In this document: positions 1 through 36,880 of the stretch, in pieces
Layout of the letters: the number at the start of each line of letters is the position of its first letter
Position numbering within the stretch: position 1 is the first letter of the stretch
Assembly (NCBI GenBank): GCA_031255285.1
Contig: JAIRSU010000033.1
Location: 1 to 36,880 of the forward strand
Length of the DNA: 36,880 nucleotides
Reading direction: 5' to 3'
From: Treponema sp.
GTDB taxonomy: Bacteria > Spirochaetota > Spirochaetia > Treponematales > Breznakiellaceae
Made by a program: the position numbers and the translations under genes
The notes under the pieces: model-generated
The model's input: only the letters and a program-made list of their open reading frames with translations
Database searches by the model: none
Told to the model about the DNA's origin: nothing

Positions 1-107
1 TGGTTAAAATCAAATAATTTTTCCATATAAACAAGCTGCGGTCCCATAACCGCCGGATCATCATAACGATACGGCAGTCCTTTTTCTTTTCGTTCTTTCT
101 GCGTCAT
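1..107 (-). CDS. Sugar O-acetyltransferase (maltose/galactoside acetyltransferase type), 5' part only
   Basis: Only the first 35 codons lie in the window; the gene runs off the left edge. The start ATG is at 107 on the minus strand, preceded by a GAGGT ribosome-binding site near 115-119. The encoded N-terminus starts MTQKERKEKGLPYRYDDP and continues with an LVYMEKLFDFN-like stretch. This matches the N-terminal Mac domain of maltose and galactoside O-acetyltransferases, which precedes their left-handed beta-helix catalytic domain. Family members acetylate sugars or sugar-like substrates from acetyl-CoA in the cytoplasm. The catalytic hexapeptide repeats are outside the window, so the family call rests on the Mac domain alone. 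A promoter and an overlapping 17-bp palindrome lie directly upstream. Confidence 0.7.
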   Translation of the reverse strand, partial: MTQKERKEKGLPYRYDDPAVMGPQLVYMEKLFDFN

Positions 108-149
108 GCTCTGTACCTCAATATTATATCAGTCAGTAGAAGTGTTTGC

Positions 150-166
150 TGTTTATATCATAAACA
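150..166. promoter_or_regulatory. 17-bp perfect palindrome, candidate operator
   Basis: TGTTTAT-ATC-ATAAACA is a perfect inverted repeat with 7-bp arms and a 3-bp centre. It overlaps the -10 box and the predicted transcription start of the acetyltransferase promoter, a typical place for a dimeric repressor to bind. No regulator gene is visible beside it, so the cognate protein is unknown. Confidence 0.45.
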
Positions 167-192
167 ATATATTTTTTCGCCCCCTTTGTCAA
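164..192 (-). promoter_or_regulatory. Sigma-70-type promoter for the acetyltransferase gene
   Basis: On the minus strand a perfect -35 TTGACA (187-192) is followed, after a 17-bp spacer, by TATTGT (164-169). The predicted transcript start near 157 leaves a leader of about 50 nt that contains the GAGGT ribosome-binding site. The promoter sits in the 106-bp gap after the methyltransferase gene, so the acetyltransferase can be transcribed on its own. Confidence 0.6.
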
Positions 193-213
193 GGGCGTAG
201 CACTCATCTTGTT

Positions 214-975
214 TTATTGAGGTTTTACCGCATTGGTCGCTATAAATGACGGCGCATATTCCTTCAATAATCCTACATCATTACAATCTTCATATAGTTC
301 CTTTAATAAAAAACCAGCCTTTAATTGTCCGCCAATCTGTTCTTCTATAGTATGACTGAATTGTACCCCGCCATCACTTTCTTCGAGCTTTCTCAACTGG
401 TTTTTGTCCTTTAAGGGATTGTACGGCAATTTATTTACTATTTCAAGAGACTTTTCATTATCATCAAAGAGAAAATTGAACCCGTTGTCCATTCCGGCCA
501 GTAATATTCCGCCTCTTTTTAATACTCTAAAACATTCATTCCATACATGATATACATCTTCTACATAACAATTTGAAACAGGGTGAAATATTATATCAAA
601 CACTTCATCGTTGAAAGGAAACGTCTTAGTCATATCGGCTTTTATTATTTCAATATGGTATCCTTCCCGTTCCGCTACCAGTCTTTCACTCGCAAGTTGT
701 CTGTCAGAATAATCAAGTACCGTTACACAAGCCCCTAATGCCGCGAAAATCGGCATTTGCTGCCCGCCGCCGGAAGCTAATCCCAAAAGTTTCTTGTCTT
801 TTAATTCAGGAAACCAATGTTTTGGAACGTATTTTGTCGAAGTTAATAAAACATTCCATTCGCCATGTGTTGCCTTGATATATTCTTCATGCGTGATAGG
901 AATTCCCCATTCCCATCCTTCTTCTATCCAACGATCAATAGTTCGTGCGTTAATATCCGTATAATTTGTATCCAT
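214..975 (-). CDS. Class I SAM-dependent methyltransferase
   Basis: A 253-residue protein with a Rossmann-type methyltransferase core. Motif I is LGLASGGGQ at residues 65-73, the acidic end of strand beta2 is VTVLDYS near 85-90, and the motif for the adenine side is the KADM/FDIIFHP region. A WNECFRVLKRGGILLAG stretch resembles motif III. It therefore probably transfers a methyl group from S-adenosylmethionine to a small molecule or protein; the substrate cannot be read from the sequence. I start it at the ATG at 975 rather than the TTG two codons upstream, because the -10 box of a TTGACA-18-TACAAT promoter ends only 7 nt before that ATG and there is no ribosome-binding site. The message would be leaderless. 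No neighbour suggests a pathway. Confidence 0.75.
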   Translation of the reverse strand: MDTNYTDINARTIDRWIEEGWEWGIPITHEEYIKATHGEWNVLLTSTKYVPKHWFPELKDKKLLGLASGGGQQMPIFAALGACVTVLDYSDRQLASERLVAEREGYHIEIIKADMTKTFPFNDEVFDIIFHPVSNCYVEDVYHVWNECFRVLKRGGILLAGMDNGFNFLFDDNEKSLEIVNKLPYNPLKDKNQLRKLEESDGGVQFSHTIEEQIGGQLKAGFLLKELYEDCNDVGLLKEYAPSFIATNAVKPQ

Positions 976-982
976 GTTCAAA

Positions 983-1012
983 ATTGTACGCGGATTTATG
1001 AACCGATGTCAA
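983..1012 (-). promoter_or_regulatory. Promoter giving a leaderless methyltransferase mRNA
   Basis: Minus strand: TTGACA (1007-1012), 18-bp spacer, TACAAT (983-988). Only 7 nt separate the -10 box from the ATG at 975, so transcription should begin at or next to the start codon. No purine-rich ribosome-binding site is present in front of the ATG. Confidence 0.65.
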
Positions 1013-1133
1013 GTGATTTTTAGCGTTTATGGCATTCCGCCCAACGTCCCGGCTATCTGCAATGATTTGGCGTCTCGAATAAACAAAACCGCTTGCATTA
1101 TTTTATCATTCCGTCTTCATTGTTTTTCCCCTC

Positions 1134-1162
1134 TTGACGCTCTTGTGAAAAGAGATTACTCT
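1134..1162 (+). promoter_or_regulatory. Weak candidate promoter for the CoA ligase/ACT pair
   Basis: TTGACG (1134-1139), a 17-bp spacer and TACTCT (1157-1162). The -10 matches the consensus poorly. The spacer carries a 5-bp inverted repeat CTCTT/AAGAG (1140-1154). The predicted leader of about 26 nt contains the GAGGA ribosome-binding site at 1181-1185. Confidence 0.35.
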
Positions 1163-1194
1163 ACATTCTTATCAATACTTGAGGATGGTACTTT

Positions 1195-2496
1195 GTGATT
1201 TATAATCCTGAATACGAATGTATGGAGACGGCGGCGCGGAAGAAACTCCAGCTTGCGCGTCTCAAGAACTTGGCGGAAAAGCTCTACGAAGCGGTTCCGC
1301 TCTACCGGAAAAAGATGGACGAACTCGGCATTAAAGCGGCTGACGTTCATAGCCTTGCAGATGTTGAAAAACTCCCCTTTACCACAAAGGACGATATGCG
1401 GGACAATTTTCCCTACGGCTTCCTTGCGTGTCCCAAAGCAATGATCGAGGAGATTCATCTGTCTTCCGGCACGACCGGTATACCGGTCTTAGATGCCTAC
1501 ACCCGTGCTGATATAGAAATCTGGTGTGAAGCAATGGCGCGGACGCTTGCCGGTGGAGGTTGTACCAAGAACGATACGGTACAGAACTGCTATGGTTACG
1601 GATTGTTTACCGGCGGACCCGGCGTCCATTACGGAGCGCGTACCATTGGCGCTAACGTCCTGCCTATGTCTTCCGGCAATACGGAACGACAACTGACGGT
1701 GATGCAGGAGCTAGGCTCGACCATGCTCACCTGTACTCCCTCTTACGCGCTTTACATGGCTGAAGAGGCACGGGAACGCGGTGTGGATCTCCGTAAACTA
1801 TCCATCCACAAGGGTTGTTTCGGCGCGGAACCGTGGAGCGAAAATATGCGGAAGGAAATCGAAGCTCATTACGGCATGAAAGCCTACGACATCTATGGCT
1901 TAACTGAAATCATCGGTCCGGGGATCGCGTTTGAATGCGAAGCTCAAGACGGTCTGCATATCAACGAAGACCTGTTTTATCCTGAAATCATCGACCCGGA
2001 AACCGGCAGACAAGTTCCTATGGGCGAAAAGGGAGAGCTCGTGTTTTCAACCATCACTAAAGAAGGTACGCCCCTGCTGCGGTACCGTACAAGAGACGTT
2101 ACCTACTTTATGCCGGAACCCTGCTCCTGCGGGCGTACCACTATTCGTATGCATCGACTCTTCGGGCGCACAGACGATATGCTCATCATTCGAGGGGTCA
2201 ATGTATTCCCCAGCCAGATCGAACACGCACTCATTGAAATTGAAGGCACAGAACCGCATTACTTGATTATTGTTGACCGTGGTCCGTCGTATTTAGACGA
2301 AGTAGAGTTGCAAGTCGAGGTAAGGCAAGAATTCTTCAGCGATGAGACGAAAAATCTGGAAAACTTGCGTAACCGCATCGAGAGCGTGATGAAGTCCAAA
2401 TTGCAAATCAGCTTAAAGGTGAAGCTCGTGGAGCCGAAAACCCTTGAGCGTTCTATGGGTAAATCGAGACGGGTGATTGATAAACGGAAAATATAA
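1195..2496 (+). CDS. paaK: Phenylacetate-CoA ligase family enzyme
   Basis: A 433-residue adenylate-forming enzyme of the PaaK family, normal length for the family. It carries the P-loop HLSSGTTGIPV at about 88-98, the adenylate-binding YGLTEIIGPG region near 234-243, a CSCGRTT motif, and the C-terminal RTDDMLIIRGVNVFPSQIE hinge. These enzymes activate phenylacetate or related aryl acetates to CoA thioesters with ATP. The GTG start is chosen because GAGGA (1181-1185) lies 9 nt upstream. An ACT-domain gene follows after 18 bp and is probably co-transcribed. In anaerobes this pair is often found near indolepyruvate:ferredoxin oxidoreductase genes, in aromatic amino acid breakdown or reverse synthesis; no such oxidoreductase is in this window. 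The exact substrate is inferred. Confidence 0.85.
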   Translation: MIYNPEYECMETAARKKLQLARLKNLAEKLYEAVPLYRKKMDELGIKAADVHSLADVEKLPFTTKDDMRDNFPYGFLACPKAMIEEIHLSSGTTGIPVLDAYTRADIEIWCEAMARTLAGGGCTKNDTVQNCYGYGLFTGGPGVHYGARTIGANVLPMSSGNTERQLTVMQELGSTMLTCTPSYALYMAEEARERGVDLRKLSIHKGCFGAEPWSENMRKEIEAHYGMKAYDIYGLTEIIGPGIAFECEAQDGLHINEDLFYPEIIDPETGRQVPMGEKGELVFSTITKEGTPLLRYRTRDVTYFMPEPCSCGRTTIRMHRLFGRTDDMLIIRGVNVFPSQIEHALIEIEGTEPHYLIIVDRGPSYLDEVELQVEVRQEFFSDETKNLENLRNRIESVMKSKLQISLKVKLVEPKTLERSMGKSRRVIDKRKI

Positions 2497-2514
2497 TGAA
2501 GCAAGGAGAAAATA

Positions 2515-2934
2515 ATGGCTGAATTGAGACAAATTTCGGTATTTCTGGAAAATTTGGCGGGGCGATTGGGAGAAGTAACCCATGTGCTTGCAGAAGTAGA
2601 CGTCAATATGCGGGCGATTAGCATCGCGGATACAGCTGATTTTGGCATTTTGCGATTGATTGTAGACGACACGGATAAGGCGGTTGTGGCTCTGAAAGCG
2701 GCCGGTTTTACTACCCGTCTTACTAACGTCGCCGCTGTAGAAATTACGGATAAACCGGGAAGTCTGGCGGAAGTGATGGAACTTTTCCAGCGCTCCAAGG
2801 TAAACATTGAGTATCTTTACGCATCGCTTGAGGGCAAAGTTGGGAAAGCCGCCGTCATATTCAAACTATCTGACCACGAAAAAGGACTTGAAATTATCAA
2901 GAAAAATGGACTGGTTACGATAGCCTCATTCTAA
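2515..2934 (+). CDS. Tandem ACT-domain protein
   Basis: A 139-residue protein made of two ACT domains, about residues 4-68 and 73-136. Each shows the beta-alpha-beta start with a Gly at the ligand-binding turn: ENLAGRLGEVTHVL and DKPGSLAEVMELF. ACT domains usually bind amino acids and act as allosteric sensors. Stand-alone tandem ACT proteins are frequent partners of PaaK-type ligases, and this gene sits 18 bp after one with its own AGGAG ribosome-binding site. It may sense phenylalanine, tyrosine or another aromatic ligand, but the ligand is inferred from context. The 7-bp hairpin at 2949-2974, just after the stop, may end the operon. Confidence 0.82.
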   Translation: MAELRQISVFLENLAGRLGEVTHVLAEVDVNMRAISIADTADFGILRLIVDDTDKAVVALKAAGFTTRLTNVAAVEITDKPGSLAEVMELFQRSKVNIEYLYASLEGKVGKAAVIFKLSDHEKGLEIIKKNGLVTIASF

Positions 2935-2948
2935 ATATTTTGATGAAC

Positions 2949-2990
2949 CTCTCCGTGCTTTTTGGGGCGGAGAGACTTCTCTTCATATTG
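2949..2990 (+). terminator. Possible terminator after the ACT gene
   Basis: A perfect 7-bp stem CTCTCCG (2949-2955) / CGGAGAG (2968-2974) with a 12-nt loop starts 15 nt after the ACT stop codon. It is followed by a T-rich but interrupted tract. The same bases also encode the tail of the opposite-strand relic, so its role as a terminator is uncertain. Confidence 0.4.
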
Positions 2991-3409
2991 TTTAACAAGT
3001 CGGTCCGCAGGGCGTGTATTTCCCATCGACGCCGCTTCATGCGCAGGTTCACGAAACACTCCAAACGGTTCTTCACAGCAGGTTTGCTTCTATCAGCCGT
3101 GCAGTGTTCACCGCAATACAACACGTTGCCGCTTGCTCCGCCGCGCTCGGCTCGCCCTCTATCCAGTATGCGCGCGTCTCTTTCTCCTTCATCGGTGTAA
3201 AAGGATAGCTGACCCTGCAAGTCTCTTTATCCACAGAATATCGAAATCCAAAATCAGGAGCAGGCGGCTTCGGCGGGTCCACCGTATAGGGATAGCCTAC
3301 CCATGAGTACTTTCCTGATACTTCGCATAAAACTTCCCTAACTTGACCGCTGCGGTCTCTCCGTTAGACTTGACGTGTGGAGCCACCTTTCTACAGCTTA
3401 ACCGCGTCA

Positions 3410-3470
3410 GGTATTCTCCGAGAGTAGTTGGGTATTCTCAAAGAGTAGTCCGGGTACGCTCGGAGCATAT
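3410..3470. repeat. Degenerate 20-21 bp tandem repeats
   Basis: Two clear units begin GGTATTCTC and end GAGTAGT (3410-3430 and 3431-3450), followed by a decayed third unit from about 3452. The period is close to seven codons. On the minus strand the units would encode heptapeptides of the TTLGEYP type at the front of the relic gene. Confidence 0.6.
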
Positions 3471-3542
3471 AAGACATGGTAAAGCAAGCCGGCAGGCAGG
3501 AAATAGCGATGGTTACGACGAAACAAGGAAGACCCAGCTGTT

Positions 3543-5186
3543 CTAAATCTTGAGTCGTTCCATGTGATGGTAGGCTTCGGCGCGTAGTTCTTTGACCGAC
3601 TCGTCCTTTAAGTAGTCGTCAAAGGGCGTCATGCGGTCGATGAGCTTGCCGGAACCAGGAAGAATCTCTACGACCCGGGACGCTAGAGAATTGACGAACT
3701 CGTGGTCGTGTGAGTTAAACAGGACGACGCCTGTGAAGGCGCAGAGACCGTCGTTCAGCGCAGTGATAGCTTCAAGGTCAAGGTGATTAGTCGGCTCGTC
3801 CAGAATCAGCACGTTCGCGCCGGAAAGCATCATTTTGGCAAGCATACAGCGTACCTTTTCACCGCCGGAAAGTACGTTCACCGGCTTCAGCGCCTCATCT
3901 CCAGAGAAAAGCATACGCCCCAAAAAACTCCGTACATACGTCTCGTCTTGGTCAGGTGAAAACTGTTTGAGCCAGTCGGTGATTGAAAGGTCAGAATCAA
4001 AGAACGGAGAATTTTCCTTGGGGAAATATGAGACCGAAGTTGTCTGTCCCCAGTAATAACCCCCGGTATCTGCCTTCTGGACCTCCGCAATAATGTCGAA
4101 AAGCGCGGTTTTGGCATTGTGTTCCTGTCCCACAAAGGCGATTTTATCATATTTGTTGACGATAAGACTGAAATTGTCCAGAATCGGTTCTCCATCCATG
4201 GATCTAACGCTCAGTTTTTCTATGCGGAGAACATTATTACCAATGTCGCGCTCTGGTTTGAACCCGACAAAGGGAAACTTACGGCTCGTTACCGGCAGAT
4301 TGTCAAGATCGAGCTTCTCCAATACCTTTTTTCTGCTGGTCGCCTGCCTGCTTTTCGCGGCGTTTGATGCGAAACGGGCGATGAATTCTTTCAATTCACG
4401 GGCTTTTTCCTCGTTTTTCTTCTGTTGTTCCCGCGCCTGTTTTTGTAGAATGCGGCTCATCTGGAACCAGAAGTCGTAGTTGCCTGCATAAAGGGTGATT
4501 CTGCCAAAGTCTATGTCCGCGATGTGTGTACAAACGCTGTTGAGAAAGTGACGGTCATGGCTCACTACGATGACGGTGTTGGGAAAGTCAATCAGAAAAT
4601 CTTCGAGCCAAGAGATGGATTCCAAATCGAGTCCATTTGTTGGTTCATCAAGCAGGAGGATATCCGGACTGCCGAAAAGCGCCTGGGCAAGCAGGACGCG
4701 CACTTTCTTTGTCTCGTCAATGTCGTACATCATCTTGGAATGATCTGTTTCGTCCAGTCCCAGTCCGGAAAGCAGTCTGCTTGCCTCGGATTCAGCTTCA
4801 TATCCGCCGAGTTCCCCGAATTCGGTTTCTAGTTCAGCGGAACGTATGCCGTCCGCATCTGAAAAGTCTTCTTTCGCATATATAGCATCCCGTTCCCGCG
4901 CTACCGCATAGAGTCTGGGATAACCCATAATCACCGTATCAATCACCGAATGCCGCTCGAAGGCAAAGTGGTCCTGACGAAGAACCGCGACCCTTTCTCC
5001 CGTGCTTATCGTTATTTCGCCTTTATCATATTCTATTTCACCAGACAATATCTTCAGAAAAGTTGATTTCCCGGCGCCATTTGCCCCGATGACTCCGTAG
5101 CAGTTGCCGGGGGTGAACTTCAAATTCACGTCTTTGAAAAGTGTGCGCTCGCCATAGCTCAAGCGCATATCTGTAATTGTTATCAT
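3543..5186 (-). CDS. ABC-F family ATPase (YbiT/YkpA type)
   Basis: A 547-residue protein with two ABC ATPase domains joined by a charged linker (about 245-300) and no membrane segments, as in ABC-F proteins that act on ribosomes. Domain 1 has a normal Walker A GANGAGKST (34-42) and Walker B LLLDEPTNGLD, but its signature is replaced by YDIDETKKVRVLLAQ (about 154-168). Domain 2 has an intact LSGGEKVR (439-446) and DEPTNHLD, but its Walker A reads GQEHNAKT (353-360), with alanine for the last glycine. I recall similar AKT variants in the YkpA/YbiT branch, so this is probably family-typical. It is divergently transcribed from the pst operon from a promoter whose -10 box ends 6 nt before the ATG. 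Whether it is a resistance factor or a housekeeping translation factor cannot be told. Confidence 0.88.
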   Translation of the reverse strand: MITITDMRLSYGERTLFKDVNLKFTPGNCYGVIGANGAGKSTFLKILSGEIEYDKGEITISTGERVAVLRQDHFAFERHSVIDTVIMGYPRLYAVARERDAIYAKEDFSDADGIRSAELETEFGELGGYEAESEASRLLSGLGLDETDHSKMMYDIDETKKVRVLLAQALFGSPDILLLDEPTNGLDLESISWLEDFLIDFPNTVIVVSHDRHFLNSVCTHIADIDFGRITLYAGNYDFWFQMSRILQKQAREQQKKNEEKARELKEFIARFASNAAKSRQATSRKKVLEKLDLDNLPVTSRKFPFVGFKPERDIGNNVLRIEKLSVRSMDGEPILDNFSLIVNKYDKIAFVGQEHNAKTALFDIIAEVQKADTGGYYWGQTTSVSYFPKENSPFFDSDLSITDWLKQFSPDQDETYVRSFLGRMLFSGDEALKPVNVLSGGEKVRCMLAKMMLSGANVLILDEPTNHLDLEAITALNDGLCAFTGVVLFNSHDHEFVNSLASRVVEILPGSGKLIDRMTPFDDYLKDESVKELRAEAYHHMERLKI

Positions 5187-5192
5187 GCTTTA

Positions 5193-5222
5193 ATCATAGC
5201 ATAAACGAGCGTGCATTGACAA
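5193..5222 (-). promoter_or_regulatory. Promoter giving a leaderless ABC-F mRNA
   Basis: Minus strand: TTGTCA (5217-5222), 18-bp spacer, TATGAT (5193-5198). The -10 box ends 6 nt before the ATG at 5186 and no ribosome-binding site fits between them. The message should begin at, or within a base or two of, the start codon. Confidence 0.65.
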
Positions 5223-5275
5223 GCGTATGGATAGCGCATTGAGAGGAAAGAAGTAATTTGAAAAAGCCTAACGAT

Positions 5276-5314
5276 TTTACGTGTTTTTTACATACACATC
5301 AATTGTATTACACA
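5276..5314 (+). promoter_or_regulatory. Candidate PhoB-binding direct repeats upstream of pstS
   Basis: Hexamers spaced exactly 11 bp apart: TTTACG (5276), TTTACA (5287), ATCAAT (5298, weak) and TACACA (5309). The spacing and the TTTACA-like sequence resemble PHO boxes recognised by PhoB/PhoP-type regulators, which bind 11-bp direct repeats. They overlap the -35 region of the pstS promoter, and the operon encodes its own PhoB-like regulator. Only two of the four units are good matches. Confidence 0.4.
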
Positions 5315-5332
5315 ATATATGGTTATTATAAA
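5303..5332 (+). promoter_or_regulatory. Candidate pstS promoter
   Basis: TTGTAT (5303-5308), 18-bp spacer, TATAAA (5327-5332). The predicted leader of about 60 nt carries a small perfect hairpin CACCC-ATT-GGGTG (5353-5365), then the GAGGAG ribosome-binding site of pstS. Confidence 0.5.
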
Positions 5333-5401
5333 ACTCAATTCCAAATTACAACCACCCATTGGGTGCGTTTGGGATTATATCCAATAGAACGAGGAGTTTA
5401 T

Positions 5402-6289
5402 ATGAGAAGGACAATAAAGATGAAGACTGCACTAGCCGCTATTCTTTTGCTACTGACAGTGGGGACCGCCTCTGCCAACGGCGCTGGAGAGTCCGCCGAC
5501 TTCGATTCACGCAAGCATATCAGTGTGATATCCCGTGAAGACGGGTCTGGAACACGAGGAGCGTTTATCGAATTATTTGAAATTGAAGTCAGAGGCGCGG
5601 ACGGCAGCCGCAGAGATATGACGACGCAAGAAGCCGTCATATCTAAACAAACCGATGTGATGATGATGAATATCGCCGGGGATAAGTATGCCATCGGGTA
5701 CATCTCGCTTGGCTCGCTTAACGGGACGGTTAAGGCTGTCGCCATAGACGGAGCAGCCGCAAGTACGGCAAATGTTAAGAACGGTACGTATACAATTTCA
5801 AGACCGTTTTATATCGCTACAAAAGGAAAACCTGCGCCGCCGGCGCGAGACTTTATTGACTTTATTCTCTCTGCGGATGGGCAGTCTGTTATTGCGAAAA
5901 GCTATACTCCGGTGAATATTGCTCCGCCTGCTTATGCAGGAGGTAAACTTTCGGGCAAGATTGTCATCGCGGGATCGTCTTCGGTAACGCCGGTTATGGA
6001 GAAACTGAAAGAGTCTTATCTTGCACTGAACCCGTCTGTAGTTATTGAAATACAACAAAGCGATTCTTCTGCGGGTATGACCGCGGCTATGAACAGTACC
6101 TGCGACATCGGTATGTCGAGCCGGGACCTGAAGGATAGCGAACTGTTGCAGCTTACTCCGGTGAAAATCGCCAGCGACGGCATTGCGGTTATTGTGAATA
6201 AAGGAAACCCCGTGGTAAACCTTATGAAAGATGAGGTAAAAGCCATCTTTACCGGACAAACAACCCAATGGAGTCAGGTAATTAAATGA
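5402..6289 (+). CDS. pstS: Phosphate-binding protein PstS, circularly permuted
   Basis: A 295-residue phosphate-binding protein of the ABC transporter, with a signal peptide (hydrophobic 9-20, probable cleavage near ASA, residues 23-25). In canonical PstS the GKIxIAGSSSVTP half comes first and the SREDGSGTRG half second. Here SREDGSGTRG is at 44-53 and GKIVIAGSSSVTP is at 185-197, and the protein ends in IFTGQTTQWSQV, which normally runs straight into the SREDGSGTR half. It is therefore a circular permutation of the fold. I recall similar permuted PstS proteins in clostridia. The ATG at 5402 is chosen because GAGGAG sits 6 nt upstream and a signal peptide follows; the frame is open further upstream to a TTG at 5258. 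The stop overlaps pstC in ATGA. Confidence 0.88.
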   Translation: MRRTIKMKTALAAILLLLTVGTASANGAGESADFDSRKHISVISREDGSGTRGAFIELFEIEVRGADGSRRDMTTQEAVISKQTDVMMMNIAGDKYAIGYISLGSLNGTVKAVAIDGAAASTANVKNGTYTISRPFYIATKGKPAPPARDFIDFILSADGQSVIAKSYTPVNIAPPAYAGGKLSGKIVIAGSSSVTPVMEKLKESYLALNPSVVIEIQQSDSSAGMTAAMNSTCDIGMSSRDLKDSELLQLTPVKIASDGIAVIVNKGNPVVNLMKDEVKAIFTGQTTQWSQVIK

Positions 6290-7119
6290 GAAATCGTCAG
6301 GAGAAGTTTATGAACGCGGTATTCTTCTTCTCGGCCGCGGCGTCCATACTTGCACTTGCGCTAATCTGTCTCTTTCTGCTTGCAAACGGTCTTCCCGCAA
6401 TCGGAAAGATAGGTCCCATCGCTTTTCTCATGGGAAAGGAATGGCGCCCGTCTGATATACCGCCGTCTTTCGGTATACTGCCGATGATAGCCGGCAGTTT
6501 ATGCGTAACCGCAGGCGCTATTGTTATCGGCGTTCCCATAGGCATTTTAACTGCGGTATTTCTTGCGCGGGTCTGCCCCAGAGTGTTCTATCGTGTTGTA
6601 AAACCCGCAGTAGATTTGCTGGCGGGTGTTCCTTCGGTGGTCTATGGTTTTTTCGGCATGGCGGCGATTGTTCCGTTTACGGGAAACAGTATTTTATCCG
6701 CGTGCATACTGCTCGGCGTCATGATTTTGCCGACGGTTATCGTTATTTCCGAGAGCGCGATCCGAGCTGTTCCAGACCAGTACTACGAAGGAGCACGGGC
6801 ATTAGGAGCGGGCCGCTATCGTGCGGTCTTCGCTGTCGAGCTACCCGCTGCAAAATCTGGCATCCTCGCGGCCGTGGTATTGAGCGTTGGGCGCGCCGTT
6901 GGTGAAACCATGGCGGTCATCATGGTCGCAGGTAATCAGGCGCGTATGCCTGTGTCTCTGCTAAAAGGAGCGCGTACCTTAACGGCCAATATCGTTATTG
7001 AGATGGGTTATGCGGCGGAATTACACCGTGAAGCGCTAATCGCCACAGGCGTAGTGCTGTTCGTATTTATCTTGCTGATAAATCTGAGTTTCTCTGCATT
7101 AACCGGAAGAAGAAAATAA
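6286..7119 (+). CDS. pstC: Phosphate ABC transporter permease PstC
   Basis: A 277-residue inner-membrane protein with about six hydrophobic helices and the conserved permease loop EGARALGAGRYRAVF that docks onto the ATPase PstB. It forms the channel for phosphate together with PstA. The ATG overlaps the pstS stop codon (ATGA), which suggests translational coupling. The family match is clear from the PSVVYGFFGMAAIVPF and VGRAVGETMAVIMVAG segments. A 130-bp gap with strong inverted repeats separates it from pstA, unlike the tight spacing elsewhere in the operon. Confidence 0.93.
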   Translation: MRNRQEKFMNAVFFFSAAASILALALICLFLLANGLPAIGKIGPIAFLMGKEWRPSDIPPSFGILPMIAGSLCVTAGAIVIGVPIGILTAVFLARVCPRVFYRVVKPAVDLLAGVPSVVYGFFGMAAIVPFTGNSILSACILLGVMILPTVIVISESAIRAVPDQYYEGARALGAGRYRAVFAVELPAAKSGILAAVVLSVGRAVGETMAVIMVAGNQARMPVSLLKGARTLTANIVIEMGYAAELHREALIATGVVLFVFILLINLSFSALTGRRK

Positions 7120-7158
7120 TTTCTTGATGAGCGCCTCAATCGCGACATCTATCGTCCA

Positions 7159-7249
7159 TAGCTTCGCTTATGCACCTGTAGGTGCTAAGTCTTGTTCGTC
7201 TGTGATAACGAGGGAATAAAATAGGCGAAGCCTGAAGGAGTGTTTATCG
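7159..7249 (+). ncRNA. Candidate structured RNA between pstC and pstA
   Basis: The 130-bp gap can fold as a three-way junction. A closing stem GCTTCGC (about 7161-7167) / GCGAAGC (about 7224-7230) encloses two hairpins: the perfect GCACCT-GT-AGGTGC (7172-7185) and CTTGTT...AACGAG with one G-U pair. The closing stem ends just before the AAGGAG ribosome-binding site of pstA, so folding could influence pstA translation or mRNA processing. This is a by-eye fold and matches no riboswitch class I know. Confidence 0.35.
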
Positions 7250-8077
7250 TTGAAAAAGGAGAAAAAATCTGAAACATTGTTGCGTACTACAACATGGGCG
7301 TCCGCGGGCATAACCGGGGGTGTATTGCTGTACCTCATCGGTTTTATATTGGTTAAAGGAATTCCTTATGTTAAACCATCGCTATTTGCTTTTACGTATA
7401 CGAGCGAAAATGTGTCCTTGACGCCCGCTCTCATTTCTACTGTTATCATAACCATACTGTCACTGGCAATCGCGGTACCGCTGGGTGTTTTCGCGGCGAT
7501 TTGGCTCACGGAATATGCGCCGCGGGGAAGTAAGATGGTCGCTGTTATCCGCGTAACAGCTGAAACGCTGGCTGGGATTCCCTCTATCGTATACGGACTC
7601 TTCGGACTATTGTTTTTTGTTACTTTTCTTGGCTGGGGGTTTTCTGTGCTTGCAGGCGCATTTACCCTATCGGTTATGATACTGCCGCTTATATTGCGGT
7701 CTACCGAGGAGGCGCTTCAGTCTGTACCAGATGCGTGGAGAGAAGGAGCCTTCGGTCTTGGCGCAGGGCGGCTTAGGACGGTTTTTCGGATGGTACTGCC
7801 TGCGGCTGCGCCAGGGATATCCGCGGGCGTTATTCTTGCGATCGGGCGTATTGTAGGGGAAACGGCCGCGTTGATATACACAGCCGGTACCGTAGCGCAT
7901 ATTCCTGAAAGTCCCCTGCGGTCCGCCAGAACATTGTCTGTTCATCTGTATGCGCTATCCAGCGAAGGACTCCATACGGGTGAAGGATACGCGACTGCTG
8001 TAGTACTACTGCTTATCGTCATACTGATAAACACGGCGTCCGTAACAATAGCAAAACGCCTGGGTACTCGTCAGTGA
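7250..8077 (+). CDS. pstA: Phosphate ABC transporter permease PstA
   Basis: A 275-residue membrane permease with about six helices, paired with PstC. The ATPase-docking loop reads EGAFGLGAGRLRTVF, and the segments TLAGIPSIVYGLFGLLFF and GRIVGETAALIYTAG are typical of PstA. I use the TTG at 7250, which has an AAGGAG ribosome-binding site about 10 nt upstream; the next in-frame starts would remove part of the charged N-terminus. It is followed by pstB after 33 bp. Confidence 0.92.
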   Translation: MKKEKKSETLLRTTTWASAGITGGVLLYLIGFILVKGIPYVKPSLFAFTYTSENVSLTPALISTVIITILSLAIAVPLGVFAAIWLTEYAPRGSKMVAVIRVTAETLAGIPSIVYGLFGLLFFVTFLGWGFSVLAGAFTLSVMILPLILRSTEEALQSVPDAWREGAFGLGAGRLRTVFRMVLPAAAPGISAGVILAIGRIVGETAALIYTAGTVAHIPESPLRSARTLSVHLYALSSEGLHTGEGYATAVVLLLIVILINTASVTIAKRLGTRQ

Positions 8078-8110
8078 GACGAATAGCAGAGTCAACATTG
8101 GAGCAAAAGA

Positions 8111-8860
8111 GTGAACTGTTTTGAAATTAACGATTTGAATATATATTACGGTACTTTTCAGGCGCTTAAGGGAATCACCATGAATATCGAAGCTAACAAG
8201 ATAACGGCGTTTATCGGTCCTTCCGGGTGTGGAAAAAGCACGCTCATCAAAACACTCAACCGCATGAACGATGTTGCGGAAGGTTGTGTAGTTTCAGGCA
8301 GTGTGCGGTTTTTCGGCAGCGATATTTATACATATCCTGACGTCAGCCAGCTGCGTAAACGAATCGGTATGGTGTTTCAAAAACCGAATCCTTTTCCCAT
8401 GAACGTTTACGACAACATAGCCTTTGGTCCGCGGACGCATGGTGTGAAGTCGCGGTACGATTTGGACGGCATAGTTGAACGCGCTCTCAGGGATGCCGCT
8501 ATCTGGGATGAGGTGAAAGACAGGATGAGAAAATCCGCGTTGAGTTTGTCCGGCGGTCAGCAACAACGCCTCTGCATAGCACGCGCTCTGGCAGTTTCTC
8601 CTGAAGCGCTGTTATTGGACGAGCCGACGAGCGCACTTGATCCAATCTCCATCGGAAAAATTGAAGAGCTATTACTGACATTGCGGGAAAAGTATAGTAT
8701 CGTTATTGTAACACACAATATGCAACAGGCGGCACGGATCAGCGGCAGTACAGCATTTTTTCTGCTGGGCGAAGTCATCGAACAAGGTGAAACCGCAAGG
8801 TTATTCGCAATGCCTTCAGATAAACGTACTGAAGACTATATTACAGGGAGATTTGGATAA
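8111..8860 (+). CDS. pstB: Phosphate ABC transporter ATP-binding protein PstB
   Basis: A 249-residue ATPase that powers phosphate import through PstCA. It has Walker [10 protein letters not shown] (36-44), the PstB-typical [16 protein letters not shown]-loop region, the signature [17 protein letters not shown], Walker [13 protein letters not shown] and the switch histidine in VTHNM. Length is normal. The start is a GTG at 8111 with GGAG about 8 nt upstream. The stop codon shares one base with the phoU start (TAATG), indicating translational coupling. Confidence 0.95.
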
Positions 8861-9516
8861 TGCGAGGACGTTTTGACGAACAGCTTTCAGAGCTGAACAA
8901 TACATTGATTGAAATGGGCGCCTTGATAGAGAACGCCATTTTCAAGGCTACAAATGCTTTGATGATGCAGGACGCAGAAGAGGCGCGGACGGTTATTGAG
9001 AACGATACGGTTATCAATGCAATTGAGCGGGAGATAGAATCTAAATGTCTAAAGTTGATACTCATGCAGCAGCCAGTAGCACGAGACTTGGGACAAGTTT
9101 CCGCGGCGCTGAAAATGATTACTGATATGGAACGCATCGGGGACCATGCCGCAGATATTTCGGATTTGTGCGTGTATCTTTCCAATCAAGATTATATCAT
9201 AAAACTGGAGCATATCTCGCAGATGGCGGAAGCCGCGAGTAAAATGGTAACGGAAAGTATAGATGCGTTTGTAAGGAAAAATCTGGAATTGGCGCAGGCG
9301 GTCATTGTCCGCGATGATACGGTTGACGCCCTTTTTGCAATCGTGAAAAAAGATTTGATAGGCTTGATTCATGAGAATGCGGAGTATGGGGAACAAGCTT
9401 TTGACCTGCTGCAAATAGCGAAATATTATGAGCGTATCGGAGATCATGCGGTCAATATCGCTGAATGGGTGATTTTTTCTATAACAGGTAAACACAAGGA
9501 CAAACAAGTTTTGTAA
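8860..9516 (+). CDS. phoU: Phosphate signalling protein PhoU
   Basis: A 218-residue all-helical protein with two PhoU repeats. Each carries the metal-binding ERIGDHA motif, at about residues 88-94 and 191-197 (MERIGDHAADIS and YERIGDHAVNIAEW). PhoU links the Pst transporter to the PhoR sensor and restrains the phosphate response when phosphate is plentiful. It overlaps pstB by one base and precedes phoB by 21 bp, so transporter and two-component system are one transcription unit here. Confidence 0.94.
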   Translation: MRGRFDEQLSELNNTLIEMGALIENAIFKATNALMMQDAEEARTVIENDTVINAIEREIESKCLKLILMQQPVARDLGQVSAALKMITDMERIGDHAADISDLCVYLSNQDYIIKLEHISQMAEAASKMVTESIDAFVRKNLELAQAVIVRDDTVDALFAIVKKDLIGLIHENAEYGEQAFDLLQIAKYYERIGDHAVNIAEWVIFSITGKHKDKQVL

Positions 9517-9537
9517 TTTTCCCAAAAGGAGAAAAGA

Positions 9538-10215
9538 TTGTACAAAATATTTGTGGTAGAAGATGATGATAATATTCGCGAGTTGCTGGTGTACGCCTTA
9601 ACCCAGTCTAGATTTGATGCTTCTGGCTACGCGGACGGTGCGCTTTTTTACACGGCGCTTGATGCCGTGAAGCCGACTCTGGTACTGTTAGACATCATGC
9701 TCCCCGGTGAAGATGGGATTTCACTACTCATGAAGATGAAGGCGGGTGAAAAAACAAAGCGAATTCCTGTCATTATGCTCACGGCACGGGGTGCGGAATA
9801 TGATCGTGTCAAGGGACTCGATTTAGGCGCGGACGACTACATCACCAAGCCCTTCTCCATAATAGAAGTTATCGCCCGAATTCGGGCGGTTTTACGAAGG
9901 ACGCTTCCGAAAACGGATGCTCGCTCCGAGCTTGCCATCGGTGGTATTGTTCTCTCTCCAGACAAGCGCAATGTCTTTGTCAACGGTGTGGAAATAACCA
10001 TAACCTACAAGGAATTTGAATTACTGCATTACCTCATGCGTAAAAAAAGTGTCGTTTTGACCCGTGAAGTCATACTTAATCGTGTCTGGGGAGGCGGCTA
10101 TTTAGGTGATAGCAGGACCGTTGATATGCACATTAAGTCGCTTCGGCAAAAACTGGGAGAAGCGGGCGGTATCATTAAGACTGTACGCAATGTGGGATAT
10201 AAAATAGAGGAATAA
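9538..10215 (+). CDS. phoB: Phosphate regulon response regulator, PhoB/OmpR family
   Basis: A 225-residue response regulator. The receiver domain (about 1-120) has the acidic pair EDDD near 8-11, phospho-acceptor Asp52 in LLDIMLPGEDG, and the conserved Lys in ITKPFS. The winged-helix DNA-binding domain (about 128-223) ends in SRTVDMHIKSLRQKLG and VRNVGYK. The start is TTG at 9538 with AAGGAG 8 nt upstream. It lies 2 bp before the sensor kinase gene and after phoU, so it most likely controls the pst operon. Candidate 11-bp direct repeats upstream of pstS would be its site. Confidence 0.93.
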   Translation: MYKIFVVEDDDNIRELLVYALTQSRFDASGYADGALFYTALDAVKPTLVLLDIMLPGEDGISLLMKMKAGEKTKRIPVIMLTARGAEYDRVKGLDLGADDYITKPFSIIEVIARIRAVLRRTLPKTDARSELAIGGIVLSPDKRNVFVNGVEITITYKEFELLHYLMRKKSVVLTREVILNRVWGGGYLGDSRTVDMHIKSLRQKLGEAGGIIKTVRNVGYKIEE

Positions 10216-10217
10216 GT

Positions 10218-11918
10218 ATGAGAAAACGTATATATATGAGTATGGTACTGCTCGCTATCACAAGCCTAACGCTCATATCGGGCGCATTGTGCTTTATCTT
10301 TTATTATCAATTTTCATCCTACCTGCAATCTGATGTGAAGAAACGCGGGTATATGCTCAAGGCTATTCTTACCGACTCAAGTGTGTTTAATACAAATCAG
10401 TTTGATATAAATAGTATCACATCAAATAGGATATTTTCCACAGCGATAGAAGATATGCGTGTCTCGATCATCAGCCAAGAAGGGACAGTGTTATACGATA
10501 ACACTGTTTCGGCGACGAGTCTCGAAAATCATGCAGAGAGGGAAGAAATCCGCGCGGCGCGGAATTCAGGGTTTGGTGAAAGCCGCCGCTTTTCCGATAC
10601 CTTGAGGCGGGAAACGTACTACTACGCGGTGGAATTGCCGAATGCCTGTATTGTGCGTGTAGCTAGAACCATTGACAGTTTCTTGGCGTTATTCGGGCGG
10701 GTGTTACCCGCAGTCCTCGGGGCATTGATATGCGCCGTCATCATCTGTTATATCGCTGCCGACAATCTTACCAACCGCATTGTCAGACCCTTTAATAACG
10801 CACGCCTTGACGGTGAAATTACCGTTCCCTACGATGAACTTACCCCCTTTGTACGCGCCATTGAGAAGCAACGGAAACAGATAGCTGACCAAATGAGGGC
10901 TTTACAGGAACGAGCGGACTCCATAAACGCCGTCATGGAAAACATGAGCGAGGGGGCGGCGTTGCTCGACCGCCGCGGGACCATACTCTCTGCGAATAAG
11001 AGCGTTTTGCAGATATTCGGCGCTGATACACCGATGGAAGGGAAGAATATCTTGGAACTTCTGCGTGATATTACGCTTCTGGAATATACACGCGGCGCAC
11101 TGGCGGGCAGCCGCGGTGAAACGGATATGGAAAGAGCAGGAAGGGATTACCGCGTATATTTTAGTCCCGTTACGGATATCGGAGCGGTCCTACTTTTCCT
11201 TGACACGACTGAAAAAATGAAAGCGGAAAGATTGCGCCGCGAGTTCTCAGCCAATGTTTCTCACGAGTTGAAAACCCCGCTTACAAGTATATCCGGTTAC
11301 GCGGAAATGTTGGACAGCGGCATGGTTCAAGAGGGGGACAAAGCTGCGTTCATTCGTAAAATCAGGGACGAGTCATGGCGCTTAATAACACTGGTTGAAG
11401 ATATAATGTTACTGTCTCGTCTAGACGAAGGAGAAAGCGGCGAAGCGTTTACCGATGTGAACCTTGTTGCCTCTGCACAAGAGAGTGTGGAAAGGCTTAC
11501 ACAAAAAGCCGCGGAATTGGGTGTTTCCATAACCATAAGCTGTGTTGGGAACGGCGATCCAGACCATGTAACGATAAGAGCGAGCCGTTCTATGATTGCG
11601 GAGCTATTCTTTAATCTTATTAGTAATGCGATAAAATACAACAAACCCCGTGGTACAGTAACAGTTGAAGTCGCGCAAAACAACGGTTTGATTACCGCGT
11701 CCATATCAGACACAGGCATCGGAATTCCTAAAGAAGTACAAAGCAGAGTATTTGAACGGTTTTACAGGGTAGATAAATCACATTCCAAGAAAACAGGCGG
11801 CACAGGTCTTGGTCTCGCCATTGTCAAGCATATAGCCGCCGTTCATAATGCAGAAATCACACTGGATAGCAGCGAGGGCGAGGGAACAAAAATAACGGTT
11901 TGTTTTAAGGGCGTCTAG
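10218..11918 (+). CDS. phoR: Phosphate regulon sensor histidine kinase PhoR
   Basis: A 566-residue membrane histidine kinase. A first membrane helix (about 7-30) and a second (about 160-182) flank an extracytoplasmic region of about 130 residues. A PAS-like domain (about 236-335) follows, then the dimerisation domain with phospho-acceptor His349 in FSANVSHELKTPLTSI, and an HATPase domain with N box NLISNAIKYN, G boxes DTGIGIP and GGTGLGLAI. The sizeable extracytoplasmic loop is longer than in E. coli PhoR, which has almost none, and is more like Firmicute PhoR. Its place directly after phoB and the Pst/PhoU genes supports a phosphate role. Confidence 0.9.
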   Translation: MRKRIYMSMVLLAITSLTLISGALCFIFYYQFSSYLQSDVKKRGYMLKAILTDSSVFNTNQFDINSITSNRIFSTAIEDMRVSIISQEGTVLYDNTVSATSLENHAEREEIRAARNSGFGESRRFSDTLRRETYYYAVELPNACIVRVARTIDSFLALFGRVLPAVLGALICAVIICYIAADNLTNRIVRPFNNARLDGEITVPYDELTPFVRAIEKQRKQIADQMRALQERADSINAVMENMSEGAALLDRRGTILSANKSVLQIFGADTPMEGKNILELLRDITLLEYTRGALAGSRGETDMERAGRDYRVYFSPVTDIGAVLLFLDTTEKMKAERLRREFSANVSHELKTPLTSISGYAEMLDSGMVQEGDKAAFIRKIRDESWRLITLVEDIMLLSRLDEGESGEAFTDVNLVASAQESVERLTQKAAELGVSITISCVGNGDPDHVTIRASRSMIAELFFNLISNAIKYNKPRGTVTVEVAQNNGLITASISDTGIGIPKEVQSRVFERFYRVDKSHSKKTGGTGLGLAIVKHIAAVHNAEITLDSSEGEGTKITVCFKGV

Positions 11919-12101
11919 TCCACTCTGGACGTAGACGGAGTTGGAATAGAAATCAGCAGCCAAATAAACCCGCGTCTGTAAATTGAGCATCGGTTCCCGC
12001 GATGGAAACCGCTCGTTTTACCGACGGGGCGTTTTGTTTTCGGGGATTTCCCGCCCAAAGTTTCAGATTTAGGCGGGGGCGTCAACAACAGTATCTGAAT
12101 C
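11919..12101. other. Convergent gap between phoR and the GH13 gene
   Basis: A 183-bp gap between converging genes. It contains small inverted repeats: GTCCA/TGGAC right after phoR, and CCCGCC/GGCGGG (about 12050-12078) that could form a stem readable from both sides. No clear T-run follows either, so I do not call a terminator. No gene is seen. Confidence 0.4.
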
Positions 12102-15100
12102 TTACTCCAGCCCTTCTAGGAGTTTCTCGAACTGATAGCCTGATTTTCCCTCTGCGATGCGTAGTTTCTTCACAGCTTGGACGATTGCCTTGACGCGCTT
12201 TTCCCACTTTGGCGGTTTTAAGGACTTCCCGAAAGCCTGTCTCACGGATTTTCCGCCCACAGCAGATTTCGGCTTAAAAGCCGCGTCACTTTCGAGGGAC
12301 AGGAACAGCGGCGCATAACTCGCAGCGACGTCAAACGCCTCCTTGTTAAACCATACGACGCCATTGAAGACATTGACGCCCAAGATATGGCGGAAGTCGT
12401 CTCTGTGATAATTTTCCGTGAAGATTTGCATCAAACTGTTTGGCATCGAGTCGCCAGCTGTCCGGGCAAGCACAGCTTCCATCAGCACGACGATGCGGTG
12501 CACGTCGCCGTTGACGCCCTCTTTAACAAAAGCGTCTCGCATTTTGCGGTTAAGCTGCCAATGTTCGATGAGCTCCGCCGCGTCGGCGCCGGAGCCGCCA
12601 ATCAAAAGCGTACGGAGCAAAGAGAAGACCCCATACCCCAAGACAAACGGCAAATTCTCCACAGTTACTATATCTTGCGGCAACTTAAACAACCGCCGCA
12701 TATATCCCGCAAATTCTTCCCATATGGTAAACGGCGCTGGCATCTTATGCGGGTAATACGATGCGGTCTTAAACGGTTCATAACGCCCGTCAGCGCCAAC
12801 CAGATAACGCTTCGCCTGAATTATGAAGCTTAAGACAGGCTCTTCCAGTGAATCGATATACTGGTCTGCGATTTCCGCGGCGGCTTCTGCGGTTATGGCT
12901 GATTTACTCCGCGAGAATGCATCTGTCAGGTTCTCTAGGCGTTCACCAGAGAGTATTGCCGCAAACGGCTTGTAGAGTTCCGCAAGGAATATATCTTGAA
13001 ATACAGCTTCGAGGTCGCGTACACCGCTGCCGTTCAATTCGTTGCATATACGCGACCATCTGCCGTCCGCATCATGAACCGCGTGTATGTCCAGGTAAAC
13101 CTGCGCCTCGTAGCCCTTCAGCATAACAAAGAAACCCCGCTCACAGAGCTCTGTGATAGAACGCACAAACCATAACCTTGAACGCTGTTCGTAGAACAGC
13201 GCGAAGTCGCCGTCCAGGGACAGCGCTTGACTCAACGTGTCTCGTTTGGTTCCGCCGTCCTTGAGCGGGATATTCGCACAGCTTCTATGTATCCAGCCTG
13301 ACGCTTCGTAATAGGAATTATTGTAAAACACAAGCGAGCGCTCATCGCCGAAACGATTTGAATAGGCGAACACGTTTTCGTTCACCGCGCCTCCATTCGC
13401 GTAAAGGTCGAACAGACAGAAGTTCTCACTGTCGGAGAAGAGCATACGCCGCTTCATGAGGGGGAAGATTTCACGCTCATGTCGGTCCACGAGCCACTGG
13501 TCCTGCTTTTCATCGCGGTAAGAACGGCGGTATTCCATGCCGTATTTTTCCTCGAAGCCCTCGATTTGCCCATGCCCGAACATCGGCAGACCCGGCATCG
13601 TAACCATCAACGTGCATATCCCGAAGTACTTGTCGCCCTTGCCGAATTGCGCCACCGCGGTCTCTTCGTCAGGATTATTCATGAAGTTGACAAATCGTTT
13701 CAGTACCTCTGGGTCAAACTCAAGCGTGTTCTTGATTGAGGCGCGGTATTTTTCGTTCTCCTCCTTTTTGAGCATATTCATGAAAGCGGAATTATAGACC
13801 CGGTGCATCCCAAGCGTGCGTACAAAGTAGCCTTCCATCATCCAGAAGGCTTCAGCGAGAAGCAGGGTATTCGGCGCCTCAACCGCGCAACGGTCAACCA
13901 CTTCACGCCAGAACTCATTGGGGATTCTGCGGTCGAATTCTTCATTGGTCATGGAACCATATGCCGCACGCGAGGCAATATCACCGCCGCGCCCGGGTTC
14001 CGGGTACCAGAGCCGTTGAATATGCCGCTTTGCCAAAGTCATTGCCGCATCAAACCGTACAATGGGGAACTGTTGGCATACTTTGACGACAGTGCGTATT
14101 ACAGCTTCGCGGGCTTCGGGATTCAAGAAGTCAATCTGCGCAGTATCATTCCACGGCATAGAGGTGCCGTCATTGCCGTGGTAGATATAGCGTACCCGTC
14201 CGGTACGATTGTCAATATGTCTAAACACGACAGCCGCATCGCTTCGGGTAAAGTAATGCTCTTCGATTTGGACCGTTATGTCTTCCTGCCCCGAAAGATT
14301 GCCGCAGTTATAGCTATAAGACGGGAAAGGCGGATAGTCTAATTGCAGGAAACGTTCTGGATGTTCCATGACCCAGCGAGAATCAATGCCTGTATGATTC
14401 GGCACCATATCCGCGCCAAGCCTGAGCCCGCGCTGATAGCATCGGTCGCGAAGGTTTCCCAGCGCCTCCCATCCGCCGAGTTCACCCGCAATGTCGTAGT
14501 CATGGAGACTATAGGCGCTGGCGGCCGCATCAGGGTTGCCGGTCCACTGTTTGATGGTTTTACTGGCGTTACTCCGTTCCCACAAGCCGATAAGCCATAA
14601 CCCCGTGAAGCCGCGCCGCGCAAGCTCGTCGAGTTCTTCATTAGGAATCTGGTCAAGGCGGGCGATTTCACGGTTATACTTCTTTGAGAGCTGGTAAAGC
14701 CACACAAGGGTTGACTTTGCCATAAGCACCGTACGGGGCATCCAGTCCTGGTCCTGACTGAACTTTTCGTATTCATTATCACGGCGTCCGAAAGATATGA
14801 CCTCGGTAGGACCGGGCGCCCCGCCCCAGGACGGTTTTTCCTCTTCTTTTATAACATCCATACCTATCAAAAGCCGCCGCATAAGCTTCTGGAGAAGCAG
14901 TCCCCAGTGTCGGCGCATGAATTCGAGCTGTCCGCTTAAAGAATGGGGAGACGCCAGGGCCGGCGCGCGCAGTAAGTCCCACAAGTTCAGTCCGTCAGAA
15001 CCAAAGACCGGCAAGGCTTTCAGGTGCTTTTCTAATTCTTCAACCGCGCTGTCATAGACAGACTTAGTTTCTATAGACAAGGGCTTGTCGTCAAACATGA

Positions 15101-15635
15101 ACAGAAAAGGCTCAAATGCAGGATTGATATTGGCAAGCGCCAACAGGAGAATCTCTTCGAGCGACATAACAGAATGACTAACGCCTGCTTCAGCGGCTTG
15201 CAGGTACTTTTCAACATCGGTTTCTTTGGTATACACCTTTTTCGGGGGGAAACGCTTGCAGAACTTACGCAACAACTCGCTGGTCCGCTCTTCTCCCAGA
15301 GCCGCGTTGAGACGCGCAAGCGCGGTCTCGAATATATCAGGCTGAACCTGTTCACGGTAGAGTTTTACCATATAGTGCAGAGCTTCGTCGATGAATCCCA
15401 TTGCGTTAAGCTGTCCGGCTCTGATTTTGTACCCTTTTTCATTCAGCTTTTGGGCAAGCGCGCGCACTTGCGGGAAATCCGCGCACACCACATTCCCGGT
15501 GAGGGAAAACAATCCGCTCTCAAGCGCGCATTCATTCCGTATTTCGTTGCAAATGTGGAATTCCATGGTTGGGTCCCGCGTTTGCCGTGCCGCGCCTATG
15601 CTTTCAAAGGCGGACATGATGATCCTTAGTTTCAT
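12102..15635 (-). CDS. Very large GH13 (alpha-amylase family) protein
   Basis: A 1177-residue cytoplasmic protein with no signal peptide. The GH13 barrel sits in the middle (about 300-760): region I ADMVPNHTG, nucleophile Asp529 in VRFDAAMT, acid/base Glu595 in LLLAEAFW, and third acid Asp656. Around Asp656 the sequence is FMNNPDEET, with proline where the usual NHD motif has histidine. The substrate region GLPMFGHGQIEGFEEKYG follows. About 300 helical residues precede the barrel and about 350 follow it; I recognise no known domain in either. It may hydrolyse or transfer alpha-glucan chains; a maltosyltransferase activity is possible because GlgE-type enzymes also carry a PD variant there. 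An AAGGAAG ribosome-binding site sits just before the ATG. It lies downstream of malQ but behind a terminator. Confidence 0.82.
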   Translation of the reverse strand: MKLRIIMSAFESIGAARQTRDPTMEFHICNEIRNECALESGLFSLTGNVVCADFPQVRALAQKLNEKGYKIRAGQLNAMGFIDEALHYMVKLYREQVQPDIFETALARLNAALGEERTSELLRKFCKRFPPKKVYTKETDVEKYLQAAEAGVSHSVMSLEEILLLALANINPAFEPFLFMFDDKPLSIETKSVYDSAVEELEKHLKALPVFGSDGLNLWDLLRAPALASPHSLSGQLEFMRRHWGLLLQKLMRRLLIGMDVIKEEEKPSWGGAPGPTEVISFGRRDNEYEKFSQDQDWMPRTVLMAKSTLVWLYQLSKKYNREIARLDQIPNEELDELARRGFTGLWLIGLWERSNASKTIKQWTGNPDAAASAYSLHDYDIAGELGGWEALGNLRDRCYQRGLRLGADMVPNHTGIDSRWVMEHPERFLQLDYPPFPSYSYNCGNLSGQEDITVQIEEHYFTRSDAAVVFRHIDNRTGRVRYIYHGNDGTSMPWNDTAQIDFLNPEAREAVIRTVVKVCQQFPIVRFDAAMTLAKRHIQRLWYPEPGRGGDIASRAAYGSMTNEEFDRRIPNEFWREVVDRCAVEAPNTLLLAEAFWMMEGYFVRTLGMHRVYNSAFMNMLKKEENEKYRASIKNTLEFDPEVLKRFVNFMNNPDEETAVAQFGKGDKYFGICTLMVTMPGLPMFGHGQIEGFEEKYGMEYRRSYRDEKQDQWLVDRHEREIFPLMKRRMLFSDSENFCLFDLYANGGAVNENVFAYSNRFGDERSLVFYNNSYYEASGWIHRSCANIPLKDGGTKRDTLSQALSLDGDFALFYEQRSRLWFVRSITELCERGFFVMLKGYEAQVYLDIHAVHDADGRWSRICNELNGSGVRDLEAVFQDIFLAELYKPFAAILSGERLENLTDAFSRSKSAITAEAAAEIADQYIDSLEEPVLSFIIQAKRYLVGADGRYEPFKTASYYPHKMPAPFTIWEEFAGYMRRLFKLPQDIVTVENLPFVLGYGVFSLLRTLLIGGSGADAAELIEHWQLNRKMRDAFVKEGVNGDVHRIVVLMEAVLARTAGDSMPNSLMQIFTENYHRDDFRHILGVNVFNGVVWFNKEAFDVAASYAPLFLSLESDAAFKPKSAVGGKSVRQAFGKSLKPPKWEKRVKAIVQAVKKLRIAEGKSGYQFEKLLEGLE

Positions 15636-15658
15636 ATAAACTTCCTTTTTGTGTATTT

Positions 15659-15664
15659 ATTATA
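15659..15664 (-). promoter_or_regulatory. Candidate -10 box for the GH13 gene
   Basis: Minus strand TATAAT, matching the consensus fully, lies 24 nt before the ATG. It leaves a short leader that still contains AAGGAAG. The hexamer 17 bp upstream (GATGCA) is a poor -35, so the promoter may need an activator or an extended element. Confidence 0.45.
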
Positions 15665-15711
15665 CTCGTTGACCGTAACACTGCATCTTTTCATTGATAA
15701 TAAATACAGTA

Positions 15712-15739
15712 TATAAAAAATAGACTTTCTATCAAGTCT
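15712..15739 (-). terminator. Intrinsic terminator between malQ and the GH13 gene
   Basis: On the minus strand a 6-bp stem AGACTT (15734-15739) / AAGTCT (15722-15727) with a 6-nt loop is followed by ATTTTTTATA. It lies about 200 bp after the malQ stop, beyond the tandem repeats, and should separate malQ from the GH13 gene. Confidence 0.6.
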
Positions 15740-15775
15740 CTTTTGGGTGCGCATTCTCACCGCGCCGCCGCGTTT

Positions 15776-15930
15776 AGTAACGCGACACGATGTAACCCAG
15801 TAACGCGACGCGATGTAACCCAGTAACGCGACACGATGTAACCCAGTAACGCGACGCGATGTAACCCAGTAACGCGACGCGATGTAACCCAGTAACGCGA
15901 CGCGATGTAACCCAGTAACGCGACGCGTTT
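15776..15930. repeat. 23-bp perfect-period tandem repeat array after malQ
   Basis: Six full units and a partial seventh begin at 15776, 15799, 15822, 15845, 15868, 15891 and 15914. The plus-strand unit reads AGTAACGCGACRCGATG followed by TAACCC. Only one position varies: R is A in units 1 and 3 and G elsewhere. There are no spacers, so it is not a CRISPR array. It fills the start of the 302-bp gap after the malQ stop codon and would be transcribed as malQ 3' untranslated RNA. Confidence 0.95.
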
Positions 15931-15937
15931 CGGTTCT

Positions 15938-17941
15938 CTAATCTTTTTTACTCTGCTTCACTTCCGACAGTTCTCTGACCGCACGGATGAGTTCCTTGTC
16001 TTTGGCGAGTTCCGCGATAGACGCGGGCAGGCGGTATGTCCAATTGAACTCGCTGACGGAACCAGGAACATTAACTCTTTCGGATTTTGGGTCAGGCGCG
16101 TAGTACCGCTGTGAGAGGTGAAGGAGGTCTTGTATTTGGAATACGCGAAACACGGACGCTGCGCCAGCGGCTTTTTTCAGGACCGCCTTCGCTGTTCCGG
16201 GGTTATAAACAGGCGGCAGAGCCGGCTGTCCCAGAAAGGCGCTGAACACGTCTTGTTCTACTTCGCGGTCCCACCATTCGCGCGCGGTGGAGCTGTCGTG
16301 AACCGCAATCGTACATACGCTCAATTCTGGATAATCTTCCAATGGGATGAACGGCGAGCCTTCCTCGTCCCATTCACGCGCCCACCGTACCACACGAAGC
16401 CCTAAAATCTTGAGTTTATCAAGCGTTCTGGGCACACAACCCGGGACTTCGCCCAAATCTTCGGCGCACGGGAGCATAGAGGCTGATCCTTTCAGCATGG
16501 TGAGGAGTTTCTTCCCATGAGTTTCCCACATCTTTTCAGACGCTTCTTTCTGCTTCTCGATGAGGGCTTCCAGCTTGTCTCTCTGTTCGGTGGAAAGGCT
16601 GTTATAAGCCCGGGTGTCGCGGTAGAACCAAATCGGCGAATACTTGTCCTTCTCATATTCTTGTAATGTGCGGTTTCTCCACGCCCAAATCAAGTAATCC
16701 CGCACAAACGGATGCAGGTCTTTGTCCACGACGTCCTTTTCGCCTTTGATATCGTCATTGAACCACCAAAGCTCTTCGTTGTTGATGCGTCTCAGGCAGG
16801 TCATAAAGGCTTTTTCTGCGGCTTGACGGATGGCTTCATAATCATTGCCGCCGTCCGCGCTTTTTATACCTTCAAGGGAACGCCACACCTCGCTGGTGGG
16901 GATGTGCGGATAAGAGAGCCAGTAAATTTGCTCGGCGTCAAAGCCCAGCAGTTCCAAATCTTTACGCAGAATCGGTTTAGAGGGGATAAACCTGCCCATG
17001 AGCGAGGAGGAAGATAAATCTTTTTGAGAGGAAGCCCAGATGCGGAAAAAGCCCAAGACGTGGTCAATTCGGTACGCCTTGTAGTATTTTTCCGCAGTTT
17101 TAAGGCGATTCTTCCACCATTCATAGTCGTTTTTCGCCAGGTTCTGCCAGTTGTAGATGGGGAAACCCCAGTTTTGCCCAGTGGGGCTGTACATATCGGG
17201 CGGCGCTCCCGCGGACAAGTTCGTATAGAAATATTCAGGATACGCCCATACGTCGCATGAGTCGCTGTTTATCAAGATGGGAAGGTCGCCTTCAAGGATA
17301 ATCCCCGCGTCCGCGACTGCTTTCGCGGCTTTGGCGAACTGCGCGTCAAGCGCTTCTTGTAGCCATACCCAGAAGACGTGGTCCCCGCGGAGACTTTCGT
17401 CCTCCCAAAACGACTCTATCTGTTCCCTGGCAACCTTTTGGTATTTTGGCTCCCATTCCTTCCAGCTTTTCTGTTCATTCACGTCTTTCAGACGTCTGAA
17501 CACCGCATAAGGCTTGACCCAGGGGTTCTCTTCTATCCATTTCGCAAGTTCGCCGAACTTCGCACTCTTGATAATGTCCTTCTCATTGGCAATATAGATT
17601 TCTTTGAGCAAGCCGAGCTTTATACGGAGTATCTGTTGATGCGGGAAACGGGGTTCTTTTTCAAACCTTTCGAGCGCGTCTTTGATTTTCCGTGAAAAAG
17701 ACGCGGCGCACGCTATATCTCCGATTCTCACATAAAGGGGATGCAAGGCAAACGCCGAAAGCGCGCTGTATGGTGAACTCTCGAATCCTGTATCATTCAC
17801 AGGTAACAACTGGATAAGACCAACACCCATATCCTTTACCATGGACGCGAATTCGGCGATATCAGGGAACTCCCCCACACCCAAGCTCTTTTCACCACGG
17901 AGCGCCCCGACCGGAACAACAACACCTATTCTTCTATCCAT
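15938..17941 (-). CDS. malQ: 4-alpha-glucanotransferase, GH77 (DPE2-like)
   Basis: A 667-residue GH77 enzyme that moves alpha-1,4-glucan segments between maltodextrins in the cytoplasm. Catalytic residues are Asp293 in AYRIDHVLGFFRIW, Glu494 in PCAEDLGEVPG and Asp549 in VHDSSTAREWW. It is longer than the roughly 500-residue MalQ of amylose-degrading bacteria because of an insertion between the first two motifs. That insertion, and the HDSST form of the third motif, recall the plant DPE2 branch, but the starch-binding modules of DPE2 are missing. The start is the ATG at 17941 with GAGGAGG 7 nt upstream. A good promoter and a 17-bp palindrome lie upstream. It probably works with the GH13 enzyme on glycogen or imported maltodextrin. 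Confidence 0.9.
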   Translation of the reverse strand: MDRRIGVVVPVGALRGEKSLGVGEFPDIAEFASMVKDMGVGLIQLLPVNDTGFESSPYSALSAFALHPLYVRIGDIACAASFSRKIKDALERFEKEPRFPHQQILRIKLGLLKEIYIANEKDIIKSAKFGELAKWIEENPWVKPYAVFRRLKDVNEQKSWKEWEPKYQKVAREQIESFWEDESLRGDHVFWVWLQEALDAQFAKAAKAVADAGIILEGDLPILINSDSCDVWAYPEYFYTNLSAGAPPDMYSPTGQNWGFPIYNWQNLAKNDYEWWKNRLKTAEKYYKAYRIDHVLGFFRIWASSQKDLSSSSLMGRFIPSKPILRKDLELLGFDAEQIYWLSYPHIPTSEVWRSLEGIKSADGGNDYEAIRQAAEKAFMTCLRRINNEELWWFNDDIKGEKDVVDKDLHPFVRDYLIWAWRNRTLQEYEKDKYSPIWFYRDTRAYNSLSTEQRDKLEALIEKQKEASEKMWETHGKKLLTMLKGSASMLPCAEDLGEVPGCVPRTLDKLKILGLRVVRWAREWDEEGSPFIPLEDYPELSVCTIAVHDSSTAREWWDREVEQDVFSAFLGQPALPPVYNPGTAKAVLKKAAGAASVFRVFQIQDLLHLSQRYYAPDPKSERVNVPGSVSEFNWTYRLPASIAELAKDKELIRAVRELSEVKQSKKD

Positions 17942-17955
17942 AAAATAGCCTCCTC

Positions 17956-17972
17956 GTTCTCTTCTGGAGAAC
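17956..17972. promoter_or_regulatory. 17-bp palindrome in the malQ leader, candidate operator
   Basis: GTTCTC-TTCTG-GAGAAC is a perfect inverted repeat with 6-bp arms. It lies between the -10 box and the ribosome-binding site of malQ, covering roughly +1 to +20. A repressor bound there could block transcription; as RNA it would form a hairpin. Confidence 0.45.
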
Positions 17973-17979
17973 TTTTCTC

Positions 17980-18007
17980 ATTATACCATGAAGGAGCAGA
18001 AAAGCAA
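17980..18007 (-). promoter_or_regulatory. malQ promoter
   Basis: Minus strand TTGCTT (18002-18007), 16-bp spacer, perfect TATAAT (17980-17985). The leader of about 32 nt holds the palindrome and the GAGGAGG ribosome-binding site. Confidence 0.6.
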
Positions 18008-18359
18008 ATGCTTTTTTGCAGTATTTTTCATTGTAAGAAAGTACGGTAAAGCCTGTCTGATAATACCGTAGAACAACAGGACAGAAAGGCAGTCAGGATT
18101 TCTTGATGAATAGAGGAACACTTCAAACAGGGAATAAGGGAGGCTTGGTAAATCGTAACTGGAGTTATAGAAGATTTTATTATCCATTGAAGACCAAAAC
18201 GTTTGGCAGGACGCTTGTTATCATATTGGAGGTATTACGTGCGGGAGGACGTGTACGCAAAGCAATAATGCCACCAGCCGGGGACAGCGACACCCCTTTC
18301 AGACAACACTCATTGAGAAGTCGTTGTCTGCGGTGCCAGACACTTTTGCTTATAGAGAA

Positions 18360-18439
18360 CGCCCCATGTGAAGTCGTAGAACAGGCTATGCCTGCGAAGC
18401 CTGCTTGCCTTTAAGCTCGTGCATGGTCCACATGGGGCG
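18360..18439. repeat. 80-bp inverted-repeat element after the pectinesterase gene
   Basis: CGCCCCATGTG (18360-18370) and CACATGGGGCG (18429-18439) are perfect 11-bp inverted repeats. On the minus strand the element begins 12 nt after the pectinesterase stop, with an inner CAGGCT/AGCCTG stem. It could be a 3' stabilising or terminating structure, though no good T-run follows, or the ends of a tiny mobile element. Confidence 0.6.
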
Positions 18440-18451
18440 GTTATAAGGCGC

Positions 18452-21151
18452 CTAATCTAGTTGCGGCGGGGTCCAAATAGAGGAGATTTCGGCGTAGTCG
18501 TTTGAGTCTCTCCTATACACACGGTTAAGGATAGCGTGTCTGTTGCTGTATTCATGCTCATAGTGATCTCCTACAAGCTCAACTACATTCGCCGCCACGC
18601 CGCTTGCGCTAAAGGTTCCGTCCTTTACCGTTACGTTATAGTACTTCGCGCCTACATGTTGCGGGGAGCCTGCTAAAAAGTCATACGTAGAACCGCCCCA
18701 GAGCGCCGTGCCGAGCTTGCCAGAGCCTTGTAAGGTAAATTCAACGTTGATAATAGCGACTTGGTCATAGAAATCGCCCGCACCCGCGTTCCGTCCAAAG
18801 TAAGTGGTCATGCTGTCCTGAATCGTTACCTTTGAGTTGAACAGTACATACCCTTTAGGAATAGAAGTCGCGGTTTTGGTCGCGGTTCGCGCCACGAAGA
18901 GGATTGCGTCCTTGCTGTTCGTCTTATTCACATCATTCACGCTGACGAGTTGGCACTCTTCCACAAGACATACGTCTGCAGTTCCCCAAATGTAGTCTGT
19001 GTCCCCTTCAATGTAACACTTGTAGAACCAATTCCTGCCTGTGGTCTGAATCGTGTCTTGATGGGAAAGGAAGGAACAATTGTACGCCGTAAGAGTTCTG
19101 CCCGTCCCGTTGGCGAAGTAGATAGCTTCAGCTTGACCTGGGTCATAACTGCTCGTACGTGTGCTCGTGTTCTTCAGGGTGAGGTTCTTCAAGACCAAGT
19201 TCGCACCTGAAAAGTAAAATGAAGCCCGCGCATGAGTGCCTGTATTCATCTTGTCGCTGTTTGTCCACTGGATAACCACGTCGCTTCCATATGCTCCGCT
19301 TCCCGTCCCGTTGATGGTAACGTCCGCAGAACCGACGTAATGAACGAGTTCCGTATAGGTTCCGGGCGCAACGTCTATAGTGAAACTCCCGCTTTGCGAG
19401 GCTATAGCTTTCAATGCGCCGTAGACCGTGCGGAAATCTGCGGTCGAGGCTTGCGCTCCGTCTACCGTAATCTTCGTTCCCGCCCTTATCTCAGGCGCGG
19501 CTCTCGTGGTAAACGACCATGCGGCCGCGTCTTTGTTGTCGCTCAAACCAACGAAAGGCTTGCCGTTCAAGACGCCCTCTATAGCCTGGTCTGGAATCGC
19601 GATGTAGTACTCTTTGGAATAGTCCAAAGCATCGAAGTGAGGCGTCCAATAGACGCTATTCCCGTCAACCCGCGCCAGCTGAGAGCCTACGTTGAGATTG
19701 TTGTTGCTTGAGCCCAAGGTTACCTGTTTTTCATCTTTGAACAAGATAACGTCTACCAGCTCGCCGGTTGCCTTGTCATAAATGCAGATAGACCCGCCTT
19801 CGAGTAATTGCGGACGCGCGTCAAAGGTAAGCATAAACTCGCCGTCTGCGTATGCGGCTACTGCACCCACGACAGGATACACGGCGGTCAGCGCACCGTA
19901 GTCATCAGCCTCCGGGAAGTTCGTTACCGTTACGGAAAAAACGGTCGTGAGGTAGGGGGCGGACGCATTAGTAATGAGTACATTGGTCACGCCAACCTTC
20001 AGAGCCGTAAACGTAATGGTTCCTCCGAAAGCACGGTCAATCCGTACCACCGTTGGGTCTTCAGAGACCGCGGAAACCGCCGAGGTCCCGCCGCCTGCGA
20101 TCGTAGCCGTGTAAGCCATGGTTCCTTCTCCATTCAAAGAAACACGAACCGCCGCGGACTCGACCGAAAGAGACGGCAGTGCGGATTGAGGCTCCAGTGC
20201 GTTGATGTTGAAAGTTGTTTCGTTATAAACGACCTGTATCTCTGACCATTCCATATTCTGCACGCCTGTACCGCCGATGGCCGCGTAAACCACGTCGGTT
20301 TCTGCGTGTCCCTGCGTAACCCCCGTGTTGGTCTTTTGATTGAGCAGGGTGACTCCGTCTTCCGCAAAGATGTAGTGGTTGACGATACCATTAACGAGTT
20401 CCGACTTGAACACGTACGTTCTGCCCGCCTCCCAACCGGACGCGCCGTTTTGCCAGCTTTCCAGTCCTTGTCCACCCAGCCCGCCTGTGGTACCGACATT
20501 CTTGACGTTCTGCGCGGTATTCAGCATATACCCTTTGCGGTTCGAGCCGTTGACGCTGATAAAGCCTGTTCCGTTATGCCCGGACGTGCTAATGGGTTTC
20601 ACCTTTGCGCTTATGGTGATATTGTCGGTTAGTATGTTAAGTTTGACCGGGTACAAAAGATAGGCTTCGTTGCCCGTCTTGCCAAACGCGGTGAGCACAC
20701 TCGTTTCATCGTAAACGAGCTCATCTTTGGCGTTAAACTTGACCAAAGCCGTGCCCGTCTGAACCTGTTCCGCCCCTCCTACGATTACCGTGCACTCTGC
20801 GGTAAAACCGCGGTCCACAGTCGTTACCCTAATCTTCGCGGTTCCCTGCTTGAGCGCGCTCACAGCAGCGGTCGTTTCATCTGCATTCATTGAAATGACG
20901 TCTTCCTCCTCTCCCGTAATTTCCCATGTAACCGCTTTGTTAGCCGCGCCTTCGGACGTGACTGTCGCGGTCAAAGTAAACTCAGCGCCCACGCTCACCG
21001 TCTTTTCGGTTTCGTTCAGCGTCACGCCCGTAACTTTACCGGTTCCACCGTCAGACCCTTCATCGCAGGACGTAGGCACGACGGCTAAAGCAAAACTTAA
21101 CGCGCCTATAAGGGAAAAGGCGGTTAGTACCTTGAGTTTTCTTGATTTCAT
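18452..21151 (-). CDS. Secreted modular pectinesterase (CE8), probable lipoprotein
   Basis: An 899-residue exported enzyme that demethylates pectin. The signal peptide ends in VVPTSC, a plausible spirochaete lipoprotein site at Cys29. Then come a bacterial Ig-like Big2 domain (about 38-125), a region resembling a concanavalin/LamG sandwich (about 130-320), a second Ig-like domain (about 328-410), an SbsA-like Ig domain (about 415-550), and the CE8 beta-helix from about 560. Catalytic residues are Gln698 and Asp699 in HQDTIQTTG, nucleophile Asp719 in EGDTDYIWG, and Arg787 in YFGRNAG; the 20- and 68-residue spacings fit characterised pectinesterases. The start has AAAGGAGAA upstream. No pectate lyase or uptake gene is adjacent, so it appears to stand alone. 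Confidence 0.9.
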   Translation of the reverse strand: MKSRKLKVLTAFSLIGALSFALAVVPTSCDEGSDGGTGKVTGVTLNETEKTVSVGAEFTLTATVTSEGAANKAVTWEITGEEEDVISMNADETTAAVSALKQGTAKIRVTTVDRGFTAECTVIVGGAEQVQTGTALVKFNAKDELVYDETSVLTAFGKTGNEAYLLYPVKLNILTDNITISAKVKPISTSGHNGTGFISVNGSNRKGYMLNTAQNVKNVGTTGGLGGQGLESWQNGASGWEAGRTYVFKSELVNGIVNHYIFAEDGVTLLNQKTNTGVTQGHAETDVVYAAIGGTGVQNMEWSEIQVVYNETTFNINALEPQSALPSLSVESAAVRVSLNGEGTMAYTATIAGGGTSAVSAVSEDPTVVRIDRAFGGTITFTALKVGVTNVLITNASAPYLTTVFSVTVTNFPEADDYGALTAVYPVVGAVAAYADGEFMLTFDARPQLLEGGSICIYDKATGELVDVILFKDEKQVTLGSSNNNLNVGSQLARVDGNSVYWTPHFDALDYSKEYYIAIPDQAIEGVLNGKPFVGLSDNKDAAAWSFTTRAAPEIRAGTKITVDGAQASTADFRTVYGALKAIASQSGSFTIDVAPGTYTELVHYVGSADVTINGTGSGAYGSDVVIQWTNSDKMNTGTHARASFYFSGANLVLKNLTLKNTSTRTSSYDPGQAEAIYFANGTGRTLTAYNCSFLSHQDTIQTTGRNWFYKCYIEGDTDYIWGTADVCLVEECQLVSVNDVNKTNSKDAILFVARTATKTATSIPKGYVLFNSKVTIQDSMTTYFGRNAGAGDFYDQVAIINVEFTLQGSGKLGTALWGGSTYDFLAGSPQHVGAKYYNVTVKDGTFSASGVAANVVELVGDHYEHEYSNRHAILNRVYRRDSNDYAEISSIWTPPQLD

Positions 21152-21355
21152 AGAAATTCTCCTTTAGTTTGATTGTAGTTTGGTTGCTCTAGTAATGATC
21201 TACATGGGACTCTCACACAAGAGATGCGGTACCATTCATGCGGTCAGCAGCTTATTTAACTTACGATTTAATTTATAAGGCTAGTATTTCCATAAGGGAA
21301 AAAGCGGGAGGGTTATTGTATTTTTCAGATATTATAGAGGGGATAAGAGAGTTGC

Positions 21356-21392
21356 GAGTGCCGCGACAGAGGCAGACACTCTTTTATCTTTT
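21356..21392 (+). terminator. Orphan intrinsic terminator-like hairpin
   Basis: GAGTG (21356-21360) pairs with CACTC (21377-21381); inner CC/GG pairs extend the stem with a bulge, and TTTTATCTTTT follows. It faces right but no rightward gene precedes it, so it might end a small RNA starting near 21205. Confidence 0.4.
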
Positions 21393-21559
21393 GCGGGCTT
21401 GAATAGAATCGGAAATAAGCGATGATAGATAAAGGACAAGATAATCCGTGTTTCAATTCAAGCCTCTTGGTCCGGGCGCCGTTTGCGTCCGCCACCCGTC
21501 CGCCCGCGTAGTGGTAAAAGCCGCCCTCTCTCGTAATCTATCACGCCCTCAAAATGACC

Positions 21560-21588
21560 TTGTTTTCCTTCTGCGTTTTTGGTATACT
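21560..21588 (+). promoter_or_regulatory. purD promoter giving a leaderless mRNA
   Basis: TTGTTT (21560-21565), 17-bp spacer, TATACT (21583-21588). Eight nucleotides separate the -10 box from the ATG at 21597 and none of them form a ribosome-binding site. Confidence 0.7.
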
Positions 21589-21596
21589 TTATAGTC

Positions 21597-22868
21597 ATGA
21601 ACATACTTGTCATAGGTGCTGGAGCGCGAGAACATGCGATTGCATGGAAATCTGCGTTATCGTCTCATGTAGAATGCATCTTCGTCGTTCCTGGTAACGC
21701 GGGAACTGCGATGGAGAAGAAATGTGTAAATATAGCCCCAAACGTCGATTTACTGAAATTCGCTAAAGAAAAAAAATGTCTGACGATTGTTGGACCAGAA
21801 ACGCCTTTAGCCGAAGGCATCGTTGACTTGTTCCGTGAACAAGGCTTGCCGATAGTAGGCGCTGATAGAAACGCCGCGCAGCTTGAGGCAAGTAAAGTGT
21901 TCTCAAAGCGTTTTATGGAAAAATATGGGGTTCGTTGTGCCAAAAGTCGAACATTTTCGGTTTTTGACGAGGCGAATCATTATGTGAGACGGTGTTTCAC
22001 CTCACGAAACACTCCGCTCGTGATAAAAGCAGATGGGCTTGCGGCTGGGAAAGGCGTCGTCGTCGCGGAAACGTTAGCTGAAGCTGAAGCTGCAGTCTCT
22101 TCTTTCATGCGGGACGGCATTTTGGGGGATGCAGGTAAAACCCTGGTTGTGGAAGACTTTCTCGACGGTAAGGAAGCGTCGATTTTGGCCGCTGTAAGCA
22201 TCAATAACGGAAAGGGTTGTATCTTACCGTTTGCGCCGGCTCGTGACCACAAGCGCCGTTTCGACGGCGGCAAAGGTCCCAATACCGGCGGGATGGGAGC
22301 GATAACACCGATACCAGACTTTTCAGCCTCCGCTCAAGTCGACTTCCAGACCTCTATTCTCGAGCCGACTTTGAAGGGATTAAAACAAGAAAGCTTTGAT
22401 TACCGTGGCTTCTTGTTTTTTGGGCTTATGGTCAGAGACGACGAATGTTTTCTCCTTGAATACAACGTCAGACTGGGAGACCCGGAGACACAAGCGGTTT
22501 TACCACTCATGGAGTCGGATTTTGTGGAACTTTGTCTTGCGGTTTTGGATGGGACTCTTGATAAATTTCGCCTTACGTGGAAAGAGGGTGTGGTTTGTGC
22601 TCCTGTTGCAGTATCAGATGGATATCCATATCAATATCGTAAAGGTATTCCCATAAAGGTAAGCGCAAAGCTGGCACAAACTGGTGCGAAGCTCTTCATC
22701 GCCGGTGCGGATTTGCGAGATCGTGAACTTTTCACAAATGGCGGACGAGTACTTACTGTTTCTGCATACGGCGAGGATTTAGCCACGGCGCGGCGGAACG
22801 CGATGGACGCTTTGTCTGCGGTCACATTTGATGGAATGGGCTTTAGAAGGGATATTGGAGAAATTTAG
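21597..22868 (+). CDS. purD: Phosphoribosylamine-glycine ligase (GAR synthetase)
   Basis: A 423-residue ATP-grasp enzyme of de novo purine synthesis. It joins glycine to 5-phosphoribosylamine using ATP. Seen motifs: N-terminal MNILVIGAGAREHAIAW, GPETPLAEG, the ATP-grasp loop KADGLAAGKGVVVA, GGKGPNTGGMG and NVRLGDPETQ. Length matches the family. I start at the ATG at 21597, which gives the canonical N-terminus; the open frame extends six codons further to a GTG, but that lies inside the -10 box. The promoter makes the transcript effectively leaderless. The MATE gene follows after 75 bp and no other purine gene is adjacent. Confidence 0.96.
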   Translation: MNILVIGAGAREHAIAWKSALSSHVECIFVVPGNAGTAMEKKCVNIAPNVDLLKFAKEKKCLTIVGPETPLAEGIVDLFREQGLPIVGADRNAAQLEASKVFSKRFMEKYGVRCAKSRTFSVFDEANHYVRRCFTSRNTPLVIKADGLAAGKGVVVAETLAEAEAAVSSFMRDGILGDAGKTLVVEDFLDGKEASILAAVSINNGKGCILPFAPARDHKRRFDGGKGPNTGGMGAITPIPDFSASAQVDFQTSILEPTLKGLKQESFDYRGFLFFGLMVRDDECFLLEYNVRLGDPETQAVLPLMESDFVELCLAVLDGTLDKFRLTWKEGVVCAPVAVSDGYPYQYRKGIPIKVSAKLAQTGAKLFIAGADLRDRELFTNGGRVLTVSAYGEDLATARRNAMDALSAVTFDGMGFRRDIGEI

Positions 22869-22943
22869 AACGGTAAGTAAAAGATTTGTGTTTTCTTCTA
22901 AAGAAATAATTGAGAATGCACCCGTTCAGAAATGAGATAAAAT

Positions 22944-24350
22944 ATGGAAACAAATACGCAAGCGGCGGATAGACTTGGCTCTGAAGGGGTCGGAAAGCTA
23001 CTGCTAAAATTTTCAATACCAGCCATAGTTGGTATGCTGGTAAACGCGCTCTACAATGTGGTAGACCGCGTGTTTGTGGGGCGCGGTGTGGATGAGGCGG
23101 CGCTCGGCGGATTATCGCTCATCCTGCCTTTGATGACTATTTTCATGGCGTTCGCCATGCTCTTCGGCATTGGCGCAGCGAATATGATTTCAATGTGCAT
23201 GGGACAAGGCAAACGTGAAGATGCGGAAAATGCTCTCAATCACTGCTTCTGGCTCCTAATCGTTACAGGACTCGTCATAACGACTGTGGGTCTTGTATTT
23301 CTTGAGCCGATTCTTTCGATACTCGGAGCTGAAGAAAACAGCGTCAGCCTTGACTATGCACGGGATTACTTTCGCATCATCCTATTCGGTTCGGTATTCG
23401 CTCTTGTTAGTTTCGGCTTCTCTCACTGTACACGGGCGCAGGGTTTCCCCAATATTACGATGATCGGTATGTTCATTGGCGCGGGCTTGAATATGATACT
23501 GGACCCCATCTTCATTTTTAGCTTTGGCTGGGGCGTAGAAGGGGCGGCATGGGCGACTATCATCTCACAACTGGCTTCGTGCGTGTGGATTCTGTCGTTC
23601 AACTTCAGTAAAAAGGCGATCATACGCCTTGAATTCAAGACTTTCAAGCCGTCTCTCTCCATCGTCATACGGATAATATCTTTTGGTTCCGCGCAATTTC
23701 TGTTACAGTTCATCATGTCTGGCGTGCAACTGCTCTACAATGCGAGTATGGGCTGGTATGGGTCGGCTGCACTGGGGGTTACAAACGGCGGCGACGTTGC
23801 ACTTTCAGGCATGAACATAAATGGTTCCCTTATGATGATGATTCTGATGCCTGTTTTCGGCATTAACCAGGGGGCGCAGCCTGTTCTGGGTTACAACTAT
23901 GGAGCCAAGAAATTTCGTCGGGTACTCCATGCCTATCTTTTGGCGACAATCGGCGCGACCGCTATTTGTCTGCTCGGTTTCATAATCGCCGAATGTTTCC
24001 CTCGCCAGCTCGTGAGTCTGTTCGCGCCGTCCGGCAGTCCCGCGCTTATAACCTTCTCGGTACGCGCCATGCAGGTATCGCTCCTGCTCCTGCCTTTGAA
24101 CGGATTCCAGATAGTGTCCTCCAACTTCTTCGTGGTAACAGGCAGACCCAAGGCATCGATTTTCCTGTCGATGCTGCGTCAATTTGTCGCGTTGATTCCT
24201 TGTATCTACATTTTTGGGAAGGTTTGGGGGTTGTGGGGTGTTGTAGCCGCGGCTCCCGTAGCAGACGGTGCATCTTTCATCATTACCTGCGTGATGATAC
24301 TCATAGAAATGAGAAATTTGAAGCGCAAGAGTGAAGAGCTTTCACCGTAA
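22944..24350 (+). CDS. MATE family efflux transporter
   Basis: A 468-residue membrane protein with about twelve hydrophobic helices in two similar halves, typical of cation- or proton-driven multidrug and toxin exporters. The N-terminal LLLKFSIPAIVGMLVNALYN and the NVVDRVFVGRGV segment are characteristic, as is PVFGINQGAQPVLGYNYGA in the second half. The substrate is unknown. It follows purD by 75 bp and may be co-transcribed with it. Only a weak GAGAT precedes the ATG, so initiation is probably inefficient or the ribosome-binding site is unusual. Confidence 0.9.
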   Translation: METNTQAADRLGSEGVGKLLLKFSIPAIVGMLVNALYNVVDRVFVGRGVDEAALGGLSLILPLMTIFMAFAMLFGIGAANMISMCMGQGKREDAENALNHCFWLLIVTGLVITTVGLVFLEPILSILGAEENSVSLDYARDYFRIILFGSVFALVSFGFSHCTRAQGFPNITMIGMFIGAGLNMILDPIFIFSFGWGVEGAAWATIISQLASCVWILSFNFSKKAIIRLEFKTFKPSLSIVIRIISFGSAQFLLQFIMSGVQLLYNASMGWYGSAALGVTNGGDVALSGMNINGSLMMMILMPVFGINQGAQPVLGYNYGAKKFRRVLHAYLLATIGATAICLLGFIIAECFPRQLVSLFAPSGSPALITFSVRAMQVSLLLLPLNGFQIVSSNFFVVTGRPKASIFLSMLRQFVALIPCIYIFGKVWGLWGVVAAAPVADGASFIITCVMILIEMRNLKRKSEELSP

Positions 24351-24406
24351 TCACATAGGAGGTACATGACATCACGGTTGCGGCAGTGCAACGGAGTCGT
24401 TGAATA

Positions 24407-25603
24407 CTATGAGCGCGGGTGAAATATTTCCTTAACGCGGAAAAGTCGATTCACAGCTTCTTTAACGCCGCGGGTTTGTCCTAAAGCCGTAAGTGCAAGC
24501 GCCGCATTCCCTGCAAGCTCCCCGTCTGTAATCTCCGGTATGACGAGAATAGTCCTCGTCCTGTCCGCTTTCATCTGATTCCACAAACGACTCTTGCCCT
24601 GACCACCGGAAATGCGCATCTCCTTGACAGGAAGACCGTTCTGCTCAAAGATATCCAGCACGGTTCTCACTCCGCCTGCCATCGTCTCAAGCGTAGAAAA
24701 ACCCTTGCCCTGCTTGTCCGCCATGATTCTCCGCAAAATTTCGTCGTAATCTCCGTCTTGCGAATTTCTTTTCAAGAAATCATCAAAGAGTGCGCCTGAA
24801 CATGGAATAACGCCTCCTATGTTCCAGAGACCGTCTTTTATATGTGGAAGGACCCGTAGCCCAATGACGCGGAGAGCGGTCTCACGCTCCATGCACATAT
24901 TGATTCCTTCGGATGTACCTGCCCGGTCGCACACAATGCCTGCCTCTATCGCGCCCACGCCGATAAGAGCCATGATAAAATCAGGACCCGCGCCTATAAT
25001 AGGAACGCCTTGCGTCAGTCTGTAACGCCCGGCCGCTTCTTTTGATACGGTACCGATGATTTCCCCCATATTCACAAAAGGTGGAAATTTCCTCCGGTCA
25101 ACGCCGAATAGAGCGCATTGTCCGTTATCCCAATAGTATTCAGCATACCTGCTCTGCGGCAGAACGGTTACCGGTTCCGCGCCCATTCTGAAGGAGAGCC
25201 ATTCTTGAGCAGAAAAGAGAAAGCGCGTTCTTTCATATCGTTCAGGGGAATCGCGTACAAAAAACGCAGCGTGGGGCAAAAAAAACGACTTACTCCCTTC
25301 AATAGTAATAGTTCTTTGGTCATACCAGAGCAACGGTTTCTCGATTTTCCCATCAACGCCGACGGGAACTATAGAGGGTCCGTTAGCCGATGTGCAAACC
25401 GCAATCGGCTTTGCGGATGGACAGATTTCAAACAGTCGCTGAACGCCTCGGTATAGAGCGGCTTCCCATTGGCGGGCAATGTTTGTATCCGTCAGATATA
25501 TCTCGCGATCAAACGCTTTCTGTTTGAAATCAAGCCCAATAAATGCGGTCTTGAGAGAAGATGTCCCTATATCAATCGTCAGAATCGACTCTAATACGCT
25601 CAT
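24407..25603 (-). CDS. FGGY-family carbohydrate kinase
   Basis: A 398-residue sugar kinase with the actin-like fold: phosphate-1 motif ILTIDIGTSSLKTAF near the N-terminus, PLLWYDQRT (about 89-97), GVPIIGAGPDFI (about 204-215) and the C-terminal RISGGQGKSRLWNQM adenosine site. It is about 100 residues shorter than typical xylulokinases or glycerol kinases, and no adjacent isomerase, epimerase or sugar transporter shows the substrate. The start ATG overlaps the rsmG stop in ATGA, so the two are translationally coupled and belong to the PilZ-TPR-rsmG operon. The combination of a sugar kinase with a 16S rRNA methyltransferase has no obvious functional logic. Confidence 0.82.
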   Translation of the reverse strand: MSVLESILTIDIGTSSLKTAFIGLDFKQKAFDREIYLTDTNIARQWEAALYRGVQRLFEICPSAKPIAVCTSANGPSIVPVGVDGKIEKPLLWYDQRTITIEGSKSFFLPHAAFFVRDSPERYERTRFLFSAQEWLSFRMGAEPVTVLPQSRYAEYYWDNGQCALFGVDRRKFPPFVNMGEIIGTVSKEAAGRYRLTQGVPIIGAGPDFIMALIGVGAIEAGIVCDRAGTSEGINMCMERETALRVIGLRVLPHIKDGLWNIGGVIPCSGALFDDFLKRNSQDGDYDEILRRIMADKQGKGFSTLETMAGGVRTVLDIFEQNGLPVKEMRISGGQGKSRLWNQMKADRTRTILVIPEITDGELAGNAALALTALGQTRGVKEAVNRLFRVKEIFHPRS

Positions 25604-26208
25604 TTAATGAGGACAATGTGCCGTTCTTCATTCAGAAATGGAGGCTGAATCGGTATTATTTCCCATTCCGCTTCAACAGCAGACATCTCATTGAATATGA
25701 CGTCCCGCCGCCCTTTGTAAGCCATGACTATACCGCATGGTTTAAGGAGGCGGCGCATAATCTTGAGTGATTCAGGACAAATAGGACTGAATGCGCGGAA
25801 TGTAACGATGTCAAAGACGCCCGGTGTAGATATTTCTGCTTCTCTTTCTTCAATAACAACATTGGGTAAGCGCAGAACCGCCTGAACATCGCGGAGAAAC
25901 CCTGCGCGTCTGCCATTTCTTTCAATGAGGGTAAACATCTTATCAGCCAAGGCTATCGCAAGCGGAATACCCGGCAATCCTGCGCCTGACCCCAGATCGG
26001 CGATAAGCGAGCCGGAATAATGGCTTATGAGCGTTGCACCGCTCAATGAATCTAATATATGTTTCACAACGAGTTCGTCTCTTCCCCTGGCTCGAATCAA
26101 TTTGTAAACAGGATTGAAAAGTTCTATTTCTTCAATGTATTTTTTGAGTAATGGGAGTATTCTTTTATCTATTCCGAGACGCTCGATACCTTTAGTTAAT
26201 TTGTCCAT
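25600..26208 (-). CDS. rsmG: 16S rRNA (guanine527-N7)-methyltransferase
   Basis: A 202-residue SAM-dependent methyltransferase that modifies G527 of 16S rRNA in the decoding region. Motif I is LIADLGSGAGLPGIPLAIA, preceded by the family-specific VVKHILDSLSG, and FDIVTFRAF follows. I place the start at the ATG at 26208 (MDKLTKGIERLG), because an upstream TTG would add seven residues that lack family support. It overlaps the downstream kinase gene by four bases and follows the TPR gene after about 60 bp. It lies far from the gid/par/ori genes it accompanies in many bacteria. Confidence 0.93.
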   Translation of the reverse strand: MDKLTKGIERLGIDKRILPLLKKYIEEIELFNPVYKLIRARGRDELVVKHILDSLSGATLISHYSGSLIADLGSGAGLPGIPLAIALADKMFTLIERNGRRAGFLRDVQAVLRLPNVVIEEREAEISTPGVFDIVTFRAFSPICPESLKIMRRLLKPCGIVMAYKGRRDVIFNEMSAVEAEWEIIPIQPPFLNEERHIVLIK

Positions 26209-26268
26209 TCTAATGCTCGTCAATAGCAATTCTGGTGATAAACTTTCATGCCATGTTCCTTTAACTAA

Positions 26269-27171
26269 CTATCTACTCTCCGTCATCCGCTCCAAGTATT
26301 TCAGGGCTATCTCGTCGTGCGGGTCAATTTCAAGAACAACATGGAAGAAACCGGATGCTTCTTCACGATTGTCGGATTTCAAAGCAAGGATACCGAGATT
26401 CGAGATGATTTTAACATTTTCCGGGTCTTCAGAAAGAGCTTTTTCGAGTTCTCTACGCGACTGTTTCAAGTCGCCGATTTCCATGAGGCAGATGGCGAGT
26501 TCATTGTGGACGTCTTTGTTATCGCCGCCGAGTTCTATAGCTTTTCTGAAAGCCGCGGTTCCGTCCTCCCATCGTTTCAGTTTCCGTAACGCCCACCCAA
26601 GCAGAAACCATACCTGCCACATCTGAGGTTCCTGCTCAATGAGCCTCTGTATTTTGGGGAGCGCCTCCCCGTCTCTGTCATTAAGGACGTCATTGTAAGC
26701 ATCCGCATAGATTGTTTCAAAAGGCGTATCTTTTTGCCTCAAATTTTCAAGCAATTCTGCATGAGACGGCGTTCTTTCCTGTCTTTTGAGAATCGAGGCT
26801 TTGAGTTCATAGATACCTTCGTTCTCTGGAGACAGTCCTATGAGCGCATCAATAATTTCCAACGCGAGCTCGAAACAACCTTCATCCGCTTTGGCGTACG
26901 AGGCGTTTGCCAGTTCATTGATAATATTGGGACGAATTTTGAGCACGAGCCGTCGATAATAATCCGCGTACTCATGTTCAGCATTTTCTGCAAGTAGATG
27001 GAGCATACCGGACAAGAACATCTCTTCAGTCAAGGCTTCGGTATTAAGTCTCTCGGACGGCGCTTCCACAGGAATAGGGATGTCCGCCTGAAGATATTCG
27101 CTCAGACGAGGGTGACTGTACACAAGGGCCGCAGGGAGCTTCACAAAAACTATACTGCTGCTATTTGGCAT
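26269..27171 (-). CDS. TPR-repeat protein of the PilZ operon
   Basis: A 300-residue soluble protein. The first 90 residues have no repeat character; from about 90 onward there are about five to six tetratricopeptide units, for example around WQVWFLLGWALRKLKRWEDG, NKDVHNELAICLMEIGD and NVKIISNLGILALKSD. TPR arrays bind other proteins. The start overlaps the 3' end of the PilZ gene by 11 bp, so the two are probably translated together and may act together in cyclic-di-GMP-linked control. No signal peptide or membrane segment is seen, so it should be cytoplasmic. Confidence 0.8.
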   Translation of the reverse strand: MPNSSSIVFVKLPAALVYSHPRLSEYLQADIPIPVEAPSERLNTEALTEEMFLSGMLHLLAENAEHEYADYYRRLVLKIRPNIINELANASYAKADEGCFELALEIIDALIGLSPENEGIYELKASILKRQERTPSHAELLENLRQKDTPFETIYADAYNDVLNDRDGEALPKIQRLIEQEPQMWQVWFLLGWALRKLKRWEDGTAAFRKAIELGGDNKDVHNELAICLMEIGDLKQSRRELEKALSEDPENVKIISNLGILALKSDNREEASGFFHVVLEIDPHDEIALKYLERMTESR

Positions 27172-27985
27172 CGGGATCCGGCACTTCCAGATGTACCATT
27201 TCTAGGTATTCATTGATTCGTATCTTGTACCCTATAGGGACAAGGTCTTCAACAAACTGTATACCGAGAGCCACCAAGTCTTTTCTGCCTTCCACCATTT
27301 CTGAACGGACGAATCTTCCTCGTATTAGGAAACTCTCCCGCGGCTCGTCAAAATCAACACGCAGGGCGATATCCTTGTTTACCAGAAACTTCGCCACACC
27401 CATCATAATAAGTTTCGCCCCGGAAAAAGAAACGTCCCGCAAGATACAATGCCTTGGCACACTTTCAATGAAAACTGCACACTCCCTGGGCAATACATGC
27501 ATCTTACGCTGACTATCCTGGGTTATGATGATACGGTTCTCTTTTCGCTTTGCAAAGTTGAAATTAGCGTCTAGTATCCGTCCCATTATCCCAATCAAGT
27601 CGTCGGGCGGACGCTGGGTAAACTGGATAGTGAATATCGCCACATCGTCCGCCTTTCCGTAAGGAGCATATCCTAGGGACCGAGATGTCACAAAGAAAAT
27701 AACGGGATTGTTTCCATCAGGACTCTTGAAGCAGAACCTCAGACTCACCGAGTTATTTGCAGCCTCCAGCTTCGCGATAAGATTCGTCTTTGTATTAGCA
27801 ATTATCTTGGCGCCTTGAAAAGAGGCTGAATAGATAATACAGGGCCAGAGATCTCCTCCACACTTCAGATAAATCTCTTGGGTTATGAGTCCGGTAACTT
27901 GGATGATGTCTTTGGTAAAGGTAACATCTATATCCTTGAACCTGTCATAAAAACTACTTGTTTTTTGCGCTGTCATTATAGCCAT
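27161..27985 (-). CDS. PilZ-domain protein with a YcgR-like N-terminal domain
   Basis: A 274-residue protein. The C-terminal half is a PilZ domain with both cyclic-di-GMP-binding motifs intact: RKENR at 147-151 (RxxxR) and DVSFSG at 184-189 (DxSxxG). The N-terminal half (about 15-140) is a beta-rich region of the YcgR/PilZ-N kind. Such two-domain proteins usually adjust motility or surface behaviour in response to cyclic-di-GMP; spirochaetes carry them and swim by periplasmic flagella. It heads an operon with a TPR protein, rsmG and a sugar kinase. The promoter's -10 box ends 8 nt before the ATG at 27985, with no ribosome-binding site, so the mRNA looks leaderless. A second in-frame ATG lies three codons later. 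Confidence 0.85.
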   Translation of the reverse strand: MAIMTAQKTSSFYDRFKDIDVTFTKDIIQVTGLITQEIYLKCGGDLWPCIIYSASFQGAKIIANTKTNLIAKLEAANNSVSLRFCFKSPDGNNPVIFFVTSRSLGYAPYGKADDVAIFTIQFTQRPPDDLIGIMGRILDANFNFAKRKENRIIITQDSQRKMHVLPRECAVFIESVPRHCILRDVSFSGAKLIMMGVAKFLVNKDIALRVDFDEPRESFLIRGRFVRSEMVEGRKDLVALGIQFVEDLVPIGYKIRINEYLEMVHLEVPDPDAK

Positions 27986-27993
27986 TTGTAATA

Positions 27994-28022
27994 AGTATAG
28001 AGTTATTTTTAAATAACGTCAA
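27994..28022 (-). promoter_or_regulatory. Promoter giving a leaderless PilZ mRNA
   Basis: Minus strand TTGACG (28017-28022), 17-bp spacer, TATACT (27994-27999), then 8 nt to the ATG at 27985. Its geometry is the same as the purD promoter. Confidence 0.7.
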
Positions 28023-28033
28023 GTAACGTTAGC

Positions 28034-28077
28034 AAAAAAAAATACCGCTGCCGAAAGGAGGAGAACGGCAACGGTAT
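28034..28077 (-). terminator. Strong intrinsic terminator upstream of the PilZ promoter
   Basis: On the minus strand a 12-bp stem with one mismatch pairs 28066-28077 with 28042-28053 around a 12-nt loop, and is followed by a run of nine T (28034-28042). No leftward gene lies upstream; it may insulate the PilZ promoter or end a small antisense RNA. Confidence 0.7.
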
Positions 28078-28206
28078 AAAATAACGTTTTAGAAAGAATT
28101 TATATAGAGAACAATAGAGAATATGAATGGTTACACATTTTCTTTTCCGCGAAGAGGAGTGCGGGACTGCGATAGGAGCCCGTTGTCAAACGAGGAAGAA
28201 CGCACC

Positions 28207-28290
28207 GACTCACGGTACGTGAGCACGCTGACTCACGGTGTTTGAGCAAACCGACTCAAAGTGTTTGAGCAGACTGACTCATGGTGTTTG
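28207..28290. repeat. 23-bp tandem repeats with hairpin cores
   Basis: Three full units starting GACTCACGG or GACTCAAAG, at 28207, 28230 and 28253, plus a partial fourth at 28276. Each contains CTCA...TGAG arms around 7 nt, so the array can form a row of small hairpins; unit 1 extends to CTCACG-GTA-CGTGAG. It lies in the 430-bp divergent gap upstream of smpB. Its period equals that of the array after malQ, although the sequences differ. Confidence 0.8.
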
Positions 28291-28367
28291 CGGGGCGTCA
28301 GAAACGGTATGAACATCAGCGCCGTGCGCGGACAAGAAAAGCGCAACACGCCGTCCGGATTACTGCC

Positions 28368-28397
28368 TTGACAGATGCTTATGTGTTCTGCTAATCT
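28368..28397 (+). promoter_or_regulatory. smpB promoter
   Basis: Perfect TTGACA (28368-28373), 18-bp spacer, TAATCT (28392-28397). The short leader contains an AAGGGG ribosome-binding site before the ATG at 28417, unlike the leaderless promoters nearby. Confidence 0.6.
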
Positions 28398-28416
28398 GTT
28401 AAATAAGGGGAAAATA

Positions 28417-28878
28417 ATGGCGGATAGTATAAAGATTATCGCGGTGAATCGCAGAGCGCGGTACAATTATGTGGTTGATGAGCGTTACGAGGCTGGCGTC
28501 GAGCTGCTGGGCACAGAAGTTAAATCTTTTCGAGACGGCAGAATCTCCTTTCCGGATAGTTGGGCTGAAGTTGCGGACCGCGAAGTATGGCTTTGTTCTT
28601 TGGTTGTGGCGGAAAACCCATTTTCTTCTATCTTTAATCACGACCCAGGACGGAAGAAGCGCCTGCTTCTCCATCGGGACGAGATAAAGCGTATACACCG
28701 CAAGGTTGAAGAGAAGGGGTATACGTTGATTCCTCTGTCTTTCTATTTTAAGAACGGACGGGTGAAGGTGGAGCTTGGTCTTTGTAAAGGGAAAAAAGCT
28801 GTGGATAAGCGCGCGGATATTCGTGAACGGGATGTGAATCGTGAGTTGGAACGGGAATTTAAAGGAAAACAGGTGTGA
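28417..28878 (+). CDS. smpB: SsrA (tmRNA)-binding protein SmpB
   Basis: A 153-residue protein that delivers tmRNA to stalled ribosomes in trans-translation. Family hallmarks include NRRARYNYVVDERYEAG, ELLGTEVKSFRDGR, NPFSSIFNHDPGRKKRLLLH and the basic C-terminal tail with GLCKGKKAVDKR. I start at the ATG at 28417, after AAGGGG, because it gives the usual short N-terminus; the open frame reaches 14 codons further up, into the promoter. The tmRNA gene is not in the window. Confidence 0.95.
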   Translation: MADSIKIIAVNRRARYNYVVDERYEAGVELLGTEVKSFRDGRISFPDSWAEVADREVWLCSLVVAENPFSSIFNHDPGRKKRLLLHRDEIKRIHRKVEEKGYTLIPLSFYFKNGRVKVELGLCKGKKAVDKRADIRERDVNRELEREFKGKQV

Positions 28879-28935
28879 GCGGGCTCTAGAACCAGAGTCG
28901 AAGATTAGCAGAGCCATATCCTGCGGTGGTCATTA

Positions 28936-28964
28936 TTGAATAATTACTATATATAGGCTATACT
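28936..28964 (+). promoter_or_regulatory. Promoter giving a leaderless TPR-protein mRNA
   Basis: TTGAAT (28936-28941), 17-bp spacer, TATACT (28959-28964), then 9 nt to the ATG at 28974. The GGGG at 28965-28968 would lie upstream of the transcription start and so could not serve as a ribosome-binding site. Confidence 0.65.
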
Positions 28965-28973
28965 GGGGTTATT

Positions 28974-30929
28974 ATGAAAAATAAAGAAATCATTGTTCTG
29001 TTGTTAATAAGCTGTCCTCTTTTTGCTCAGTCGCCATCCTTGCTCTACGAACAGGGGCGCTCTTTTATGGTTCAGGAGGACTGGTATTCGGCGTCTGAAG
29101 CCTTGCTGGAAAGTCTGCGCCTCAACCCTAGCCATGCAGAGGCGGCGGCCGCTCTTGCAGAATGTTACTATGCCTTGGAGGAGTTTGACGAGGCGCTTGT
29201 TTGGGTGAAAAAAGCGCGCGTCCTTGCCCGCGGCAATATCGGACTCGCTAATCTTGAAGCCTTCATCCTCATCTCTCAAGGGCAGCTCGAAAAAGCCTCT
29301 GCGGTCGTCAATGAAACGCTTACCCGCGAGCCGTATAACAAGGAAGCTTTGTTCGCCGCATCCGAATTAGACATTGCGCGGGGGCGCGCCGGGGACGCGG
29401 TAAAACGCTACCAGGACGCGGTAAAACGCTACCCGGATGACAGGCGGCTGTTAGTGTCCCTTGCCCTGGTCCTCGGATCCCTTGGTAATGGAGAGCAAGC
29501 CCGCGTCTATATTGAGCGCGCTATACACCAGCACCCTGATGATTACCGCATCTATTACTACGCTGCTTACCTCGACGCGGAAGCGGGCAGTCTTGGTTCG
29601 GCTGTCAATTATGCGGAGAGGGCTCTCTTCTACAAACCCGATTTCCCGGACGCCCGCTCCCTGCTTGCTAATCTGCGCTATAGAACAAGCCAGTTTGCCG
29701 AGGCGGAGCGGCTTGCCGATGAAGCTATCATGTCTAATCAAAAGGACATAAACGCCCGTTATCTCAAGGGCATGGCTGTGCAGGAACTAGGCAGGCTGGC
29801 GGACGCCAGGGCTGTGTTCGCCAGCGCCTTGGCTATTGACCCGAATGATGAATTCACTCGTATTGCTCTGGAAAACCGCATCATAAAGGATACGAGCCTC
29901 GAAGATCCGCTGCGCACGCGATGGGCATCTTTTCATTTTGACCGCGCTCGCGCATACAGAAGGCAAAACCTTTCAGACCAGGCGCTTTTTGAATACCGCA
30001 GGGGTTTGAGAATCAATCCTTACGCGAGAGACCGCAAAGAGTATGCGGAAATTCTCAAGTTGCAGGGCTATCCTTCGCGCCATACAGAGGAATTGCGATT
30101 CATGCAGGAGATTGGTATTGCGGACAAAGGGGTAGACGATATTGTGGAAGCTTACAACGCGCTTCTCATGGACGCGCCTTTTAAGCAATGGGGGATAGAC
30201 CCGGCGGTTAGTGTGAAAAAACACTGGAACATGGCTGTCTTTTCTGTGGTTTCCCAGTCGAGCGTCTTTCATGCGGACGCGGGCGCGCTTGCTGCTTCTT
30301 ATATCAAGGATATTCTGGTTCACGACCGTAATATCGCGCCGCTGGAACTGGAGCTGAGACAGGCGTCTTTCTCCCAAGCTTTCCGCGAAGCGCGTACCGC
30401 AGGCGCTGATTATTTTCTGGTTGTGTCGGTGAACGAGAATCAGCGGGATATTTCCGTGAAGGGAGAGCTTTTCACGGCGCGCACAGGCGCGTCAGCGGGC
30501 GTCTTCTCAGCCTATCGTACAGGAGCGGACAGGCTGCGTAACGCATCTGTCGGGCTTGTGGATCGTGTGAGCGCATCTTTGCCCTTACGCGCCGAGTTAC
30601 TGCAATATAAACAGGGACAGGGACTCATCGACAAGGGTAAGGTGGACGGAGTGAAGCCGGACATGATATTTGATGTAGTACAGAAAGGGCATGCTGTCAT
30701 CAAGAATGACGGGGTTGGAGTGTCTTACTCGGCTGACGACGTAGTGGGCAAGCTGACTATCAATATGGTCGACGAAGAGGTCGCGGCTGGTTCTGTGGCC
30801 AGAAACGGCTTTTTCGACCGTATTGCTGTGGGAGATGAAATATTCCTTCACCCTGAGAAGTCCGAGTCTGAAGCCGGTGAAACGCTTGCCGACCCAGAAC
30901 TACGGTCCTTGTTACGAACCTTGCGGTAG
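28974..30929 (+). CDS. Periplasmic TPR protein
   Basis: A 651-residue exported protein: a short signal peptide (hydrophobic IIVLLLISCPLF, cleavage near FAQ), about ten TPR units over residues 20-330, and a C-terminal region (about 400-620) of mixed alpha/beta character. That region includes ADYFLVVSVNENQRDISVKG, which resembles FlgT- or LpoB-like outer-membrane assembly domains, followed by a small beta-barrel-like segment (KGKVDGVKPDMIFDVV). I recall similar TPR proteins conserved in treponemes. A role in envelope assembly is inferred. Within one TPR, a 21-bp tandem duplication (29394-29434) encodes DAVKRYQ then DAVKRYP. The promoter gives an almost leaderless message. The HD gene follows after 28 bp. 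Confidence 0.75.
   Translation: MKNKEIIVLLLISCPLFAQSPSLLYEQGRSFMVQEDWYSASEALLESLRLNPSHAEAAAALAECYYALEEFDEALVWVKKARVLARGNIGLANLEAFILISQGQLEKASAVVNETLTREPYNKEALFAASELDIARGRAGDAVKRYQDAVKRYPDDRRLLVSLALVLGSLGNGEQARVYIERAIHQHPDDYRIYYYAAYLDAEAGSLGSAVNYAERALFYKPDFPDARSLLANLRYRTSQFAEAERLADEAIMSNQKDINARYLKGMAVQELGRLADARAVFASALAIDPNDEFTRIALENRIIKDTSLEDPLRTRWASFHFDRARAYRRQNLSDQALFEYRRGLRINPYARDRKEYAEILKLQGYPSRHTEELRFMQEIGIADKGVDDIVEAYNALLMDAPFKQWGIDPAVSVKKHWNMAVFSVVSQSSVFHADAGALAASYIKDILVHDRNIAPLELELRQASFSQAFREARTAGADYFLVVSVNENQRDISVKGELFTARTGASAGVFSAYRTGADRLRNASVGLVDRVSASLPLRAELLQYKQGQGLIDKGKVDGVKPDMIFDVVQKGHAVIKNDGVGVSYSADDVVGKLTINMVDEEVAAGSVARNGFFDRIAVGDEIFLHPEKSESEAGETLADPELRSLLRTLR
29394..29434 (+). 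repeat. 21-bp tandem duplication inside the TPR gene
   Basis: GACGCGGTAAAACGCTACC occurs at 29394-29412 and again at 29415-29433, identical and 21 bp apart. It adds exactly seven residues (DAVKRY plus one) to a TPR helix and keeps the frame. Perfect identity suggests a recent replication-slippage event. Confidence 0.9.
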
Positions 30930-30957
30930 TTCGCAGGGACGGGCGTTGGGAAACAGT

Positions 30958-32238
30958 ATGAGGAATGACGTTATATCTGCTTTAACAGAGGGTTTCAGTT
31001 GCCCTATTCGAGACCCGCTGTGGGGGCACGTCTACCTTACTCCGCAATTGGAGGATATTGTCAAGTCTCCGCTGTTTATGCGCCTGCACCGCATCTCGCA
31101 GCTAGGGACTGTGTCTATCGTATATCCGGGAGCAACGCATACTCGCGCGGGTCATTCAATCGGAGTGTTTCATCTGGCGCACAGGCTTATACGATCGCTC
31201 GCGGAACGCGGCGCGGATATATGGCTTACCGGGGGTGGCGTCCGCTCTTTTCTTGCGGCGAGTCTTCTTCACGATATTGGACACTTCCCTTATACGCATT
31301 CGCTTAAGGAGTTACCGCTCGCGGCGCATGAGGAGCTTACCGGGCAGGCTGTTCTGGCTGAGCCGCTGAAAAGTCTTGTGGGGAAAAGCGGTGCAGATCC
31401 AGCGATGACCGCGGCTATCGTTGACATGAACTTTAAAACTACGGATGCAGAGACTTGCTTTTACCGTAAACTGCTCTCCGGAGCGCTTGACCCGGATAAG
31501 CTCGACTATCTGAATCGGGACGCGCGCTATGCAGGCGTCCCTTATGGCGCTCAAGACGTCGATTTTATCTTATCACGACTCGAACCTCACATAGAACGAG
31601 GCGTGGATATCGATTCCAAGGGTATTCCTAGTGTAGAAGCTCTTCTTTTCTCAAAATATCTTATGTACAGGACTGTTTATTGGCATAGGGATGTGCGTTC
31701 CGCAACTTGTATGATCAAGAAAGCGCTCATTGCCGGGCTCGAAAAGGGCGTCATCGCTAAAGAAGAACTCTATGGCTTGGATGACCAGGGGCTTTTCGCC
31801 TTGATGTCGAGCCGTTCTCATATTCTGCCGATTCTGTCGCTTGGAGAGCAGGTTAGAAATGGGCGTATCTACGAAGCTATAGCTGAATTCCCGCTTGACG
31901 AAACGGTGTATACCGAGTCCTACGCCGAACTTCTCGATATCAGCAAACGTTCTCTGGTCGAAGAGAAACTGGCGGAAAAGATCTCCATGCAGACCAAGAC
32001 GCCCTTTTCGAGAGACGACGTAATAGTCGATGTGCCAGAAGCAGTTTCTTTTGAGTCTAGTTTGTTCGTGTTGGACGAAGGCCGCGTCTTTTCAGAAAGC
32101 TCGGCCCTTTTCAAAGGAGAAATACTGAGGGCGTTCAGGAAAATCTTGAGAACAGCGCGTGTATTTGCCGCAAAAAAATATGATTCCTTTTCCAACCTCT
32201 TGCAATTTAGCAAAGATCTGATATACTCTCTATTATAG
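30958..32238 (+). CDS. HD-domain phosphohydrolase (dNTPase/SAMHD1-like)
   Basis: A 426-residue metal-dependent phosphohydrolase. The HD superfamily residues are His66 in TRAGHSIGVFHLA, His105-Asp106 in SLLHDIGHFPYTH, and the third-motif aspartate in LDPDKLDYLNRDARYAGVPYG (about 178-183). This arrangement matches the YwfO/SAMHD1-type deoxynucleotide triphosphohydrolase group rather than c-di-GMP phosphodiesterases of the HD-GYP type. I start at the ATG at 30958; the frame is open further up but there it overlaps the TPR gene in a frame of low coding character. Substrate unproven. It probably shares a transcript with the TPR gene. Confidence 0.85.
   Translation: MRNDVISALTEGFSCPIRDPLWGHVYLTPQLEDIVKSPLFMRLHRISQLGTVSIVYPGATHTRAGHSIGVFHLAHRLIRSLAERGADIWLTGGGVRSFLAASLLHDIGHFPYTHSLKELPLAAHEELTGQAVLAEPLKSLVGKSGADPAMTAAIVDMNFKTTDAETCFYRKLLSGALDPDKLDYLNRDARYAGVPYGAQDVDFILSRLEPHIERGVDIDSKGIPSVEALLFSKYLMYRTVYWHRDVRSATCMIKKALIAGLEKGVIAKEELYGLDDQGLFALMSSRSHILPILSLGEQVRNGRIYEAIAEFPLDETVYTESYAELLDISKRSLVEEKLAEKISMQTKTPFSRDDVIVDVPEAVSFESSLFVLDEGRVFSESSALFKGEILRAFRKILRTARVFAAKKYDSFSNLLQFSKDLIYSLL
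32200..32227 (+). promoter_or_regulatory. Candidate promoter for the ComFB-domain gene
   Basis: TTGCAA (32200-32205), 16-bp spacer, TATACT (32222-32227), inside the end of the HD gene. The leader of about 48 nt contains a strong GGAAGGAG ribosome-binding site. Confidence 0.5.
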
Positions 32239-32281
32239 TATAGTTCGACACTTTAGAAAAAAAGAACGGAAGGAGTAACTT

Positions 32282-32980
32282 GTGGAACTTCACAATACGA
32301 ACGAGGATATTGTTATATCTGAAGTAACCAATATTTTTAATTCTTTAGAAAGGAAGGAAAATCCAGAGAATATTTGTACGTGTGCACAATGCCGTATGGA
32401 CACAGCCTGTTATGTGCTTAACCGCATAAAACCGCATTACATTGTCTCCAATCGAGGCGTTGTCAGAATAGAGCAGGATGGTATAGAAAACCAGCAGAAA
32501 AAGGCAGACATTATTACTATAATTTATGAAGGTATTAAACAGATAAATAAGAATCGCCGTGTATATTCTCATGGTCTTGATATGGACGGCTCGTCTAATA
32601 TGGATAGACCTGTATTCAATATACCTACTATTGTTGGCTGTCTCTTTAATGGGGTAAATTTTACGCCGATGGAAGGTATAAAAATTGAATTGCACCGCAA
32701 TGAAGACCTTGTCACCATGATTGACAGTAACTGGCAAAACCCTTACCAGATTTTGCCTCAGAGAGAAGGGATGTTCACCTTTTGGCCCGCGCCGATTCAG
32801 GCTGAAAGTATTGATATATGCAGAGATTTCGAATTCTTAGTCAAAATCAAAGCGCCCGGTTTTGAGGAACTAAACCATCTTTTCAAGATTCCAGTAGTAA
32901 GCGAAGTACGAAACATCAGCGCCTTCTCAAGAGACAGAACATTCAAGCTTCCCGATCTCTACCTCTTTCCACCAGAATGA
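32282..32980 (+). CDS. ComFB-domain protein with a C-terminal beta-sandwich-like domain
   Basis: A 232-residue protein. Residues 1-95 match the late-competence ComFB family: HNTNEDIVISEV at the start, cysteines 32, 34 and 37 in CTCAQCRMDTACYVLNRIKP, then HYIVSNRG. ComFB proteins were recently described as cyclic-di-nucleotide receptors in cyanobacteria. Residues about 110-232 form a separate region with beta character (GCLFNGVNFTPMEGIKIEL, then GMFTFWP, ending PDLYLFPPE), like a transthyretin/carboxypeptidase-regulatory sandwich; I know no described ComFB fusion of this kind. GTG at 32282 is used because AAGGAG sits 6 nt before it. No signal peptide. It shares the neighbourhood with a PilZ protein, but on a different transcript. 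Confidence 0.75.
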   Translation: MELHNTNEDIVISEVTNIFNSLERKENPENICTCAQCRMDTACYVLNRIKPHYIVSNRGVVRIEQDGIENQQKKADIITIIYEGIKQINKNRRVYSHGLDMDGSSNMDRPVFNIPTIVGCLFNGVNFTPMEGIKIELHRNEDLVTMIDSNWQNPYQILPQREGMFTFWPAPIQAESIDICRDFEFLVKIKAPGFEELNHLFKIPVVSEVRNISAFSRDRTFKLPDLYLFPPE

Positions 32981-33029
32981 GCATGGCGTACAAGGTATAT
33001 AGCAGTGAATATAAGTAAAACGATTTTTA

Positions 33030-33102
33030 CGGGATGTAGCCTAGAGGCTAAGGCGTCTGCTTTGGGAGCAGAAGATCGGCGGTTCAAATCCGCCCATCCC
33101 GA
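33030..33102 (+). tRNA. tRNA-Pro(TGG)
   Basis: A 73-nt cloverleaf: acceptor CGGGATG/CATCCCG, D-stem GCCT/AGGC, anticodon stem TCTGC/GCAGA with loop TTTGGGA (anticodon TGG), variable loop AGATC, T-stem GGCGG/CCGCC with loop TTCAAAT, discriminator A. CCA is not encoded. The ogt ATG begins two bases after the discriminator. Confidence 0.96.
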
Positions 33103-33104
33103 CT

Positions 33105-33617
33105 ATGGCGCAAATTGTGTATACAGTTAACTTGGATACGCCGCTGGGAGCAATGCGGGCTTTCGCGGTTGATGATGGGTTGACAGGATTATGGTTCGCA
33201 GACCGCTGCCCATTTCCTGCGGAATATGGAACACCCGCTTCAATCCAGCCTCTCTTTTCAAACATCTGCGAATGGCTGAACGCCTACTTTGCAGGGCAGT
33301 TGCCTTCTGTTCCGATTCTGTTCAAGACAAATGGCACGCGGTTTCAGGAGACAGTGTGGGCTTTGCTGCAAGAGATACCCTATGGTAAAACGATTTCTTA
33401 TGGGGAGCTTGCCCAAAAAACGGCTGCTCGTATGAACATTCCGCGTATGGCCGCACAGGCAGTCGGAGGGGCAGTAGGACGCAATCCTCTGTCTATCATC
33501 ATACCGTGTCATCGCGTTGTGGGTAAAGACGGCAGTCTCACTGGCTACGGCGGCGGTCTGGAAAGAAAAAGTTTCTTGCTCCAATTGGAAAAATGCGAGG
33601 GCGTTGCTTTTATTTAG
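33105..33617 (+). CDS. ogt: Methylated-DNA-[protein]-cysteine S-methyltransferase
   Basis: A 170-residue DNA repair protein that takes the alkyl group from O6-alkylguanine onto its own cysteine. The acceptor is Cys135 in IIIPCHRVVG; the TRFQETVWALLQEIPYGKT and ISYGELAQKTA segments match the DNA-binding domain. The ATG lies two bases after the tRNA-Pro 3' end, with no ribosome-binding site. The gene is therefore probably co-transcribed with the tRNA, and cutting at the tRNA 3' end would leave an mRNA with a 2-nt leader. It is convergent with lepA, 14 bp away. Confidence 0.93.
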   Translation: MAQIVYTVNLDTPLGAMRAFAVDDGLTGLWFADRCPFPAEYGTPASIQPLFSNICEWLNAYFAGQLPSVPILFKTNGTRFQETVWALLQEIPYGKTISYGELAQKTAARMNIPRMAAQAVGGAVGRNPLSIIIPCHRVVGKDGSLTGYGGGLERKSFLLQLEKCEGVAFI

Positions 33618-33631
33618 ACGCCGTTTGTAGA

Positions 33632-35434
33632 TTACTCGTCCTTTGGCTTCAGCACCGCGAGAAAAGCGCTCTGCGGTAATTCCACATCACCCACCATACG
33701 CATACGCTTCTTGCCTTCTTTTTGTTTTTCAAGCAGCTTACGTTTACGGGTAATATCCCCGCCATAGCACTTAGCAAGTACGTCCTTGCGGAGCGGATTG
33801 ACTGTCTCTCGTGCGATGATTTGACCGCCTATAGCGCCCTGAATGGGTATCTTGAACTGCTGACGGGGAATTTCGTCCCGCAGGCGCTCACATACCACAC
33901 GAGCGCGCTCATAGGCGCCGCCTTTGAATACAAGCTGGGATAGGGCATCGACAGGTTTGCCGTTAATGAGAACATCGAGCTTTACCATTTCGGTGGACTT
34001 ATAATCGGCGACATCGTAATCAAAGGAAGCATAACCTCGGCTTATGCTCTTGAGTCTATCGTGAAAGTCAAAAAGCGCTTCGGCGAGCGGCATATCAAAT
34101 ATTAATTCCACTCGTTTCTCGTCCAAGTAGCTCATGTTGGTCTGGACTCCGCGTTTATCTATACAAAGCGTTATGACGGCGCCTAGGAAGGTTGTGGGCG
34201 TGATAATAGACGCCCGTATATATGGTTCTTCCGCGCTCTCCACTTGTCCTTCTTCGGGGTACTCTGTTGGGTTGTCGATGAGGACCTCTTCGCCGCCGCG
34301 CAGATGTACTCGGTATTTAACAGACGGCGCGGTAAAAATCACGGATTGATTGAACTCGCGTTCAAGGCGTTCCTCTATCACTTCTAAGTGCAACATTCCC
34401 AAGAAGCCGCACCGAAACCCGAAGCCAAGCGCAACGGACGAGTCTTTTTCGTAGATAAGGGAAGCGTCATTCAGCTTAAGTTTCTCAAGGCTTGTTTTTA
34501 ATTCCTCGTAATCGCTGCCGTCGAGCGGGTAAATGGATGAGAACACGACGGGCTTGACTTCGCGGAATCCGGGTAAGGGTCTGGTGCAAGGAGCATCCGC
34601 GTTGGTAACGGTATCGCCGACACGAACGTCGCTTACGGTTTTCACGCCTGCGAGAAAGTAGCCCACATCTCCGGCTGATAATTCGTCTGTCTCAACGAGC
34701 GACAGCTTGAACATACCTACGGTTTCCACTCCATAGACCGTACCGTTGGACATGAATTGCGCCTTTATGCCCGGCTTTATACGTCCTTCGAAAACGCGTA
34801 CGTGTACTACCACGCCACGATAAGGATCGTAATGACAGTCAAAGATGAGCGCCTGGAGTGGAGAATCTGCGTCTCCCTTGGGCGGTGGAATCTGACTGAC
34901 GACGGCTTCGAAGAGAGCGTCTATTCCCACGCCTTGACGGGCTGAAACTAGGAGTGCGGTATCGGAATCTAGTCCCAAATCTTTATCAATCTGTTGTTTT
35001 GTAGAAACAATATCCGCGGCTTGCATATCAATCTTGTTGACAACGGGGATGATTTCGAGGTCATGTTCAAGGGCGAGATACATATTTGAGAGCGTCTGCG
35101 CCTGCACGCCTTGGGTAGCGTCAATAAGGAGCAAAGCCCCCTCGCACGCGCTTATAGCTCTGCTCACCTCGTAAGTAAAGTCTACATGACCGGGCGTATC
35201 CACGAGGTTGAGTTCGTAGACCACGCCATCTGCGGCCGTGTAAGGTATAGTAACGGCTTGGCTCTTTATGGTGATACCCCGTTCCCGTTCAATGTCCATG
35301 TTGTCGAGTATCTGGTCTTGGAAGTTACGGTCCTCAATAAGGCGTCCCTTTTGTATAAGGCGGTCGGCAAGGGTTGACTTACCGTGGTCTATATGCGCTA
35401 TGATGCAAAAATTGCGGATAAATTGCGTTCTCAT
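33632..35434 (-). CDS. lepA: Elongation factor 4 (LepA)
   Basis: A 600-residue translational GTPase that acts on the ribosome. G1 is AHIDHGKSTLADRL, G3 DTPGHVDF, G4 NKIDM; the C-terminal region has KRKLLEKQKEGKKRM, typical of LepA. Length matches the family. I start at the ATG at 35434 (MRTQFIRNF), giving the usual N-terminus; a TTG four codons up lies inside the promoter region. The promoter's -10 box ends 7 nt before the ATG and there is no ribosome-binding site. Confidence 0.97.
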   Translation of the reverse strand: MRTQFIRNFCIIAHIDHGKSTLADRLIQKGRLIEDRNFQDQILDNMDIERERGITIKSQAVTIPYTAADGVVYELNLVDTPGHVDFTYEVSRAISACEGALLLIDATQGVQAQTLSNMYLALEHDLEIIPVVNKIDMQAADIVSTKQQIDKDLGLDSDTALLVSARQGVGIDALFEAVVSQIPPPKGDADSPLQALIFDCHYDPYRGVVVHVRVFEGRIKPGIKAQFMSNGTVYGVETVGMFKLSLVETDELSAGDVGYFLAGVKTVSDVRVGDTVTNADAPCTRPLPGFREVKPVVFSSIYPLDGSDYEELKTSLEKLKLNDASLIYEKDSSVALGFGFRCGFLGMLHLEVIEERLEREFNQSVIFTAPSVKYRVHLRGGEEVLIDNPTEYPEEGQVESAEEPYIRASIITPTTFLGAVITLCIDKRGVQTNMSYLDEKRVELIFDMPLAEALFDFHDRLKSISRGYASFDYDVADYKSTEMVKLDVLINGKPVDALSQLVFKGGAYERARVVCERLRDEIPRQQFKIPIQGAIGGQIIARETVNPLRKDVLAKCYGGDITRKRKLLEKQKEGKKRMRMVGDVELPQSAFLAVLKPKDE

Positions 35435-35441
35435 TACGTAT

Positions 35442-35471
35442 AGCATAACATAAAAGGCAGGCGAAAGACAA
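35442..35471 (-). promoter_or_regulatory. Promoter giving a leaderless lepA mRNA
   Basis: Minus strand TTGTCT (35466-35471), 18-bp spacer, TATGCT (35442-35447), then 7 nt to the ATG at 35434. The spacing matches the ABC-F and methyltransferase promoters. Confidence 0.6.
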
Positions 35472-35785
35472 GGAGGACGTCTGATTACCGGGCGGAAGCG
35501 ACGCCTTGTTCTATGGGTATTGCTGGAAAGGAAACTCTGCTCTTTTCATCCTACAATGGGATAGCGTCCGCAGGGCTTATCTGCCTAGTATTATTTATAT
35601 AACGGGGGGAGGGACGACCAACGAAACTCCCCCTCGTTTCAATCGTGAGAGAGTTTTTATTGGTCTTGGAGGTAGTCAATATGCCTCTATGGGATAGGAG
35701 CACAAAAATAGTATATACGTTCTAGAGAAGGCGTGTCAATATGCTTTTTTGAAGTTTTCAAAAATATTCAAGGTTTACGATAAAC

Positions 35786-35805
35786 CCCCGCCCCAAAGAG
35801 CGGGG
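35786..35805 (-). terminator. Possible terminator after the CsgG-like gene
   Basis: Stem CCCCGC (35786-35791) / GCGGGG (35800-35805) around 8 nt, followed on the minus strand by only GTTTAT. The T-run is too short for a confident call. Confidence 0.35.
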
Positions 35806-35908
35806 TACAGCAACAGCTGTCATTACTGCCCTCGCGATATTTAACGCCTCCCAGACTGAACCGCTCCCCTACCCCATCAATACAACGATGCCGACTGCGC
35901 CGCACCTT
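35806..35908 (-). pseudogene. Truncated partial copy of the CsgG-like gene
   Basis: The minus strand reads CGAVGIVVLMG, a TAG stop, then GSGSVWEALNIARAVMTAVAV. These match two separate parts of the neighbouring CsgG-like protein: its signal region (GAVGAIVLLG) and the stretch GGGSGWEALNIAGSAVIAVAI about 80 codons later. The intervening part is missing. At DNA level a 14-mer TTTAACGCCTCCCA is shared exactly (35840-35853 and 36588-36601), and the flanks agree at roughly three positions in four. It looks like a decayed duplicate with an internal deletion. Confidence 0.6.
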
Positions 35909-35914
35909 TTGCCG

Positions 35915-36880
35915 TTAGAATTGTTCCCGCGCCATGGTAACGATTTGGGCTGTTTGAGTGTCCAGCGCGCGGACGGTTATCCTTCCGTCCACACCGCCCG
36001 TGCTGACCGTCCCCACTATCACGATACTCGCCCCAAGCATACTTCCGATTGAAACGGCGGAGTCGTCGCTGACTTCGCCGGACATCTGGAAGTTCCGTTC
36101 CCGCCGTATCTGGTCCAACCGTCCCCTGTCAACAACGGTGAACTGTCTCGCCCTGACAAGGCTGAACTCAAGCTCATCAATGATAGTCTCCGACAGCGCA
36201 GAATCGTTTGAGCCGATGCTCAAGACCGCTACCGTGGCGTTCTGCGGCAAGGTCCTTATCAACTCCGCGTTTATCGCGGCTACCGCATCCCGTAATTTAG
36301 CCTGCGTATCTTGATCCAAACTTCTTGAACTTGAAGCCGCGTTGTAAAGAACCACGTCCCCAGTCGCGGTTATCTTCTGCGTGTTGCCTGCTCCAAAGAC
36401 GCCTATTGGGATACCTATGGGATACCCTATTGTGTTGCGTACAAAACTACGCTGAGAATCTAGCTCTCTACTGATTTCATCACTATGGTATTCAGGATCA
36501 ACATACCTAGTACTAGGATCTTCATAACGAGCAGAAGCTACAATGATTTCCGCTATAGCGACAGCTATCACTGCTGACCCCGCAATGTTTAACGCCTCCC
36601 AACCAGAACCGCCTCCGCTTATAACGATGTTCCTTACGTCTATATTTCCATACTTCCCGTATTCCCGCGTCGCAATCTTTTTCAATTCGGTGTAGGCTGT
36701 GTTTCTTATGTTTGTCTTGTTGGGAAATTGAAAAAACTGATACGAGGTGAATTGAGTTGTAACAGAACCGACTATCTCCATTTCTTGTCTTTCCCGTACT
36801 GTCATGGTCTTGTCTTCCAGAGAAACGCAGGAACCCAGCAGCCCTAGCAATACAATAGCGCCAACTGCACCGAACGCACT
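35915..36880 (-). CDS. CsgG/LpoB-like lipoprotein, 5' end beyond the window
   Basis: At least 321 codons; the frame is open to the right edge, where it encodes a hydrophobic signal segment (GAVGAIVLLGLLGSC) ending in the lipobox-like LGSC. The true start is outside the window, so the TTG near 36850 is not the start. The mature protein has an N-terminal region including NIDVRNIVISGGGSGWEALN, a small hydrophobic patch, and a C-terminal CsgG/LpoB-like domain (ATVAVLSIGSNDSALSETII, then QFTVVDRGRLDQIRRER and GASIVIVGTVS). Such lipoproteins assemble envelope structures or activate cell-wall synthases; the exact role is unknown. Confidence 0.75.
   Translation of the reverse strand, partial: SAFGAVGAIVLLGLLGSCVSLEDKTMTVRERQEMEIVGSVTTQFTSYQFFQFPNKTNIRNTAYTELKKIATREYGKYGNIDVRNIVISGGGSGWEALNIAGSAVIAVAIAEIIVASARYEDPSTRYVDPEYHSDEISRELDSQRSFVRNTIGYPIGIPIGVFGAGNTQKITATGDVVLYNAASSSRSLDQDTQAKLRDAVAAINAELIRTLPQNATVAVLSIGSNDSALSETIIDELEFSLVRARQFTVVDRGRLDQIRRERNFQMSGEVSDDSAVSIGSMLGASIVIVGTVSTGGVDGRITVRALDTQTAQIVTMAREQF

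Follow-up and report, generated by a model that had tools for sequence, protein, structure and literature searches.

In many lineages of the phylum Spirochaetota a known receptor family, ComFB, is found in a new architecture, in which the ComFB domain is followed by a beta-sandwich of predicted transthyretin-like fold. One such gene lies in the window, i.e., the whole 36,880-nucleotide stretch of DNA that was analysed. The most likely reading of its product, which we hold with moderate confidence, is a receptor of cyclic dinucleotides in which the sandwich serves to bind a partner.

Make-up of the fusion protein

The gene and its parts are as follows.

32282-32980, + strand: gene of the ComFB-transthyretin-like fusion, coding for 232 aa from a GTG, based on the open reading frame, a Shine-Dalgarno-like AAGGAG and full-length relatives
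32291-32554, + strand: ComFB domain (PF10719), residues 4-91, by Pfam and by structural matches to 4wai and 8hja
32561-32599, + strand: disordered linker, residues 94-106, with pLDDT below 50 in the AlphaFold2 model
32612-32977, + strand: transthyretin/CNA-B-like beta-sandwich, residues 111-232, by AlphaFold2 and PDB comparison
32729-32743, + strand: N150-W-Q-N-P154 loop, a candidate contact surface and one of the most conserved stretches of the sandwich

The AAGGAG motif stands just 5' of the GTG at 32282, and in nine other genomes of the genus the gene starts at the corresponding place, with ATG in seven and GTG in two. A promoter and terminator scan around the gene gave no more hits than shuffled sequences did, within their spread. 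The fusion gene and a gene for O6-methylguanine methyltransferase have a tRNA-Pro gene (TGG; 33030-33103, + strand) directly between them. According to Pfam, ComFB is the sole match of the protein (E 1.3e-21), with 76.9 bits against a cut-off of 25 (79.3 bits for the match in the own-genome search), and all 69 aligned family members match PF10719 as well (E up to 10, best 2.8e-22). ComFB is also the only NCBIfam match and is sub-threshold, the B. subtilis-type equivalog NF052654 scoring 32.2 bits against a curated cut-off of 120. The reading frame and the two-part make-up given in the preliminary description, a ComFB region followed by a beta-rich C-terminal half of about 120 residues, are thus borne out, with AlphaFold2 strands running from residue 110 to 228.

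The AlphaFold2 model of the whole protein (69 sequences) has a mean pLDDT of 83.8 and a pTM of 0.58, which is too low for the relative placement of the two domains to be reliable or used. As for the ComFB half, the predicted model of residues 1-99 matches ComFB of B. subtilis (4wai) with Z 9.6 over 85 residues (rmsd 3.3 A) and c-di-GMP-bound CdgR (8hja) with Z 9.3 over 87 residues (rmsd 4.3 A).

The C-terminal half had been called undescribed. This holds for families, none being reported by Pfam or NCBIfam at E up to 1, and does not hold for the predicted fold, which a fold search identifies as a transthyretin-like/CNA-B-like sandwich. The model of residues 103-232 matches 8qox, 8bdw, 5aq0, and 3qva (Z 9.5, 8.8, 8.7, and 8.4, respectively), and most of the matches listed are transthyretin-like or CNA-B-like chains, with Z of about 7.4 to 9.5 and rmsd mostly 2 to 3 A; Z near 8 can reflect a common arrangement, and here one fold class dominates the list and spans most of the domain. 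Modelled alone (10 sequences; pLDDT 81.8, pTM 0.75), the domain gives much the same structural matches. VIA-align compares only the top chains of Foldseek itself and is therefore a second look at these matches, not an independent search. The transthyretin-like/CNA-B domains 5aq0, 8bdw, and 3qva align over 81 to 89 residues at 2.2 to 2.8 A; unlike them, the sandwich is joined to a ComFB domain, in a protein with no signal peptide apparent by eye. The best Pfam match of the sandwich is CarboxypepD_reg, found in four of the 69 members at E 0.015 or weaker, and the window protein itself is not matched by PF13620 (carboxypeptidase regulatory-like). Within the N150-P154 loop, N153, P154, and W151 are kept in 93, 92, and 88 of the 93 fusions compared, respectively. 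Where at least 90% of the 93 fusions agree in the C-terminal part, the residues are Pro, Ile, Gly, Phe, Leu, Trp, Asn, and a single Asp; His, Arg, and Ser are absent from this set, and the protein ends in FKLPDLYLFPPE.

Distribution in Spirochaetota

A survey across spirochaetes, suggested by the preliminary description, reveals a fusion common to many lineages rather than a one-off. Within the genus, 10 of the 12 genomes encode the full-length protein; one of them is the window's own, and the other nine show 54-86% identity. At E 0.001 the full profile matches 169 of 195 genomes of the family, a count that includes weak matches resembling stand-alone ComFB (e.g., in G002 and G004). According to the C-terminal domain alone (E 0.01), 185 of 392 Spirochaetota genomes are positive; ComFB is found in 227 of the 392, and all 185 genomes with the C-terminal domain are among these. 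For 149 of the 150 listed C-terminal matches the open frame is at least 219 aa long, and for the remaining one it is 198 aa. The 150 listed ComFB matches divide into 105 with frames of at least 198 aa and 45 with frames of at most 180 aa. The 42 genomes with ComFB and no C-terminal match are represented by 12 that were inspected. Proteins of 224-235 aa in which both domains align, though the C-terminal match is sub-threshold, were found in G203, G237, G312, G330, and G356 (five of five); the f25 genomes G371, G410, G223, and G198 have short ComFBs only (86-109 aa), G222 and G532 have stand-alone ComFBs, and G197 has a fusion of another kind.

Scanning named genomes yielded 68 loci; most are from Treponema metagenome-assembled genomes, and Breznakiella homolactica (the genus Breznakiella belonging to the family Breznakiellaceae, order Treponematales) and Gracilinema caldarium are represented as well. 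The profile searches covered Spirochaetota; the named-genome scan used near-relative patterns and gave spirochaete records only. No match to the fusion was found at E 0.001 in either the plasmid or the phage collection. In one genome (G366:C1:2021080-2021355) the C-terminal match crosses several stop codons, and the fusion gene looks broken. Genome G250 and the f6 genomes G270, G295, G300, and G328 (1.0-1.5 Mb) are among the genomes listed as negative for ComFB, a pattern that would agree with gene loss during genome reduction.

Other ComFB proteins of the phylum differ in architecture. The window's own genome (79% complete) has no second copy of the C-terminal domain but does encode a further ComFB, a stand-alone protein of about 117 aa on a different contig (L002; G000:C23, 1465-1818), 97 nt downstream of an open reading frame that resembles a DnaB helicase, the sequence being judged by eye. 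Like the fusion, this protein has C-x-C-x-x-C, D, LN, P, Y, S, and G; unlike the fusion, it reads S-I-L-G in place of S-x-R-G and has no second domain. Yet another ComFB architecture is a 434-aa frame (L169; G197:C1, near 436741) in which ComFB is joined to a phosphate propanoyltransferase (PTAC, E 2.8e-76).

Conserved residues of the ComFB half

The residue groups discussed below are the following.

32375-32392, + strand: C32, C34, and C37, predicted zinc ligands, aligned with the B. subtilis ComFB zinc ligands C25, C27, and C30
32438-32458, + strand: Y53-x-x-S56-x-R58-G59, candidate ligand site, by conservation in fusions
32570-32572, + strand: H97, predicted fourth zinc ligand, by structure alignment end points and co-occurrence with the Cys triad

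The dimer interface of B. subtilis ComFB consists of N4, E7, D33, N40, and Y46, according to PMC4381287. Identical counterparts, N5 (assigned by spacing), E8, D40, N47, and Y53, are present in all 69 family members and, over the phylum, in 91 to 93 of 93 fusions, so that the protein probably forms a dimer via its ComFB halves, judging from the alignment. The positions invariant in all 93 fusions are N5, L46, N47, Y53, R58, G59, G119, and N153. B. subtilis ComFB (4wai) shares with the fusion the fold, the dimer-interface residues, and three of four zinc ligands; in contrast, its fourth ligand is Cys instead of His, it has no S-x-R-G motif, and it is a single domain. Synechocystis CdgR/ComFB (Slr1970, 8hja) shares the ComFB fold and D, Y, LNR, P, Y, S, and G of the central segment, whereas it has no Cys triad and its match spans only the ComFB half of the fusion.

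Three cysteines had been noted in the ComFB region; three do form C-x-C-x-x-C, and the region has four in total (C32, C34, C37, and C43). PMC4381287 also gives C25, C27, C30, and C88 as the B. subtilis zinc ligands, and in homologues the position of C88 is taken by either Cys or His. The alignment yields three Cys plus His, i.e., C32, C34, C37, and H97, a predicted metal site in which the placement of H97 against 4wai relies on the alignment end points only, model residue 98 falling on 4wai residue 89, beside the ligand C88. In 91 of 93 fusions the complete Cys triad goes together with a His or Cys within positions 93-102, either both being present or both being absent: 73 have both, one has the triad without His/Cys, one has His/Cys without the full triad, and 18 have neither. 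A plain Fisher value for this joint loss (5e-17) ignores descent, and no significance is claimed from it. The tree has at least four changes for the triad and at least five for the nearby His/Cys; since these changes are so few, the joint loss is suggestive and not proof, and independent pairs number two on supported branches and four on all, with which a sign test cannot reach 0.05. Five close relatives (L094, L095, L100, L103, and L108), which belong to the 18 fusions with neither, read S-x-N-x-x-C with no His near 97 and are natural forms without the predicted zinc site, usable for tests.

As for the central motif, Y53, R58, and G59 are each found in 93 of 93 fusions, S56 in 92, and Q72 in 91. 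Since this motif is nearly invariant and 19 of the 93 fusions have no full Cys triad, it is the motif, rather than the metal, that seems to be the constant working part, and the motif may be the ligand-binding site. R58 is absent from all 12 distinct stand-alone spirochaete ComFBs with the motif, which read Y-x-x-S-(L/I)-(L/I)-G; in this count L015 is the same gene as L002, and L174 to L178 (f25 short forms that align weakly and have no S-x-x-G) and L179 (no match) are left out. In Synechocystis CdgR the R58 position is Glu, the class-specific Arg belonging to the fusions, so the ligand of the fusion may differ.

Gene neighbourhood and proposed function

One gene directly upstream enters the argument.

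30958-32238, + strand: SAMHD1-like HD phosphohydrolase gene (PF19276, PF01966; probable ATG at 30958)

The HD query sequences began 15 codons before this ATG, at 30913, where there is no start codon. The best PDB matches of the HD protein are 2q14 (E 3.4e-34) and 2o6i (E 8.3e-30), with SAMHD1 at best E 1.1e-20, and by these sequence matches it groups with SAMHD1-like triphosphohydrolases. All 24 HD proteins that were aligned keep the HD-fold residues H120, D121, and D198 (counted from 30913). In 62 of 68 loci an HD gene precedes the fusion on the same strand at a median distance of 30 nt, the gap widening to about 1.4 kb in L087 and L093; the other six comprise L104, cut at a contig end, and L139 to L143, with no HD match. 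A PP-loop family gene stands between the two in L150 and L151, and an unnamed protein of about 150 aa in L152. Over the phylum, the HD protein (E 1e-40) is found in 106 of 392 genomes: 61 have HD and fusion, 45 HD only, and 124 fusion only, which points to an old linkage and not an obligate partnership. Both genes lie on the same strand within 2.2 kb in 56 of the 61; in 36 of these 56 at most 750 nt separate the HD match and the C-terminal domain, and in 20 there is room for one more gene. In the five unlinked genomes the genes are on different contigs (three), 0.6 Mb apart on opposite strands (one), or 14.7 kb apart (one).

No match to the HD protein was found near the six most distant loci examined (L159 to L163 and L165; about 10 kb each), and the neighbours tested differ among them, save a SpoU methylase adjoining the fusion in L160 and L161. 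In L163 a GAF-HD_5 gene (3407-4492; PF13487, E 1e-38) lies 142 nt upstream of the fusion on the same strand. HD_5 is the HD-GYP type known for c-di-GMP hydrolysis, and this single locus is no more than suggestive.

A PilZN3-PilZ protein with resemblance to PlzA, a receptor of c-di-GMP (E 1.1e-19, which is under the cut-off of NCBIfam), is encoded in the window at 27161-27985 on the - strand; its gene overlaps a TPR gene, with GidB and FGGY kinase genes next on the same strand. The preliminary description had pointed to the PilZ protein nearby in proposing that the fusion may be a second receptor. The PilZ gene lies 4.3 kb upstream of the fusion on the other strand. It is present in none of the 68 related loci, 53 of which hold at least 4.3 kb upstream (enough for its near end) and 49 at least 5.15 kb, and a functional link is rejected because the neighbourhood is not conserved.

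That ComFB proteins are receptors for cyclic dinucleotides, as stated in the preliminary description, is confirmed for c-di-AMP and c-di-GMP by PMC12313861, which reports KD values of 2.6 uM and 1.7 uM, respectively, for Synechocystis ComFB and a requirement for this protein in competence and pilus control. In Anabaena CdgR acts partly via DevH, according to PMC13075795. The window's own genome holds one GGDEF match and one DAC match, and may thus make both ligands. According to the receptor reading, the protein would be a soluble dimer that senses c-di-GMP, c-di-AMP, or both, its two ComFB domains pairing through the five interface counterparts. In this species a C3H zinc site would fix the end of the last helix, and the messenger would be bound around the S-x-R-G segment beside the dimer interface. 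A flexible linker would join the ComFB half to the sandwich, which has no strongly conserved catalytic-type His or Cys and would most likely contact a partner protein and so pass on the signal; the HD hydrolase would be the leading candidate where both genes are linked. The receptor reading is favoured because cyanobacterial ComFBs bind both messengers and the N-terminal half superposes on 8hja, because the dimer residues are conserved and both synthase types are in the genome, because the sandwich always comes with ComFB (185 of 185 genomes), and because of the gene upstream in L163. It is weakened by Glu in place of R58 in CdgR and by the B. subtilis comFB deletion, which leaves DNA uptake unaffected (PMC4381287), as well as by the lack of a gene that neighbours the fusion in all lineages examined and by the few tree changes behind the joint zinc-ligand loss, for which the pair test has no power.

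The main rival, which we consider rather unlikely, is that the ComFB half is a structural dimerisation unit only, nucleotide binding having been lost, and that the protein is a scaffold. The absence of the invariant R58 from CdgR and from the stand-alone spirochaete ComFBs agrees with it, as does the place of the dimer residues among the best conserved; however, R58, G59, and Q72 lie outside the five B. subtilis dimer contacts named above, and so something else keeps them. A further possibility, namely that the sandwich has an enzymatic activity, e.g., that of a hydroxyisourate hydrolase, which the ComFB half would gate, is very improbable. Hydroxyisourate hydrolases do have the same fold (3qva), but they carry a catalytic His/Arg/Ser set and a YRGS end, and the sandwich has neither matching conserved residues nor that end; membership in this enzyme group is rejected.

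Regulation of the upstream HD hydrolase is a narrower form of the receptor reading and not an exclusive alternative: the ComFB half would sense the messenger and the sandwich would bind and switch the triphosphohydrolase, linking the messenger to nucleotide pools. The close same-strand linkage and the invariant HD-fold residues speak for it; on the other hand, 45 of 106 HD genomes have no fusion, 124 of 185 fusion genomes have no HD protein at E 1e-40, and the PP-loop gene stands in between in two loci as in an ordinary operon, and we regard such control as unlikely. A still bolder version, in which the fusions are the spirochaetes' own receptor class with a specificity set by R58 and control a SAMHD1-like triphosphohydrolase in the class Spirochaetia, the messenger tuning nucleotide pools, is quite improbable.

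Cyclic dinucleotides matter for spirochaete motility and infection, and to our knowledge few of their receptors are established in spirochaetes. A search for ComFB together with Treponema or spirochete found no paper in the open library that it covered, subscription papers and preprints lying mostly outside its scope. The conserved two-domain candidate, with its marker residue and linked hydrolase, is a concrete protein to test, and the fusion would give the family of ComFB receptors, itself recognised only recently, a further architecture.
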